Source of the DNA: Companilactobacillus farciminis KCTC 3681 = DSM 20184
GTDB taxonomy: Bacteria > Bacillota > Bacilli > Lactobacillales > Lactobacillaceae
Assembly: GCF_002706745.1 (NCBI RefSeq)
Contig: NZ_CP017702.1
Span: forward strand, 124,001 to 188,000
Direction: 5' to 3'
Length of the DNA: 64,000 bases
Positions 1-64,000 of the stretch are shown piece by piece. The notes beneath the pieces are model-generated. The model was not told the origin of the DNA, ran no database searches, and was given only the letters and a program-made list of their open reading frames with translations. Made by a program: the position numbers and the translations under genes. Each line of letters starts with the position of its first letter. Position 1 is the first letter of the stretch.

Positions 1-45
1 ACACAAATTATGAATGATTTAGAGAGAAGACATATTGAAGACTAA
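1..45 (+). CDS. C-terminal end of an upstream gene (partial)
   Basis: Frame 1 is open from the window edge and stops with TAA at 43-45, giving a 14-residue tail (TQIMNDLERRHIED). It lies 42 bases before the epimerase-like gene on the same strand, so it is probably the previous gene of the same operon. The tail is too short to identify a family. Confidence 0.5.
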   Translation, partial: TQIMNDLERRHIED

Positions 46-87
46 TCACATTTATAAGTGAGTATTGAAGGGATGCGTTGTAAAGAC

Positions 88-960
88 ATGCAGTATGAAT
101 TAAAAAATGATTTTCTAACGGTTAAAGTCTCCTCAGTGGGGGCAGAGTTACAGAGTATAAGAGATTCAAGTGATTTAGAACGTATTTGGCAATCTGATGA
201 AAATATTTGGCCAAGACAAGCACCCATCCTTTTTCCAATTGTTGGACGCTTGAAAGATGATCATTATTATGTTGATGGTAAAGAGTATAAGATGACACTA
301 CATGGATTTGCGAGAGATGAGGAATTCACTTTGATTTCAAGTGAAGAATCTGAGTTGGCATTGAAATTAACTGATAATGAGTTTAGCCATAAGATCTATC
401 CGTATAAGTTTGAATTAGAAGTAATTTATAGGTTAAAGGAAAAAGAATTAAGTGTTTCTTATATTGTGAAAAATATAGATAACAAAAAAGATCTTTATTT
501 TTCTATCGGTGCACATCCAGGATTTGTTGTGCCATTCCAAAAGAAATTAAAATATGATGATTTTGAAATAACATTTAGTCCGCAAAAGAGTCGAAAGATG
601 GTTCCTATGGTAGACCATTATGCTGACCTCAATAATAAATATGATGTTCCAAACCAAGATTTCCGATTAAGCAGAGAAAAATTTAAGGATGATGCATTAG
701 TCTATGAATTGGATGATTCAACAGATATAACTATAAAAAGTGAACATGTAAAAAAAGAAGTAATTTTCAATACTGGAAATGCTAAGTATGTTGGTTTGTG
801 GTCAACATATCCTAAAGAGGGGAATTTTGTTTGTATTGAGCCATGGTGGGGTATTGATGATACCTTAAATAGTGATAATCAATATGAACATAAAGCAGGT
901 ATAAATAAATTAGTTCCAGAAGAAAGTTTTAAAGCTCATTTTTCAGTGAAAATCATTTAG
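88..960 (+). CDS. Aldose 1-epimerase family protein (LacX-like)
   Basis: About 290 residues, resembling the LacX/galactose-mutarotase-like family, which interconverts alpha and beta anomers of aldoses or sugar phosphates in the cytoplasm. The N-terminal 'VSSVGAELQSI', 'PRQAPILFPIVGRL', 'HGFARDEEF' and central 'IGAHPGF' segments are typical, the last two carrying the catalytic-region histidines. The start is uncertain: GTG at 58, ATG at 73 and ATG at 88 are in frame. I chose 88 because relatives begin close to 'ELKNDFLTV'; a GAAGGG at 68-73 lies somewhat far upstream. It is followed by a kinase-like gene, so it probably prepares the sugar handled by this island. Substrate unknown. Confidence 0.8.
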   Translation: MQYELKNDFLTVKVSSVGAELQSIRDSSDLERIWQSDENIWPRQAPILFPIVGRLKDDHYYVDGKEYKMTLHGFARDEEFTLISSEESELALKLTDNEFSHKIYPYKFELEVIYRLKEKELSVSYIVKNIDNKKDLYFSIGAHPGFVVPFQKKLKYDDFEITFSPQKSRKMVPMVDHYADLNNKYDVPNQDFRLSREKFKDDALVYELDDSTDITIKSEHVKKEVIFNTGNAKYVGLWSTYPKEGNFVCIEPWWGIDDTLNSDNQYEHKAGINKLVPEESFKAHFSVKII

Positions 961-972
961 AAAACGCTTGCA
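959..972 (+). promoter_or_regulatory. Putative CcpA-binding cre site
   Basis: AGAAAACGCTTGCA matches the cre consensus TGWAARCGYTWNCA at 13 of 14 positions. It sits at the stop codon of the epimerase gene, about 80 bases before the PFK-like gene, so it could block transcription into the rest of the operon when glucose is present. Consensus match only. Confidence 0.5.
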
Positions 973-1052
973 TTCATTTCTTACAAATATTAATAATATT
1001 CAATTAAGCTGAAAACATAATTAAAGAATAAGTTAGGAAGGAGTGAAAGAAA

Positions 1053-2225
1053 ATGAAAAATAATTTGCTTGTAATTCATGGTGGTGGACCCACAGTTGTT
1101 TTAAATAGTTCTTTATATGGTGTAGTTATAGAATCACAGAAACACAAAGATATTATTGATAAAATCTATGGATCTAAAAATGGAGTCGAAGGGCTATTAA
1201 AAGATGATTTTATAGATTTAGGGAATAAGACAAGTAAAGAAATTGATTCTTTATTAACATCACCGGGTACTGCAATAGGTTCTTCAAGATATCCATTGAA
1301 TGACGATGATTATGAAAAAATGGTAGATCATCTTATAAAGAATAATATCAAATATGTTCTTATGTCTGGCGGTAATGGAACAATGGGAACTTGTGGGAAT
1401 CTGTCAAAATTATGTCAAAAAAGAAACGTGGATATTAAGGTTATTGGTATTCCTAAAACAATGGATAATGATATTAATATTATTGATCATGCCCCAGGTT
1501 ACTTGAGTGCCGCAAAGTATATCATTCAGACTACACGTGAGATAGCAGCAGATATTCATTCATTGCCAATTCATGTATGCATTATTGAGGTTATGGGAAG
1601 AAATGCTGGATGGTTAGCAGCATCAAGTTATTGTTCTTCTAACGGAGATAGTTTACAACCAGATTTAATTTATGTTCCTGAGTGTGCCTTTGATGAAGAG
1701 AAATTTTTGAAGGATGTTAAAGCTATTTATGATAAAAAAGGTTATGCAACTGTAGTTGTTAGTGAAGGATTAAAGAATAAAAATGGTGATCCAATAGTTC
1801 CTGAAATATTCCGCCAAGGTAGATCAGTTTACTATGGAGAAGTTGGGAATTATTTAGCAAATGAGGTTATTAAAAAATTAGGGATTAAAGCACGGAATGA
1901 AAAGCCAGGCTTGGCTGGAAGAAGCTCTATATATTTACAATCAGATGTTGATAGGAAAGAAGCTGTTGAAGTAGGCAAAAGAGCTGTTATGGCAGTGATT
2001 AATGAGCAAACTGATAAAATGGTTGGTATTTTCCGGGAAGTGAATAATGGAGAGTATAGTGCAAAATATGATTTAGTGAACCTTGACGATGTTATGATGA
2101 CGGAACGTAAATTACCTTCAAAATTTATTAATGAAGATAAAAATGGAATTACTTCAGATTTTGCTAAATGGCTTAATCCAATGTTATTAAAAACGGATTA
2201 TTTTCCAATTGTAAATTTTAATTAG
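1053..2225 (+). CDS. Divergent phosphofructokinase-family kinase
   Basis: 390 residues, PfkA fold. The usual motifs are recognisable but altered: the N-terminal glycine loop reads GGGPTVVLN (residues 10-18) instead of GGxxPGMN, the nucleotide loop reads GGNGT (106-110) instead of GGDGS or GGDDS, and the substrate loop reads PKTMDND (134-140). The lysine in PKT is typical of pyrophosphate-dependent enzymes. MGRNAGWLAA follows near residue 182. The Asp that helps bind Mg-nucleotide in canonical enzymes is Asn here, while the catalytic Asp of TxDND remains. Probably phosphorylates a non-standard sugar phosphate; phosphoryl donor and substrate cannot be told. SD GGAAGGAG precedes the ATG. Confidence 0.75.
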   Translation: MKNNLLVIHGGGPTVVLNSSLYGVVIESQKHKDIIDKIYGSKNGVEGLLKDDFIDLGNKTSKEIDSLLTSPGTAIGSSRYPLNDDDYEKMVDHLIKNNIKYVLMSGGNGTMGTCGNLSKLCQKRNVDIKVIGIPKTMDNDINIIDHAPGYLSAAKYIIQTTREIAADIHSLPIHVCIIEVMGRNAGWLAASSYCSSNGDSLQPDLIYVPECAFDEEKFLKDVKAIYDKKGYATVVVSEGLKNKNGDPIVPEIFRQGRSVYYGEVGNYLANEVIKKLGIKARNEKPGLAGRSSIYLQSDVDRKEAVEVGKRAVMAVINEQTDKMVGIFREVNNGEYSAKYDLVNLDDVMMTERKLPSKFINEDKNGITSDFAKWLNPMLLKTDYFPIVNFN

Positions 2226-2244
2226 GCATTTTGAATATAATTTG

Positions 2245-2976
2245 ATGTCTATAGAATTCTTGATGTGTGTGTTATTTATTATCTTTTTTTCTCACGTTGT
2301 ACAGACAATGACAGGTTTTGCTGGATCTATGTTGGCATTGCCGTTCTTGACCTTAATTATCAGTTTGTCGGATGCAAAAGTTTTAATTACTTTAATTGGA
2401 CTACTTTGGAGCATTTGGATTTTATATACAGATCATGAATTCATTGATTGGCATTTTTTATGGATAGTGGTATTTCTCATGACCATAGGAATTTCTATAG
2501 GAATGGTTATAGCAAATAAGGTTCCTACGAATTTATTATTAACTTTCATGGGAATAGTAATTATCCTGAATGCCATCTGGAATTTAGTTAAGAAAGACGT
2601 AAATAAAAAAAGCAGTATCCCCAAGAATTTGTTCTTTGGAATTGGGGCTGGAATTATGCAAGGTATGGTTTTAATGGGGGGACCTTTGGTAGTGGTGTTG
2701 GCTAATTCACATTTTAAAGACCGACGTTATTATCGTGCAACGTTAGCAGTTATTTGGCTAATAATTGATATTGTTTTACTATTATTTTTCCAATTAGATC
2801 ACATGATTAGCCAAAAGTCGTTGTATTTAACAGGGCTATGCATTATTCCATTAGTAATATCAATCATCGTTGGAAACTATGTAAATAAATTTTTAGATAA
2901 CTTAAAGTTCAATCGATTAGTAAATGGTTTATTAATAGTTTCTGGCGCAACAATTTTAGTACAAGTATTTGGTTAA
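2245..2976 (+). CDS. TauE/SafE-family membrane permease (putative anion exporter)
   Basis: About 243 residues and strongly hydrophobic, with roughly seven to eight membrane segments in two similar halves. 'TMTGFAGSMLALPFL' near the start and 'GAGIMQGMVLMGGPLVVV' in the middle are the paired GxGGP-like repeats of the TauE/SafE (DUF81) family, whose characterised members move sulfonates, sulfite or organic acids. TTG at 2242 and ATG at 2245 are adjacent in frame; I use the ATG. No strong SD is visible, which suggests coupling to the preceding gene 20 bases away. In this island it probably exports an acidic end product or by-product. Confidence 0.7.
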   Translation: MSIEFLMCVLFIIFFSHVVQTMTGFAGSMLALPFLTLIISLSDAKVLITLIGLLWSIWILYTDHEFIDWHFLWIVVFLMTIGISIGMVIANKVPTNLLLTFMGIVIILNAIWNLVKKDVNKKSSIPKNLFFGIGAGIMQGMVLMGGPLVVVLANSHFKDRRYYRATLAVIWLIIDIVLLLFFQLDHMISQKSLYLTGLCIIPLVISIIVGNYVNKFLDNLKFNRLVNGLLIVSGATILVQVFG

Positions 2977-2995
2977 TAAATAGGAGGATATATTG

Positions 2996-3817
2996 ATGAA
3001 AGAGTATTATGGTTATTCCGCAGATGAATTTGTAAAGAAAGCACATTTTCCAGTAATTGTGAGAGAAGATAATCAAACAATTTTTAAAGAATTGGCTCAA
3101 ATCATGTTTGATACGATCAAAGAAAACAATGAAAAGGATGATATTTCAGTCATTGTAAATCCTGTTGGACCTGTTGGACAATATCCATATTTCGTTGAAA
3201 TGGTTAATGAAAATAAACTTAGCTTGAAAAAGTGCTGGTTTATTAATATGGATGAATATTTGGATGACAATAATGAATGGATTCCAAGCGATTCTTATTT
3301 AAGTTTCCATGGAGTAATGGAAAAGAAACTTTATAGTCAAATTGAACCCGAACTAAATGTTCCCGAAAATCAACGTGTATTTCCAAATCCACATAAACTA
3401 GATGAAATTGGAAATCTATTGAAGAAGTTAGGCAAGTTGGATCTAGTAGTAGGTGGTATTGGTATTACTGGTCACGTAGCCTTCAATGAACCTCAACCAG
3501 ATATGTCGAATGAAGAATTCCTAAACTTGCCAACACGTACTTTGAATATTACTAAAGAAACACGTGCTACAAATTCATGTAATGATTTACACGGTGCTAT
3601 GGAAGAAATGCCATATCGTGCTATCACAATTGGTATGAAAGAAATGTTCACTGCAAAACGAATTGTACTAGGATGTTTCCGTGACTGGCACAGAGGTGTT
3701 GTTCGTCATGCTGCATGTGGTGAACCAAGTGCTTCATTCCCAGTATCATTATTACAATTGCATAAGAATATGTCTTTGTACATTTCTGAAAGTGTTGCTG
3801 ATTACACATTAGATTAG
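2996..3817 (+). CDS. NagB-like sugar-phosphate deaminase/isomerase homologue with altered active site
   Basis: 273 residues, glucosamine-6-phosphate deaminase fold. MDEY (85-88, catalytic Asp86), GGIGITGHVAFNEP (153-166, His160 and Glu165), the TR-rich stretch near 180-190 and the late 'PVSLLQLH' element all align with NagB. The residue equivalent to E. coli Asp141, part of the ring-opening triad, is Thr158, and the phosphate-binding loop is VGPVGQYPY. It is therefore unlikely to be an ordinary NagB. AGGAGG at 2982-2987 sets the start at the second of two adjacent in-frame starts. It is the last catabolic gene before the regulator and may isomerise or deaminate the imported sugar phosphate. 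Confidence 0.7.
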   Translation: MKEYYGYSADEFVKKAHFPVIVREDNQTIFKELAQIMFDTIKENNEKDDISVIVNPVGPVGQYPYFVEMVNENKLSLKKCWFINMDEYLDDNNEWIPSDSYLSFHGVMEKKLYSQIEPELNVPENQRVFPNPHKLDEIGNLLKKLGKLDLVVGGIGITGHVAFNEPQPDMSNEEFLNLPTRTLNITKETRATNSCNDLHGAMEEMPYRAITIGMKEMFTAKRIVLGCFRDWHRGVVRHAACGEPSASFPVSLLQLHKNMSLYISESVADYTLD

Positions 3818-3840
3818 GTTGTAAAAAGAATAAATAACAA

Positions 3841-3890
3841 TTGATACAAAATAAAAAATTGTATATAATCTACCGGTAAATAGATTATAT
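3841..3890 (+). promoter_or_regulatory. Promoter of the levR-like gene with an overlapping inverted repeat
   Basis: TTGATA (3841-3846), a 17-base spacer and TATAAT (3864-3869) form a near-consensus sigma-A promoter. A perfect 10-bp inverted repeat (3863-3872 and 3881-3890, 8-base centre CCGGTAAA) covers the -10 element and start site, as expected for a repressor operator. The protein that binds it is unknown. Confidence 0.65.
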
Positions 3891-3906
3891 GAATAGCATT
3901 TGGGGG

Positions 3907-3940
3907 GAGATTATTAGTCGCGATAATCTCTCTCTTTTTT
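3907..3940 (+). terminator. Hairpin terminator between the catabolic genes and levR
   Basis: GAGATTAT and ATAATCTC form an 8-bp stem around an 8-base loop, followed by TCTCTTTTTT. It ends the upstream operon. The levR-like promoter lies upstream of it, so the levR transcript would also have to cross it, which makes attenuation possible. Confidence 0.65.
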
Positions 3941-3964
3941 AGTATATGAGGAGGAGGTAAAGGG

Positions 3965-6523
3965 ATGCGTACGCAAGACGAAATATTGCTTTTTTTACAA
4001 AAAAATAAAGAACAGTTGCCAATAACAACACAAAAGGTAGCTGATCAGTTTGATTTAAGTCGATCGGTAACTAGTCATTATTTAAATTTACTTCAACAAG
4101 ATAAAGAAATAAAAAAAATAGATGGTAGACCGGTTTTATGGGCTTTGACAGAATCACTAAAAAGTTCAGAAAAACCATATTCCTTCGATGATTTCATCGG
4201 CTCGAAGGGAAGTCTAAAGAAAACCATTGAACAATGCGAATCGGCGATAAACTATCCACCCAACGGCTTGAGTATGATTATTACTGGAAATAGTGGTGTT
4301 GGTAAAAGTTTTTTGGCCAAAGAAATTTATAAATATTCGATTTCACATGAAATAATTAAGTCTAATGCCCCCTTTCTAACTTTGAATTGTGCTGATTATG
4401 CTAATAATCCTGAGCTTCTATCTAGTATTTTATTTGGATATGTTAAAGGAGCTTTTACCGGGGCTGAGATGGACAAATCTGGATTACTTGAACAGGCTAA
4501 TGGCGGTTATTTATTTTTGGACGAGGTTCATAGACTGTCGAATGCTAATCAGGAAAAACTATTCAACTTCATTGATAGTGGTGAATTTAGAAGAGTTGGT
4601 GAAAATAAAAACACTAGGAAATCCAAAGTTAGGTTGTTGTTTGCCACAACAGAGCCGGTCAACGATGTTTTGTTAACCACTTTTAAGAGACGAATTTCGA
4701 TAACTATAAATTTACCCGATTTTAAAAATAGACCAGAGATTGAAAGATTAAACATTGCTTACGAGATATTTTATCAAGAAGCAAAAAGAATGGGAAAGAC
4801 AATCAAGGTCAGTCAAAATGTTTTGAACAAAATAGTTAAAGAACAGTCAACTGGGAATATTGGTAAGATAAAGAACTTGATTAAAGTGAAGTGTGCCAAT
4901 GCCTATAAGACGCAAATGGATACGGACATTGTTTATATTGATGAGTCTACGTTCATGGATAGCGATTTTGATGAGGATTATATTACGCTAAATCCGGATT
5001 TAAAATATAATTTTTCTGATTTGAAAATTGATGATGAGATGCAACAAATGGTCGATAGAATATTAAAAAGGCTATCTGACGTATCTGATAGAAAAGAATT
5101 TGAACTTATATCCACAAAAGTGAATGATCAATTATTGAATATGACCATTCCGTTCAAACCAGAGCTATATATGTACAGATATTTGAAGTTTAAAGAACGT
5201 TTTGATGAAATGGTATTAAATCAGTATGGAATCCCATGTGTTGATGATGTCGTTAAAATCGTTTATTTATTCTGCCAAATAGATTTAAATTATGATAGTG
5301 ATAAGGTGGATAATATCTTGAAAAAAATGACTAAGGTATATCCAAGGTCATTGCATGTTACTAGAAGTTTCCTAAAGGGATTTAATAATAAATATGTGAC
5401 TAAATTAGTAGAGTTAATGATGACAATTTTGTTGACTAACTATGTGGATGATCGTTTAAAGGTACATGGTTTATTATTAGCGCATGGAAATAATACGGCA
5501 ACCAGTATACAATCCGTGGTAAATCAATTGTGTGGAGAATATGTTTTAGATGCTATTGATATGCCAATAGATACTAATATTGATGAAATAGTAGAAAAAA
5601 CTAAAAAGTTGTTGGATTTGTATGATACCTCTGATGGCACGGTAATGATTGTTGACATGGGTTCTTTGAATCAAATTTATTCAGAAGTGAAAAATAATAT
5701 TTCAGGGAAATTGCTAGTAATTGATAATTTAACAACCGCTGTTGCTTTAGATGTTGCTCTAAAAATCCAAAATGGAATTCGATTCAAAACAATAGCAAGT
5801 GCTGCAGAAACGGAATACAAGATTCATTCTAAATATTATTCAGGATTCTCAAATCGAAAGAATATTATTATTTCATGTATTTCAGGAATGGGTATTTCAG
5901 AAAAATTGAAGGAAACCATGGCTCCATATTTTTCTAAGGATATTCAAATAAATACAATCGATTATCATGAATTGAAACATAAGATTAAGTCTCATGATGA
6001 AAAGTATTTCCAAACCACTTTTTTGATTTTAACGACAACAACTTTGCCAAATACTTTTAAGATTCCTAATATCAATATTTATGACTTGTTGGATGAAGAA
6101 GGAGAGCAACAATTAACTAATATTTTAAAGAGACATTTGAATGCCAAGTCTATTGAATTATTAAATGAGGATTTTGTCAGATTTTTCTCTCTCGAAGGAA
6201 TCAGTGAACGATTAAGCTTTTTGAATCCTAGGGTTATTCTTAAAGAAGTAGAGGAAGTTATTACTAAGTATGAAAATTATTATTGTTTTAAGCTTAGTAG
6301 CAAGGTAAAGCTTAATTTTTACATGCATATTGCGTTAATGTTTGAAAGATTAATGTTGGATAGAAATAATGATGTTCCTAAGGTAGTACCTACGCCGGAT
6401 GAAAAGAAGTTTATCGATATATCTAGAGATATATTCAGACCATTAGAGCGTAAGTACAACGTTGATGTAAATGACTATGAGTTGTCGCTAATATATGAAG
6501 TGTTTAGAACGATAAGAAGCTAG
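3965..6523 (+). CDS. levR: LevR-type sigma-54-dependent PTS-regulated activator
   Basis: 852 residues. N-terminal winged-helix DNA-binding region (about 1-65), then an AAA+ sigma-54 activator domain with Walker A GNSGVGKS (108-115), the sigma-54-contacting GAFTGA loop (162-167) and Walker B LFLDE (183-187). Next come a PRD, an EIIA-Man-like domain ('LLLAHGNNTATS'), an EIIB-like domain ('ISCISGMG') and a C-terminal PRD. This is the full LevR order. Such proteins are phosphorylated by HPr and PTS EII components and open sigma-54 promoters of Man-family PTS operons. A matching -24/-12 promoter lies directly downstream. SD GAGGAGGAGG precedes the ATG. Confidence 0.93.
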   Translation: MRTQDEILLFLQKNKEQLPITTQKVADQFDLSRSVTSHYLNLLQQDKEIKKIDGRPVLWALTESLKSSEKPYSFDDFIGSKGSLKKTIEQCESAINYPPNGLSMIITGNSGVGKSFLAKEIYKYSISHEIIKSNAPFLTLNCADYANNPELLSSILFGYVKGAFTGAEMDKSGLLEQANGGYLFLDEVHRLSNANQEKLFNFIDSGEFRRVGENKNTRKSKVRLLFATTEPVNDVLLTTFKRRISITINLPDFKNRPEIERLNIAYEIFYQEAKRMGKTIKVSQNVLNKIVKEQSTGNIGKIKNLIKVKCANAYKTQMDTDIVYIDESTFMDSDFDEDYITLNPDLKYNFSDLKIDDEMQQMVDRILKRLSDVSDRKEFELISTKVNDQLLNMTIPFKPELYMYRYLKFKERFDEMVLNQYGIPCVDDVVKIVYLFCQIDLNYDSDKVDNILKKMTKVYPRSLHVTRSFLKGFNNKYVTKLVELMMTILLTNYVDDRLKVHGLLLAHGNNTATSIQSVVNQLCGEYVLDAIDMPIDTNIDEIVEKTKKLLDLYDTSDGTVMIVDMGSLNQIYSEVKNNISGKLLVIDNLTTAVALDVALKIQNGIRFKTIASAAETEYKIHSKYYSGFSNRKNIIISCISGMGISEKLKETMAPYFSKDIQINTIDYHELKHKIKSHDEKYFQTTFLILTTTTLPNTFKIPNINIYDLLDEEGEQQLTNILKRHLNAKSIELLNEDFVRFFSLEGISERLSFLNPRVILKEVEEVITKYENYYCFKLSSKVKLNFYMHIALMFERLMLDRNNDVPKVVPTPDEKKFIDISRDIFRPLERKYNVDVNDYELSLIYEVFRTIRS

Positions 6524-6553
6524 TGTTCAGATTTGGACACTAGCTTCTTTTTT
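6514..6553 (+). terminator. Strong terminator after the levR-like gene
   Basis: A stem of about 15 bp (arms 6514-6528 and 6535-6549, loop AGATTT) followed by a T6 run. The left arm includes the levR stop codon. It isolates levR from the sigma-54 promoter downstream. Confidence 0.9.
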
Positions 6554-6579
6554 GTTGCTGTAATAAAGGATACAAAGAT

Positions 6580-6594
6580 TGGCACGCAATTTGC
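6580..6594 (+). promoter_or_regulatory. Sigma-54 (-24/-12) promoter of the PTS operon
   Basis: TGGCAC, five bases (GCAAT), then TTGC exactly matches the sigma-54 consensus TGGCAC-N5-TTGC. It lies 38 bases before the EIIA start and just after a gene encoding a GAFTGA-containing activator. Predicted start site near 6606. Confidence 0.93.
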
Positions 6595-6632
6595 TTATAT
6601 AAAGATGAGAAGAATTAGGAGATGAAAGAAAT

Positions 6633-7046
6633 ATGAATAAAATTTTAATAGCAACTCATGGTCACTTAGCTAGCGGCCTTCAAAGTTCATTGGATATTTT
6701 AACAGGATTGGGTTCCAAAATAACCGTTATTGATGCGTATGTTGATGATCATAATTATATTTTTGACATTCAAAAGTTTATTGATGATTTAAATGGCGAA
6801 AAAGGGATTATCTTTACAGATTTAATCGGTGGCAGTGTTAATCAAAAAGTTATTTTAGAACTGAATAATAAGAAAAATATTTACTTGATTTCCGGAGTGA
6901 ATTTACCAGTGGTACTTTCAGTATTACTAGAAACTAGACCGATTAATGAAGATGTATTAGATGATATTGTTCAGTCTAGCCAAGTGGAAGTGGTTAATTT
7001 GAAAGACAATGTTGTGAAAGAAACAGAAGAGGATTTTTTAGCCTAG
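6633..7046 (+). CDS. PTS mannose-family EIIA component
   Basis: 137 residues. 'ILIATHGHLASG' at the N-terminus carries the phosphorylatable His9 of Man-type EIIA. 'GIIFTDLIGGSVNQ' and 'LISGVNLPVVL' are family signatures. It receives phosphate from HPr and passes it to EIIB. First gene of the sigma-54-driven operon, 10 bases before EIIB, with SD TAGGAGA. Soluble cytoplasmic protein. Confidence 0.92.
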   Translation: MNKILIATHGHLASGLQSSLDILTGLGSKITVIDAYVDDHNYIFDIQKFIDDLNGEKGIIFTDLIGGSVNQKVILELNNKKNIYLISGVNLPVVLSVLLETRPINEDVLDDIVQSSQVEVVNLKDNVVKETEEDFLA

Positions 7047-7056
7047 GAGGATTATT

Positions 7057-7551
7057 ATGATTATTTCAATTAGAGTAGACGAGAGATTAATACACGGACA
7101 AGTAGCCTTGGTATGGACAAAGGAATTTAATACCACTCATATCGTAGTTGCTAATAATGAAGCAGCTACTAATAATTTGCAACAAATGACTTTAAAAATG
7201 GCTACACCTACTGGAGTTAAGTTGTTGATTAAATCAGTAGAAGATTCAAAGAGAATTTTTAACGATCCACGTGCTAAAGACATGAGGTTGTTCGTATTAA
7301 CTTCAAATGTAAAAGATGCTTTGGAGATTGTTAAGAATTGTGAAGTGGGATCAGTTAACGTTGCCAATATAGGCAGAATTACTAATCCTAAGGAAGGCGA
7401 AGAACGAGTTAGATTGAATTCATCGCTGTTTGCTGATGAGGAAGAATTGCAAGCAATAAAGGAATTAATCAAAGAAGATATTCCAGCTTATCATCAAATT
7501 CTTCCAAGTAATCACAAGACTAGTTTGGAGTCATTGATAAAAGATATTTAA
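7057..7551 (+). CDS. PTS mannose-family EIIB component
   Basis: 164 residues. 'IRVDERLIHGQVALVWT' carries His13, the phosphorylated residue of Man-type EIIB, which hands phosphate to the sugar during transport. Length and the C-terminal helix are usual for the family. SD CTAGGAGG overlaps the end of EIIA; EIIC follows after 24 bases. Confidence 0.93.
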   Translation: MIISIRVDERLIHGQVALVWTKEFNTTHIVVANNEAATNNLQQMTLKMATPTGVKLLIKSVEDSKRIFNDPRAKDMRLFVLTSNVKDALEIVKNCEVGSVNVANIGRITNPKEGEERVRLNSSLFADEEELQAIKELIKEDIPAYHQILPSNHKTSLESLIKDI

Positions 7552-7575
7552 TTCAAAAAAATGAGGTGAGGAAAA

Positions 7576-8412
7576 ATGAGTACATTAACAATCGCTATGT
7601 TGGGTGCTTTGTCATATTTCTTATGTTTTGGTGGTAATTGGATTCTTGGGGTAAGTATGATCGAACGCCCGTTAATTGTTGGTACTGTAACAGGATTGCT
7701 ATTAGGCGATGTTACGCAGGGTGTTATCATTGGTGCTTCATTGGAAGCAATTTTCATGGGTGCTGTAAATATCGGTGGTGCTGTTTCAGCTGAACCGGCC
7801 GCAGCTACAGTTTTCGCGGTAGTATTTAGTCTTACAACAGGGGGAGTTAGTCCTAAAGCCGCATTGGCAATCGCTGTTCCGATTGGAGTTTTAGCCGGAA
7901 TTATGACAATGTTTGTTAATAATGTGGTGTTAAGTTTCCTAGTTCCTTTTATGGATAAATATGCGGCTAAAGATAATGGTAAAGGAATTGTTCGAATTCA
8001 TTTTGGTGCATGGTTCTTCAGATTTTTCTTGTTTGCATTAGTCGTATTCTTTGGAATATTAGTTGGAAGAAGTTCAGTACAAACATTTGTAAATAGTATT
8101 CCACCAGTTATTATGACTGGACTTACAACAATGAGTGGATTTTTACCAGCAGTAGGGTTTGCAATTCTTTTGAAGATGTTATGGAGTAAAGAATTAGCGG
8201 TTTATTATTTCTTAGGATTCATCTTAGTAGCATACTTGAAGCTTCCACTTGTTGCGGTTGCTGCTATTGGAGCTATTTTAGTTGTTATTTCTTCTACTAA
8301 TGATTGGAAGTTCTTACAACTACAAAAGAATAAAACAGCGCCTGATGTTGAATCAACAAGTACCGAAACTGTTAATAATTCAAACGATGACGAGGAGGAC
8401 TTTTTCGAATGA
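7576..8412 (+). CDS. PTS mannose-family EIIC membrane component
   Basis: 278 residues with about seven hydrophobic segments. Glycine-rich 'LLLGDVTQGVIIGASLEAIFMGAVNIGGA' and 'EPAAATVFAVV' are typical Man-EIIC substrate-channel segments. The C-terminus is acidic (DDEEDFFE). Its stop overlaps the EIID start in an ATGA, implying translational coupling. Sugar specificity cannot be read from sequence. Confidence 0.93.
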   Translation: MSTLTIAMLGALSYFLCFGGNWILGVSMIERPLIVGTVTGLLLGDVTQGVIIGASLEAIFMGAVNIGGAVSAEPAAATVFAVVFSLTTGGVSPKAALAIAVPIGVLAGIMTMFVNNVVLSFLVPFMDKYAAKDNGKGIVRIHFGAWFFRFFLFALVVFFGILVGRSSVQTFVNSIPPVIMTGLTTMSGFLPAVGFAILLKMLWSKELAVYYFLGFILVAYLKLPLVAVAAIGAILVVISSTNDWKFLQLQKNKTAPDVESTSTETVNNSNDDEEDFFE

Positions 8413-9239
8413 AAACAACTAGTAATTTAACTAAAGAAGATAAACGTATAGTTAATAGCATTTTTTGGAGATCTATTAGCTGTTTTGCCGGTCGTGCCGG
8501 TGGTCAAACACGTCAACAAGCTCCCGGATTTGTTTGGACAATGTTACCAGCATTGAACTCTTTTTATAAGGATGATAAAAAAGGACATACAGAAGCATTA
8601 CAAAGAGCCACAACTTTTTATAATATAACACCATATGTTGGTACTTTTGCTATGGGATTAGTAGCTTCAATGGAAAAGAAAAAGAGTAAAGATCCCGATA
8701 TGGACGGAAATTCAATCGTTGCTTTAAAGACGGCGTTGATGGGACCTTTATCTGGGATTGGAGATTCTATTTTCTGGGGAGTTTTACGTGTTATTGCTGC
8801 CGGATTGGGATTGAGTTTGGCTGCGAATGGGTCAATTTTAGGACCAATAGTATTTCTTTTGGTATTTAACATTCCAGCACTTTATTGTCGATATAAGATG
8901 ACGATTTTAGGATATTCATTAGGTTCAACGTTCCTAGAAAAGATGGATAATAGTGGCGTAATGAAGTTGCTTACTAAGGGTGCAAGTACATTAGGACTAT
9001 TGATGATTGGTGGTATGACATCATCAATGGTTACATTTAAGTCAACTCTTTCAATTCCAATTAAGAATGGAAAAGCGATTGAATTACAACAATATCTTGA
9101 TTCCATTTTTATTGGTTTAGTTCCTCTATGTTTAACATTATTATGCTTATATGCATTGAATAAACGAGTAAATCCAAACTTGGTACTTTTCGGAGTAATG
9201 GTTTTGGCTATTGTATTAGCTTTGATAGGTATCGTATAA
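8409..9239 (+). CDS. PTS mannose-family EIID membrane component
   Basis: 276 residues. 'QAPGFVWTMLPAL', 'FYNITPYVGTFAMGLVASME' and 'ALMGPLSGIGDSIFWG' are the conserved EIID motifs. With EIIC it forms the membrane channel. Start overlaps the EIIC stop by 4 bases. Last gene of the sigma-54 operon; a strong terminator follows immediately. Confidence 0.94.
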   Translation: MKTTSNLTKEDKRIVNSIFWRSISCFAGRAGGQTRQQAPGFVWTMLPALNSFYKDDKKGHTEALQRATTFYNITPYVGTFAMGLVASMEKKKSKDPDMDGNSIVALKTALMGPLSGIGDSIFWGVLRVIAAGLGLSLAANGSILGPIVFLLVFNIPALYCRYKMTILGYSLGSTFLEKMDNSGVMKLLTKGASTLGLLMIGGMTSSMVTFKSTLSIPIKNGKAIELQQYLDSIFIGLVPLCLTLLCLYALNKRVNPNLVLFGVMVLAIVLALIGIV

Positions 9240-9241
9240 AT

Positions 9242-9282
9242 AAGAAAAGAGCTTTAATCGACTTGATTAAGGCTCTTTTCTT
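9242..9282. terminator. Bidirectional terminator
   Basis: An 18-bp arm pair (9242-9259 and 9265-9282, loop GACTT) rich in A on one side and T on the other. It ends the EIIABCD operon on the plus strand and the convergent minus-strand gene, whose stop codon lies inside it. Confidence 0.9.
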
Positions 9283-9871
9283 ATTTTGGTTCGAATTGAA
9301 GATAAATAATATTATTTGAACTTACATTAACTATTTCAGTAATTAGACCTTTTGATTGAAAATCAGAACTCAAAGTCTTACCATCCATTTTGATCAAATT
9401 GAGTAGATTTTCAGGAATGTCTTTATATTCTCTTTTGTTAAGAATATTGAAGTGCTTTTCTCCATCGGAAATGTAATTGCTTATGTATTCTTCAGTTTTG
9501 TATATTTTGAAATCCCTTAAGATTCTTCGTTCTAGAACAGACATTACGCCATACAATAACGCTTGAACTATCCAAACTAATAGGAATAGAAGGGATGAAA
9601 AAATAATTAAGTAAAAGCTAAAGTAGGGACTGATTCTTAAGCTAAACAAGCCAATACTGATTAAAACTAAAAGACTCCAAGCATAAACAGCAAGAGCAAA
9701 GATTAGAGTTTTGGATGATAGGGCTTTAATTTTATTGAACACGTAACTTAATGGTTTAAGTAAAGCAAGAGATTTTTTATTGTTTTCAGAGTTACTTGAT
9801 AAAGTCTGTTGTAATGTGGGGTATTTATATAGTGATTCTAAAAGTGATTTTAATAACTGTTTTGTATCCAT
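9281..9871 (-). CDS. Uncharacterised membrane protein
   Basis: About 196 residues from the ATG at 9871, which has an AGGAG seven bases upstream; a longer in-frame start at 9892 lacks one. Two adjacent hydrophobic segments in the middle (around 'LIFALAVYAWSLLVLISIGLF' and 'YFSFYLIIFSSLLFLLVWIV', each about 20 residues) separate charged N- and C-terminal regions. I recognise no family. Monocistronic, convergent with the PTS operon. Confidence 0.65.
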   Translation of the reverse strand: MDTKQLLKSLLESLYKYPTLQQTLSSNSENNKKSLALLKPLSYVFNKIKALSSKTLIFALAVYAWSLLVLISIGLFSLRISPYFSFYLIIFSSLLFLLVWIVQALLYGVMSVLERRILRDFKIYKTEEYISNYISDGEKHFNILNKREYKDIPENLLNLIKMDGKTLSSDFQSKGLITEIVNVSSNNIIYLQFEPK

Positions 9872-9983
9872 ATTGAATCTCCTAAGGAACATTTATGAAA
9901 ATAGAAAAATGTAAACGTGTTTTATTACAGACTTTATGCTAACTTATTCATAGAATAATAACAAGAAATTAAGATGGCATAAA

Positions 9984-10020
9984 AATAAACCGAAAAGACT
10001 CCAATAAGAGTTTTTTCGGT

Positions 10021-10025
<5 letters not shown>
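9984..10025 (-). terminator. Terminator of rarA
   Basis: Long AT-rich arms (9984-10001 and 10008-10025) with a core ACCGAAAA/TTTTCGGT pairing around CAATAA. On the minus strand it begins at the rarA stop codon and ends in a T-rich tract. Confidence 0.75.
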
Positions 10026-11349
<1,324 letters not shown>

Positions 11350-11360
11350 ATTTGCCTTCT

Positions 11361-12674
11361 TTATTTAATTGCTTGAATAATTTTCTTTTCATTATATCCC
11401 AATAAAATTAAAAACATGATGACGTATAAAATTAAGGGGATTAAAGCGTAATTTAAATTAATAGCAGAAATCGTAGTAGCAGTTTGAGCTTTGTTTGAAA
11501 CATAACCAGAGATCTGCAACGATTCAGCAGTAATTAAACCACCGAGTCCCAAACCTAAGTTAACACCAAAGTCGTCAGTAGAAGCCAAGACACCTTCAGC
11601 TTGAATACCCATTGCGGTTCCATAACGAATCGTATCGGCAATCATGATTGAAACTAGTCCAATGATGAAGCCACCACCGATACAGTTGATGAAAATACCA
11701 GCGAATAAAATTGGCAAGTTGGTTGTATAAGCAGCAAAGGTGATGATCAATTGACCAACAAAAGCCGTCACGATACCTAATAGCATTGTGTTTTTCTTAC
11801 CTAATTTGGCTGAGACGAAGTAAATTGCTACAACACCGATTAGTGCTGTGAAAGTAAAACTATTGGCGATAGAAACTAAATTTTCATCATGGATAACGTA
11901 TTTAAAGTAATAAATTGTCGTTTGATTTTTAATTGAAGTTGTCAGCCAATATAAGAAGATAACAATGGAAATGACGATCCAAGGTTTATTTTGCTTGAGC
12001 ATTTTCCAAACTTCAGAGATTGGTTGATGACTGATTTCTTTGTTAGTGTAACGTTCACGCACGTGAAAGAATGTATTCAAAATTAAGAATAATGAAATGA
12101 TACCAAAGAGAATAATGGTCCCTAAGAAACCTTTTTCTTGGTCTCCGTGACCGAATAGGTTGACTAGGGGAATCGTAAAGACAGCCACGATAATTTGGAC
12201 GGAACTGCCGAAAAACTGTCTAATAACGCCTAAGAGAGTTGTTTCCTGTTCATTATTAGTCATTGTTGGCAAGATCGAAGTAATTGGCAAATTAACGGCT
12301 GTGTAGAAGAATCCTAAGCCTAGATAAGTAACGTATGCCCAAATAAGTTTCCCAGAGTGTGGAAGGAAGTTAGGCGTAACAAAGGTCAAAATGGCGAATA
12401 CTACGTAAGGAAATGAGTACCATAGGAAGAAAGGTCGACTTTTACCCCATTTAGAGTGAGTATTGTCGATCATGACACCGATAATTAAACTTTCAAAGAC
12501 GTCAGCGGTTCTAGCCACTACAAATAGGATGGCTACTTCGTTAGCAGTCAGTCCAAAAACGTCAGTATAAAAGAATAATAGGTAGGTAGTCATCATTTGA
12601 AAGACAAGGTTATCCGCTGCATCGCTTAGACCATAACTGATTCGTTCAGTTAATGAAGTTTTCCATTTATCCAA
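11361..12674 (-). CDS. GPH-family sugar/cation symporter (MFS fold)
   Basis: 437 residues with about 12 membrane segments. 'ERISYGLSDAADNLVF' at the start, 'ARTADVFESLIIGVMIDNTHSKWGKSRPFFLW' in segments 2-3, and 'TNNEQETTLLGVIRQFFG' are characteristic of the glycoside-pentoside-hexuronide symporters (MelB, XylP, YicJ). No EIIA-like tail. The substrate is probably a glycoside or pentoside; no catabolic gene is adjacent to refine this. Eight bases separate it from the YagU-like gene upstream, so they are co-transcribed. Confidence 0.85.
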   Translation of the reverse strand: MDKWKTSLTERISYGLSDAADNLVFQMMTTYLLFFYTDVFGLTANEVAILFVVARTADVFESLIIGVMIDNTHSKWGKSRPFFLWYSFPYVVFAILTFVTPNFLPHSGKLIWAYVTYLGLGFFYTAVNLPITSILPTMTNNEQETTLLGVIRQFFGSSVQIIVAVFTIPLVNLFGHGDQEKGFLGTIILFGIISLFLILNTFFHVRERYTNKEISHQPISEVWKMLKQNKPWIVISIVIFLYWLTTSIKNQTTIYYFKYVIHDENLVSIANSFTFTALIGVVAIYFVSAKLGKKNTMLLGIVTAFVGQLIITFAAYTTNLPILFAGIFINCIGGGFIIGLVSIMIADTIRYGTAMGIQAEGVLASTDDFGVNLGLGLGGLITAESLQISGYVSNKAQTATTISAINLNYALIPLILYVIMFLILLGYNEKKIIQAIK

Positions 12675-12681
12675 AAGGAAC

Positions 12682-13188
12682 CTACTTAGTTAGACGACGA
12701 TATAGTTCACGGCCGACGATATCGTTGGTCCACATCCAAGCAATGTGACCGAGAGCTTCTGAGATATGTTCTTCAGTTGGTTGATCTTTAGGACTAGGAA
12801 CAGTCTTCATCATAGGCATGATACCGATATGGAAGGCAACCCAGATAGCCAAACCAAAAATTGCACCAGAGCCTTTTCTAATGAATGGTTTGTATTCTGA
12901 CAAGACTTCATAGATGATGGCAAATGAAGTAGAGAAACCAAAGTGCATCAAAAAACTAGCCCAAGGCATTTGTTGATCAGAGTAAGTATAAGTACCTCGA
13001 GTGATTTTCTTAGGAATGCCAAATTGTTCCATTAAAGTTTGAGGAGGGTTTACGGCGTCACGTTCTGGAGTACGAGGTGGCAAGACATTTTCCCATCCTA
13101 GTTTGACAAAGCCAGAAACGATACCAGCAGCTGTCCCCGCAACAACGGCTGCCTTCAAATCGACCTTTTGATCTTTCGTTAATTTCAT
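12682..13188 (-). CDS. yagU: YagU-family (DUF1440) inner membrane protein
   Basis: 168 residues. 'AVVAGTAAGIVSGFVKLGWENVLPPRTPERDAVNPP' (continuous in the protein, family-typical) followed by three further hydrophobic segments and a C-terminal 'EALGHIAWMWTNDIVGRE' match the YagU family, linked in E. coli to acid resistance. SD GAGGG seven to eight bases before the ATG; a TATACT-like -10 lies upstream near 13225. First gene of a two- or three-gene minus-strand unit. Confidence 0.8.
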   Translation of the reverse strand: MKLTKDQKVDLKAAVVAGTAAGIVSGFVKLGWENVLPPRTPERDAVNPPQTLMEQFGIPKKITRGTYTYSDQQMPWASFLMHFGFSTSFAIIYEVLSEYKPFIRKGSGAIFGLAIWVAFHIGIMPMMKTVPSPKDQPTEEHISEALGHIAWMWTNDIVGRELYRRLTK

Positions 13189-13276
13189 AAAAATCCCTCA
13201 CTTTATTATTATTTTAATTTAAGTATAAAACAGCTTAAATGCTAATTCAGGTAATAAGGCTTGAGGCAAGTCACAA

Positions 13277-13329
13277 ATTCTTCATAAATTGTTATAAATT
13301 AATTCGTAGTTTAGCAATTATTACTTCAT
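13277..13329 (+). promoter_or_regulatory. Three direct repeats with 22-bp period (LytTR-type operator), copy 1
   Basis: Nine-base elements ATTCTTCAT (13277), TTAATTCGT (13299) and TTACTTCAT (13321) recur at exactly 22-base intervals, two helical turns. This is the geometry of LytTR-family response regulator sites (AgrA, PlnC/D), and such a regulator is encoded at 21987-22733. The last repeat ends about 11 bases before the -10 region of the conserved promoter. Confidence 0.5.
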
Positions 13330-13359
13330 AAATTCCCGCTATTATATAAGCATAGTCAA
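13315..13359 (+). promoter_or_regulatory. Conserved promoter module, copy 1
   Basis: A 45-base segment identical at 40 positions to 13772-13816, without gaps. It contains the last LytTR-like repeat, a TATTATATAAG -10 region (13340-13350) and the conserved GCATAGTCAA start-site region. There is no -35 consensus, as expected for an activator-dependent promoter. Predicted start near 13356. Confidence 0.65.
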
Positions 13360-13462
13360 ATAACAAAGCAACAAAGCAATTTGTTCTTAGTTATAAGATT
13401 ATTAAAAATATAAATTATGAATTCCCCCCCTAATAAAGAATTTACTTGAAAGAAGTGACCGG

Positions 13463-13501
13463 ATGAAATTGGAAAACCCCCGCAAGATATTATTTTCTTA
13501 G
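13463..13501 (+). CDS. Possible 12-codon small ORF inside RNA 1
   Basis: ATG at 13463 to TAG, peptide MKLENPRKILFS. The context AAAGAAGTGACCGGATGA resembles that of the small ORF in RNA 2 (AAGAGGTGACTCGATGA), matching at 14 of 19 positions over the aligned block including a purine-rich SD. The peptides themselves are not alike. It may be a real tiny peptide, as hld is in RNAIII, or only a conserved RNA motif. Confidence 0.25.
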   Translation: MKLENPRKILFS

Positions 13502-13677
13502 ATAACTCACTTTACACATGAATAGAAATAAACCCCTATATAAATACTCTATTTTTAAAATTTAATCCCCTTATAAACACATAGATAAAAACTTTTTCAA
13601 ATATCTCCCCCCTAAAGATATAAAAAGTTAATTTCCTAAAAAACAGTTTGATATTTGTTCCCCGCAAATATCACAAA

Positions 13678-13708
13678 AAGAAAACTCGTCGAAATGGCGA
13701 GTTTTTTG
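13678..13708 (+). terminator. Terminator of small RNA 1
   Basis: AAAACTCGTC and GGCGAGTTTT pair around GAAAT, followed by a T6 run ending at 13707. No protein gene lies upstream on this strand, so it must end a non-coding transcript. Confidence 0.85.
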
Positions 13709-13733
13709 CTTTCTACAATACTAAATGTCGATT

Positions 13734-13786
13734 TTTCTTCACAATTACTTACGATTTATTTCTCAAAAATCCAATTATTACTTCAT
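13734..13786 (+). promoter_or_regulatory. Three direct repeats with 22-bp period (LytTR-type operator), copy 2
   Basis: TTTCTTCAC (13734), TTATTTCTC (13756) and TTACTTCAT (13778) are spaced exactly 22 bases apart, the same arrangement and promoter distance as copy 1 although the upstream sequence otherwise differs. The shared core is TT-C in the second half of each element. Confidence 0.5.
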
Positions 13787-13816
13787 ATTTAGCCGTTATT
13801 ATATAAGCATAGTCAA
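13772..13816 (+). promoter_or_regulatory. Conserved promoter module, copy 2
   Basis: Matches 13315-13359 at 40 of 45 positions, including CAATTATTACTTCATA and TATTATATAAGCATAGTCAA. Drives the second C-rich transcript. Predicted start near 13813. Confidence 0.65.
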
Positions 13817-13835
13817 GAAACGAAGAGGTGACTCG

Positions 13836-13871
13836 ATGACTATACAAGCAACATTTAAAATAGATAATTAA
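13836..13871 (+). CDS. Possible 11-codon small ORF inside RNA 2
   Basis: ATG at 13836 to TAA, peptide MTIQATFKIDN. A GAGGTG at 13825-13830 sits five bases before the ATG, a workable ribosome site. Its context resembles that of the small ORF in RNA 1. The peptide has no leader or export signal I recognise. Confidence 0.3.
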   Translation: MTIQATFKIDN

Positions 13872-13968
13872 AAATTAAAACATGATTTTTTCAATATATT
13901 TATCCTCCCCCTTAAATATATAGAATTTAAAAAGAAAGAAGAAATTGCTTATGACAAACGCAAATACA

Positions 13969-13998
13969 AAAGGAGCTAGCCAGATGGCTAGCTCCTTT
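13969..13998. terminator. Terminator of the opp operon (possibly bidirectional)
   Basis: A perfect 13-bp stem (AAAGGAGCTAGCC / GGCTAGCTCCTTT) with loop AGAT. On the minus strand a T4GTATTT tail follows, ending the opp operon. The plus-strand tail is poorer in T. Confidence 0.8.
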
Positions 13999-14045
13999 CC
14001 TTATGTAAAATAATATTTGTTTGGTATTGGATTTGGATTTTGTCG

Positions 14046-14088
14046 AATAGACTAGGAAATGTCTGCACTCATTTTCTGGTCTATTTTT
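14046..14088 (+). terminator. Plus-strand terminator converging on oppF
   Basis: AATAGAC/GTCTATT outer and GGAAATG/CATTTTC inner stems with loop TCTGCACT, then T5. The T-tract lies only on the plus strand, so it serves transcription from the small-RNA side. It overlaps the oppF stop codon at 14081. Confidence 0.7.
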
Positions 14089-15007
14089 GATACTTCTTAG
14101 CCTCTTCGTCACTGCAATAGAGGAAGTGGCCAGGTAATACTTCTTGAAGTCTTTGATCATCTTTGAATGGACTCTTGTGGTCAAAGTCGATTCTGGTCCG
14201 TTTCTTTTCAATTTCAGGATCAGGAACGGGGATAGCTGACAAAAGACTTTGTGTGTAGGCGTGTAATGGATTGTTGTAAATCTCGTTGGATTCTGCTAAT
14301 TCAACGATTTTACCACGGTACATAACAGCGATTCTGTCACTGATGTACTTAACCATGGAAAGATCATGGGCGATGAAGAGATAAGTTAGTCCTTGTTTCT
14401 TTTGGATATCTTGCATCAAGTTAACAACTTGGGCTTGGATAGAAACATCAAGGGCTGAGATAGGTTCATCGGCGATGATGAATTGAGGATCAACAGCCAA
14501 AGCACGAGCGATACCGATACGTTGACGTTGACCACCAGAGAACTCGTATGGGTAACGAGTCATATGTTCAGGGTTTAAGTTAACCATGTCGAGCAATTCA
14601 CGGACTCTTTGGTCACGTTCCTCTTCATTTTTAACTAGACCATGGACATCAAGACCTTCAGCGATGATATCCTTAACTTTCATTCTTGGGTTTAATGAAG
14701 CATAAGGATCTTGGAAAATCATCTGCATTTCACGACGGAATTCCTTCATCTTAGGTCCATGAGCTTTGATAGTACTAATGTCTTGGCCATTGAAGAAAAT
14801 GTGTCCATCAGTTGGGTTGTAAAGTCTGATAATACTACGTCCAGTAGTACTTTTACCAGAACCAGATTCACCAACGAGGCCAAAAGTTTCACCTTTATAA
14901 ATATCGAATGAAACGTCATCAACAGCTTTAACTTCGTTAGGCTTGCCAATGTTGAAATATTGTTTTAGATGTTTTACGGATACGATTACTTGTTTTTCAT
15001 CTGCCAT
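14081..15007 (-). CDS. oppF: Oligopeptide ABC transporter ATP-binding protein OppF
   Basis: 308 residues. '[15 protein letters not shown]' Walker A, 'MIFQDPYASLNPR' Q-loop, '[17 protein letters not shown]' signature, Walker B 'FIIADEPISALD' and H-loop 'FIAHDLSMVKYISDR' are complete, with the usual Opp C-terminal extension. Energises peptide uptake together with OppD. Start codon touches the oppD stop; last gene of oppABCDF. Confidence 0.96.
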   Translation of the reverse strand: MADEKQVIVSVKHLKQYFNIGKPNEVKAVDDVSFDIYKGETFGLVGESGSGKSTTGRSIIRLYNPTDGHIFFNGQDISTIKAHGPKMKEFRREMQMIFQDPYASLNPRMKVKDIIAEGLDVHGLVKNEEERDQRVRELLDMVNLNPEHMTRYPYEFSGGQRQRIGIARALAVDPQFIIADEPISALDVSIQAQVVNLMQDIQKKQGLTYLFIAHDLSMVKYISDRIAVMYRGKIVELAESNEIYNNPLHAYTQSLLSAIPVPDPEIEKKRTRIDFDHKSPFKDDQRLQEVLPGHFLYCSDEEAKKYQK

Positions 15008-16053
15008 TATTTAGCATTGCCTCCTAACTTTTGGAATTTTTCAAAACGTTTTAAGATGCCTTCGGGTGGGGTAACCTTTGGTGCATCTGGATGTAGCAAC
15101 CAAGTGGCTGCGTAGTGAGTTTTAGAAACTTTGAAGAATGGTGGTTGCTCTTCTTCGTCGATTTCCAAAGCATACTTGTTACGTGGGGCAAACGCGTCGC
15201 CCTTTGGGGGATTCAAGAGGTTTGGTGGGGTACCAGGAATTGAGTTCAAACGAGCTGACTCACTAGTGTCTAGAGTAGGCATAGAGTCAAGCAAGCCCCA
15301 TGTGTAAGGGTGTTGAGGATTGTAGAATACTTCGTCAACGTTTCCGTATTCAACGAAGCGTCCGGCATACATAACAGCAACACGATCAGCAATACCAGCA
15401 ACAACACCTAAATCGTGGGTAATGAAAATGATTGAAGTACCAATTTTTTGTTGCAATTCTTTTAATAGATCAATGATTTGAGCTTGAACAGTAACATCAA
15501 GGGCTGTTGTAGGTTCATCAGCGATAAGAATTTCAGGATAATCAACAATAGCAATCGCAATAACGATACGTTGACGTTGACCACCAGAGAATTGGTGCGG
15601 ATAATCATTCATTCTGGCTTTAGGATTAGGGATACCAACCAAGCGAAGAACTTCCTCAGCACGTTGGAGGGCATCTTTTTTGGAAACGTTGTTGTGAATC
15701 AAAAGAGGTTCAGCAACTTGTTTTCCGATTGTCATAGTAGGATCAAGTGAAGTCATAGGGTCTTGGAAAATCATCGAAATTTTATTTCCACGAATCTTAT
15801 CCATTTCCTTATCGCTTCTTTGAAGGAGGTCATCTCCATGATAGAGGACTTCTCCTTTAGAGATTTTGGCGTTAGAAGCCAACAATTGTAGAACGGCACG
15901 AACTGTAACGGACTTACCAGAACCAGATTCACCAACAATAGCTAAGGTTTCACCGGCGTTTAAATGGAAGTTAACACCACGGATGGCATGGACAGTACCG
16001 TTATAGGTATCAAAGTCTACATGTAAATCTTTTACTTCTAGAATTTTATCCAT
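15007..16053 (-). CDS. oppD: Oligopeptide ABC transporter ATP-binding protein OppD
   Basis: 348 residues. '[18 protein letters not shown]', '[13 protein letters not shown]', '[17 protein letters not shown]', '[16 protein letters not shown]' and '[15 protein letters not shown]' are intact. The C-terminal oligopeptide extension contains '[20 protein letters not shown]', but with no Cys-rich Fe-S motif of the kind seen in some homologues. Overlaps oppF by one base; 16 bases after oppC. Confidence 0.96.
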
Positions 16054-16069
16054 TTCGATTTCTCCTTAG

Positions 16070-17095
16070 TTAATGATCAGATGATTGTGGGTCAAAGGCA
16101 TCACGTAGACCATCACCAAGAAGGTTAGTGGCAATCATGATAATACTCAAGATAATAGCCGGAGCCCACATTTGATAAGGTAAGAATCTGAAGGCTTTTT
16201 GACCATCTGATAAAAGTGTACCTAATGATGCGTTTGGTGCGGGAATACCAATACCAATGAAACTTAGGAAGGCTTCGAAGAAAATGGCATTCGGAATTGT
16301 AAACATTGTTTGAATAATGATTGTTGAAGATAGGTTAGGAATCAAGTGCTTTGTAGCAATCTTAGTTGATGACTCACCAAGAGTTCTAGCAGCTAAGATA
16401 TATTCTTGTTCCTTTAACTGGAAGGTCTGAGCACGCACCAGACGCGCCATTGTAACCCAACCAGTAATCGCAATCGCAATAACGATAGATGTTAGACCTG
16501 GTTTTAGAACGATCATCATCAAGATAACAACGATCAAGTTAGGGATTGATGAAACAATTTCAACGATACGTTGCATGAATGTATCAGTTTTGCCACCTTT
16601 CCAACCAGAAACGATACCATAAGGTACCCCGATTAGAAGGTCAACTAATGTAGCAAGAACAGCAACGACTAATGAAAGTCTAGTACCGTAGATAATTCTT
16701 GAAAGAAGATCACGTCCAAGGTAGTCAGTACCTAGAAGATAGAAAGCATCTTTAGGGGCTCCGGCTTGCTTATAAGCATCGACCATGTGACCACCCATGT
16801 TTTGATAACCATTGAATCCGGGGATGTTCAATTGCCCTAGTTTAGGAGGCAAGTTAGACATAGTAACTTGTTGAGCATTAGGATTGTGTGGAGCGATGAT
16901 TGGGGCAAAGACGGAGATTAAAACGATAATTGATAACAATGTCAAGCAGACAACGGCGACTTTGTTTTTGAACAAACGACGGCGAACATCTTGCATGTAA
17001 GTTAGTGAAGGAGTACCAATTTTTTCTTGTTCTTTGTTGTTATCATCATGAACTAATTTAAATTTTTCCTTAGGAATTTGAGGAATTTGTTCCAT
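16070..17095 (-). CDS. oppC: Oligopeptide ABC transporter permease OppC
   Basis: 341 residues with six membrane segments. The N-terminal 'RRRLFKNKVAVVCLTLL' and 'APHNPNAQ', 'GTDYLGRDLLSRIIYGTRLS' and the EAA loop 'ARTLGESSTKIATKHLIPN' are typical OppC. Overlaps oppB by one base. Confidence 0.95.
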   Translation of the reverse strand: MEQIPQIPKEKFKLVHDDNNKEQEKIGTPSLTYMQDVRRRLFKNKVAVVCLTLLSIIVLISVFAPIIAPHNPNAQQVTMSNLPPKLGQLNIPGFNGYQNMGGHMVDAYKQAGAPKDAFYLLGTDYLGRDLLSRIIYGTRLSLVVAVLATLVDLLIGVPYGIVSGWKGGKTDTFMQRIVEIVSSIPNLIVVILMMIVLKPGLTSIVIAIAITGWVTMARLVRAQTFQLKEQEYILAARTLGESSTKIATKHLIPNLSSTIIIQTMFTIPNAIFFEAFLSFIGIGIPAPNASLGTLLSDGQKAFRFLPYQMWAPAIILSIIMIATNLLGDGLRDAFDPQSSDH

Positions 17096-18027
17096 TATTC
17101 TTTACCTCCGTTTCCTAGTCTAATTCTTGGATCGATTAGTCCATAAAGGATATCGACGATCAAGTAAACTATGATTAATAAGAATGAATAGAAGATTGTA
17201 AGACCCATGATAGTAGGGTAGTCATTTGTAGTAATTGATTTAACGAATTGTTCACCAATACCAGGGATTGAGAAGATGTTCTCAACAACCATAGAACCAG
17301 TCATAACAGAAACTGCCATTGGACCGATGATAGTAACAACTGGAATCAATGAATTACGTAAGGCGTGCTTTGTAACAACTTTCCAGTTAGAGTTACCTTT
17401 TGATTTGGCTAATTCGATATAGTCACTACTCAAAACGTCCACCATTTCGGTTCTCATGAAACGAGCGACAGTACCTAATGGCAATGCGGCTAGAGCAATT
17501 GTTGGAAGGACACTTGATTGGAAGTTGTCCCATAGAGCAACTGGATAAATCTTCCATTTGTAGGCTAGGTAGAACTGAAGTAAAACGGCTAAAACGAAAG
17601 ATGGAATTGATAGGCCAAGAATTGAAACGAATGTTGCAAGTGTATCAACCCATGTGTTTTTACGAATAGCAGCAACGGCACCAAGTAAGATACCGAAGAT
17701 AGTACCAACGATCATAGCTTGAGCACCAATTTGCATTGATGGAGCAAGTCTTTGACCGATTAATAATGTAACGGGTTCATTGTTGAATTGGAAGGAAGTA
17801 CCAAGATTTCCTTGTAATAACCCACCGAGATAACGAACATATTGAACAAATACTGATTGATCCAATCCATATTGGGCTTTAACGATCTTCAGTTGTTCCG
17901 CGGACATACGGTTCTGGTTAGAGAACGGTGTACCAGGAAGCATCTTCATCAAGAAGAAAGTTATTGTCGCAATAATGAAGAGGGTCAAGAATAAATAAAA
18001 AATTCTTCTGAGAATATATTTAGTCAT
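17095..18027 (-). CDS. oppB: Oligopeptide ABC transporter permease OppB
   Basis: 310 residues, six membrane segments. 'YILRRIFYLFLTLFIIATITF' start, 'LPGTPF', 'QYGLDQSVFVQYVRYL', 'GNLGTSF' and the EAA loop 'LAKSKGNSNWKVVTKHALRN' define OppB/DppB. Follows oppA by 23 bases. Confidence 0.95.
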   Translation of the reverse strand: MTKYILRRIFYLFLTLFIIATITFFLMKMLPGTPFSNQNRMSAEQLKIVKAQYGLDQSVFVQYVRYLGGLLQGNLGTSFQFNNEPVTLLIGQRLAPSMQIGAQAMIVGTIFGILLGAVAAIRKNTWVDTLATFVSILGLSIPSFVLAVLLQFYLAYKWKIYPVALWDNFQSSVLPTIALAALPLGTVARFMRTEMVDVLSSDYIELAKSKGNSNWKVVTKHALRNSLIPVVTIIGPMAVSVMTGSMVVENIFSIPGIGEQFVKSITTNDYPTIMGLTIFYSFLLIIVYLIVDILYGLIDPRIRLGNGGKE

Positions 18028-18050
18028 TATTTAATCTCCCTCACCTTTAG

Positions 18051-19688
<1,638 letters not shown>

Positions 19689-19709
19689 TGTTTAACCTCC
19701 CTAAAGTAA

Positions 19710-19771
19710 TTATTCTTAGAATAAACTAATGAATATTAAAATACAATGCCCTTAATTAGAAAAATTCTAAT
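19710..19771 (-). promoter_or_regulatory. oppA upstream region with two inverted repeats
   Basis: TTATTCT-T-AGAATAA (19710-19724) and ATTAGAA-AAA-TTCTAAT (19755-19771) are perfect 7-bp inverted repeats within 85 bases of the oppA start. Their AATTTT-TCT core loosely recalls CodY boxes and a similar ATTAGAATTTTC block lies before the glutamine transporter (43621). The factor is not certain. Confidence 0.35.
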
Positions 19772-19828
19772 GTTTATAAAATAATAATACATTATGGACA
19801 AAAATGCAAAGAAAAACAGAGAAATCTG

Positions 19829-21121
<1,293 letters not shown>

Positions 21122-21292
21122 AAATCCTCCTGGTGGCACTAATTACCCCAGGGTAACAATGCCATTTTATTATAAATTATTTGCAATGATATTAATTCTT
21201 AAGCGCATGATGAAATACCATCCTTTCAATAAACTGTTTAAATAATAACATGGAAGACCCTTTGAAGCTATATAATAGGTAGAAATAGCTTT

Positions 21293-21499
21293 TTACATTA
21301 AAGGATTGCGGTCATTTTCTTTTTTAGGCTTTGGCTTGTGAAATAAGCTGAGTAGGAAGAATACTACTGCAGCAATGATGAAGATAGCATCGATTAAGAG
21401 CCAGGTTGATTCAGTTGAGTGGTCGATAAAAATAATGCCGACTACTAGCATGGCAACGCCATACCAAAAATTGATTGTCTTATAAAATTGTTTGTTCAT
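21293..21499 (-). CDS. Small two-helix membrane protein
   Basis: 68 residues with two hydrophobic segments and a basic C-terminal tail (HKPKPKKENDR). AGGAG lies just before the ATG. The start 'FYKTINFWYG' resembles the small protein at 32533 ('FYKVKYFWIG'), suggesting one family of short membrane proteins in this genome. Function unknown. Confidence 0.6.
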   Translation of the reverse strand: MNKQFYKTINFWYGVAMLVVGIIFIDHSTESTWLLIDAIFIIAAVVFFLLSLFHKPKPKKENDRNPLM

Positions 21500-21615
21500 A
21501 ATTTCTCCTGATAATTAATAAAATGTATACGTTTTATTATACACCAGACAATCGTACAAAAATGGTATCTATTCTAGCCAAAATCAGTTATATTAATATA
21601 CGGGTGAAAATACAA

Positions 21616-21966
21616 ATGGATAATTCAAAACAAAAATTATTGCTGTCGTTATTAGTTGAATTCGAGAAATCTTTTAGCAAGCAAATTAATGAATCAGTAA
21701 TTAATCAAGAAATTGAGCAGTTGGTAACTGACTCAGTTCAAGAACTTTCCAATAAACAATATCGCGGTTCACTCTTTGACAAGCGAGTTAACGAATTAAT
21801 CAAATCTGTTAACCATGCTAAAAGTGATGAACACTTAATTTTTAATGATTATTCGAGACGTCTGTGGGAACAAATTTCTCAGATTTCTCAACGAACGACT
21901 AGTTTCGAGACAGCCTATTCTTTAATAGATATTCTTAATTCAAAAAATGCTTCCCTACGATTGTAG
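21616..21966 (+). CDS. Small helical protein, possible bacteriocin-immunity-like
   Basis: 116 residues from the ATG at 21616 (GGGTG ten bases upstream); an earlier in-frame start adds an unlikely 31-residue extension. Charged and wholly helical in character, with no membrane segment. Its size and position at the downstream end of the LytTR/AgrC-like operon suggest an immunity-type four-helix protein, but I see no decisive motif. Convergent with the response regulator across a shared terminator. Confidence 0.5.
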   Translation: MDNSKQKLLLSLLVEFEKSFSKQINESVINQEIEQLVTDSVQELSNKQYRGSLFDKRVNELIKSVNHAKSDEHLIFNDYSRRLWEQISQISQRTTSFETAYSLIDILNSKNASLRL

Positions 21967-21982
21967 GAGAAGCATTTTTTTG
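21942..21982. terminator. Bidirectional terminator
   Basis: AAAAAATGCTTC/GAAGCATTTTTT with an inner CCTAC/GTAGG pairing separated by a bulged A. It ends both the 116-residue gene and the minus-strand regulatory operon. Confidence 0.88.
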
Positions 21983-21986
21983 ATAG

Positions 21987-22733
21987 TTATAATTCTTGTT
22001 GGATGACTTGCTTGAGCTTTTTTGATTTACCGATGGAAAATTTCCGAGTAGAGCCGTCTAAAAATCGGATTTTTCGAATGGAGAAATCAACGTGCTGAAT
22101 ATTTTCAGGGTTAATCAAACATGAACGACTGATTCGGAAGAGAAAATCATATTTTTCTTCCAATTCAGTTAATTTTCCATAAAATTCGAAGCGGCCATTG
22201 GTAGAAATTAAATTGAGACGGTGTGGGATATCAGAAGCTTCCAAAAAGATAACTTCCGAACGGTCTAAGTTATAAACTTGAGAGCCAACTTCAAATGAGA
22301 AACCTTTGTGTTGAACGTTTCTAGTCTTGTCGATTAACTCTTTGGCGTAATCGAGTGTATCATAAATTTCTTGACGATAATCATCCAGAGGCTGGTCTTT
22401 TTCGATGAAGTCTAATGCGGCAACTTTACGTTTCAAAGTCAAAGGGGCTAATTCATCATGCGTTGTAACGAAGATTATTTCAGCTTGAACGTCAGTCTGA
22501 CGAATGATTTGAGCCAATTGAATACCGTTGATCTGTGCTTTTAAATCAATATCGAGAAAATAAATACCGTTTTGAGGAGCTTCCTTTTCTAAGAAATCCA
22601 CTACGGCATCGGGGTTACTAGCTTGTAGGGCAACGTGAAATTCATTATGAAAGAGAATGTAATTTTCCATTAGATCATTTAGTTGGTGTAGTTGAATTGT
22701 TTCATCTTCGCAAAGAACGATAGGATAGCTCAT
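21987..22733 (-). CDS. LytTR-family response regulator (AgrA/PlnC-like)
   Basis: 248 residues. Receiver domain about 1-125 with the acidic pocket 'CEDE' (8-11), phospho-acceptor Asp61 in 'YFLDIDL', and 'VTTHDE'. The C-terminal LytTR DNA-binding domain (about 145-248) includes 'EVIFLEASDIPHRLNLIS' and 'FRISRSCLINPENI'. Such regulators bind paired repeats about 21-22 bp apart. Repeats of that kind precede the small RNAs at 13.3 and 13.8 kb and possibly the gene at 25501. One base separates it from the second kinase gene. Confidence 0.93.
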   Translation of the reverse strand: MSYPIVLCEDETIQLHQLNDLMENYILFHNEFHVALQASNPDAVVDFLEKEAPQNGIYFLDIDLKAQINGIQLAQIIRQTDVQAEIIFVTTHDELAPLTLKRKVAALDFIEKDQPLDDYRQEIYDTLDYAKELIDKTRNVQHKGFSFEVGSQVYNLDRSEVIFLEASDIPHRLNLISTNGRFEFYGKLTELEEKYDFLFRISRSCLINPENIQHVDFSIRKIRFLDGSTRKFSIGKSKKLKQVIQQEL

Positions 22734-22734
22734 T

Positions 22735-24003
22735 TTATCTTGCTCCTTTGATTAATGTGATGTGGAATCGAAACCACTTGGCATTTTTACTATGTTGAAT
22801 GAATAAATTAGAATACTGTTTCTTTAATTCCTTAATGGGTAAGAGTTCCAAATAATCTTTTTCCATTTTGGTAGTTGGCAAATTAGATAAAGTATTGTTG
22901 ATCAGAAAAGCTAACTGTTGATCCTCTTGAATAATCGACAGCTGAATCTCGCCATGAGTTTGTGTCTGCGTATCAGTGATAGCATTGTCGATAGCTTGGT
23001 TGAGCAATTTAATTAAATCGAGGATGTTGATTGGTACTTCAGATAATTTTTGGGCACAAGTGAAGTGAACCGTAACGTCAGCTTGGTTGATAGTACGTAA
23101 TTTACTGATAAAAAGACTCTTTAAATAAGGATTTTTGACATTATTTAAGTCTTGATACAAATCCATTGATAAATTATTCAAATAGTCGTCTGAATAATTT
23201 TCTAAATTGTCCAAAGCCTGATTGATTGCTTGAGGGCTCTTTTCTTGGACGACAGTTTTTAAACTGAAAAGTAAATTCTTATAATCGTGTTTGAAATGGC
23301 GCAATTTCAATTGATCACTTTCTAATTGGTCAGTGTAGAGCTTTAGATTGTGGACCTGCTCTTTGGAAAATTGATCTTGATAAATTTCTTGTCGTTTACG
23401 GTGAGCCTTAATGAAGATAAATACGATGAAATTGAGTTGAATGAGAACAAAAATCAAAATTCCCGTAATTAGAGTGGTATAGGTTTGGAAATGCTGCAAG
23501 AGTATGAGTGCCATGTATAGGGCTACGTAAAGATAACCAATCAAGATACCGATTATAGCGTTATGACGGTTAATGAAGAAAGCCGTTAAATTAAAATAAT
23601 TGTAAAAATAAACGAAAGCAACAGAAAGAATGAACTCCAATAAACCAACTGTTAGTGAACAAGCGTAATTATCGAAACCTGTTGGGAACAATAACATAAT
23701 GAGTGGGGTTGGGATGAGAACTGCTAGTAGTTTAACTAATAAGTTTAGGATGATTAGATTAATTAAATAGTAGTTATTCTCCTTAGAATGCAGTTGCCAA
23801 TAAATAATCACAAAAATTATTGGTAAAGCAAAACCAGCTAAAAATAAGTGAAGAATAACTGAAATAAACACTAACAGAGTGTATTTTTGGAGACGTATTT
23901 TATCTGGAAACCTAGTATGATAGGTCAAGTTCAAAACGTAGTAAAAAATACTCCAAGATAAGATCAATCTTAGAATATGCGGATCTGATAAGTTTATGAG
24001 CAT
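22735..24003 (-). CDS. AgrC-like (HPK10) sensor histidine kinase with a degenerate ATP-binding site
   Basis: 422 residues. Six or so membrane segments (1-200), a coiled linker, then an intact H-box 'RHFKHDYKN' with His239, the HPK10 form. The N-box 'AIDNAITD' is present. The glycine-rich ATP lid is missing: where the sister kinase has 'GFTTKKNHSGFGLVNV', this protein has 'DYLELLPIKELKKQ'. It can probably accept phosphate but not bind ATP well. Likely senses a peptide or membrane signal. Second in the HK-HK-RR operon, ten bases after its sister. Confidence 0.85.
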   Translation of the reverse strand: MLINLSDPHILRLILSWSIFYYVLNLTYHTRFPDKIRLQKYTLLVFISVILHLFLAGFALPIIFVIIYWQLHSKENNYYLINLIILNLLVKLLAVLIPTPLIMLLFPTGFDNYACSLTVGLLEFILSVAFVYFYNYFNLTAFFINRHNAIIGILIGYLYVALYMALILLQHFQTYTTLITGILIFVLIQLNFIVFIFIKAHRKRQEIYQDQFSKEQVHNLKLYTDQLESDQLKLRHFKHDYKNLLFSLKTVVQEKSPQAINQALDNLENYSDDYLNNLSMDLYQDLNNVKNPYLKSLFISKLRTINQADVTVHFTCAQKLSEVPINILDLIKLLNQAIDNAITDTQTQTHGEIQLSIIQEDQQLAFLINNTLSNLPTTKMEKDYLELLPIKELKKQYSNLFIQHSKNAKWFRFHITLIKGAR

Positions 24004-24013
24004 AGCTCCTCCA

Positions 24014-25303
24014 TTATTTGATAATTACGATAGTTAGATTGAACCAGTGGTGGTTTTGACGATATTGTACGAATAAGTTGGGATATTTTTTTTCAATGTC
24101 AGCAACATTGACTAGTCCGAAACCAGAATGGTTCTTCTTGGTAGTAAAGCCATCTTGCATCATCTTTGTAACGTCGTTATGCGAAAAAATAGTGTTGTTG
24201 ATAATGATAGATAGCTGTTTTGATTCCTGGATTAGAGCGATTTGGATCTCGCCTTTGTTCTTGGCTGTCGCTTCAATAGCATTGTCGAGAGAAATTCCGA
24301 GTAATCGAACCAAATCAAAGATATTAATGTTTAATTTGTCGACGACGTCTTGGCATTCGAAATGACAATTGATTTTCTTTTGACTGATCAGAGTTAATTT
24401 ACTGATAAGAAGGCTCTTTAAATAAGAATTCTGAACGTTATTTAAATCCTTGAACAGTTGCATTGAGATATTATCAAAGTAACTGTCAGAATAGCTTTCA
24501 AGATTAGTTAGTGATTTTTGGATTTCTGAGTAGTCACTCGTTTGAGAAATTCTTCTTAAACCAGAGATGGTTTTTTTGTAATTATGTTCAAATTTTTGAA
24601 GGTTGATTTGGTCGTGTTCCAATTGATCGGTATACATTTTTAGGTTTTTTAGTTGTTCTTTAGTAAGTTCGCGGCTATAAGCTTCTTTTTGGGTTTGATC
24701 ACTTTTCAAAAATAGAATGACGATAAATGCACATTGTATTAAGATGAACAGCATTGCTCCAGAAACTAAATCGGAATAAACTTGGTAGTTTTGAATAATT
24801 TGCATGAAAAAATAAATAACAATAAATAGATAACCGAATAATAAGGTGAATAAATAGGAATGCTTGATATTCCAATGTTCTTCTAAATTAAAATAGCGAT
24901 AAGTCAGAATGAAGCATAAATTGAGGGCAAGCTCGATGATGACTGTGATTAAAACGAAACTGATACTGCCAAATAGGCTTTTAGTGGAGATGTGATAATC
25001 ATAAAAAACAATAGTAGTCGTGTCCGCAAAAAATTCAGAAATTAAACGTAATAATGAACTCAAGATGATGGTATTGATCAAGAAAAAGTTTATCTTAGGA
25101 TGATGTCCAAAAGTTAAATAAAGTAAAATTGCGGTAATAAAATATGACCAATTTCCTAGAAAAATTTGACTAAAACTCGAAAAAATCCATAGAACTATTA
25201 GGGGATAAACTTTGGGACGAAAGAGCTGGTTGAAGACACAATAAAAAATGCCCCAAGTTAAAATTTGCCCAATATTATAGACAAATGGCACAATATAAAT
25301 CAT
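24014..25303 (-). CDS. AgrC-like (HPK10) sensor histidine kinase with a degenerate H-box
   Basis: 429 residues, same architecture as its neighbour and clearly a tandem paralogue ('KSLLISKL', 'SYLKSL', 'KEQLKNLKMYTDQLE'). The catalytic domain looks intact: 'SLDNAIEATAKNKGEI' and 'HSGFGLVNV'. The H-box is weakened: 'KFEHNYKKT', with His240 followed by Asn rather than Asp and Lys in place of the conserved Asn. It may phosphorylate the sister kinase in trans. The ribosome site is GGGGGG (25309-25314 on the plus strand as C6), unusually G-pure. First gene of the operon. Confidence 0.85.
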   Translation of the reverse strand: MIYIVPFVYNIGQILTWGIFYCVFNQLFRPKVYPLIVLWIFSSFSQIFLGNWSYFITAILLYLTFGHHPKINFFLINTIILSSLLRLISEFFADTTTIVFYDYHISTKSLFGSISFVLITVIIELALNLCFILTYRYFNLEEHWNIKHSYLFTLLFGYLFIVIYFFMQIIQNYQVYSDLVSGAMLFILIQCAFIVILFLKSDQTQKEAYSRELTKEQLKNLKMYTDQLEHDQINLQKFEHNYKKTISGLRRISQTSDYSEIQKSLTNLESYSDSYFDNISMQLFKDLNNVQNSYLKSLLISKLTLISQKKINCHFECQDVVDKLNINIFDLVRLLGISLDNAIEATAKNKGEIQIALIQESKQLSIIINNTIFSHNDVTKMMQDGFTTKKNHSGFGLVNVADIEKKYPNLFVQYRQNHHWFNLTIVIIK

Positions 25304-25308
25304 TTTAT

Positions 25309-25334
25309 CCCCCCTTTATGTATTAATTATCGCA
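25309..25334 (-). promoter_or_regulatory. Extended -10 promoter and G6 ribosome site of the kinase operon
   Basis: On the minus strand TGC-GATAAT (25326-25334) is an extended -10, followed within about 15 bases by AAAGGGGGGATAAAATG, so the 5' leader is very short. The AGGGGGGA block is complementary over 8 bases to the loop of the hairpin at 13590-13629 in small RNA 1. Confidence 0.5.
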
Positions 25335-25392
25335 TAATTACTCATAAATTAATTATGGATATCCTGAGAGGGGGAAATATCTTCTCGAAATC

Positions 25393-25422
25393 TAGTTTCA
25401 GGAATAGAAAAACTACGTTCAT
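25393..25422 (+). promoter_or_regulatory. PlnC-like direct repeats before the immunity-like gene
   Basis: TAGTTTCAG (25393-25401) and TACGTTCAT (25414-25422) are spaced 21 bases apart. TACGTTCAT differs at one position from the plantaricin repeat TACGTTAAT as I recall it. A TTAGAT -10-like element (25454-25459) lies at the expected distance. Suggests control by the LytTR regulator encoded divergently. Confidence 0.45.
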
Positions 25423-25500
25423 GATATTTTGACAGGACTTTTCAAACAAAATGTTAGATTGAATGTACGCGAAACGCATGTTTTGAAGGGAAGATTTACG

Positions 25501-25794
25501 ATGGATAAAGTGGAAAAAATGATGAGACAATTAAGTCAGGCTTATAATGACCCAGAAATGGATAAACGCCCCGATTTGAAAGAAGTAATTTTTAGAGCTG
25601 CTCAGGAACTAGAAAAGGATGGTACAGCTGATTTGGTCGCCTCAAAATTGTGCAAGGAAATTCCTGTCGATTATTTAATCAATAAGAAAGATTTCCCTGA
25701 AGCAATGTTCAAATTGTATTATCAATTAAAGGGCAAAGAGACAAGGTATGACGGTATTGCGATGGCATCTATTTTTAGTAGTGTTTGGTTCTAA
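25501..25794 (+). CDS. Bacteriocin-immunity-like small protein
   Basis: 97 residues from the ATG at 25501, with GAAGGGAAG upstream; a longer in-frame extension to 25429 has no ribosome site. Helical and charged, with 'DPEMDKRPDLKEVIFRAAQELEKDG' (family-like first helices), 'VDYLINKKDFPEAMFKLYYQL' and a C-terminal 'RYDGIAMASIFSS'. This layout resembles enterocin-A-type immunity proteins, cytoplasmic four-helix bundles protecting against class II bacteriocins. No bacteriocin gene is visible nearby. The IS element begins at its stop codon, so the original C-terminus may differ. Confidence 0.6.
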   Translation: MDKVEKMMRQLSQAYNDPEMDKRPDLKEVIFRAAQELEKDGTADLVASKLCKEIPVDYLINKKDFPEAMFKLYYQLKGKETRYDGIAMASIFSSVWF

Positions 25795-25872
25795 AAAAAG
25801 TTCCACTAGAATAATCTTGCGTTGGCACCTGTCAAGTTGATATTTGAAATAATATAAAAATTGAATATTTTT

Positions 25873-26766
25873 TTAGATGGCCATATCCCAGTGTTCTGCT
25901 GGGGTATGGCCATTTATTGTTTGTGATCTGTTTATATGATTGAAATAGTGAATTCCTTCGTTGACAAGTTTGACTAGTTCTTTGTAAGTCTTAGGCATTG
26001 GATGGCGATTCATCCAACGTAATTTGAATTCACTCCACCAACGTTCCATTGGTGAATTATCGTACGGTGTACCTGGTCTTGACATACTTCTAATAACGCC
26101 ATGTTCATCTAAAAAATTTCCAAATGATAATGACGTAAACGCTGATCCGCGGTCCGTATGGACCATCGGACACACATTACCAGCTTTTGTAAATGCACGT
26201 TGAAATACAATTATTTCAGCTGCTGAAGTTTCTGTAAGGCTGATATTACTTGAAATTAAATAACGACCGTAGAGGTCTAAAACTCCACTCAAACGGACTT
26301 TATATTCGCCGTTTAAGCCGTAAGGAATTTCTGTTGAGTCACATAACCAGACTTGATTAGGTCCCGTTACCTCGAAATTTTGATTCAGTACATTATCTTG
26401 TATATAAATCTCTTTTTGTTTAGAACGATTGTGTTTCTTGATTCTAGACTGACATTTAATGTCTAATTCTCTCATTAAACGTTTCACTTGTTTAAGTGAA
26501 ACCTTAAATGTGATTTGATTATCCGCTAATAGGTTAATCAATATCTTGCCTGCACCAATAGTCTTAGTATTTAATTCGTACCAGTACATAATACGTTCTT
26601 TTAATAGCTTATCTTGAAGTTCCTTTTCCGTTTCTGTACGAGTCCAGTATTTGCTATATGCTTGTCGGCTAACACCGACAACGCGCAGTAAAACGGTTAT
26701 GGCTCCATGATTATTTTGACTGACTTCCTTTATTGCCTGGTAAGCCAATCTATGTTGTTGTTTCAC
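25873..26766 (-). CDS. IS3-family transposase OrfB (DDE integrase core)
   Basis: 297 residues. HTH_21-like N-terminus ('SRQAYSKYW'), then the rve domain with catalytic residues in 'VWLCDSTEI', 'MVHTDRGSAF' and 'NSPMERWWSEFK', and the C-terminal 'YFNHINRSQTINGHTPAEHW'. Starts at GTG overlapping the OrfA stop. An A7 run 24 bases upstream (26790-26796 as T7) permits a -1 frameshift that would fuse OrfA to OrfB, the standard IS3 mechanism; the -1 frame is open between the two. Confidence 0.92.
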   Translation of the reverse strand: MKQQHRLAYQAIKEVSQNNHGAITVLLRVVGVSRQAYSKYWTRTETEKELQDKLLKERIMYWYELNTKTIGAGKILINLLADNQITFKVSLKQVKRLMRELDIKCQSRIKKHNRSKQKEIYIQDNVLNQNFEVTGPNQVWLCDSTEIPYGLNGEYKVRLSGVLDLYGRYLISSNISLTETSAAEIIVFQRAFTKAGNVCPMVHTDRGSAFTSLSFGNFLDEHGVIRSMSRPGTPYDNSPMERWWSEFKLRWMNRHPMPKTYKELVKLVNEGIHYFNHINRSQTINGHTPAEHWDMAI

Positions 26767-27437
26767 CCCCTGTGCTGAATTTCTTGCAATTTTTTTGCGA
26801 ATTCCTCAATTAATTTTTGGTCTTTTAATTGGGATTCCAATTCTCTGATTTTTAAATGCGCTTTATCTAATTCTGTTAAGTCATCTTTTGCTTTGTGATG
26901 GCCCCGGCCATCGATCAAAGCTTTATAACCGCCGTCCTTGGATTTTAAAACCCAAGAACGAACTTGTTGATAAGATATGGAATACTTTTCTGCAGCTTCC
27001 TTATAAGTATGTTTGCCCTTAACGACATACTCTACGATTTCGATACGTTCTTCAAAGGTTATCTTTTTTTTCATAATGGAATTCTTCTTTCTTGGTGAGC
27101 CATCCTTCAACAGTTTTCCATTATTATACTTGAACACCCAGTCCGATACTTGAAAAGTATTTCTTAAACCATATTTATAGGCAATGGTTTCTAAAGAACC
27201 TTTACCTTCAAGATAGTCTGTCACGACTTGTAATTTAAATTTATATGAATATTTTGTACGCTTTGTTATTTCCTTCAGGCCGTCGATTCCATATTGATCG
27301 AAGAGATGGACCCATCTACGAAAAGTTTTATGAACAATATTATTTTTTCTGGCAAATGTTCTGAGTGGATAAGTTGACTCTTTGAATCCTAGCACTAAAT
27401 CTAGCTTTTCTTGAAGTGAGTGTTTACTTCTAGGCAT
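26763..27437 (-). CDS. IS3-family transposase OrfA (helix-turn-helix)
   Basis: 224 residues, longer than typical OrfA, with three successive helix-turn-helix repeats ('TFRRWVHLFDQYGIDGL', 'YKYGLRNTFQVSDWVFKY', 'YSISYQQVRSWVLKSKDGGY') and a C-terminal leucine-zipper-like helix ending 'EEFAKKLQEIQHRG'. Contains the slippery A-AAA-AAA just before its end. Confidence 0.9.
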   Translation of the reverse strand: MPRSKHSLQEKLDLVLGFKESTYPLRTFARKNNIVHKTFRRWVHLFDQYGIDGLKEITKRTKYSYKFKLQVVTDYLEGKGSLETIAYKYGLRNTFQVSDWVFKYNNGKLLKDGSPRKKNSIMKKKITFEERIEIVEYVVKGKHTYKEAAEKYSISYQQVRSWVLKSKDGGYKALIDGRGHHKAKDDLTELDKAHLKIRELESQLKDQKLIEEFAKKLQEIQHRG

Positions 27438-27545
27438 AGAAAAATCCTTTCATGAATATCAGATGAATTTATATTATTTCATCTGACAACCATAAAAGGA
27501 TTATCGCATCTCGAAGTTTTGAGATATCTAGTGGAACTTTTTGTT

Positions 27546-28133
27546 TTAATCGTTAATAAATTTGAGATTTTCTTCTGACAAATTAATTTTTGAGGCTTTG
27601 AATTCGTTTAAAAATAATCTTAATTTGGCGATGGTAGTTTGTGGATGCGTGAAGTAGTCTTTAGAAATGTCCAGATTGATCTTAGTCTTGTCGTCTAGAA
27701 TGATTTGGATTTTGACAGGACTGTTGATCATCAAAAATAATCCATACATCAAACTACCTTCTTCAGCCGCAATGAATTGAGCGGTTAGATCGGTATAGGT
27801 TGGTGGTAAGCCAGTAATAGTTATTTCTTTGATTTTAGTTTTATCGATTACTTTCATCGGCAATTTAGCTGGCGATACCATGGCAATGACGCGATTAGTA
27901 GTTTTACCGATATCGCTATAACGGATAAATTCTGGGCTTGATTCCCAATAATTGAAGATAGTCGGCAAAAAGAGAAGATAATGTCCAAGGAACATGACAC
28001 TAAACATGATGATTCCAACTTCGACACCAAGTGTTAATGAAATATTGGAGCCAAATAATAGTCCAACTGTTAGTCCCGTTAATAAGCTCAAACCTAACGG
28101 TCGGTAATTGACTTTTTTTCCGAATTTTAACAT
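27546..28133 (-). CDS. Membrane protein paralogous to the one at 33030
   Basis: 195 residues. Two membrane helices near the N-terminus ('LSLLTGLTVGLLFG', 'GIIMFSVMFLGHYLLFL') and a long cytoplasmic part. The start 'LKFGKKVNYRPL' and the pattern 'YWE ... S.A.V.PAK' match the protein at 33030 ('LEFGRKVSYKPL', 'AIIVPAK'), so the two paralogues bracket the ABC cassette. Function unknown. Confidence 0.6.
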   Translation of the reverse strand: MLKFGKKVNYRPLGLSLLTGLTVGLLFGSNISLTLGVEVGIIMFSVMFLGHYLLFLPTIFNYWESSPEFIRYSDIGKTTNRVIAMVSPAKLPMKVIDKTKIKEITITGLPPTYTDLTAQFIAAEEGSLMYGLFLMINSPVKIQIILDDKTKINLDISKDYFTHPQTTIAKLRLFLNEFKASKINLSEENLKFIND

Positions 28134-28244
28134 GATACATCAGTCTTTTCTATGTATCCATTCCCAATTTCAATGTTAATATAGCATGATTTTTGTTGAA
28201 TGTTATAAATATACCGTGGACAAATTGTACTAGAAAATAAATAA

Positions 28245-28277
28245 AAGTAATCAACATCAATCGGTTGCTTTTTTATT
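28245..28277 (+). terminator. Possible terminator before the ytrA-like promoter
   Basis: AAGTAATC and GGTTGCTT (with G-U pairs) around AACATCAATC, followed by T6. Nothing is known to be transcribed into it from the plus strand, so its role is uncertain; the minus-strand tail is also T-rich. Confidence 0.4.
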
Positions 28278-28283
28278 TGTCCT

Positions 28284-28313
28284 GTTATACTGTATTAGTG
28301 TACTAGAACAGTA
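28284..28313 (+). promoter_or_regulatory. Promoter and operator of the GntR/ABC operon
   Basis: TG-T-TATACT (28283-28291) is an extended -10. Over and after it lies the inverted repeat TACTGT (28288-28293) and ACAGTA (28308-28313), a likely autoregulatory operator for the YtrA-type repressor encoded next. Confidence 0.5.
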
Positions 28314-28326
28314 AGAAGGTGAAAAG

Positions 28327-28701
28327 ATGGAATATATCGACAGCATACCAATTTATTTACAGATCAAGGATATTTTGTATCGCAAGATCATCAGTAATGA
28401 GTATGAACTAGGGTCACAGCTTCCTTCTGTTAGACAGTTGGCAGTTCAATTTTCTGCAAATACTAATACCGTTCAAAAATCGCTTAAAGAAATGATGGAA
28501 GAAGAGGTAATCACTCCACAGCGTGGTAAAGGTAATTTTGTAACTGAAGATGAACAGATCGTGAAAAAATTAAGAAATCACATTGTTAATGAAATGTTTG
28601 ATGCAACATATGACAAATTGCATTCACTAAATATGAACGACCAGGAAATCATTGATAGCTTTAAAAACTATGTCAAGCAAAGGGATGAGGGCGATGAGTA
28701 A
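28327..28701 (+). CDS. GntR-family regulator, YtrA subfamily
   Basis: 124 residues: winged helix (about 8-75, 'PIYLQIKDILYRKI', 'LPSVRQLAVQFSANTNTVQKSL', 'GKGNFV') and only a short helical tail, as in YtrA regulators of ABC exporters. Likely represses its own operon until a membrane-active compound is present. Stop overlaps the ATPase start by 8 bases. Confidence 0.9.
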   Translation: MEYIDSIPIYLQIKDILYRKIISNEYELGSQLPSVRQLAVQFSANTNTVQKSLKEMMEEEVITPQRGKGNFVTEDEQIVKKLRNHIVNEMFDATYDKLHSLNMNDQEIIDSFKNYVKQRDEGDE

Positions 28702-29440
28702 GGTACTAGAAATTAAAGATCTTCGATATAAGAAGAATCACAAAGTTATATTAGACAAGGTCAATTTAAGTTTAGACAACGGGAAAATCGTCGGCTTGCT
28801 CGGAGCTAATGGAGCTGGTAAAACGACTTTGATGCGTTTGATTGTCGGTTTGAATGCTAAGACATCCGGTCAGATTAACGTTGTAGGAATCGACAGTAAA
28901 GAAGCCATCAAGTCTTGTGTCAGTACAACTTATTCACTCAAGAGTGCCTTTAAAGATGTTTTTGCTGGTAGTTGGTTTGAACGTAATCGTATCAAAGATG
29001 TCGTTAAATTTTATCAAACTGTTTATCCTGATTTTTCTTTAGAGAAATACCAAGAGATGGCTGATTTTTTAGATATTGATGGTCGTCAAAACTTGAAAAA
29101 TTTATCAACTGGTGAGACTGAGAAATTAACAATTGCTTTAACTCTAGCGCGTCAGGTTCCACTTTATTTATTGGATGAACCTTTGAATGGAATTGATATT
29201 ATGACACGTAAAAAGATTATTAAGAGCATTATTCAATGGAAAAATGATGATGCCACGATGATAATTAGTTCGCATTATGTTAAAGAAATTGCCGCTTTGT
29301 TGGATGATGTGATTATTATCAAAGATCAAACTATTTATGAAGTTGATTCAGTTGAAGAAATCCAAGCTAAATATCATATGGGTATTGAAGCCTACTATGA
29401 ACAAGTTTACGAAGGGGGTACGGAAGATGAGCAGCATTAG
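28694..29440 (+). CDS. ABC transporter ATP-binding protein, cassette copy 1
   Basis: About 248 residues from the ATG at 28694. Walker A 'GLLGANGAGKTTLM', an unusual signature 'LSTGETEKL' instead of LSGGQ, Walker B 'LYLLDEPLNGID' and H-loop 'IISSHYVKEI'. This style belongs to YtrB-like ABC-2 exporters. Followed by its permease with a 14-base overlap. Confidence 0.9.
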   Translation: MSKVLEIKDLRYKKNHKVILDKVNLSLDNGKIVGLLGANGAGKTTLMRLIVGLNAKTSGQINVVGIDSKEAIKSCVSTTYSLKSAFKDVFAGSWFERNRIKDVVKFYQTVYPDFSLEKYQEMADFLDIDGRQNLKNLSTGETEKLTIALTLARQVPLYLLDEPLNGIDIMTRKKIIKSIIQWKNDDATMIISSHYVKEIAALLDDVIIIKDQTIYEVDSVEEIQAKYHMGIEAYYEQVYEGGTEDEQH

Positions 29441-30176
29441 TCGAGTTAATAAAGATTTATTCCATCAACGTGGAAAAATAATCTCATTGATTTTAGGTTT
29501 TCACTTACTAGCCATACTATTGATGATTCTTTACAAGAACGTTTTCAATATTACTGATCCCACGAGTTTGACTGGCGGTGTCCTTATAGCTGTTGTCATC
29601 GGTGTAGTCTTTTTGGTAATGTCGGTCATTAATATTTTTGACAGCAGCAAGTATCGATTGATTCCCATCAGTGACAAGGGACTTTATTTCAGCAATTTTT
29701 TGTCAGCCTTTTTCGCCGTAATTTATTTATTAGTCGGTGAGGCAATTGTTTATTTTGGTGCTTATGCGATTTCTCCAAATCCGTACGATCAAATTATGAT
29801 TAAAGATTTCAGTGCTGGTCAGTATTGGTTCAAATTTGAAGTAGTCATAGCAATTATTTTAGGAATCATGTTGATTTTAGTTGGTAGTGTCGTAATTCGT
29901 TTGTTAGTTTCTCTAATAGAAGATCTTTTACCAATTAAAAAGCAAGCTATAGTAACAGTATTTTTAACTTTAATCGTGATCTGGGCCGTTATGGTACCAT
30001 TCAATTTCATTACCGCCAACACTTTGATCCTTTTAGGGGTAAGAGAAGTTACTACTAGTTTTGACAGTGTCGTAAGAATGCTCAATATGAGTTTGTTCAT
30101 ACTATTAATTTGGAATATTGTTTTAACATTTTTGAATTTGTACCTACTGAATAGATGGTCAGAAGCAACTAAGTAA
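29427..30176 (+). CDS. ABC-2-type permease, cassette copy 1
   Basis: About 249 residues, six membrane segments, from the ATG at 29427 inside the end of the ATPase gene. The motif 'SSKYRLIPISDKGLYFSNFLSAFFAV' recurs in the permeases at 30898 and 31701. The ribosome site region contains AAGGGGG, complementary to the CCCCCTT loop of small RNA 2. Confidence 0.8.
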   Translation: MSSISRVNKDLFHQRGKIISLILGFHLLAILLMILYKNVFNITDPTSLTGGVLIAVVIGVVFLVMSVINIFDSSKYRLIPISDKGLYFSNFLSAFFAVIYLLVGEAIVYFGAYAISPNPYDQIMIKDFSAGQYWFKFEVVIAIILGIMLILVGSVVIRLLVSLIEDLLPIKKQAIVTVFLTLIVIWAVMVPFNFITANTLILLGVREVTTSFDSVVRMLNMSLFILLIWNIVLTFLNLYLLNRWSEATK

Positions 30177-30191
30177 AAAGGAGGAGATAAC

Positions 30192-30905
30192 ATGGCAGAA
30201 TTACTTAAGATAAACAATTTAACGTACAAGAAAAACTACAAGACTATTTTAGACAACATCAACTTATCAATTGTCAGTGGCAAAATTATCGGACTCCTGG
30301 GAGAAAACGGAGCTGGTAAAACAACTTTAATGAGACTGATTGCAGGAGTTAATTCCATCAAAGAAGGCGTTATAACGGTAGATGGCAAAACTAAGAAAGC
30401 CGATATCAAGAAAAATGTCAGTTTGAGTGATGAATTAGGTGGTTTCGGTCGCAATACCAAAGTCAATGAGATAGTTAACTTTTATCAAAACGTTTATCCT
30501 GATTTTTCAATGGAAAAGTATCAAAAAATTGCTCAGTATTTGGAATTAGATGAGTCAAAGCGATTATCAAGTCTTTCAACAGGAACTCTTGGCAAATTAG
30601 TGATTGCTTTAGCCCTAGCGCGCGATACGAAATTGTACTTGTTAGATGAACCGATGAGTGGAATTGACAGTATGTCTCGTAAGAAAATTATTAGCAGTAT
30701 TATTCGTTGGAAATCAGATGACTCTACGATTATTATCAGTGATCACTATGTGACAGAAATTGCTAGTTTATTGGATGACATCGTGATTATCAAAGATAAA
30801 ACAGTTTATGAGATGCGTTCAGTCGAATCGATCCAAGAAAAATATCACTTAGGCGTTGAAGAGTACTACGAAAAAGTTTACGAAGGAGGTCTACCTAATG
30901 AATGA
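30192..30905 (+). CDS. ABC transporter ATP-binding protein, cassette copy 2
   Basis: 237 residues, close paralogue of the ATPase at 28694. 'GLLGENGAGKTTLM', signature 'LSTGTLGKL' (acidic/Gln residue of the C-loop replaced by Thr), 'LYLLDEPMSGID', 'IISDHYVTEI'. SD AGGAGG seven bases before the ATG. Overlaps the next permease by 8 bases. Confidence 0.9.
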   Translation: MAELLKINNLTYKKNYKTILDNINLSIVSGKIIGLLGENGAGKTTLMRLIAGVNSIKEGVITVDGKTKKADIKKNVSLSDELGGFGRNTKVNEIVNFYQNVYPDFSMEKYQKIAQYLELDESKRLSSLSTGTLGKLVIALALARDTKLYLLDEPMSGIDSMSRKKIISSIIRWKSDDSTIIISDHYVTEIASLLDDIVIIKDKTVYEMRSVESIQEKYHLGVEEYYEKVYEGGLPNE

Positions 30906-31671
30906 TTTTGCTGGTTTGAGTAAAAACTTGATTCGTGAAAAATGGCGATTGATGAATTGGATCGTTGGAATTGATATTTTAGCTTTAATAGTCTTGTTCA
31001 TCATGTATCTTATTTCAAACGGTTTTTCTGGTTCAACGAACTACTTTTTTCAAATTTTCGTTGTTAGTGTAACGATTGTCAACTTCATTAGTTTTATTAT
31101 GTTGTCGCGCAAAAATGAACACGTATTTACAAGTAACAACTATCGCTTATTGCCAGTTACTGATACTACTTTGTATATCAGTAATTTATTTACTACCTTT
31201 GTAGCCTTTGTCTATTTACAAGTTTTGGAAGCAATTATTGCAGCTATTTTATATGCAATTAGTAATTTCGGAAATATCGAGTCTGGTGATTTTTCAGGCG
31301 CTTCTTCTGGAATGGGACTATTGTTTGGAGCAGTGGTCTTTATGATTTTAGTATCTTTAGTAATGTGGAGTGGAATTACTTTAATCCATTTTCTAATTAG
31401 CTGGATCAAAGGCTTTTTACCATTCAAATCACAAAAGTTCGTAACTTTTATTCTTTATCTAGTAGTAATCTGGGGTGCATCAGTTATCTTTGATATCGCA
31501 ACAGGATATATTTATCGATGGATATATACAGCTGGCTACATGGGTGCACAGACACTTTCACAAATCACTAATGCTGTCTGGATTACTTCAGGAATAATGC
31601 TCGTTTGGTTATTGATTTTTAGTTTTATCAATATTTATTTAATGAAACGCTGGGTAGAAACAATACGTTAA
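30898..31671 (+). CDS. ABC-2-type permease, cassette copy 2
   Basis: 257 residues from the ATG at 30898 (GAAGGAGG upstream), six membrane segments. 'SNNYRLLPVTDTTLYISNLFTTFVA' is the shared motif. Pairs with the ATPase at 30192. The pair probably arose by duplication of the first cassette. Confidence 0.8.
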   Translation: MNDFAGLSKNLIREKWRLMNWIVGIDILALIVLFIMYLISNGFSGSTNYFFQIFVVSVTIVNFISFIMLSRKNEHVFTSNNYRLLPVTDTTLYISNLFTTFVAFVYLQVLEAIIAAILYAISNFGNIESGDFSGASSGMGLLFGAVVFMILVSLVMWSGITLIHFLISWIKGFLPFKSQKFVTFILYLVVIWGASVIFDIATGYIYRWIYTAGYMGAQTLSQITNAVWITSGIMLVWLLIFSFINIYLMKRWVETIR

Positions 31672-31700
31672 TAACAATATGACTATGGGATGGTTTTATT

Positions 31701-32444
31701 ATGTACAACGTGAGTAAAGATTTACTTGGAAATAAATTCAAACGCATTGCTTTGATTTTAGGCTGGAATTTTCTATCAGTTTTAGCCGTTATAACGATTG
31801 ATTATTTAAAAATAATTTTCAATCCGTCGTATAAAACGATACTTTTAATTGCACTGTCAGCAGGATTTTATTTATGGAGCGTGGTCAGTTTAATTAAATT
31901 CAGCCGCCAAGTTCTGAATAACAACAAATATCGCTTGATTCCACTTAGTGATAAGAAGCTATTCTTCAGTGATTTTCTAACATCTTTGGTGGCTTATATC
32001 ACTTATTGCTTAGTTTCGGGTGGAATGCTTCTAGTATCGCTTTATTATTACATGGGAAAGACTTCCTTCTTGCGAGTGATCATCGATGGTAATACGCAAG
32101 CAGAATTATTGTTGAAAGATTTAGCAATATTTTTCTTAGGAACTGTTTTGATTTTAGTCGGCAGCACCTTGATTCATCTAACAATGGGATGTTTGGAAAG
32201 TATTTTTCCTTTTAAAAATCAAAAAGCTTTCAAAATAATGTTTAACTGCTTTATGGTGGCAATTACCGCTGGAATCAGCTATTTGAGCTTGATTGAAATG
32301 TCAGCTGTCAGTATGTATCGATTTATAAAAGTACCAACTAATTTATTTACTAATCTGTGTTTGGTTGAAGGTTTTATCGTTATAGCGATTGTGCTTATCG
32401 ACTTATATTTGTTAGAGAACTTATCAGAAACAACTCGTTCATGA
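31701..32444 (+). CDS. Third ABC-2-type permease without its own ATPase
   Basis: 247 residues, six membrane segments, with 'NNKYRLIPLSDKKLFFSDFLTSLVA'. Related to the two permeases upstream but not accompanied by an ATPase, so it may share one of them. Weak ribosome site (GGGATGG). Gene ends in 'ENLSETTRS', like the ends 'RWSEATK' and 'RWVETIR' of its paralogues. Confidence 0.75.
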   Translation: MYNVSKDLLGNKFKRIALILGWNFLSVLAVITIDYLKIIFNPSYKTILLIALSAGFYLWSVVSLIKFSRQVLNNNKYRLIPLSDKKLFFSDFLTSLVAYITYCLVSGGMLLVSLYYYMGKTSFLRVIIDGNTQAELLLKDLAIFFLGTVLILVGSTLIHLTMGCLESIFPFKNQKAFKIMFNCFMVAITAGISYLSLIEMSAVSMYRFIKVPTNLFTNLCLVEGFIVIAIVLIDLYLLENLSETTRS

Positions 32445-32532
32445 CCAAAAATCGTCGGTTCAGGATAAACTTGGCATAAAAAAATAATTTTCAACTAAAC
32501 TAAGAATAAAGACGGAGTAAAGAGGGGATTGT

Positions 32533-32721
32533 GTGAGTTTCAATCGAGATTTTTACAAAGTAAAATATTTTTGGATCGGCATTTTGGGATTATCTTTTCT
32601 GCTGAAATTTCCGTGGGAAGATGTCTGCAGCATAAAAGGCATCGCATTCTTAATTATCGTCGTTACTGGACTGGTTTCGGTAGTGAGTTCAGTATTTAAC
32701 TTTTCTAAGTATTTTTCTTAG
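32533..32721 (+). CDS. Small membrane protein
   Basis: 62 residues starting at GTG with GAGGGG six bases upstream. Two hydrophobic segments. 'NRDFYKVKYFWIG' resembles the start of the small protein at 21293. Function unknown; probably part of the ABC cassette neighbourhood. Confidence 0.6.
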   Translation: MSFNRDFYKVKYFWIGILGLSFLLKFPWEDVCSIKGIAFLIIVVTGLVSVVSSVFNFSKYFS

Positions 32722-32787
32722 AGAATCAAACCTTTTTCTTTTACTCAATAGTGGCATATCATTGAGTTAAAAGGTGGTGCGCTTATA

Positions 32788-32973
32788 ATGATTGAATTAA
32801 TTGGAATAATCGTAATTATAATGGGAATTTATCAAATTTATGTTGGACGGAAAACTTACTACAATATCAAAGAAAAAGTAAAAAATCCTCAACCATACGT
32901 ATTTATGGGCGTCTACTTCTCCTTGGTCATGGGAATAATTTTTCTAGTCGTAGGTGCATTTTTGATTAAGTAA
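32788..32973 (+). CDS. Small two-helix membrane protein
   Basis: 61 residues: an N-terminal helix 'IGIIVIIMGIYQIYVG', a basic loop (KEKVKNPQP) and a second helix 'FSLVMGIIFLVVGAFLIK'. AAGGTGGTG lies upstream. No recognised family. Confidence 0.55.
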   Translation: MIELIGIIVIIMGIYQIYVGRKTYYNIKEKVKNPQPYVFMGVYFSLVMGIIFLVVGAFLIK

Positions 32974-33029
32974 GCGCTATATACTAAAAAATGGTATTCT
33001 TAAAGGAATGAAATTTTTCGAGGTATATT

Positions 33030-33599
33030 ATGAATTTAGAATTTGGACGAAAAGTCAGTTACAAGCCTTTATTAGTCATTGTGGCGGTCAGTTTAATAAT
33101 TGGGGCTTTTATTTACATTTTTTCTGACAGCATTATGATTGCTGGAGCGTTCGCAGTTTTGTGCTTAGTTATTGGGCCATTTTTGTATTCTATCAATCTC
33201 AATAATAATTACGGCTATTGGGAAGTCACTGATAAAGGAATCTACTTTTACGATTACAGTACGCTGGATCGCAAGTTATCAGCTATTATCGTGCCGGCCA
33301 AAACTAATCAGGAATTTTTGGAGTTTTCTAAAATTGCCAAGATTTCATTAGTTAGTGGTGAGGGAATCAAAGTTCCGGATAATATTGTTGGTGGAGTATT
33401 CTTTAGCGTTTATGCACCAGAAAGATTGTTAGTTAATTTAGCAACGCCATTTTATCTTGAATTGAAGACGACTGATGGATTTGAAATCATTTTGGACTTG
33501 TCGATGGATGCCACAGAGGATGAAAAAATCGAGCAGGCCTTAAAGCAAATTACTTCTAAGTCAGGTCAAGATGTGGAGTTACTTCAACAAACCGTATAA
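33030..33599 (+). CDS. Membrane protein paralogous to the one at 27546
   Basis: 189 residues with two N-terminal membrane helices and a cytoplasmic domain of about 120 residues rich in beta character ('YWEVTDKGIYFYDYS', 'LSAIIVPAKTNQEF', 'FEIILDLSMDATEDEK'), reminiscent of a PH-like fold. Likely one of two products of an ancient duplication flanking the ABC cassette. Function unknown. Confidence 0.6.
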   Translation: MNLEFGRKVSYKPLLVIVAVSLIIGAFIYIFSDSIMIAGAFAVLCLVIGPFLYSINLNNNYGYWEVTDKGIYFYDYSTLDRKLSAIIVPAKTNQEFLEFSKIAKISLVSGEGIKVPDNIVGGVFFSVYAPERLLVNLATPFYLELKTTDGFEIILDLSMDATEDEKIEQALKQITSKSGQDVELLQQTV

Positions 33600-33600
33600 G

Positions 33601-33637
33601 AAAAGCTATTCAGCTGAGAAAACTGAATAGCTTTTTT
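33601..33637. terminator. Bidirectional terminator
   Basis: AAAAGCTATTCAG and CTGAATAGCTTTT form a perfect 13-bp stem with loop CTGAGAAAA, with T-rich tails on both strands. Ends the 33030 gene and lplA. Confidence 0.9.
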
Positions 33638-33638
33638 C

Positions 33639-34661
33639 TTACGATAATAATAAATCTACTAGTGGTTCGGGTTCGATGTTACCGAGATTATTCTTCAAAT
33701 CAACTTTCGATAGAGCTTCAACTAAAGCTGATTTTTCAAACTTAACTCCAAGTAGAGCTTTTTCAATCAAACCAACATCGCCGCCAGTGATAAAGTCGCC
33801 ATAAATTTTAATGGCAGAAATTTTTTCATCTTTGAGTGAGAAATTGAAGGCAATCGTTCCAATATCGAAGTGTTTTGAAACGTAATTAGTGAAACCAGGA
33901 TTCTTACCGTAATTCCAAGCGTCAGTATCGTACTTGTCTTTCAAACGAGAATCGATGATATCCCAATCATGGTCAGTTAATTTGTAAGTCTTGATGTCAG
34001 ATAACTTGTCGACTTTGAAAATATGTTTTAGCAATTCGTCCTTGAATTGAACTGGGTCCATGCTGCGATAAGGTTCGTCTAAGTAAGATTTGATATTCGT
34101 AATACGCTTGTTGACGGATTTGACACCTTTTGATTCAAGTTTATCTTTTTCAGGAGTCAGAACTTTACTAGCAGTATCCATGTCGAGATCAAACATCAGA
34201 GTTCCACCAGCTGCAAAAGAATCGCCGACTTTGAACATCGTCATACCAGAGAATTTCTTACCATCGATGACGATATCGTTACGTCCGTGCATCTTGGCAT
34301 CAGTAGCACCCATTGCGTGTAGAGCGTCGAGGATTGGTTTAGCAAAGTAGTCGTATTCCCCAAAATGTTCGTCGTTACCAATAACGATATTTTCGAAGAT
34401 GAAGTTGCCATAATCGTGGTAGACGGCACCTCCACCGGAAGTTCTTCTGACTAATTGAATACCCTTTTCTTTAAGATAAGGGAAGTTGACTTCGGCGTAG
34501 GCATTTTGATGAACACCGATGATGACAGAAGGGTTATTTACGTACAAAATCAGACCGTGTCCAGGTAGTCGCAAGTCGTTGACTAAATAGTTATCTAATG
34601 ATTGATTCACGATGGCATTATAAACAGGTTTGCCATTCCTTGAGGTATCGATAAAAAACAT
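33639..34661 (-). CDS. lplA: Lipoate-protein ligase
   Basis: About 340 residues. 'RRTSGGGAVYHDYGNFIFE' is the lipoyl-binding motif, followed by 'KMHGRNDIVIDGKKFSGM' with the catalytic Lys region and a C-terminal LplA accessory domain. Attaches lipoate to dehydrogenase E2 or GcvH. AAGGAG lies eight bases before the ATG at 34661; an in-frame GTG at 34670 overlaps that SD and is unlikely. Confidence 0.93.
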   Translation of the reverse strand: MFFIDTSRNGKPVYNAIVNQSLDNYLVNDLRLPGHGLILYVNNPSVIIGVHQNAYAEVNFPYLKEKGIQLVRRTSGGGAVYHDYGNFIFENIVIGNDEHFGEYDYFAKPILDALHAMGATDAKMHGRNDIVIDGKKFSGMTMFKVGDSFAAGGTLMFDLDMDTASKVLTPEKDKLESKGVKSVNKRITNIKSYLDEPYRSMDPVQFKDELLKHIFKVDKLSDIKTYKLTDHDWDIIDSRLKDKYDTDAWNYGKNPGFTNYVSKHFDIGTIAFNFSLKDEKISAIKIYGDFITGGDVGLIEKALLGVKFEKSALVEALSKVDLKNNLGNIEPEPLVDLLLS

Positions 34662-34787
34662 TTTCTTCACTCCTTCTAAATTTATAACTTCATTGTAAGC
34701 CTTTACTTATAATAGAAGAAAGTCGATTAATTAGATAAATTTTAGAAAATTGAGTTTTATCAGTTGCAAGATTACAATAGTCTCTAA

Positions 34788-34801
34788 AGTAAACGTTTTA
34801 A
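34788..34801 (+). promoter_or_regulatory. Possible cre site
   Basis: AGTAAACGTTTTAA matches the cre consensus at 12 of 14 positions and lies just before the ribosome site of the histidine-phosphatase-like gene. Weak evidence. Confidence 0.3.
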
Positions 34802-34817
34802 TTAAGGGAGTGATCGA

Positions 34818-35474
34818 TTGGATATTTACTTTATACGTAGTGGTGAGACTTTTTTCAATTATTTAGACAAAATGCAAGGTTGGTCAGATACTCCTTTAAC
34901 TGATGATGGTCGCAAAGACTCTTATCAAATGGGGCGGACCTTAGTTAATTTAGGCGAAACTTCAGAGAATATTTATTGTAGTGATATGAATCGTTCAGTT
35001 CAAACAGTAACAGAATTAAACAGTGGCTTGAAAGCTGCTGGTGGCAAAGTTTTGAATATGATTACAATGCCAGAATTACGAGCACAGTTTTACGGAAGTT
35101 TTGAAGGTCAATCGAAAAAAGAAGTTTATAAGAAAATTGCTGGTAAAACAGTCGAGGAAACTTTGGATGAAATGAATGCCAATCAAATGCAAGACAAGTT
35201 GGCAAAAATTGATCCTAAGCATTTAGCTGAAAATAGCAAAGAGTTTTGGGATCGTTTTGGCAAAGGTATCGAAAAGATTTTGTCAGTCGAAACAAAACCA
35301 GTCATCGTGGTTACGCACAGCGCAATTTTGACAGCGATGGTCAATATGAATGCACCATTTTTGTTGAATCAAGTGGAATCGGACAATTTGTCTTTGACCA
35401 AAGTTCATTTTGACGGAAAGAAATTTGCCCCAAAGATTGTTTATTATAATGAAAAAGTTGAACAAAATTTGTAA
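34818..35474 (+). CDS. Histidine-phosphatase (phosphoglycerate mutase) family protein lacking the catalytic histidine
   Basis: 218 residues, TTG start with GGGAG seven bases upstream. Clearly homologous to the two proteins at 61924 and 62627 ('KMQGWSDTPLTDDG', 'QFYGSFEG'). The invariant RHG at the phospho-accepting site is RSG (residues 7-9, codons CGT AGT GGT), and the second motif SHG is THS. Loss of the nucleophilic His should abolish mutase or phosphatase chemistry. The gene is otherwise intact, so it is probably a pseudoenzyme with a binding or regulatory role, not a decayed gene. Confidence 0.85.
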   Translation: MDIYFIRSGETFFNYLDKMQGWSDTPLTDDGRKDSYQMGRTLVNLGETSENIYCSDMNRSVQTVTELNSGLKAAGGKVLNMITMPELRAQFYGSFEGQSKKEVYKKIAGKTVEETLDEMNANQMQDKLAKIDPKHLAENSKEFWDRFGKGIEKILSVETKPVIVVTHSAILTAMVNMNAPFLLNQVESDNLSLTKVHFDGKKFAPKIVYYNEKVEQNL

Positions 35475-35503
35475 AGCAGTCATTTTTATGGCTGTTTTTT
35501 TTT
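35474..35503 (+). terminator. Terminator
   Basis: CAGTCAT and ATGGCTG (7 bp with one G-U) around TTTT, followed by a T9 run. Confidence 0.7.
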
Positions 35504-35590
35504 GCAATTCAAATGTTTGTTTAACCTGTAAGAAAAGTTTACGGTTGATATTGCAATGGGATACTAATCTCTTTGTGGAAGGTTGATTTG

Positions 35591-36460
35591 ATGATAAATA
35601 ATAGCGTTAAAAATGCAGGAAAATTTGAATTTGATAAAGATTTCGTTGTTAATCGTTTAGGATACGGCACGATGCAGTTGACTGGTAAAGGTGTCTGGGG
35701 TGCTTATAAGGATCCACAACAAGCCGTCGATTTAATCAAAAAAGCTTTTGATTTTGGAGTTAACTTTGTCGACACAGCGGACTCTTACGGACCTTGGGAG
35801 GCCGATACTTATTTGGCACAAGCTTTGAAAGAATATCCTGACTCTGACAAGATTTTTATTTCTGACAAAGTAGGGCAAGTTAGAACTGGTCCTAATGAAT
35901 GGATTCCACTAGGTAGACCTGAATTTCTGCGTCAAGAAGTTGAATTATCTCTACGTAAATTTGGCCGAGACCACGAAGATTTGTTGTTCTTGCACAGAAT
36001 TGATTCACAAGTTCCAATTGAAGATCAAGTTGGTGAATTGAAGAAGATGCAAGATGAAGGGAAAATCAAGCATATCGGAATTAGCCAAGTGACTCTCGAT
36101 GAATTAAAGGCTGCTCAAAAAGTGGCAAAAATCGATGCGGTCGAGAACATGTACAATGTCGGTCATCACCAAAGAGATGATGCAATCGTTGATTATACTA
36201 AAGAAAACGGAATTGCCTTTTTACCTTGGTTCCCATTGGCTACTGGTCAATTAGCTAAAGAAGATGGACCTTTGGCAGATATTGCTAAGAAATACAATGC
36301 AAGTCCTGCTCAAATTGCTCTAGCTTGGTTGTTAAAACGTTCTGACAATATTATTCCAATTCCGGGAACGAGTTCATTGGATCACTTAAAAGACAATCTT
36401 GAATCAGCAGATGTTTCATTGAGTGACGCTGATTTTGAAAAGTTATCATCATTAGAATAG
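35591..36460 (+). CDS. Aldo/keto reductase family oxidoreductase
   Basis: About 289 residues from the ATG at 35591, which has GGAAGG eight bases upstream (TTG at 35573 also in frame). TIM-barrel AKR motifs: 'GTMQLTGKGVWG', 'GVNFVDTADSYG' (Asp and catalytic Tyr), 'FISDKVGQ' (Lys), 'LLFLHRID' (His), and C-terminal 'IIPIPGTSSLDHLKDNL' for NADP binding. Reduces aldehydes or ketones; natural substrate unknown. Monocistronic. Confidence 0.9.
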   Translation: MINNSVKNAGKFEFDKDFVVNRLGYGTMQLTGKGVWGAYKDPQQAVDLIKKAFDFGVNFVDTADSYGPWEADTYLAQALKEYPDSDKIFISDKVGQVRTGPNEWIPLGRPEFLRQEVELSLRKFGRDHEDLLFLHRIDSQVPIEDQVGELKKMQDEGKIKHIGISQVTLDELKAAQKVAKIDAVENMYNVGHHQRDDAIVDYTKENGIAFLPWFPLATGQLAKEDGPLADIAKKYNASPAQIALAWLLKRSDNIIPIPGTSSLDHLKDNLESADVSLSDADFEKLSSLE

Positions 36461-36465
36461 TAAAC

Positions 36466-36506
36466 AAAAACGCAAAAACCAGATTAAATCGGTTTTTGCG
36501 TTTTTT
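36466..36506 (+). terminator. Terminator of the aldo/keto reductase gene
   Basis: AAAAACGCAAAAACC and GGTTTTTGCGTTTTT, a perfect 15-bp stem around AGATTAAATC, with T6. Confidence 0.92.
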
Positions 36507-36547
36507 ATGGCCAATTAGTGACCACTGGTGTCATTTTTTTCACAAAA

Positions 36548-36576
36548 AAACCGCCCCCACACAGAGAGCGGCTCAT
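36548..36576 (-). terminator. Terminator of the gene remnant
   Basis: On the minus strand CCGCTCTC pairs with GGGGGCGG (some G-U) and is followed by T7. It follows the coding remnant at 36591-36704 as in an intact gene. Confidence 0.65.
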
Positions 36577-36590
36577 ATCAAGTTAGGGAA

Positions 36591-36704
36591 TTACTTGCCC
36601 AACTTAACCTTGTTTGTCATGTTTAACTCGTCATCGAAGTCGTCAATCACTGGTTCACCAGTCGTCGCTTCAAGATTCGTGATGCTCCATCGTGCGGCCA
36701 AGTT
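36591..36704 (-). pseudogene. Remnant of the 3' end of an unidentified gene
   Basis: The minus strand stays open for about 37 codons to a TAA at 36591-36593. The peptide ends 'EPVIDDFDDELNMTNKVKLGK', looks like a genuine acidic/basic C-terminus, and is followed by its own terminator. A TAG precedes it in frame and there is no start or ribosome site. With the higher GC of 36.5-37.5 kb this looks like the truncated edge of a transferred segment. The parent gene is not recognised. Confidence 0.45.
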
Positions 36705-36756
36705 CTAACTAATCCCTATCAACAACCACTAAACTAACGATGGCTTTACCCCAAGC

Positions 36757-37503
36757 CTAGCGTTGGCTTAAGTTTAAGATTAGTTTTGCAATGGCTGCGG
36801 CATCTGGTGGACACGTTATTGCTTGGGAAACTGGGGTCAATTCGGGTTTACTCGTGACCCAAACTGCTTGCTGAGCACAAGCTAACATGTTCCGGTCGTT
36901 TTCATCATTGCCAAAAGCAATATAGTGTTCGAAACCAATGTCGGCCAAAGCGTGGGCCTTATTAATGCCTTGAGCGGTGATATCTAAACTGCCTTCACCA
37001 CTATGCTCAATGACGACTAGATTTAGTGTTATGAGTAATCGTTTGATCTTTGCGCGCAACGCTGGAGCTAGGTTTAGTAAAATAACTTTAACTGGATCAT
37101 TTAAGGAAGCTAATGACTGACGTTGGGCTAATCGTTGGGGGTCAAGTTGACGTAAAATTGGGTTATCATTGGAAACCTGACAAGCATAATTCCACGTGCC
37201 GTCCATAACATAATCCAAGTGGTGCCTTTCTATGAGCTGCTTCAACTGTTGAACGGCAACCGGTGGTAATGGTTGGAGCACACTTAACTTTCCAGAAACC
37301 CGGGTCATAACACCGTTACCACCAATTAAGGGCTGCTGGTCAAGTCCTGGGATAATGGGCAGTAAATCACGAATTGGTCGGGCAGACGCAAAGGCAACTT
37401 TGTGATGATCTCGAATTAAGTTGGTTAACACCTGTGTAATGGCTGGGGCGATGGTCCGACCATCAAAGCTTAACGTACCATCAATATCAAAAACAAAATT
37501 CAT
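36757..37503 (-). CDS. HAD-superfamily (Cof-like) sugar-phosphate phosphatase
   Basis: 248 residues. Motif I 'FDIDGTLS' with nucleophile and acid Asp, motif II near 'FASARP', a C2B cap, and motif IV 'IAFGNDENDRNML'. Hydrolyses small phosphates such as sugar phosphates or flavin precursors. Its DNA is visibly GC-richer than neighbours, with more CGG, GGG and CTG-type codons, and the adjacent gene remnant suggests horizontal acquisition from a higher-GC lactobacillus. Single gene, AAGGAG-like site upstream. Confidence 0.88.
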   Translation of the reverse strand: MNFVFDIDGTLSFDGRTIAPAITQVLTNLIRDHHKVAFASARPIRDLLPIIPGLDQQPLIGGNGVMTRVSGKLSVLQPLPPVAVQQLKQLIERHHLDYVMDGTWNYACQVSNDNPILRQLDPQRLAQRQSLASLNDPVKVILLNLAPALRAKIKRLLITLNLVVIEHSGEGSLDITAQGINKAHALADIGFEHYIAFGNDENDRNMLACAQQAVWVTSKPELTPVSQAITCPPDAAAIAKLILNLSQR

Positions 37504-37643
37504 GATAAACTCCTTAGATGAAATTCAGCGAGTGTCCAGTAGTCTCACTTTTTCCAGTAATAGATAAGATTGAGTATACATGTAATGGTATTAAAAGACT
37601 ATCTTTAATTTTGGCGTTGCAATAGAAACCGATTTAATAACAG

Positions 37644-37684
37644 AAAAGACACAACAACCTGATTTGGTCATTGTGTCTTTTTTA
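37644..37684. terminator. Bidirectional terminator
   Basis: AAAAGACACAA and TTGTGTCTTTT (11 bp) around a 16-base loop, T-rich on both sides. Ends nrnA on the minus strand. Confidence 0.82.
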
Positions 37685-38614
37685 TTTATTCAAATTATCC
37701 ATATCTTTAATCAAAGCTTTGACCTCATCCATACTACCGACATAAACGCCACTAGCTAGGGGATGACCGCCACCGCCAAATTTTTCGGCAACACCGTTGA
37801 TAGAGACATTTTTTGAACGGAGATTGACTCTGAAGCGGTTGAGATCTTTTTCACTGACGACGATCCAATTATTGACGTCCTTAATGCGACCAATCAATGG
37901 AACAACGTGATCTAATTCGCCATCATCGAGATTGAATTTTTCTAAAGTATCTTTTCTGATGACAATATAGCCGAATCCAGAATCGGTTACTTGGAAGTTG
38001 TCTAAGATATAGGCTTCTAAACGAGCCACACGAGTTGACATTTCATCCTCATGCAAACTGATTTCAGAAATATCGATACCAGTTTTGGCTAATTTAGCAG
38101 CGACCTCGAGAGTTTTGTAAGTAGTATCTGCATATAAGAAACGATTCGTATCGCCGACCATACCAGCATAAAGACTGTAAGCATCAGCTTTAGAAATTTT
38201 CAAGTTATCAACTTTGTCAGCCAATTCATAGATCATTTCCGCACAACTTGAAGCTGTGTCATCGACCCAATTGATATCACCAAAAGGATCAACGTTAGGG
38301 TGATGATCAATTTTGATTATTTTATCGGCCTTTTTGTAGTCGCCGTTATTATCGATTCGTCTAGCATTGGCTGTATCGACGGCAATGACGAGTGAATTTT
38401 GATAAGTGTCACTGTCGACTTGTTGCATTTTACCAATCCAGTCGAGGACTGATAAATCTATTCCAGCAATGTAAATATTTTTCTGAGGATAAGCTTCTCT
38501 CAGAATATTCGCTAGGGCAATTTGTGACCCAACGGCATCTGGATCTGGATTTTGATGTCTGAGAATAATAATCGTTTCATAATGCTCGATATTGTTCATA
38601 ATTTCATCAATCAT
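37682..38614 (-). CDS. nrnA: DHH/DHHA1 phosphoesterase NrnA (oligoribonuclease/pAp phosphatase)
   Basis: 310 residues. 'ILRHQNPDPDAVGSQIAL' and 'AVDTAN' metal-binding motifs, the namesake 'IDHHPNVDPFG', and the C-terminal DHHA1 'KFGGGGHPLASGVYV'. Degrades nano-RNAs to mononucleotides and dephosphorylates pAp. Length and motif order are usual for the family. Confidence 0.94.
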   Translation of the reverse strand: MIDEIMNNIEHYETIIILRHQNPDPDAVGSQIALANILREAYPQKNIYIAGIDLSVLDWIGKMQQVDSDTYQNSLVIAVDTANARRIDNNGDYKKADKIIKIDHHPNVDPFGDINWVDDTASSCAEMIYELADKVDNLKISKADAYSLYAGMVGDTNRFLYADTTYKTLEVAAKLAKTGIDISEISLHEDEMSTRVARLEAYILDNFQVTDSGFGYIVIRKDTLEKFNLDDGELDHVVPLIGRIKDVNNWIVVSEKDLNRFRVNLRSKNVSINGVAEKFGGGGHPLASGVYVGSMDEVKALIKDMDNLNK

Positions 38615-38694
38615 AATAACTCTCCTCAGAATATAGATTTATTTATAACACTACCAAATTAACCTTTATCGACCGAATAAGTCAATTAGAAACT

Positions 38695-40146
38695 CTAATT
38701 AAGCTCTTTATTTCTTTGATATCTAGCAATCAATGGCAAGATGATACCAATAGCAATCATAATCAAGGGCTCGATGATATTTAAAGTCAAAACGTGTGAC
38801 CAAGCAGCTGTTCCTGGTGTTTCATCAGTTGGGAAGATTCCTAAAGTAGCTGCTCCGAAAGTAATGGCAAAGCACCAAGCACCAACTAAAATAGCTAGAT
38901 GTTTGTTCTTGATGTAAACAAAGTCAGATTGGAAACGATCTTCGTGCAATCTAACTAAAATAAAGGAACTAAATAAGAAACAAGTCGTATATGGCGAAAC
39001 GATACCATTTAGATTTAGCAATTGGTTGAAGATTGAGTTCATATTTGGCAAAGTAGCACTCAAAACCATGATAAGTGTACAAATACCAGTTGTTAGCCAG
39101 TAACCATTGATAGGTAGGCCACGTTTGTCTAATTTTGTTAAACCTTTTGGCAAGTATTCCTTAGCCGTGTCAGACAAGAACATTCTCGTTCCGGCATCTA
39201 ACAAGACAGCTAGTTGAGCCATCATATAAAGTGCTTGCGTTAAAGCAAATAAGTATAGGAAGAATTGTCCCATACCGAATTCTTGACCCATGTATTGGAA
39301 AGCATAGTAAGAACCGTTCATCTTCAAGTCATTTGGCAAGTGGTGAGCATTGAAGAATACACCTAAAGCAAATGAACCTAAAACAGTTAAGAAACCAGTC
39401 ATAATAGCTAGCATCCACATAGCTTTAGGGAAGTCACGTTTACCATTTTTCATTTCGGTAACGTATGGAGCGGCGAATTCAGAACCATTCATTGCAAAGA
39501 TAACTAGTCCGAAAGTAGATAGATAATGCATATCGAACTTAGGAATAAATGATTTCAAAGTAAATGGCTGTGTATGTGGCATGTTACCTTGTCCAAGATA
39601 AGCGACCATCATGACCACGTAAAGAATTGACACGATGAACATAGCGCCACCACCGATGATACTCAAAATCTGTAGTGAATTTCTTAAATGATGTTGAATA
39701 AAAATAAAGACTGTAAAAATAACGGCAGTCAATAAGGCGAACATTGAATTGCTCATCTTATCTGACATAGAACCATTACCGTTGATCAACCAACCAAATG
39801 AAATCAAAGTTGAGTTGGCAACATCAACGATATAAGGCAAACTGGAAACCCAAACGGTCCAGGCACAAATGTAACCCCAAAGATTACCACCAGTGGCACG
39901 GACCCAAGAAGTGATCCCACCACCTTCATCATCAAAAGTTGAACCTAGATGACCGACCATCATCTCATAAGGAACAACGAATAAAAATAGCATTAAAATC
40001 CAAGTAAAAACAATTCCCAAACCTTGGTTGTGGAAGTTGTAGACAATATCATCGAAACCAATAACGGTAACGAAGTCCATCAAAGCAACGACCGGCCAGC
40101 TAATGTAAGACTTCTTTGAGCCTAATTCTGGCATTTCTTTCCCCAT
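38695..40146 (-). CDS. APC-superfamily amino acid permease
   Basis: 483 residues with about 12 membrane segments. 'SWPVVALMDFVTVIGFDDIVYNF', 'VPYEMMVGHLGSTFDDEGGGITSWV' and 'FAMNGSEFAAPYVTEMKNGKRDFPKA' are typical of the glutamate/GABA-antiporter and YfnA-like branches. Probably imports or exchanges an amino acid; substrate unresolved. GGGGTG lies nine bases before the ATG; a second in-frame ATG is five codons in. Its upstream region holds two structured repeat elements. Confidence 0.85.
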   Translation of the reverse strand: MGKEMPELGSKKSYISWPVVALMDFVTVIGFDDIVYNFHNQGLGIVFTWILMLFLFVVPYEMMVGHLGSTFDDEGGGITSWVRATGGNLWGYICAWTVWVSSLPYIVDVANSTLISFGWLINGNGSMSDKMSNSMFALLTAVIFTVFIFIQHHLRNSLQILSIIGGGAMFIVSILYVVMMVAYLGQGNMPHTQPFTLKSFIPKFDMHYLSTFGLVIFAMNGSEFAAPYVTEMKNGKRDFPKAMWMLAIMTGFLTVLGSFALGVFFNAHHLPNDLKMNGSYYAFQYMGQEFGMGQFFLYLFALTQALYMMAQLAVLLDAGTRMFLSDTAKEYLPKGLTKLDKRGLPINGYWLTTGICTLIMVLSATLPNMNSIFNQLLNLNGIVSPYTTCFLFSSFILVRLHEDRFQSDFVYIKNKHLAILVGAWCFAITFGAATLGIFPTDETPGTAAWSHVLTLNIIEPLIMIAIGIILPLIARYQRNKELN

Positions 40147-40203
40147 TGGAAATACACCCCTTTTTTATGATTCTTTCTTAATTTAGTTAAGTGTTAAATT
40201 GTC

Positions 40204-40372
40204 GTCTTCCACACAAGTTCTGTGATTGGCTGGAGAATGTCGACACTATTTTGAGCTTTTGCATGGACCCAAAGACGCAAAATCTCAAAACTAGGCCTTT
40301 TTGTAAGTGCTAAAGCACTAACAAAAAATTTGGCGGCTGAGCCATCACAGAACTTGTGCTCCAGACTAGATA
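40204..40372 (+). ncRNA. Structured repeat element A (putative structured RNA)
   Basis: A 15-bp terminal stem CACAAGTTCTGTGAT (40212-40226) with ATCACAGAACTTGTG (40344-40358), extended inward across a bulged T by GGCT/AGCC and outward by GTCT/AGAC. Inside are TTTTGC/GCAAAA flanked by GAG/CTC, and TTTTTGT-AGTGC/GCACT-ACAAAAA. It shares the blocks TGGCTGGAGAATGT, GGCTGAGCC and GACTAGATA with elements B and C, although its terminal stem sequence is different. No promoter or terminator is evident. Confidence 0.7.
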
Positions 40373-40422
40373 ACGTCTCCTATTCCTTATTTCAATAATT
40401 AAGAGAAAAATAATAGAACCAC

Positions 40423-40589
40423 TATCTAGTCCGGAATAGCAAAGAAAATTGGCTCAGCCGTGAAATTTCTCTTGGCAATTTATTGCCTAGTGAAAGGTCG
40501 AGCTTGAAGACTTTGCCCGGTTTTGGTCTTAGCAAAGGCTCCAAGTCGTGCACACATTCTCCAGCCAAATTTTCTTTGCTATGGAGGAC
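40423..40589 (-). ncRNA. Structured repeat element B (putative structured RNA)
   Basis: Read on the minus strand: GTCC-TCC, stem ATAGCAAAGAAAATT, bulged T, GGCT, an internal region, AGCC, AATTTTCTTTGCTAT, TCC-GGAC, TAGATA. The inner part has CTTTGC/GCAAAG and GGCAAT-AA-ATTGCC hairpins. Nearly identical to element C at 51773-51940 and homologous to element A, with compensatory changes in both stems. It lies between the divergent permease and Bce-like genes. Confidence 0.7.
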
Positions 40590-40660
40590 GGCATCCTACA
40601 CACTAATTTCAGAAAGGATATTTTTAATATATCGTCAATATTATATCGCTTTAATCCAGA

Positions 40661-40686
40661 CTTACAAAAGTGTAAGAAGATGTAAG
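40661..40686 (+). promoter_or_regulatory. BceR-type operator before the ABC exporter
   Basis: CTTACA-AAAG-TGTAAG (40661-40676) is an inverted repeat fitting the BceR-like box TnACA-N4-TGTnA, with an extra TGTAAG half-site ten bases on. A TATGAT -10-like sequence (40719-40724) follows at activator spacing. Implies control by a two-component system encoded elsewhere. Confidence 0.55.
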
Positions 40687-40752
40687 GAGAATCGCACGAC
40701 CAAAATGACATTAACTATTATGATAGATATATCAAATGGAGGGAAGTAAAAA

Positions 40753-41505
40753 ATGCAAAAAATCGTCGAAGTACAAAATATTGAAAAGATTTATGGAAAG
40801 GCTGGAGAGAAACAATTTAAAGCCTTGTCAGACGTTAATTTTGAAGTAAAACCCGGCGAATTCGTTGGAATTATGGGTGCTTCAGGTTCAGGTAAAACTA
40901 CTTTATTGAATATTCTATCTACATTAGATACCCCTACTAGTGGAAAAGTTCAAATTGCTGGTCAAGATATTACTAAATTAAATAACAATCAAATGGCAGA
41001 CTTTCGTGCTAATAAAATTGGATTTATCTTCCAAGACTTTAACTTACTAGAAAATTTAACAGCTTATGAAAATATTGCTTTGCCATTAGCGTTACAAAAT
41101 AAACCAGCTAAGACAATCAAGCCAGCAGTTTCAAGTATTGCTGAAAAATTAGGTTTAACAGAGATTTTAAACCACTATCCAACTGAATTGTCTGGTGGTC
41201 AAAAACAACGTGTTGCGGCTGCTCGTGCTTTGGTTCATGAACCATCAATCGTCTTTGGGGATGAACCAACGGGTGCTTTGGATTCCAAGAGTGCTCGTGC
41301 CTTGATGGATACTTTAACTAAAATCAACCGTGAAGATAAAGTTTCAATTTTACTAGTAACTCATGATCCATTTTCAGCTAGTTTCTGTGATCGAATTCTT
41401 TTCATCAAAGATGGTGAAATCGGTCAAGAATTGAAGAAAGAAGACTCAAGTAGAGCTGAATATTATCAAGAAATCTTAGATTCATTAGGAACATTTGCAG
41501 AATAG
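40753..41505 (+). CDS. Bce-like peptide-resistance ABC transporter, ATP-binding protein
   Basis: 250 residues. 'GIMGASGSGKTTLLNILSTLDTPTSG' Walker A region, 'FIFQDFNLLENLTAYENIALPLAL', signature 'ELSGGQKQRVAAARAL', 'VFGDEPTGALDSKSA' and 'LVTHDPFSASFCDR' are those of BceA/YxdL ATPases that protect against cell-wall-active peptides. GGAGGG before the ATG. Forms an operon with the FtsX-type permease. Confidence 0.92.
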   Translation: MQKIVEVQNIEKIYGKAGEKQFKALSDVNFEVKPGEFVGIMGASGSGKTTLLNILSTLDTPTSGKVQIAGQDITKLNNNQMADFRANKIGFIFQDFNLLENLTAYENIALPLALQNKPAKTIKPAVSSIAEKLGLTEILNHYPTELSGGQKQRVAAARALVHEPSIVFGDEPTGALDSKSARALMDTLTKINREDKVSILLVTHDPFSASFCDRILFIKDGEIGQELKKEDSSRAEYYQEILDSLGTFAE

Positions 41506-41516
41506 GGGAGGAAAAT

Positions 41517-43307
41517 ATGTTAAACAAATTAGCTTTAAGTGGTATCAAGCACCGTCTACGTGATTACAGTGTTCTGTTTTCAGGTTTGATGATTGCTTCA
41601 GCCATCTTTTATATGTTTATGTCATTAGCGACAAACAAAGCGTTCTTGAGTTCAAATTCCCCAGCTGCTGCAACTAGTTTCATCTTCGCTTTCGGGATTG
41701 TTCTTCTAGCAATTATTACTATCGTCTACATTAATTACGCCAACACCTTTCTGTTGAGCATGCGCCAAAAAGAGTATGGGATGTTTATGATGCTCGGTGC
41801 GAAGAGTAGTAAAATTTCTAAAATGATTTTCGTTGAAACATTCGCTATCGGTGCCATTTCAACTATTATCGGTACTTTGATTGGTATCGTAGCAACTAGT
41901 TTTGTCAGCCGTTGGTTGATCAGTATGTTAGATATGCAAGTTAAGCATTTCAGCAGTTTTTATCTACCAGCTTTAATTTGGACATTTGTCTTCTTCATCG
42001 TGATCTTTATTTTCTCAGCTTTGAGAAATTCAATTTCCTTACGTAGAACTAAAGTTTTAACGTTATTGAACCGTGACAGTCAACCAGTCAAAATTAAACG
42101 TAACGGCGTTTTAAAAGCTATTCAAGCTGTTCTAGGTTTAATTTTGTTAGCTATTGGTTATTTCACAATGTACTTCTCAGGTAATAATCCTGGAGCCATC
42201 TATCTAGGTATTCCGGTCGCTTTAGTAACAATCGTTGGTGGTTCATATTTCACAATCAATGCCTTTGTCACAACTTTGATCGTTATGTTGAAGAAGAATA
42301 CGAAATTCTCTCAAAAAGGTTTGAATAACTTCACACTTTCACAATTGAGTTTCCGAATCAATGATTACACAAAGATTCTTTCAATGGTTTCTATCATGTT
42401 TGCTTTAGCTCTAGGTGCTATTACGGTTGGACTTGGTTTCAACAATCAAATCGACAACGTTGTAAATGGCCAAAACTACTATGACGTACAACTAACTAAT
42501 CCAGATACAGCTCAAAATAAACGTGTAAAGAATTTAGATATTGATGAAAAAGTCACTTACAATTACAAAACTGATGGTAAGAACGTTTACTATCGTGCTA
42601 GTGAATTTAAGAAACAACCAATCGGTTACTCAAAAATCGATATCAACACTATGAAATCTAGTCTCAAAAAATCATCTGATTTGGCCAACAATACTAATGC
42701 CAAGTATGAATTGATGAATACGAGATTGCCTCAAACAAGAACTATGGAAGCTAAATTCATCAGTGATCAAGAATACGATGCTATCAATAGTCCCGTAACT
42801 ACGACTGTGCTAGTTAAAACTAATTCATTCAAAGATAATTTACCTGAAATCAAAGCCATTTCTAAGGCCGAAAATAAACGTTATCCAATCTTGAAGAAGG
42901 CTGGCGGCGATAAACTTGCTGCTTACACTATCATCAATGGTTTCTTCTCAGGATTAGAATTCATGGGCTTCTTCTTAGGAATCGCCTTTCTAGCTATGTT
43001 AGCAAGTTGCTTGATGTTCAAGATCTTGTCTGGTGCTAACAGTGATGTTAAACGTTATAACATGCTTTATAAGATTGGTACTAAACCTAAGACATTACGT
43101 GCAAGCATCAATAAAGAAATTGCTGTCTTGTTCTCAGTACCGGCAATCTTAGGAATCATCCACGTTTTAATTGGTCTACAATTATTCGTCAAGATTCTTT
43201 ATCAACCATACATGCACATTGAAATTCCTTTCGCTATCTTCATTGTCTTGTATCTTGGCTACTACTTCTTAACGAGATATCTTTACAAGAAGATCGTTCT
43301 AAAATAA
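41517..43307 (+). CDS. Bce-like ABC transporter permease (FtsX domain)
   Basis: 596 residues, about ten membrane segments, two FtsX modules and a large extracellular domain (about 320-445) between the seventh and eighth segments, the BceB architecture. 'MRQKEYGMFMMLGAKSSKISKMIFVETFAIG' is the first FtsX motif. Slightly shorter than typical BceB. No kinase or regulator gene is adjacent, unusual for Bce modules. Confidence 0.9.
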   Translation: MLNKLALSGIKHRLRDYSVLFSGLMIASAIFYMFMSLATNKAFLSSNSPAAATSFIFAFGIVLLAIITIVYINYANTFLLSMRQKEYGMFMMLGAKSSKISKMIFVETFAIGAISTIIGTLIGIVATSFVSRWLISMLDMQVKHFSSFYLPALIWTFVFFIVIFIFSALRNSISLRRTKVLTLLNRDSQPVKIKRNGVLKAIQAVLGLILLAIGYFTMYFSGNNPGAIYLGIPVALVTIVGGSYFTINAFVTTLIVMLKKNTKFSQKGLNNFTLSQLSFRINDYTKILSMVSIMFALALGAITVGLGFNNQIDNVVNGQNYYDVQLTNPDTAQNKRVKNLDIDEKVTYNYKTDGKNVYYRASEFKKQPIGYSKIDINTMKSSLKKSSDLANNTNAKYELMNTRLPQTRTMEAKFISDQEYDAINSPVTTTVLVKTNSFKDNLPEIKAISKAENKRYPILKKAGGDKLAAYTIINGFFSGLEFMGFFLGIAFLAMLASCLMFKILSGANSDVKRYNMLYKIGTKPKTLRASINKEIAVLFSVPAILGIIHVLIGLQLFVKILYQPYMHIEIPFAIFIVLYLGYYFLTRYLYKKIVLK

Positions 43308-43319
43308 GTTTTACAGTTC

Positions 43320-43376
43320 CTTTCCGAGGAACTGAGCACGACGGGTATTTACCTTTCGTGCTCAGCTTCTCGGAAG
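43320..43376 (+). repeat. Branched 3'-UTR hairpin after the Bce-like permease
   Basis: An outer stem TTCCGAG/CTCGGAA encloses GAGCACGA/TCGTGCTC, which closes on a small GGTA/TACC loop. There is no T-tract, so it is not itself a terminator. A C6 run (ACTCCCCCCTTAA, near 43385) follows. Could be a processing or stability element or part of a 3'-UTR-derived RNA. Confidence 0.45.
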
Positions 43377-43430
43377 AGAAGCACTCCCCCCTTAATAATT
43401 ATTCGAAATCCTCAACAAGTTTCGTAAATA

Positions 43431-43466
43431 AAAATCCACGTTTATTAAAAAAATGTGGATTTTTTT
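43431..43466 (+). terminator. Terminator of the Bce-like operon
   Basis: AAAATCCAC and GTGGATTTT with a 15-base loop and a T7 run. Confidence 0.8.
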
Positions 43467-43625
43467 GATTGTTCGAAAAAATTTTTTTGAGGGGTTCAAG
43501 GACTAACCAAGACTGTCATAATGCCCGTATTATAGATTTTATAAGTAATTTTTATTTGGACTTGAAACCGAACATTTATCTCATAAAAATAACTTTTTGT
43601 TGCTAAATCTCCGGAAAAATATTAG

Positions 43626-43640
43626 AATTTTCTTAATAAA
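43626..43640 (+). promoter_or_regulatory. Possible CodY box before the glutamine transporter
   Basis: AATTTTCTTAATAAA agrees with AATTTTCWGAAAATT at 11 of 15 positions, 46 bases before the ATPase start. CodY control of glutamine and peptide transport would be reasonable, but AT-rich chance matches are common. The rest of 43467-43685 shows no gene. Confidence 0.3.
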
Positions 43641-43685
43641 AAAAATTAAATTAAATTTTTGTTAATGAAGAAGGGAGAATTAAAT

Positions 43686-44423
43686 ATGTCAATGATCGAA
43701 TTCCGCGACGTACAGAAATATTATGGTGATTTCCATGCCCTAAAAGATATCAACTTGAAAATTGACAAGGGGGAAACGGTAGTTTTAATCGGGCCCTCTG
43801 GTTCTGGAAAAAGTACTTTAGCTAGAACGGTTAATGGTCTAGAGACGATACAAGAAGGTCAACTGATCGTCAATGGTCATGACATAGCCGACAAAGCAAC
43901 TGATATCAACTTGATCAGAAAAGATGTCGGTATGGTTTTCCAACACTTTAACTTGTATGCCAATAAAGATGTCTTAGAAAATATTATGTTAGCTCCAAGA
44001 ATCGTTTTGAAATTAGACGAAGAAGAGAATAAGAAACAAGCGATGAATTTGTTAGACCAAGTTGGTTTGGCTGACAAAGCTCACAACATGCCTTCACAAA
44101 TCTCTGGTGGGCAAAAGCAACGTGTGGCGATTGCTAGATCTTTGGCGATGAAACCTCGTTGCATGCTCTTCGACGAACCAACTAGTGCGCTTGATCCAGA
44201 AATGATCGATGATGTTTTGAACGTTATCAAATACGTTACTAATCAAGGCGACATGACTTCTCTAATCGTTACTCACGAAATGGGATTTGCTCAAGAAGTA
44301 GCTAATCGAGTTATTTTCATGGACCAAGGTCAAATTCTAGAAGATGAAGCTACGGATAAATTTTACAATCATCCTGATAATGAACGTGCTAGACAATTCT
44401 TGAGTAAAATTATTAAACATTAG
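43686..44423 (+). CDS. glnQ: Polar amino acid (glutamine-type) ABC transporter ATP-binding protein
   Basis: About 245 residues from the ATG at 43686 (GAAGGGAG seven bases upstream; a longer in-frame start at 43659 is unlikely). 'LIGPSGSGKSTLARTVNGLE', 'MVFQHFNLYANKDVLENI', 'QISGGQKQRVAIARSL', 'LFDEPTSALDPEMIDDVL' and 'IVTHEMGFAQEVANRV' are typical of GlnQ/GltL proteins. First gene of a four-gene importer operon. Confidence 0.93.
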   Translation: MSMIEFRDVQKYYGDFHALKDINLKIDKGETVVLIGPSGSGKSTLARTVNGLETIQEGQLIVNGHDIADKATDINLIRKDVGMVFQHFNLYANKDVLENIMLAPRIVLKLDEEENKKQAMNLLDQVGLADKAHNMPSQISGGQKQRVAIARSLAMKPRCMLFDEPTSALDPEMIDDVLNVIKYVTNQGDMTSLIVTHEMGFAQEVANRVIFMDQGQILEDEATDKFYNHPDNERARQFLSKIIKH

Positions 44424-44434
44424 GGGGTAGTATT

Positions 44435-45258
44435 ATGAAACGACTGAAATATTTGATGTTGATGATTACTTCTTTGCTACTCTTGCTCACGTTGTCAGCC
44501 TGTGGATCAAAACCGTTGTCTTCTCAAAATGTGCTCGAAAATGATAAGCAGAGTAAGACAATAACGTGGGGTGTCAAAGCTGATACTAAATTGTTAGGCT
44601 TGATCGACGTTAAGGATGGTAAAGAAAAAGGATTTGAAATTGATTTAGCAACGGCTCTAACTAAGAAAATGATTGGAAAAGATGCTAAGGCTAAATTTGT
44701 TACCGTTACATCGCAGTCACGTATTCCACTATTGAAAAACGGTAATATCGACGCTATCATCGCTACAATGACCATAACGCCAGAACGTCAGAAGACGATT
44801 AACTTCTCTAATTCATATTTTGACGCTGGACAGTCATTGTTGGTCAAAGATGATTCATCAGTGAAGAAGGTCGAAGATTTGAACAATAAAACTATCATTG
44901 GGGTAGTTGGTTCAAACTCTGTTGAAAATGTTAAAAAATTTGCTCCAAAAGCTCAAGTGCTTCAATTGCCGGATTATGCTCAAGCACTAACAGCTTTGAA
45001 ATCAGGTCAAGGCGATGCTTTAACGACTGATAACGTAATTTTAGCTGGTATGGCAGTCAACAATCCAGGCTATAAATTACAAGGTAAGGCCTTTACGACT
45101 GAACCATATGGTATTGGTATCAATAAGGGCCAAGATGACTTTAGAAAAGCCGTCAATAAAGCTTTGAAAGAAGTACAACAAGATGGAACTTACAACAAAT
45201 TGATTGTTAAGTGGTTTGGTGATGTTCCTGGATTTAACTATAAGGAGGTGTTACGCAA

Positions 45259-45262
<4 letters not shown>
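44435..45262 (+). CDS. glnH: Amino acid ABC transporter substrate-binding lipoprotein
   Basis: 275 residues with a lipoprotein signal ending LSAC (about residue 23). SBP_bac_3 domain: 'WGVKADTKLLGLIDVKDGKEKGFEIDLATAL', 'IDAIIATMTITPERQKTINFSNSYFDAGQSLLV', 'GVVGSNSVENV'. The TxTxER segment is the ligand-binding signature of glutamine/glutamate binders. Stop overlaps the first permease gene (ATGA). Confidence 0.92.
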
Positions 45263-45897
<635 letters not shown>

Positions 45898-45909
45898 GAG
45901 GGGTAGATT

Positions 45910-46563
45910 ATGCAAAATTGGATAAATGCTTATTCATGGATAAATATTAGATTTCTTCTCCAAGGCTTGTCGGTAACGATTTTGATCTCCGTTATATCGG
46001 TGGTCTTAAGTTTTATTTTCGGTTCAGTTTTGGGGATTGTCCGTTACAGTAAGGTTCCTTATTTATCAAAGATTATTGGTTTCATAATTGATGTTATTCG
46101 TAATTTGCCACTGCTATTGATTATCTTCTTTGTTTACTTTGGCTTGCCGGCCTTTGGGTTCAAACCAGATACGATTCCAGCCGCAATTTTAGCGATGACA
46201 GTCTTTGAATCAATGATGATTGCTGAAATCATTCGTTCTGGTATTATGGCGGTCAATATCGGCCAAATGGAAGCTTCCAGAGCGATGGGAATGACTTTTA
46301 CTCAAGCAATGTGGCATGTCGTTTTACCACAAGCTTACAAAAAGATGATTCCGGCTTTGGTTAGTCAATTTATCTCACTGATCAAGGATACTTCTTTGGC
46401 AACTATCATCGTTGTGCCAGAATTGATGCAACATGGGCAAGTCGTTTATGGACAAGACCCTAATTACATCATTCCAGTCTTTGTGGCCATGGCTTTGATG
46501 TACTTTGTCGTCTGCTATGCTTTGTCATTGTTGTCCAAGTATATTGATCATAAAATGGCATAA
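45910..46563 (+). CDS. Amino acid ABC transporter permease (HisM/GlnP-like) 2
   Basis: 217 residues, five membrane segments, paralogous to the preceding permease. 'DVIRNLPLLLIIFFVYFGLP' and 'EIIRSGIMAVNIGQMEASRAMGMTFTQAMWHVVLPQA' hold the EAA loop. GGAGGGG before the ATG. Last gene of the importer operon; the T-box promoter begins 14 bases later. Confidence 0.92.
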   Translation: MQNWINAYSWINIRFLLQGLSVTILISVISVVLSFIFGSVLGIVRYSKVPYLSKIIGFIIDVIRNLPLLLIIFFVYFGLPAFGFKPDTIPAAILAMTVFESMMIAEIIRSGIMAVNIGQMEASRAMGMTFTQAMWHVVLPQAYKKMIPALVSQFISLIKDTSLATIIVVPELMQHGQVVYGQDPNYIIPVFVAMALMYFVVCYALSLLSKYIDHKMA

Positions 46564-46577
46564 AAAAATAATTAAGG

Positions 46578-46606
46578 TTGACAGAGTAATTTAAGCCTGT
46601 TATTGT
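46578..46606 (+). promoter_or_regulatory. Promoter of the T-box leader
   Basis: TTGACA (46578-46583), a 17-base spacer and TATTGT (46601-46606), with TG at 46598-46599 giving an extended -10. Confidence 0.75.
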
Positions 46607-46612
46607 TTATGT

Positions 46613-46857
46613 CAATCAAATAAACACATATAAGTGTCTGAATCAATTAGTAATGCATCTGGGTGTAAGAAAGCCGGTGGTTGATGCGAACCGGTCAGGG
46701 TGTAGTTATGAAATACCAGACATGACTTGGTTTTCCAAGCGGAATAAGAGAGCCGTTATTCTCAAGAGTGGAGCAATAGTTTATTTAGACTATTCTCAAG
46801 CTGGGTGGTACCACGGTAAATCGTCCCTGTTGCATAATTGCAGCAGGGACTTTTTTT
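46613..46857 (+). ncRNA. T-box riboswitch, predicted tyrosine (UAC) specificity
   Basis: The T-box sequence GGGTGGTACCACG (46803-46815) is followed by a 12-bp terminator (46823-46834 with 46839-46850, loop TAAT, T7). Stem I closes with GTCTG (46636)/CAGAC (46727), has the loop-E pair AGTA (46649) and GAA (46720), and then A-TAC, placing the specifier at UAC (46724-46726) as in glyQS (GAA-A-GGC). The variable T-box base U fits a tRNA with discriminator A, as tRNA-Tyr has. Uncharged tRNA-Tyr should allow read-through into the NhaC gene. Confidence 0.88.
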
Positions 46858-46948
46858 ATACAAAGGGTGAGAAAATGATGCATACTTGTGGTGGTAATCC
46901 TCGATATTAGTTTTGTCGGATTAGATAGAAATAATTGGAGGAATTAGG

Positions 46949-48364
46949 ATGAATAAGAGTAAAAAGACAGTCAGTTTTAGAGAAGCAATCTCTATCTTAG
47001 TAGTTATGTTAGTTATTTTAGGTTTGGGTGTTATCAAATTTGGTTTGTCACCTCAAACGCCAGTTTTAGTAGTCATTGGATTATTGATCTTATGGTCAAA
47101 AATTCGTGGCAGCAGTTGGGATGAAATTTTTGACGGAATCTCTGATGGGGTTCGTAACGGTATTATTCCCATTTTCATTTTTATTTTAATTGGTTCGTTG
47201 ATCGGTACTTGGATTGCTGCTGGAATTATTCCATCAATGATGGTTGCCGGCTTCCATATGATTTCCGCTCAATGGTTCGTACCATCAGTTTTCGTCGTTT
47301 GTGCTTTGATTGGTACTTCTATCGGTAGTGCTTTTACCATCGTTTCAACTATCGGAATTGCACTATTCGGAATGGGTCAAACATTGGGAATGAATCCTGC
47401 TTTAGTTGCTGGGGCTATCATTTCTGGAGCTATCTTTGGTGATAAGACTTCACCACTTTCAGATTCAACTAACTTGGCATCAGCTATTGCCGAAGATGAT
47501 TTGTTCGCTCACATTAAGAACTTGATGTGGACCACAATTCCCGCATTCTTGATCTCATTAGTTCTTTACACTATTTTAGGTAATGCCGGTTCTACTGATA
47601 ATCTTGGTAAAATCGATACGACATTGAATGTTTTAAATAGCCATTTCTTCATTTCTTGGTGGGCCATTCTACCAATTGCACTATTGTTTGTATGTTCAAT
47701 CATGAAGGTTCCAGCTGTTGCAACATTGCTATTGAACATTACCGTGACAGTCGGAATGATCTTTATTGAAAATCCTAATACTCAAGTTAAAAGCGTTGCT
47801 GGATTTATCGAAAATGGATTCGTTTCAAAAACTGGTAATGCTAGTGTTGATGCTTTATTGACCCGTGGTGGTATTAGTTCCATGATGGGTACAGTTTCAT
47901 TGATTTTCTTAACTCTTTCCTTAGGTGGCTTATTAATGAAGTTTGACGTTATTCAAACTGCTATGAAGCCTCTAGCTGAAAAGCTTCAATCAAATGGTGC
48001 TGTCGTTACTGCTACAATTCTTTCCGGTATTGGAGTTAATATCTTCGTCGGTGAACAATACTTATCAGTTATTCTTCCTGGTAAAGCTTTCAAAGAAACT
48101 TTCAACAAACGTGGTCTTGATAACTTAGCTTTGAGTCGTGTGCTTGAAGATGGTGGTACTGTAATCAACTACTTGATTCCTTGGGGTGTTGCCGGAGCCT
48201 TCGTTGCTAATACTTTAGGCGTACCAACATTGTCATTCTTGCCATTCTGTTTCTTCAGTCTTTTGTCACCAATCCTTTCTATCCTTAGTGGATTCACTGG
48301 TATTGGCTTAAAAAAGTTAGACAAGAGTAAGGCTACCGATAAAAAAGTTGCCGAATTGGCATAA
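46949..48364 (+). CDS. NhaC-family transporter, probably tyrosine-related
   Basis: 471 residues, about 12 membrane segments, Na+/H+ antiporter NhaC family: 'GSAFTIVSTIGIALFGMGQTLGMNP', 'AIISGAIFGDKTSPLSDSTNLASAIAEDDLFAH' and 'GEQYLSVILPGKAF'. Although named antiporters, NhaC members behind Tyr T-boxes are predicted to move tyrosine. The T-box here reads UAC, supporting that. SD TTGGAGG before the ATG. Single gene closed by a terminator. Confidence 0.88.
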   Translation: MNKSKKTVSFREAISILVVMLVILGLGVIKFGLSPQTPVLVVIGLLILWSKIRGSSWDEIFDGISDGVRNGIIPIFIFILIGSLIGTWIAAGIIPSMMVAGFHMISAQWFVPSVFVVCALIGTSIGSAFTIVSTIGIALFGMGQTLGMNPALVAGAIISGAIFGDKTSPLSDSTNLASAIAEDDLFAHIKNLMWTTIPAFLISLVLYTILGNAGSTDNLGKIDTTLNVLNSHFFISWWAILPIALLFVCSIMKVPAVATLLLNITVTVGMIFIENPNTQVKSVAGFIENGFVSKTGNASVDALLTRGGISSMMGTVSLIFLTLSLGGLLMKFDVIQTAMKPLAEKLQSNGAVVTATILSGIGVNIFVGEQYLSVILPGKAFKETFNKRGLDNLALSRVLEDGGTVINYLIPWGVAGAFVANTLGVPTLSFLPFCFFSLLSPILSILSGFTGIGLKKLDKSKATDKKVAELA

Positions 48365-48392
48365 AATTATTTTTATAAAAAATGAAAGAAAC

Positions 48393-48406
48393 TGTAAACG
48401 CTAACC
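48393..48406 (+). promoter_or_regulatory. Possible cre site
   Basis: TGTAAACGCTAACC matches the cre consensus at 13 of 14 positions, but it lies between the NhaC stop and its terminator, an odd position for regulation. May act as a roadblock or be chance. Confidence 0.3.
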
Positions 48407-48446
48407 ACGTTGCCGCAGTTAAATTCTAATAATAATTCATTAAATT

Positions 48447-48473
48447 ATAGAGCAGAAATGCTCTATTTTTTTT
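48447..48473 (+). terminator. Terminator of the NhaC-family gene
   Basis: ATAGAGCA and TGCTCTAT with loop GAAA (GNRA-type), followed by T8. Confidence 0.9.
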
Positions 48474-48556
48474 GCGACAGACGTTGACATCATAGTAAAA
48501 CTTGGCTAGTTTAATGATTGTTATGCTGTTTTTAAAAGCAAATTAGGGAGATCATT

Positions 48557-49471
48557 ATGAAGAAAATCAAAATCGCCATTTGGGGTATTAATGTTGTTTT
48601 AGTGGCTATTATCCTCTTTTTAGTTATGGGAAAGGGAATGAATAATAGTAATAGTACAGATACGGCTGAAAAAACTTATACCGTTCGTACTGACAATAGC
48701 AATTATTTTAACGGAATTGTTCAAGAAACTGATAAACAAGCTGTTAGCGACCAACCTAAGTCAGAAGATGAAACATTGGCTTCTACAAGAGTGATCAACG
48801 GTCAAAAAGTTACTAAGGGACAAGTCTTGTTTACATTTTATCGTGATATGAGCAGTGACTTGGCTAGTGCTAATAGTGAAATTCAACAAGCACAATTAGC
48901 TATCCAAGATTACAATTCATCAGATAAAGCTACTGCTGACAAAATTGAATTGAGCAAGAATCAAGAAGCTTTGGCATTAGCTCAAGCTAAGTTGAACAAA
49001 ATCAGCAAGGCTCAAAACAGAACCGTTATAGCGCCTATTAGTGGAACTTACTATAAGGATGATTCTGGCAGAGCTTATATTTACGGTTCACCTGTGATTC
49101 AAGGGAATGTAAATGAATACAGCTTGAGTAAGATCAAACTAGGTCAAAATGTCACTGTAATTAAGAATGATGGCAAAAAGATTTCAGGTAACTTCCAACA
49201 AAAAGATGCTATTCCTTATAGCACTCGCAATGTTTCTTACTACCACTTTAGAGTTGCGACCGATTCTAAATTATCTTATGGAATGCACGTCCAAATCAAA
49301 ACTGAAGCTGACGGCTACAAGATTCCTAAGAATGCACTTTGGGAAAGAAATACTGTTAAAGTCCTAAAGAACGGCAAGAAGCACAAAAAACACGTCACTA
49401 TTAAGAAGAAAGACCAAGATTACTACATAATCGACGGCCTAAAAGCTGGCGACAAGATAGTTTTGAAATAA
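48557..49471 (+). CDS. Membrane-fusion (adaptor) protein of a MacAB-like exporter
   Basis: 304 residues. One N-terminal membrane anchor ('IAIWGINVVLVAIILFLVMG'), then a short coiled-coil hairpin ('QQAQLAIQDYN', 'ALAQAKLNKI') between lipoyl halves ('INGQKVTKGQVLFTFY', 'TVIAPISGTYYKDDSG'), then beta-barrel domains. Bridges the permease to the cell exterior. GGGAG precedes the ATG. First of a four-gene operon; a TTGACA at 48484 may be the -35. Confidence 0.85.
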   Translation: MKKIKIAIWGINVVLVAIILFLVMGKGMNNSNSTDTAEKTYTVRTDNSNYFNGIVQETDKQAVSDQPKSEDETLASTRVINGQKVTKGQVLFTFYRDMSSDLASANSEIQQAQLAIQDYNSSDKATADKIELSKNQEALALAQAKLNKISKAQNRTVIAPISGTYYKDDSGRAYIYGSPVIQGNVNEYSLSKIKLGQNVTVIKNDGKKISGNFQQKDAIPYSTRNVSYYHFRVATDSKLSYGMHVQIKTEADGYKIPKNALWERNTVKVLKNGKKHKKHVTIKKKDQDYYIIDGLKAGDKIVLK

Positions 49472-49483
49472 GGCGGTGAAAAA

Positions 49484-50161
49484 ATGCTAAAAGTTACTGA
49501 TATAGGTAAGACTTACGGCGAATTCACTGCTTTGCAAAATATCAATCTGGAAGTTAAAGATGGTGAATTTTTGGCTATCATGGGCCCTTCTGGATCTGGT
49601 AAGTCAACTTTGATCAATATCTTAGGATTGCTTGACCAAAGTTATACTGGTGAATATTTGCTAGGAAATAAGAACTATCAAACTGTAAACGACAATGAAT
49701 TATCACAAATTCGTGGTGATCAATTGGGATTTGTCTTTCAAAATTTCAAGTTGCTTTCAACGTATACAGTTTATGAAAATATCGAAGTGCCATTAATTTA
49801 TAGTAAAAAAGTTCAAAACAACAAGCACCAGTTGATTGAATCAGTGATTGAAAAAGTTGGCCTAAAAGGTAAAGAAAAGAATTTACCAACGGAGCTCTCT
49901 GGTGGACAGCAACAAAGAGTCGCAATTGCTCGAGCCATTGTTAACCAGCCCAAATTAGTTATCGCTGACGAACCAACTGGGGCCTTGGATTCAAAGACTA
50001 GTAAAGAGATTATGGATATCTTTGAAAAATTGAACCAAGATGGAACGACAATCATCATGGTTACTCACGATAGCGAAGTAGCTGAACATGCCATGCGTAC
50101 TGTTTATATTCGTGATGGTCGACTATATAACGATGAAAAGAGTGTGAAGAATCATGACTGA
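49484..50161 (+). CDS. MacB-like ABC transporter ATP-binding protein
   Basis: 225 residues. 'AIMGPSGSGKSTLINILGLLDQSYTG', 'FVFQNFKLLSTYTVYENIEVPLIY', 'ELSGGQQQRVAIARAIVNQP', 'VIADEPTGALDSKTS' and 'MVTHDSEVAEHAMR' are typical of LolD/MacB-type ATPases. Overlaps the permease start by 8 bases. Confidence 0.93.
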   Translation: MLKVTDIGKTYGEFTALQNINLEVKDGEFLAIMGPSGSGKSTLINILGLLDQSYTGEYLLGNKNYQTVNDNELSQIRGDQLGFVFQNFKLLSTYTVYENIEVPLIYSKKVQNNKHQLIESVIEKVGLKGKEKNLPTELSGGQQQRVAIARAIVNQPKLVIADEPTGALDSKTSKEIMDIFEKLNQDGTTIIMVTHDSEVAEHAMRTVYIRDGRLYNDEKSVKNHD

Positions 50162-51305
50162 TAAAATTTCAATCGCACTCAAATCGATTACTAAAAATAA
50201 AAACCGTAACTTTTTGACAATGCTTGGAATTATCATTGGTATCGCTAGTGTTATTTGTATCTTGGCGATCGGTGATGGTTTCACGCATACGGTTACTAAA
50301 GGGATGGGTAGCCACAACGTAAAAAATAAGGTTACTTTGCAGTGGGAATCTAAGTCTGTCTACGATACTGACGGTGGTTTTACTAAGAACGATGCTTCAG
50401 CTCTAAGTAGCGTTAAAGGCATTGATCACGTCAAACTAGCCAGTAGCGTTGTTGAAGCTGGTGCCAAAGTTCAGTACAAGACTAAGAATGTCAGTATCGG
50501 CTTGAACAAACAGCCTAAACATTTGAAATTAGTCAAAGGAACGTATTTGCCACTAGACGGTGATTCCAGTGGCGTTTATATTTCTGAATATTTAGCTCAT
50601 AAATTGTTTAAGAAGAATGCTCTTAATCGTTTAATTACTATCGATGGAACAGTCTTTGTAGTCCAAGGGATTTATCGTGTGGGAACGATGGATTATCGAC
50701 CAGATGCCTATGTTTCTAAAACGACTTTCAAACAATTATTTGCGAACCAAATCTCTAAGGATCAGGCAAAATTGTACGTCACTTCTGATGCTAATAAAAA
50801 ACAAGTCGGTAAAAGAGCTACTAAATTAATGAAGAAGATTGGTGAACAGAAGAAGACTGGTACGTATTCAGTTTCAAATCCTGATCAAATCAGTAAGCAA
50901 TTTACTAAGATTCTCAATGATATTACTTACTTCATCGCCTTTATTGCTGGAATTTCATTGTTGATTGCTGGTATTGGGGTTATGAACGTAATGTACATAA
51001 CGGTTTCAGAACGCCGAAAAGAAATTGGAATCAGACGTGCTTTCGGTGCTACATCAGGCGATATCCGTAACCAATTCCTAATTGAAAGTGTCGTTCTTTG
51101 TATAATTGGTGGAATTATTGGAATTATCTTCGGTTATATTTTTGTAAGTATCATTAACACCTTCTTACCATTTAAAGCCGTTATAACGCCTTATGCAATT
51201 ATCTTGTCGTTAGCGGTATCGACAGCAGTTGGTTTAATATTCGGATTTATTCCTTCTAATAAGGCAGCTAAGTCAGAATTAGTTGGATTGTTGAAAGAAG
51301 AATAG
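50154..51305 (+). CDS. MacB-like ABC transporter permease
   Basis: 383 residues: N-terminal membrane helix after 'ALKSITKNKNRNFLTMLGIIIGIASV', a large extracellular MacB_PCD domain, then three helices with 'GIGVMNVMYITVSERRKEIGIRRAFGAT' FtsX motif. Works with the adaptor and ATPase to export peptides or other toxic compounds. Confidence 0.92.
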   Translation: MTDKISIALKSITKNKNRNFLTMLGIIIGIASVICILAIGDGFTHTVTKGMGSHNVKNKVTLQWESKSVYDTDGGFTKNDASALSSVKGIDHVKLASSVVEAGAKVQYKTKNVSIGLNKQPKHLKLVKGTYLPLDGDSSGVYISEYLAHKLFKKNALNRLITIDGTVFVVQGIYRVGTMDYRPDAYVSKTTFKQLFANQISKDQAKLYVTSDANKKQVGKRATKLMKKIGEQKKTGTYSVSNPDQISKQFTKILNDITYFIAFIAGISLLIAGIGVMNVMYITVSERRKEIGIRRAFGATSGDIRNQFLIESVVLCIIGGIIGIIFGYIFVSIINTFLPFKAVITPYAIILSLAVSTAVGLIFGFIPSNKAAKSELVGLLKEE

Positions 51306-51313
51306 GGGAAAAT

Positions 51314-51766
51314 ATGAAAAAATTATACAAGTTAGATAAATTGTCAGTACTAGGGATTATTTTAATCAGTATCCTAATGACAGTTATTGAAATGATTGTT
51401 TCAGATCCAAACGTTTCACAAATGCCACAAATGGGTAAGTGGTTGAAGTTATTGCTATATGTAATTGGTGCAGTTGTTAGTTTTGCAATTGGTTACTGGT
51501 TGTTTACTCTCTTATTGAGAAACAACGACAATTACAAAGTGAAATTAGTAATCAATTTGGCAATTGGTTTAGCCATCGAGGCTGTGTTGATCACTATCAT
51601 CTACTTGATTGCTAAAAAGACTAATGTTTGGGTCAACGGAATCGCCGGAGTACTTGGTTTTGGAACTTTGGCATTATTGAATTGGAAGTTCTTAGAAGTA
51701 CCTCAATCAGATAAGATCAAAGTCAGTGTTTTGACAGGAATTTGGTTTGTCCTAGCCTTGTTCTAA
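51314..51766 (+). CDS. Small membrane protein of the MacAB-like operon
   Basis: 150 residues with about four to five membrane helices, eight bases after the permease, GGGGAAAAT before the ATG. No family recognised. Co-transcribed with the exporter and followed directly by structured element C. Confidence 0.7.
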   Translation: MKKLYKLDKLSVLGIILISILMTVIEMIVSDPNVSQMPQMGKWLKLLLYVIGAVVSFAIGYWLFTLLLRNNDNYKVKLVINLAIGLAIEAVLITIIYLIAKKTNVWVNGIAGVLGFGTLALLNWKFLEVPQSDKIKVSVLTGIWFVLALF

Positions 51767-51772
51767 GATGCC

Positions 51773-51940
51773 GTCCTCCATAGCAAAGCAAATTTGGCTG
51801 GAACAATGTGGGCACGACTTGGAGCCTTTGCTAAGCCCAAGTTCGGGCAAAGTCTTCAAGCTCGACCTTTCACTAGGCAATAAATTGCCAAGAGAAATTT
51901 CACATTTGAGCCAATTTGCTTTGCTATTCCGGACTAGATA
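51773..51940 (+). ncRNA. Structured repeat element C (putative structured RNA)
   Basis: GTCC (51773-51776), stem ATAGCAAAGCAAATT (51780-51794), bulged T, GGCT, internal hairpins, AGCC, AATTTGCTTTGCTAT (51913-51927), GGAC (51931-51934), TAGATA. Nearly identical to element B, but the tenth stem pair is C-G instead of A-U: both strands changed. It begins seven bases after the preceding stop codon, so it is transcribed as a 3' UTR or from its own start. Confidence 0.72.
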
Positions 51941-51966
51941 GTGTTTTTTAACATAAAGATTAATAG

Positions 51967-52026
51967 CATCTATTCAGATATAATGAGTCTGTTTTCTATG
52001 ACCAGAAATCTGAATAGATGTTTTTT
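51967..52026 (+). terminator. Terminator of the MacAB-like operon
   Basis: CATCTATTCAGAT and ATCTGAATAGATG form a perfect 13-bp stem around 28 bases, then T6. Confidence 0.85.
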
Positions 52027-52110
52027 GTTTACATGTAATTAATAATAAATAGCACTGTCTAGCAATGACCTTTGTTAGAATAAAAGTAAATGACTACAAG
52101 AAGGCAAAAC

Positions 52111-52599
52111 ATGACACCTTATGAACAAGTGAAATCAAAATTAGATGAGTTAAATATTTCCTATGATATGGTTGAGCATCCACCAGTTTATACGATGGAA
52201 GAAGCTGATAAATATATCGAGGGCAAAGTTGGAATTAGGACTAAGTCGCTTTTTTTGACGGACAATAAGAAACGGCGTTATTATTTAGTCTTTATGGATG
52301 ACGATAAAAGATTAGATATGAAGCAATTTGGGGAGATTATTGGTGAGAAGCATTTGAAGTTTGCATCTGAAAATCTTTTGATGGAAAAATTAGGCTTGAA
52401 ACCTGGATTCGTATCCATTTTTGGTTTATTGAATAATACTCAAAAGGATGTTCAAGTTTATTTTGAAAAAGACATTGTTAGCGATATTCCGTTGACCTTT
52501 CATCCAAATGACAATACCAAAACGATGTTTATTGGAATGGATGATTTGAAGAAATTTTTAAATAGTTTAGGTTTTAGTTATCACGTAGTTAGTATTTGA
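52111..52599 (+). CDS. Prolyl-tRNA editing protein (PrdX/YbaK-like)
   Basis: 162 residues from the ATG at 52111, with AGAAGG about seven bases upstream; the ATG at 52090 lacks a site. 'YDMVEHPPVYTMEEADKYI', 'IRTKSLFLTDNKKRRYYLVFMDDDKRLDMK' and 'GFVSIFGLLNN' match stand-alone PrdX proteins, which hydrolyse Ala-tRNA-Pro. Monocistronic. Confidence 0.9.
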   Translation: MTPYEQVKSKLDELNISYDMVEHPPVYTMEEADKYIEGKVGIRTKSLFLTDNKKRRYYLVFMDDDKRLDMKQFGEIIGEKHLKFASENLLMEKLGLKPGFVSIFGLLNNTQKDVQVYFEKDIVSDIPLTFHPNDNTKTMFIGMDDLKKFLNSLGFSYHVVSI

Positions 52600-52693
52600 T
52601 ACTTTTTTCATGAAAAAGCTAATGATTAATATGAAATAATTGAGGTACAACGGTTATCTCAGACATGCGATAATTGAGACGAGGGGATGACCG

Positions 52694-53434
52694 ATGAAAA
52701 AAATACTACTTATTTTGGTAGCATTAGGCGTTATACTACCGTTATCCGCGTGTAGTGTGAAGTCAATGCAAAAGGACCAATCTAGACAATCGAAACAAGT
52801 TCAATTATTAGAAAAGAATAAACAAGCTTGGAAAAAAGAAATTGCGGACGCTGATGTGATTGAAAGTGACGGACTAAAAGGCGAATCGACTTATGTAGGG
52901 ACGACTTTGAATCAGTTGAAAAATCACAATCAAGCCTTAATTAAAGGAACTGTTGTCAATTTAGAAAAGATGCAAAGTCCTAAGAATATGGCTTATACGA
53001 AGGCAACCATTCACATTGACAAAGTTCTTAGCGGTGATAAAGCCCTTCAAAATAAGGACTACTTTGTAGCTCTAAATGGTGGAGTAGTATCGTTTGACCG
53101 TTGGTATGCCAATATGAGCAAGCCAAAAGATTTCGATCATAAGATGTTGATCAAACACGATGAATTTCCGTTGCCTAGTATCGGCTCAGAAATTATAACT
53201 GGGTTGATGCCAATACATTTGGATGAACCGTTAGAATACAATTCAGCTTTGAAGCAAAGTGGTTTTACTATTAAGAATTCCTTTGCGATGGATGGTGCCA
53301 AGTATAATTTCTGGGTTAAAAAGCCAGATACTAAAAAGTACCAATTGAATAATCCTACTGTGAAAAAGTCGGATACACAATTGGCACAAGAATTAACTAA
53401 ATTAACTAATGAAATTAATCGTAAATACAAATAA
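52694..53434 (+). CDS. Uncharacterised lipoprotein
   Basis: 246 residues. Lipoprotein signal with lipobox LSAC (about residue 20), then a helical charged stretch and a beta-rich domain ('ALIKGTVVNLEKMQ', 'ATIHIDKVLSGDKAL', 'YFVALNGGVVSFDRWY') resembling extracellular domains of unknown function. GAGGGG before the ATG. Monocistronic. Confidence 0.75.
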   Translation: MKKILLILVALGVILPLSACSVKSMQKDQSRQSKQVQLLEKNKQAWKKEIADADVIESDGLKGESTYVGTTLNQLKNHNQALIKGTVVNLEKMQSPKNMAYTKATIHIDKVLSGDKALQNKDYFVALNGGVVSFDRWYANMSKPKDFDHKMLIKHDEFPLPSIGSEIITGLMPIHLDEPLEYNSALKQSGFTIKNSFAMDGAKYNFWVKKPDTKKYQLNNPTVKKSDTQLAQELTKLTNEINRKYK

Positions 53435-53467
53435 AAACGCTACTCGATTAGGAGTAACGTTTTTTTT
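53433..53467. terminator. Bidirectional terminator
   Basis: AAAACG-C-TACTC and GAGTA-A-CGTTTT (one mismatch) with T8 on the plus strand and A-rich opposite side. Serves the lipoprotein gene and the convergent P-loop protein gene. Confidence 0.75.
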
Positions 53468-53471
53468 ATTA

Positions 53472-55166
53472 CTAATTATTCATTAATTCTGACAATAATT
53501 CTTTAGCTGATTCATTCAAACTATCTTTAGACTTGTCATAGCCCAAGTGAGTATAAATTTCACCAACGTAAACATTGTCTTTATATAATTTGTTGAAGAC
53601 TTTATCGATAACTGGACGAGTTTTTTCTTCTTCTTGAACGGGTCCAAATGGGTTAGCGAAGAAAGTAGTAGTCATACCAACTTCATCAGTTGTACCTAGA
53701 GCTTTACGCTTACCGGCGATGAATGTTGCTTTGGCTTCTTCTTCGTTAGGGAATTGATGCAAACCAATCTCTGAATCGTAGTTGTTAGCATAAACCCACA
53801 TATCGATTGAATGATGTTCGATGACACGCTTGTAAGTATTAGCAGGCAAGATAACACGAGCATTCTTCAATTCTGGGTTCAAGTAGATACCACGGTCCAT
53901 ATTGTTGAAGGCAACAGAACTACTCAAATCATCCAAACGAACGAAGGCACCAGTTTCTGTACCTTGAGCGTAAATATTTCCTTCATCATCGAAAGCAAAA
54001 CTACCCATATCATCGAAGATGGTTTCAATATTAATGATCTTGTCATCCGCAACTTCTTGCAAGGCTTCGATTGATTCTGACTTTCCGGCACCAGAATCAC
54101 CGAAGAAGACAACTGATTTAGTCTTACCATTTGAGAAGCTGATGTTGACCATTGAACCATGGATTGGAAGACGGTTTTCATAAATCATGTGTAAATTGTG
54201 AACTGTTAGGCACATTTTCTTCATGTAACCGAAGTAAGTTGTCTTATCGTTGTAAGGAACTTCACCGACCCAGATATCATTTTCTTCGTCGTGATAGTAG
54301 TGGCTGACGTCGCCTTCTGTTTCTTTGAGACCAAAGAGGATGATTTCGTCAGGTTTCTTACCTTCGATACTTTCCTTATCAGCAACTTCAAACAAGTTGG
54401 CCAAAGCAATACCACTGACAAAGTAGTCACGGTGGAAGTAAATGAAGGCTAAGCTTTCACCAATTTTAGCAGGGAAGCAGTACCAGTCGTTTTGAGTACC
54501 ATCGAATTTTTCGATAGGGTTAGTTGGAACGGCACTGAAGACACCTTCACGTTTGTTACTCTTAGTGTGCATCATCATTGGTGGACGTAACATAATTGTG
54601 TCCAAGAAACGAATGCTTTCAAGTGGTTGGTACTTTTTAGGAGTGTCCCATTTGATTGATTGGGTTAGTACACAGGCATTAGTACCCGCATTGATTTGAC
54701 GGTAAGTACGGTTGGCAAATCCTTGAAGTTTTTCCTCGATAGCACGGTATAAGCTGATAACAACTTCATTGAAACGGTTATCGATATTCATGAAATTACT
54801 TTTGACGATGGCACTGTCATGTTTGTTGATTAGAGAAACTCTAAAATATGAACGGTAATATGAATAGAAATCTTCAATACTCTTTAAGATCTGTTCATTG
54901 CCATACTTTTCATATGCGGGTTTATCGTCGACCAAAATTGCCTTGAGAATATTGATGTAAGTATCAGCGGCTAGGCCTTCGACTTTATTTGTCACAGCTA
55001 GTTGGCTTTCCTTTAAATATAGGTCAACTAAGTTGTGGAAACCTTGGCTGTTGACTAATTGAACAATATCTTGGATATACTCCTCATTGTAATTAACAAC
55101 GGCAACTGATCGATTAGGGTTAATATAAAATGCTTTAGATTCGATAGCTTGTGTAGATTTCGACAT
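53472..55166 (-). CDS. HPr-kinase/PEP-carboxykinase-like P-loop protein of unknown role
   Basis: 564 residues. A Walker A of the HPrK/PckA type, 'FFGDSGAGKSES' (355-365), is followed by 'NIETIFDDMGSFAFDD' with metal-binding acidic residues and 'VILPANTYK'. The N-terminal 350 residues carry no domain I can name. HPrK and PckA share this phosphate-binding fold, so the protein probably binds ATP or GTP and may phosphorylate a protein or metabolite. Related proteins in lactobacilli are often labelled PEP-carboxykinase-like, but full PckA motifs are not visible. Monocistronic; AAGGAG before the ATG. Confidence 0.7.
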   Translation of the reverse strand: MSKSTQAIESKAFYINPNRSVAVVNYNEEYIQDIVQLVNSQGFHNLVDLYLKESQLAVTNKVEGLAADTYINILKAILVDDKPAYEKYGNEQILKSIEDFYSYYRSYFRVSLINKHDSAIVKSNFMNIDNRFNEVVISLYRAIEEKLQGFANRTYRQINAGTNACVLTQSIKWDTPKKYQPLESIRFLDTIMLRPPMMMHTKSNKREGVFSAVPTNPIEKFDGTQNDWYCFPAKIGESLAFIYFHRDYFVSGIALANLFEVADKESIEGKKPDEIILFGLKETEGDVSHYYHDEENDIWVGEVPYNDKTTYFGYMKKMCLTVHNLHMIYENRLPIHGSMVNISFSNGKTKSVVFFGDSGAGKSESIEALQEVADDKIINIETIFDDMGSFAFDDEGNIYAQGTETGAFVRLDDLSSSVAFNNMDRGIYLNPELKNARVILPANTYKRVIEHHSIDMWVYANNYDSEIGLHQFPNEEEAKATFIAGKRKALGTTDEVGMTTTFFANPFGPVQEEEKTRPVIDKVFNKLYKDNVYVGEIYTHLGYDKSKDSLNESAKELLSELMNN

Positions 55167-55476
55167 ACGTTAAAGAACTCCTTTCAAATACGAGCTTAGT
55201 AATAGTTTAAAGCATTTTTCATAAAACTGGTAGTAATAATTAGAATAAATTTAATATTCCTAAAATCTCAAATGTTTAAACTGGTTGTCTAACAATAAGT
55301 TAAGCGCTTTATTCTCGACGAAAAAATTTTTTTTATTAAATTAATTGTATTTTAATCTAGGTTTCTGAAAAAAATCATTTTCTTACATAGAATCAATGGA
55401 CTAGAGCAATGACTTTTTTGATTGAAAAGTAGACCGGTAATAATTTAATTATGAAATTTTAGAACAATTTTTCTGA

Positions 55477-55525
55477 TTAAAGCGTTTACAAATTTAAAAA
55501 TAGAAGTTATACTTACGTCGTAAGT
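55477..55525 (+). promoter_or_regulatory. lac promoter with cre site and palindrome
   Basis: TTTACA (55485-55490), 17 bases, TATACT (55508-55513). A cre site TTAAAGCGTTTACA (55477-55490, 13 of 14) covers the -35, so CcpA should repress. ACTTACG-T-CGTAAGT (55511-55525) is a perfect palindrome at the start site, a possible second operator. The rest of 55167-55476 holds no gene; a weak cre-like GTTAAGCGCTTTAT is near 55305. Confidence 0.7.
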
Positions 55526-55537
55526 TAAATAACACGT

Positions 55538-55609
55538 GGATTGTTACTATTAAATTAGGCATGACCATGAACCTCACTTTATTTGGGTGGGGGTCATGGT
55601 CTTTTTTTT
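55538..55609 (+). promoter_or_regulatory. RAT antiterminator and terminator before lacT
   Basis: The ribonucleic antiterminator begins GGATTGTTACTATTAAATTA at 55538 and ends AGGCATGACC at 55566, overlapping the terminator GACCATGA (55563-55570)/TCATGGTC (55594-55601) with T8. LicT/LacT binding would stabilise the RAT and prevent termination. Confidence 0.92.
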
Positions 55610-55631
55610 CGAAAAGAAGGGGGATGAATGG

Positions 55632-56492
55632 ATGGCTTTGTTAGTAGTGAATCGAGTTTATAACAATAATACGGTTCTTGTAGACGTGGATAATTCTGAT
55701 CAGGCAATTGTTCAAGGTAAAGGCGTTGGCTTTCAAAAGCGTCACGGAGATGATATTTCGCCAACTAGAGTTGAACGGATCTTTTATCTAAACACAAAAG
55801 AAGCAAAGCATCGTTTTGGTACCTTGCTCAAGGACGTACCGATCGATATCACGATGACAAGCTTTTCAATCATTGAAATGGCTAAGCAAACCTACCACTA
55901 CCCAGTCATGGATTACATCTACGTAACGTTAACAGACCACATTGCACAAACTTACAAGCACATCATGGCAGGAAAGTATCAAAAGAGTACCGCACCTGAC
56001 ATACGTGACAAATATCCTACTGAGTATGAGATTGCGGACAAAGCTATCGAGATGATCAATCATGATTTGAATGTTCGTTTTCCAAAAGATGCGGCACAAG
56101 CGATTGCGTTACATTTTATCAATGCTCATGGGAGTGAAAACTCTGAGGAAAAGGAGAAAGTAGAACAAGCCGATTTCGGTGATAACGTTAATAAAATTGT
56201 TAAGTCAGTTTTTAAAGAATACGGAATTACCAGAAATATCACTAATCAGAACTATTTTGACCGTCTGATGATTCATCTACAATATTTAGTTGCAAGAATT
56301 CAGACGCACGAACAAGATAAGAGAATTTTGAATCGTGATATCGAATCGGACTTTCAAAAGTTATATCCAAAATCTTATCAGATTGCCAGTGAAATTTGCG
56401 ACAAGATTCAAAGAAGACTGGATATCAATTTGAATGATAATGAACTGCTCTACTTTTTAATTCATATCCAAAGAATTATACAAGAAAAATAA
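55632..56492 (+). CDS. lacT: BglG/LicT-family transcription antiterminator
   Basis: About 287 residues from the ATG at 55632 (AAGGGGG about nine bases upstream). N-terminal CAT RNA-binding domain ('VNRVYNNNTVLVDV', 'KGVGFQKRHGD'), then two PRDs with regulatory histidines ('LTDHIAQTYKHIM', 'ALHFINAHGSEN', 'FDRLMIHLQYLVAR', 'LLYFLIHIQRI'). Phosphorylation by HPr and the lactose EII tunes its activity. Binds the RATs at 55538 and 58316. Confidence 0.92.
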   Translation: MALLVVNRVYNNNTVLVDVDNSDQAIVQGKGVGFQKRHGDDISPTRVERIFYLNTKEAKHRFGTLLKDVPIDITMTSFSIIEMAKQTYHYPVMDYIYVTLTDHIAQTYKHIMAGKYQKSTAPDIRDKYPTEYEIADKAIEMINHDLNVRFPKDAAQAIALHFINAHGSENSEEKEKVEQADFGDNVNKIVKSVFKEYGITRNITNQNYFDRLMIHLQYLVARIQTHEQDKRILNRDIESDFQKLYPKSYQIASEICDKIQRRLDINLNDNELLYFLIHIQRIIQEK

Positions 56493-56515
56493 ATAAATTC
56501 AGGGAGGTTTCTCTT

Positions 56516-56860
56516 ATGGCTACTAAAGAAGAAATATCAATGACTGGTTTTTCCATTGTTGCTTACGCTGGCGATGCTAAAACTAGTTTGATCGAAGCAT
56601 TGCAACACGCTCAGAAAGGTGAATTTGACAAGGCTGAAGCTTGTGTCGATGAAGCTAATCAATCAATCGTTGATGCCCACAATGAACAAACTAAGCTTTT
56701 GAGTAAAGAAGCTGGTGGTGAAGATATGGACGTTACCTTCATCATGGTTCACGGACAAGATACTTTGATGACAACGATGATGTTGATGGATGAGGTCAAG
56801 TTCTTCATTGATGAGTACAAGCGTATCGACAAGATCGAACGTAATTTGAACATGAAATAG
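56516..56860 (+). CDS. lacF: Lactose/cellobiose-family PTS EIIA
   Basis: 114 residues, three-helix trimeric EIIA-Lac. Phospho-accepting His79 lies in 'FIMVHGQDTLMT'; family members usually read VHAQDHLM, so the following His is Thr here. 'AHNEQTKLL' forms the second signature. SD GGGAGG. Fourteen bases before lacG. Confidence 0.93.
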   Translation: MATKEEISMTGFSIVAYAGDAKTSLIEALQHAQKGEFDKAEACVDEANQSIVDAHNEQTKLLSKEAGGEDMDVTFIMVHGQDTLMTTMMLMDEVKFFIDEYKRIDKIERNLNMK

Positions 56861-56873
56861 AGGAGGTAAGGGT

Positions 56874-58304
56874 TTGAGTATTGAATTAAATCGTGTGAAA
56901 AAATTGCCCAAAGACTTCATTTGGGGTGGCGCTACTGCCGCATATCAAGTAGAAGGTGCTACAAAGGTCGATGGCAAAGGTAAAACGATGTGGGATGACT
57001 ATTTGAAAGCTCAAGGTCGTTTCGCTCCAGATCCAGCCAGTGACTTTTATCATTTATATCCTGAAGATATTCGCCTATCTAAGAAATACGGTTTGAATGC
57101 TATCCGTGTTTCAATTGCTTGGACAAGAATCTTCCCTAAGGGCTATGGAGAACCAGTTCAAGCCGGAGTCGATTACTACCACAGATTGTTTAAGGAATGC
57201 TTGGATAACGGCATTGAACCATATGTATCGCTACATCATTTTGATTCTCCAAAGACATTATTTGATGACGGCGACTGGTTGAACCGCAAGAATATTGATC
57301 ATTTCGTTGATTATGCAAAATTCTGTTTCGATGAATTCCCAGAAGTTACTCATTGGTTCACGATCAATGAATTGATTTCTCTAGCATATTCACAATATAT
57401 TCAAGGGAACTTCCCACCAAGCCACAAGTTCGATGTAACTAGTGCTATTCAAGCTGAACACAACGAACTACTAGCTCATGCTAAAGTAGTCAACTTGTTC
57501 AAAGATGGTGGTTACAAAGGCAAGATTGGTTTGATTCACGTACTTCAACCGGTTTACCCATATCCAAATACGCCAGAAAATCAACACGCGGCAGATCTTA
57601 GCGATGCCTTCATGAATGCCTTCTTACTCGATGGTACATTCAAAGGCGAATACACTGATAAGACAATGAAACTTATCAATGAGATCCTTGATGCTAACGA
57701 TGCCAAATTAGACATTCAAGATGGCGATATGGATATCTTGAAGAAAGCCTCAACACGAAATGATTACTTTGGTTTGAACTATTATCAACCATCATTCTTC
57801 GCCGCATATGACGGTGAAAGTACTAATCATTTCAATGGTACTGGCGAGAAGGGTACCTCATCATTCAAATTCAAAGGAGTTGGTCAAGCAGTTAAAAATC
57901 CTAATATCCCAACAACTGATTGGGATTGGAACATCTATCCAGAAGGCTTGTATGACATTTTGAAACGAGTAAGTTCTGAATATCCAAACAGTAAAGAAAT
58001 CTTCATTACTGAAAATGGTTTAGGACTAAAAGAGGAATTGCCAGAAAATGTGACTGATGACACGATTATCAATGACGACAAACGTATCGATTTCGTTGAT
58101 CAACACATGGAAGCAATTTTGAAGGCTCGTAGTGAAGGGGTCAATGTAAACGGTTACTTCATCTGGTCTCTTCAAGATCAATTCTCATGGGCTAATGGAT
58201 ACAACAAGCGTTATGGTTTGTTCTTTATAGATTTCGCAACACAAAAACGTTATATCAAGAAGAGTGCTTTGTGGTACAAGGCACTCGCTGACACAATGAA
58301 ATAG
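56874..58304 (+). CDS. lacG: 6-phospho-beta-galactosidase-type glycosidase (GH1)
   Basis: 476 residues, TTG start with AGGAGG about nine bases upstream. GH1 barrel with acid/base Glu166 in 'WFTINEL' (the usual following Pro is Leu) and nucleophile Glu380 in 'IFITENGLG'. The 'QFSWANGYNKRYGLFF' loop carries the Ser, Lys and Tyr that bind the 6-phosphate, as in LacG. Sequence style is closest to lactobacillar LacG, so lactose 6-phosphate is the likely substrate; a related 6-phospho-beta-glucoside cannot be excluded. Confidence 0.9.
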   Translation: MSIELNRVKKLPKDFIWGGATAAYQVEGATKVDGKGKTMWDDYLKAQGRFAPDPASDFYHLYPEDIRLSKKYGLNAIRVSIAWTRIFPKGYGEPVQAGVDYYHRLFKECLDNGIEPYVSLHHFDSPKTLFDDGDWLNRKNIDHFVDYAKFCFDEFPEVTHWFTINELISLAYSQYIQGNFPPSHKFDVTSAIQAEHNELLAHAKVVNLFKDGGYKGKIGLIHVLQPVYPYPNTPENQHAADLSDAFMNAFLLDGTFKGEYTDKTMKLINEILDANDAKLDIQDGDMDILKKASTRNDYFGLNYYQPSFFAAYDGESTNHFNGTGEKGTSSFKFKGVGQAVKNPNIPTTDWDWNIYPEGLYDILKRVSSEYPNSKEIFITENGLGLKEELPENVTDDTIINDDKRIDFVDQHMEAILKARSEGVNVNGYFIWSLQDQFSWANGYNKRYGLFFIDFATQKRYIKKSALWYKALADTMK

Positions 58305-58315
58305 CTTCTAGTTGT

Positions 58316-58397
58316 GGATTGTTACTATTAAATTAGGCATGACCGCAGTTGGTGCTTGGTACTTTGTCGTACCCTGGCCAATTGCGGTCATTTTTTT
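58316..58397 (+). promoter_or_regulatory. Second RAT and terminator, between lacG and lacE
   Basis: The RAT (58316-58344) is identical over its 29 bases to that before lacT. It overlaps the terminator GACCGCA (58341)/TGCGGTC with inner TTGG/CCAA and T7. It makes lacE expression a second antitermination decision within the operon. Confidence 0.92.
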
Positions 58398-58437
58398 ATG
58401 AAATTTTTGGTTATAGGAATAAAAAAGGGGTGTAATA

Positions 58438-60189
58438 ATGCAATTTATTATTGATAAATTGGAGGCTCATCAAAAATTCTTTGATAAAATTTCGAAGAAT
58501 ATTTATTTGATGGCTATCAAGGATGGGTTCTTGGCAGCTATGCCAATTATCTTGTTCTCAAGTATTTTTATTTTGATTACTTCCGTTTTGCCATTGGTCG
58601 GGATTCATATTCCTGCTGGCATAAACGATTGGTGTAATAAGATTTACAATTACACAATGGGGTTTGTTGGTTTGTATGTTGCAGGTACTACTGCTAAGGC
58701 TTTGACAGGTTCTAAAAACCAACGTATTAAAGGTGGACGTTTCATCAACTCTACTTCTACAATGATGGCTTCAATGTGTGGATTCATGCTTTTAGCTATC
58801 GGCACTACTAAGAGCGGGGCTTATATTGGCGACTACTTTGGTACTAAAGGACTATTGTCAGCCTTTGTTGCTGCATTCTCTACTGTAGCTATTTATAAGT
58901 TCTGTGTTGAAAGAGATATCACTATTAAGATGCCTAAAGAAGTTCCTGGTGCTATTGCACAAAACTTCCGTGATATTTTCCCATTCTCATTCTCAGTTAT
59001 TGCTATGGGTCTTATTGATGCACTAATTCGTTTCTGGTTAAACGTTCCTTTCGGAGAAATGCTTACTACTTTGATCTCACCATTATTCAAAGGTGCTGAA
59101 AGTTATTGGGGAATGGCAATCATTTGGTTCCTTATTCCTCTATTCTGGTTCATGGGTATCCACGGACCTTCAGTTGTAAAACCTGCTCTTGAAGCTGCTT
59201 TGTATGGTAATACAACTGCTAACTTAGCTTTGTTTAAAGCTGGTCACTTCCCATATCACTCACTAACAGAAAACTTTGGTAACTTCGTTGGTGAACTTGG
59301 TGGTACTGGTGCTACATTCGTTGTTCCATTTATCTTTATTCTTTTAATGAAATCAAAACAATTAAAGGCTATTGGTAAGGCTTCAGTTGTTCCAGTAATG
59401 TTTGCCGTTAACGAACCTCTATTGTTCGGTGCTCCAATCATTTTGAACCCTTACTTCTTCATTCCATTTGTTCTATCACCAATTGTTAACGTTGTTGTTG
59501 GTAAAATGTTTATCGATCTATTGGGTATGCGTGGATTTATGTACGTATTGTCATGGGCTTTGCCAGGGCCTATTGGTATATTCCTAAATACTAATATGCA
59601 AATGGTTTCACTATTATTGATCGTTGTACTATTGGCATTAGATACTTTGATTTACCTACCATTCTGTAAAGCTTATGATGCTTCTCTTGTTAAACAAGAA
59701 GCTGAAGTTGATGCACAAGAAGCTGCTACAGACGGTGTTGAACTTGCCGGTGCCAGTGCTGGTGCTGCTACAGTTGCTACATCTTCAAATGAAACACAAA
59801 GTAATGAAACAGTTTCAACAGATTCAGATTCTTCAAGTGATATTAAATTAGATCATCAAGTTAAAGTTTTGGTTCTCTGTGCCGGTGGTGGTACTAGTGA
59901 ACAATTAGCTAATGCTTTAATGGATGGTGCTAAAGAATATAATGTTCCTATCGTAGCCAGTGCCGGAGCTTATGGTTCTCACCACGATATTCTTCCAAAT
60001 TACGATTTAGTTGTTTTAGCTCCACAAGTTAGAACTTATTACGATGATCTAAAAGCTGATACTGATCGTTTAGGTATTCAATTAGTTGCTACAAAAGGTC
60101 AACAATACATTGCCTTAACACGTGATTCTAAGAAAGCTTTGAATTTCGTTATGGATAACTTGAATAAAGCTGATGACGATAAAAAATAA
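58438..60189 (+). CDS. lacE: Lactose-family PTS EIICB
   Basis: 583 residues. N-terminal EIIC of the lactose/cellobiose family with about ten membrane segments ('AMPIILFSSIFILITSVLP', 'FWFMGIHGPSVVKPALEA', 'GGTGATFVVPF', 'NEPLLFGAPIILNPYFFIPF'), a Ser/Thr/Glu-rich linker near 440-470, then EIIB with phospho-Cys in 'VLVLCAGGGTSEQ'. Fused EIICB is the LacE layout. GGGGTG before the ATG. Confidence 0.95.
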   Translation: MQFIIDKLEAHQKFFDKISKNIYLMAIKDGFLAAMPIILFSSIFILITSVLPLVGIHIPAGINDWCNKIYNYTMGFVGLYVAGTTAKALTGSKNQRIKGGRFINSTSTMMASMCGFMLLAIGTTKSGAYIGDYFGTKGLLSAFVAAFSTVAIYKFCVERDITIKMPKEVPGAIAQNFRDIFPFSFSVIAMGLIDALIRFWLNVPFGEMLTTLISPLFKGAESYWGMAIIWFLIPLFWFMGIHGPSVVKPALEAALYGNTTANLALFKAGHFPYHSLTENFGNFVGELGGTGATFVVPFIFILLMKSKQLKAIGKASVVPVMFAVNEPLLFGAPIILNPYFFIPFVLSPIVNVVVGKMFIDLLGMRGFMYVLSWALPGPIGIFLNTNMQMVSLLLIVVLLALDTLIYLPFCKAYDASLVKQEAEVDAQEAATDGVELAGASAGAATVATSSNETQSNETVSTDSDSSSDIKLDHQVKVLVLCAGGGTSEQLANALMDGAKEYNVPIVASAGAYGSHHDILPNYDLVVLAPQVRTYYDDLKADTDRLGIQLVATKGQQYIALTRDSKKALNFVMDNLNKADDDKK

Positions 60190-60201
60190 TCATTAAAGAA
60201 G

Positions 60202-60234
60202 AAAAACACCCTCCTTGAGGATGTTTTTTCTTTT
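60202..60234 (+). terminator. Terminator of the lac operon
   Basis: AAAAACACCCTC and GAGGATGTTTTTT (one mismatch) around CTT, with a T-rich tail. Confidence 0.82.
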
Positions 60235-60291
60235 AGGCGAAGATATTTAGATAAAATATAGTTAGTAAATAAATACGATGAGGTGAGTCAA

Positions 60292-60513
60292 ATGTCTGGA
60301 ATTTTTACAGCTCAACATGTTTTTTCAGTTATATTTATCTTATTGTCTTTGTATCAATTTAGAAATGCTCGTAATTATAAAAAGACAATTATGAAGCATG
60401 GTACTGGTCAACCAGTATCCTTTGGAGCTGGAATGCTCTGGAATAATTATATAACGGCAATTGGATTGCTATGTTTTGCCATCATGCTACTAGTTGGTCC
60501 ATTGAGCCATTAA
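60292..60513 (+). CDS. Small membrane protein
   Basis: 73 residues from the ATG at 60292 with GAGGTGA just upstream (a GTG at 60283 overlaps that site). Two hydrophobic segments separated by a basic loop ('RNARNYKKTIMKHG'). Family not recognised. Single gene. Confidence 0.6.
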   Translation: MSGIFTAQHVFSVIFILLSLYQFRNARNYKKTIMKHGTGQPVSFGAGMLWNNYITAIGLLCFAIMLLVGPLSH

Positions 60514-60547
60514 GACTGTTCATCCTGTCAAAGGGATGGGCAGTTTT

Positions 60548-60549
<2 letters not shown>
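60513..60549. terminator. Bidirectional terminator
   Basis: ACTGTTCATCC and GGATGGGCAGT, 11 bp with two G-U, loop TGTCAAAG, T6. Serves the small gene and the convergent transsulfuration gene. Confidence 0.82.
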
Positions 60550-61856
<1,307 letters not shown>

Positions 61857-61886
61857 GTTTGGGACCTCCTAGTAATTGATGACCTG

Positions 61887-61915
61887 AGAATATATTAATA
61901 AAATTGTTTTGTCAA
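61887..61915 (-). promoter_or_regulatory. Promoter of the leader/transsulfuration unit
   Basis: On the minus strand TTGACA (61910-61915), exactly 17 bases, then TATTCT (61887-61892). The start site near 61880 gives a leader of about 25 bases before the small ORF. Confidence 0.75.
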
Positions 61916-61923
61916 ATATTTTT

Positions 61924-62583
61924 TTACTCGAGCATTTGATTGTAGCTAGTGACGTGATTTTTACCGTTATCACGAGTTAACATTGTTAAACTAGAGTTTC
62001 TAGGACTAACCGTTACGTCAAAGGAGCCATCGTTATAACGGTCGGTAATTGAACGAATCGTTGTTCCATGGGAAACTAAAAGAATCTTGTCGCCATCTTT
62101 GGCGATTTGGTCTAATTTTTCAAAACCTTTGTCAACACGATTCCAGTATTCTTCAGCGTTTTCGGCCTCGTGGAAGGGGTCGGCTTCTTTCATGAAGTCC
62201 TTAGTAGCGTCCATGCCATATTTGGCAATGATTTCTGCAAAGGAACTAGCTCCGTGAGGTTGTCCGACCATGAACCAAGCTTCGGGTGAATTCATACCTT
62301 CATAATATCCATAAAATTCTTCACGAAATTCCATCATTTTTTGAGGAGTGATTTTGTCGTGATTGATGTTTTCATCAACGATTAACTTACAAGTATCGAT
62401 AGCACGTCTAGCATCGGATGAGAATGCGGCCGCAAAATCGACATCTTTTAGTGCGTGAGCAGCTTGTTTAGCTACTTCAATTCCCTCGGGTGCAAGTGGG
62501 GTATCTGACCAACCTTGCATTTTGTTGTAACGATTAAACCAAGTACGTCCGTGACGAACTAAGTAAATTTGGTATTTTGCCAT
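61924..62583 (-). CDS. Phosphoglycerate mutase (histidine phosphatase) family protein
   Basis: 219 residues. 'YLVRHGRTWFNRYNKMQGWSDTPLAPEG' holds catalytic His11 in RHG; 'SSDARRAIDT', 'EFREEFYGYYEG' and 'LLVSHGTTIRS' complete the site. Cofactor-dependent type or a broad phosphatase. Tandem paralogue of the gene at 62627, 43 bases apart and on the same strand. AGGAGG before the ATG. Confidence 0.92.
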   Translation of the reverse strand: MAKYQIYLVRHGRTWFNRYNKMQGWSDTPLAPEGIEVAKQAAHALKDVDFAAAFSSDARRAIDTCKLIVDENINHDKITPQKMMEFREEFYGYYEGMNSPEAWFMVGQPHGASSFAEIIAKYGMDATKDFMKEADPFHEAENAEEYWNRVDKGFEKLDQIAKDGDKILLVSHGTTIRSITDRYNDGSFDVTVSPRNSSLTMLTRDNGKNHVTSYNQMLE

Positions 62584-62626
62584 TAAAAAGTATCCTCCTG
62601 GTAATGTGTAACTTAATCTTACTACA

Positions 62627-63286
62627 TTATTTGATTAGAGACTGGTTGTACTTAGTGATTTTGTTAGTATCTGTGGCTGGATCACGTTCTAGTAAAGTTA
62701 AACTGGCGTTAGCGGGGATGTCATTTAGGACGATATCTTTAGTTTTATAGCGAATAGCAAAACCTAAAATAGTAATACTGTGAGTAACTAAAAGGATTTT
62801 GTCGCCGTCTTTAGCAATTTGGTCAACTTTCTTGAAACCACGTTCAATTCGGCTCCAATATTCTTGTGAATTTTCGGCATCGTGAAGTGGATCAGCTTCT
62901 TTAACGAAGTCCATTGTGGCATCGAAGCCATACTTATTAACGATATCCGCAAATCCTCTAGCGTGATGAGGCTTACCAATGGCAAACCAGGATTCATCAA
63001 TGCTGCGACCCTCGAAATAGCCATAGAACTGTTCTCTGAATTCGGATAATTCTTGTGGTACCAAATGATTTTTATTTCTTCTAGTAATGATGCGAGTAGT
63101 ATCGACCGCACGTTTCATATCGGACGTCAAAGCTGCCGCAAAGTCGACATTTTTGAGCGATTCGGCAGCCTTTTGAGCAACTGCGACCCCATCAGTCGTC
63201 AAAGGTGTGTCAGACCAACCTTGCATTTTTTCATATTCGTTGTACCAAGTTCTACCGTGTCTTACTAAATAAATTTGATATGCCAT
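62627..63286 (-). CDS. Phosphoglycerate mutase (histidine phosphatase) family protein
   Basis: 219 residues. 'YLVRHGRTWYNEYEKMQGWSDTPLTTDG', 'TSDMKRAVDT', 'EFREQFYGYFEG' and 'LLVTHSITILG'; the last motif reads THS where its sister has SHG, but the catalytic RHG is intact. AGGAGG before the ATG. One of three paralogues in the window. Confidence 0.92.
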   Translation of the reverse strand: MAYQIYLVRHGRTWYNEYEKMQGWSDTPLTTDGVAVAQKAAESLKNVDFAAALTSDMKRAVDTTRIITRRNKNHLVPQELSEFREQFYGYFEGRSIDESWFAIGKPHHARGFADIVNKYGFDATMDFVKEADPLHDAENSQEYWSRIERGFKKVDQIAKDGDKILLVTHSITILGFAIRYKTKDIVLNDIPANASLTLLERDPATDTNKITKYNQSLIK

Positions 63287-63396
63287 TAAATACGCCTCCT
63301 AGCACAACAAGTTTACTATAAAAGAGACTTATCTTTAGTGATTTTGCTTAGAGTTGTGTAAAGTAAACTTGTCGAAAGAATTTGGAGGTAATTAAT

Positions 63397-64000
63397 ATGA
63401 AAATAGCAGTTATTGGAGCTAATGGTAAAGAAGGTTCTTTGATCGTCGAGGAAGCTTTGAACCGTGGAATAGACGTAACCTCAATTGTGCGTGATGAAAA
63501 GAAGGCTAAGACGGATAAGTTTTTAGTACGCGACGTTTATAGTTTAAAAAAAGATGACGTCAAAGACTTTGATGTATTGGTAGATGCTTTAGGATTTTTC
63601 GGGCCTAACGTGGATCAATACGTTCCTGCAACTAAACATTTGATTGACATCTTGGAAGGTACAAACACTAGATTATTAGTTGTTGGTGGAGCTGGTTCTT
63701 TGTATGTCGATAAAGAGCATACGAAGCAACTTTATCAAGCAGCCGATTTCCCAGAAAGTGTCAAACCTTTGAGTGAAGAAATGGGTAAATCACTAGACGT
63801 CTTGCGTGAAAGTGATATTAATTGGACCTTCATTAGCCCAGCCGCTAGTTTCGATGCTAAAGGACCAAAGACCGACGAATATGTTTTGGCTGGCGAAGAA
63901 TTGACCTTTGATAAAAATGGCAATAGTGAGATTAGTTACGCTGATTTTGCCTTGGCTATGGTTGACGAAATCGTTAATGCTAAACATCAAAAAGAACGTA
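63397..64000 (+). CDS. NAD(P)-binding oxidoreductase, YwnB/NmrA-like (partial)
   Basis: ATG at 63397 with GGAGG nine bases upstream; open to the window edge (201 codons so far). 'KIAVIGANGKEGSLIVEEALNRG' is a Rossmann nucleotide-binding start, with 'LVVGGAGSLYVD' and 'WTFISPAASFD' typical of YwnB-like atypical short-chain reductases. Probably a few residues short of complete. Divergent from the mutase-like genes. Confidence 0.88.
   Translation, partial: MKIAVIGANGKEGSLIVEEALNRGIDVTSIVRDEKKAKTDKFLVRDVYSLKKDDVKDFDVLVDALGFFGPNVDQYVPATKHLIDILEGTNTRLLVVGGAGSLYVDKEHTKQLYQAADFPESVKPLSEEMGKSLDVLRESDINWTFISPAASFDAKGPKTDEYVLAGEELTFDKNGNSEISYADFALAMVDEIVNAKHQKER

What the first reader, a model, noticed from the sequence alone, without database searches (positions are those of the whole stretch)
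40204..51940. Structured repeat family with compensatory base changes in three copies
Elements at 40204-40372 (+), 40423-40589 (-) and 51773-51940 (+) share TGGCTGGAGAATGT, GGCTGAGCC and GACTAGATA blocks around a long terminal stem. In A the stem is CACAAGTTCTGTGAT and in B ATAGCAAAGAAAATT, each perfectly paired with its own partner. B and C differ by an A-U to C-G double change, and the outer pair is GTCT/AGAC in A but GTCC/GGAC in B and C. Inner hairpins also keep pairing with different sequence. That is covariation, the mark of a selected RNA (or single-strand DNA) structure rather than a plain MITE. Possibly one of the Lactobacillales RNA motifs already catalogued; I cannot check.
Basis: seen in the sequence. 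Interest (0 to 1): 0.85.

Follow-up and report, generated by a model that had tools for sequence, protein, structure and literature searches.

The report
Paired folded repeats in lactobacilli
The three copies belong to a family of about 170-base folded repeats, some 97 in this genome and found in several genera of lactobacilli, often in facing pairs; their sequences get swapped between copies while the fold is kept, so the fold itself appears to be what matters.

Summary
Observation confirmed and extended. The copies belong to a dispersed ~170-nt family: 97 model matches in this Companilactobacillus genome, matches in 34 of 36 genomes of the genus and in 7 of 80 sampled genera of the order. 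Each arm folds into an outer stem P1, inner stem P2 and hairpins P3/P4. Double changes occur in 39 of 58 pairs within the genome and 55 of 58 in 78 matches from other genomes. Rfam has no match.

A and B form one unit: all 24 close pairs in the genome are convergent. Some units carry terminal inverted repeats. Orthologous sites can be empty, carry other subtypes, or (A/B site, G003) carry the unit inverted. 14 orthologous arms have median identity 81%, flanks 93%: modules are exchanged while pairing is kept.

The mark of plus-strand RNA is weak: outside mainly-G.U pairs, A.C mismatches are as common as G.U. "Selected structure" is supported; "RNA rather than MITE" is not. Best reading: a MITE/BOX-like non-autonomous element whose single-strand fold, probably DNA, is selected. 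No mobilising enzyme was identified.

The parts
40169..40193 (+). left terminal repeat of the A/B unit (GATTCTTTCTTAATTTAGTTAAGTG)
   Evidence: matches the family end GGTTCTTTCTTAACTTCGGTTAGTG with 5 mismatches (letters checked); same position in G031 and G003
40200..40372 (+). arm A: P1 stem CACAAGTTCTGTGAT/ATCACAGAACTTGTG, GGCTGGAGAATG/TGAGCC internal-loop region, hairpins P3 and P4
   Evidence: model R1 163.4 bits, E 7e-42; fold z -5.97
40373..40422 (.). spacer between the facing 3' ends of A and B; G003 carries a close reverse complement of it at the orthologous site
40423..40593 (-). arm B (P1 stem ATAGCAAAGAAAATT/AATTTTCTTTGCTAT)
   Evidence: model R1 158.6 bits; fold z -3.80
40599..40619 (-). 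right end of the A/B unit (reverse complement ATCCTTTCTGAAATTAGTGTG)
   Evidence: similar sequence at the right end of the orthologous G003 unit; too diverged for the motif search, which reported no terminal repeat here
51769..51940 (+). arm C, solo, starts 2 nt after the stop codon of the ORF 51314-51766; outer pair GTCC 51773-51776 with GGAC 51931-51934
   Evidence: model R1 178.4 bits; fold z -5.38
51967..52026 (+). hairpin CATCTATTCAGAT (51967-51979) with ATCTGAATAGATG (52008-52020) followed by six T, downstream of arm C; similar hairpins with paired changes sit in several unit spacers printed
   Evidence: spacers; not called by the simple terminator scan (its loop limit is 8)

Best explanation
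A new family of non-autonomous, MITE/BOX-like interspersed elements of Lactobacillaceae. A full unit is: terminal inverted repeat, structured arm 1, spacer (often with a terminator-like hairpin), structured arm 2 in inverted orientation, terminal inverted repeat. Each arm folds by itself into a long outer stem, an inner stem and a junction with two hairpins. Nearly invariant non-Watson-Crick spots are kept in the 78 aligned sequences from other genomes: the TGGAA/TGA internal loop, a C.T mismatch in P3 and an A.A mismatch in P4. I think the fold acts as single-stranded nucleic acid, most likely DNA extruded during replication or transposition, recognised by a trans-acting recombinase or transposase. 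Copies then diversify by exchange of whole modules, and of whole unit orientation, at fixed sites. Shown: family, fold, covariation, convergent pairing, in-place difference of modules, one inversion, sites without the element. Inferred: DNA rather than RNA, a trans-acting enzyme, and selection on the fold for mobility.
For: 97 matches in the genome. 39 of 58 pairs (32 copies of this genome) and 55 of 58 (78 matches from other genomes) have double changes; slid controls collapse. 24 of 24 close pairs are convergent, and 65 of 72 adjacent pairs in other genomes' loci. 66 of 73 units overlap no ORF of 90 codons or more. In G003 the A/B unit aligns at 89% in the orientation opposite to its flanks; six genomes printed have no unit there. 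The C site has no arm in G031 and G003. 14 orthologous arms: median 80.6% identity, flanks 92.8%; 9 of 14 are more than 5 points below their flanks. The unit end motif occurs at 25 of 97 arm 5' sides, against 0.000-0.002 per random 90-base stretch of the window. L. bayanensis has 280 matches to a 27-nt end motif, 0 in the reversed control. Paired positions diverge 0.018, unpaired 0.058 among 29 close copies, yet the TGA and TAAA loops show 0 changes and the P3 apical loop 0.15.
Against: No transposase with matching ends was found. The six ISL3-type ISs of the genome have 8-bp target duplications (6 of 6), the same size class as the direct repeats of two units, but their ends agree with the unit end at only 15 and 13 of 25 bases, about the best match of a random 800-base stretch (mean 14.3). 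Y1 transposase and reverse transcriptase are absent from this genome; other transposase families were not tested. 72 of 97 arm sides show no recognisable end motif. No target-site duplication could be shown in L. bayanensis (41 units, some nested). 5 of 14 orthologous arms are not markedly below their flanks. In P2 one position is U.G in 18 of 32 copies, which fits plus-strand RNA better than DNA. The most distant matches (L112-L118) lack the CTGGAAC motif.
Confidence: 0.5

Rival explanations
1. A functional RNA element: arms are transcribed (for example in 3' UTRs, before the terminator-like hairpin of the spacer) and the RNA fold protects or processes messages; dispersal is secondary.
For: Strong covariation and nearly invariant non-canonical loops as in functional RNAs. 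Several arms begin a few nt after a stop codon, C at 2 nt. Spacer hairpins look like terminators. Counting all pairs, G.U exceeds A.C 107:22 and 239:98; U.G is common at one P2 pair and G.U/A.U exchange occurs at the inner end of P2.
Against: Outside mainly-G.U pairs, G.U:A.C is 26:22 (within the genome) and 49:89 (other genomes), against 15:0 in tRNAs. Orientation to the neighbouring gene on the 5' side of the 49 solo arms is about even (22 downstream of a co-oriented gene, 27 facing a gene start). Copies are absent from some orthologous sites.
Confidence: 0.25
2. Palindromes maintained by mutation alone: polymerase template switching between hairpin arms copies one side onto the other and so makes compensatory changes, and inverts spacers, without selection.
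For: 18 double-changed against 25 single-sided cells among 29 copies about 3% diverged, where 3.9 double changes are expected if sides were independent. Few wobble intermediates. One whole-unit inversion. The process is described for hairpins (PMC8794818) and for arm homogenisation with spacer inversion (PMC8604942); of both I saw only the search listing with the start of the abstract.
Against: Template switching should erase mismatches, yet the TGGAA/TGA loop, the C.T in P3 and the A.A in P4 are kept in 92-99% of the 75-78 sequences with letters there. Loop letters that it cannot protect are conserved while the P3 apical loop is not.
Confidence: 0.15
3. An ordinary decaying MITE family whose copies fold only because of their inverted repeats; covariation reflects a few subfamilies and shared ancestry.
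For: Terminal repeats at some units, direct repeats at 2 of 2 testable units, mostly intergenic position, many degenerate ends.
Against: Internal hairpins P3 and P4, not part of any terminal repeat, covary in matches from other genomes and occur in different combinations. Orthologous arms differ by modules yet stay paired.
Confidence: 0.06

Closest known systems
BOX elements of Streptococcus pneumoniae (PMC3049150, passages read; also named in the MITE review PMC10969869, passages read)
   Same: high-copy repeat, modular, strongly folded, with terminal inverted repeats and target-site duplications; proposed to be moved in trans by an IS
   Different: other bacteria; BOX is built of boxA-boxB-boxC modules, not two unlike inverted arms; the passages read mention no cross-genus junction with conserved loops and no in-place module exchange; sequences were not compared
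MRSC-65-2 mobile/repeat motif (PMC11109978, passages read)
   Same: dozens of copies per genome, covarying stem, authors think it may be relevant as DNA
   Different: a single long stem from diverse phyla with a UYCCGG repeat; ours is a multi-branched arm found so far in one bacterial family, without a constant UYCCGG
REP/BIME with RAYT transposase (recalled; PMC2817692 seen as search listing with start of abstract)
   Same: dispersed palindromes, over 100 copies per genome, in alternating orientation
   Different: REP is 20-40 nt (recalled); no Y1 transposase in this genome although it holds 97 matches
Integron attC sites (recalled, no call)
   Same: folded DNA site with conserved extrahelical bases and free stem sequence
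   Different: no integrase, cassette array or attC core site was looked for; resemblance in principle only

Membership tests
Rfam structured RNA family | match at or above the gathering score | tested here: not met
   0 matches in the window; nothing relevant at lax E-values in 601 bases of the window and 10 loci; only rRNA and tRNA in 140 kb of G031 that holds arms
MITE | terminal inverted repeats | tested here: inconclusive
   end motif recognised at 25 of 97 arm 5' sides, both sides of a unit in 2 (chance at most 0.002 per side); 280 end-motif matches in L. bayanensis, 41 units with both ends cut out of the loci held
MITE | target-site duplication | tested here: inconclusive
   7-9 nt direct repeats at the 2 of 2 units with both ends recognised; none above shuffled pairing in 41 L. 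bayanensis units
MITE | empty orthologous sites | tested here: met
   A/B site without unit in six genomes printed; C site without arm in G031 and G003; 360546 copy absent from G031. Whether these are pre-insertion sites or losses is not decided
MITE | autonomous element with the same ends | tested here: inconclusive
   six ISL3 copies compared: ends agree at 15 and 13 of 25 bases, at chance level, but target duplications are 8 bp; other transposase families not tested
BOX element | boxA/boxB/boxC sequence modules | not tested
   no BOX sequence was compared
REP/BIME | resident Y1 (RAYT) transposase | tested here: not met
   PF01797 absent from this genome; present in 18 of 36 of the genus, including G007, which has no element match
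Retron or RT-copied element | reverse transcriptase in the genome | tested here: not met
   PF00078 absent from this genome; present in 12 of 36, including G034, which has no element match
Functional plus-strand RNA | G.U tolerated far more than A.C in helices | tested here: inconclusive
   all pairs 107:22 and 239:98; without mainly-G.U pairs 26:22 and 49:89
Functional RNA | transcription | not testable with these tools
   no RNA-seq at hand

The most novel reading that the evidence does not exclude
The arms are substrates of an undescribed host or element-encoded recombination system that works on folded single-stranded DNA: it recognises the three-way junction through the conserved TGGAA/TGA loop and moves, inverts and replaces arms or modules in place at about a hundred chromosomal sites, so that stem sequences are free but pairing is not. 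Two unlike arms per unit would keep each arm from pairing with its inverted partner.
Probability: 0.25. Interest if true: 0.9.

Novelty: new variant of a known kind. Interest (0 to 1): 0.72.

Why it matters
It is a case where extreme covariation, normally taken as strong evidence of functional RNA, occurs in a dispersed repeat with little of the wobble signature of RNA. That makes it a natural test of how far covariation separates RNA selection, DNA-fold selection and template switching. The fold is kept across 7 sampled genera while sequence modules differ at orthologous sites of close relatives, so an active exchange process may be observable in the laboratory in food bacteria. RNA-motif surveys of lactobacilli may meet these elements and should not take them for single-gene regulators without further evidence.

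Tried and rejected
Rfam at gathering and lax thresholds: nothing relevant. ISL3 transposase as mobiliser: ends agree only at chance level although the 8-bp target duplications fit in size (the first automatic inverted-repeat search, missed the IS ends). Y1 and RT enzymes: absent here. Plasmids with arm C and phages with the A/B unit as query: no match at blastn sensitivity. IMG/VR: 0 exact pattern matches. Promoter/terminator scans: not clearly above shuffles in the A/B and C regions. Gene carried inside a unit: only an IS3-type insertion seen; seven units of other species, some with long spacers, were printed and read by eye, not searched for genes. Target-site duplication in L. bayanensis: not found. 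Literature searches (nine of ten allowed) listed no paper on this family in an open-licence library; lists were capped and subscription papers are not covered.

Rows dropped: 59 of 60 blastn loci entered the first alignment (L058 truncated); 32 were chosen by eye as representatives for A1, from which model R1 was built; A2 was made from 41 chosen sources and leaves out the most distant loci L112-L118; it is fitted to the model structure and leans towards it. 29 alpha copies of near-equal length entered; 58 of 59 entered, whose module cuts are crude. In one search, five of the two-flank sites have no G031 arm in my list (355257, 360546, 385057, 546398, 618762; two of these hold arm remnants or another subtype) and weak or cut matches were left out. 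In one search the exclusion of mainly-G.U pairs works against G.U; both counts are given. Cells count copies, not independent events, and gene conversion makes many of them dependent. R-scape was not available; shuffles and slid partners were used instead.
Full report
What was checked. They fold better than shuffles (z -5.4, -6.0, -3.8). Rfam has nothing in the window at gathering scores, and nothing relevant at lax scores in part of the window and ten related loci.

Family. blastn with C and A against the genome gave 42 and 50 matches (E limits 0.001 and 10, only 40 candidates scored each time; the weakest of the 50 are short). A covariance model R1 built from 32 chosen copies of this genome finds 97 places at E <= 0.01 (150 of 993 candidates scored; the weakest few are partial). 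With the same model 34 of 36 genomes of the genus, this one included, have matches, and 0 of 24 others in that sample (at most 46 candidates scored per genome). In a wider sample 25 of 395 genomes of the order match, in 7 of 80 genera, all of the same family (7 candidates scored per genome, strict filters). Those are in Companilactobacillus, three Lapidilactobacillus species and one contig of a Limosilactobacillus metagenome bin.

Fold. The arm has an outer GTCN/N'GAC stem, TCC on both sides, a stem P1 of about 15 bp, a GGCT/AGCC clamp, the internal loop TGGAA(C)/TGA, stem P2, and a junction with hairpins P3 and P4. On the 32 copies RNAalifold predicts 58 pairs, 39 with double changes. 98.4% of cells pair, against 80.7% when shuffled and 27-47% when slid. 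On 78 matches from other genomes 55 of 58 pairs have double changes and 95.4% of cells pair (that alignment is fitted to the model and leaves out the most distant loci). The letters of the internal loop are 93-99% conserved in those sequences, and conserved mismatches sit in P3 (C.T, 92% and 97%) and P4 (A.A, 99% and 95%). Among 29 close alpha copies the TGA and TAAA loops show no change, GGAAC 2 of 145 cells, and the P3 apical loop 53 of 348.

Arrangement. A and B are one unit. In this genome 24 of 24 close pairs are convergent, 3' ends inward, with spacers near 51-53, 95-129 and 162-176 (one 209; one pair overlaps); 49 arms are solo. In 80 loci of other genomes 65 of 72 adjacent pairs within 1200 bases are convergent (180 of 185 matches used, loci may overlap); the exceptions are tandem copies. 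In the units printed the two arms are of different subtypes. Several spacers hold a hairpin with changing but paired sequence. By a simple ORF of 73 units overlap no ORF of 90 codons or more; six overlap one of about 270-320 bases and one weak partial match overlaps a 998-base ORF. Neighbouring genes are tandem at 44 units, convergent at 16, divergent at 12, one undetermined.

Mobility. Some units end in GGTTCTTTCTTAACTTCGGTTAGTG and its inverse. At the two units where both ends are recognised (749545 and 1187311 in genome coordinates) direct repeats of 8-9 and 7-8 nt flank them. The end motif (up to 7 mismatches in 25) was recognised at 25 of 97 arm sides examined, against at most 0.002 per random 90-base stretch. 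In L. bayanensis a 27-nt end motif has 280 matches with up to 3 mismatches, 0 for the reversed control, and 41 units, mostly about 490-500 bp, were cut out (some nested, up to 630). No target-site duplication was seen there. The genome's six ISL3 ISs each have an 8-bp target duplication, but their ends agree with the unit end at 15 and 13 of 25 bases, no better than the best match in random 800-base stretches (mean 14.3, up to 20). Y1 transposase and RT are absent from this genome. So the mobiliser is unknown.

Turnover at fixed sites. At the A/B site G031 and G003 also carry a convergent pair between the same flanks, but of other subtypes. In G003 the unit aligns at 89% in the orientation opposite to its flanks and the spacer is a close reverse complement. 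Six genomes printed (G013, G025, G033, G026, G007, G030) have a short sequence with no unit there; many of the 36 matched on one flank only and say nothing. G015 lacks the unit at this place but has a pair about 100 bases further on. At the C site G031 and G003 have no arm, only a short hairpin after a stretch resembling the arm's first bases. In 340 kb of G031, 14 orthologous arms have median identity 80.6% against 92.8% for flanks; 9 of 14 lie more than 5 points below their flanks, 5 do not. P1, P2, P3 and P4 variants occur in 18 combinations in 58 copies by a crude cut. So modules appear to be exchanged between copies, and pairing survives.

RNA or DNA. A plus-strand RNA should tolerate G.U but not A.C. 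Counting all pairs the numbers are 107:22 (32 copies) and 239:98 (78 copies), but most G.U cells sit in a few columns of and beside P2. Without pairs that are mainly G.U they are 26:22 and 49:89. Nineteen distinct tRNAs gave 15:0 of 409 pairs (ARAGORN's own pairing rules favour this). In 29 close copies single-sided changes are 16 A.C, 5 G.U and 4 others, against 18 double changes. The minus strand is slightly more stable. One P2 pair with U.G in 18 of 32 copies points the other way. This does not prove DNA, but it weakens the usual support for RNA.

Verdict. The most likely reading is a trans-mobilised, MITE/BOX-like element whose single-strand fold is selected and whose copies exchange modules. 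A regulatory RNA and pure template-switch maintenance remain as rivals; the conserved mismatches speak against the latter. The BOX and MRSC comparisons rest on passages read, and the template-switching papers on search listings only.

Noticed in passing
L112-L118 (genomes G029, G018, G002, G006, G021, G010, G005): More distant relatives of the arm lack the CTGGAAC motif, and several seem to carry an additional hairpin at the junction (read by eye).
   Followed up: no
L293 (G015, orthologue of the A/B locus): No unit at the A/B position but a convergent pair about 100 bases further towards the ABC transporter gene.
   Followed up: no
G278:C4:201748-202231 and C5:138466-138788: Runs of two or three arms in the same orientation, unlike the usual convergent pairs.
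   Followed up: no
L119 (G000:C1:1988598-1990668): An IS3-type two-ORF insertion sequence (type by eye) lies between a plus arm and a minus fragment, apparently inserted into a unit.
   Followed up: partly
L. bayanensis genome (G425): 280 end-motif matches in 2.4 Mb, several in doublets 125-127 bp apart, suggesting nested or tandem truncated arms.
   Followed up: partly
L360 and L361, C site: Where G000 has arm C, relatives have a short hairpin with differing paired sequence after a stretch ATTCCGTYGT like the start of an arm.
   Followed up: no
L202 (contig DXGK01000099.1): A single arm in a metagenome bin named Limosilactobacillus; could be transfer or mis-binning.
   Followed up: no
L107 1097-1450: Sub-threshold match to the cspA thermoregulator RNA (56.3 bits, gathering 78) next to an arm.
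   Followed up: no
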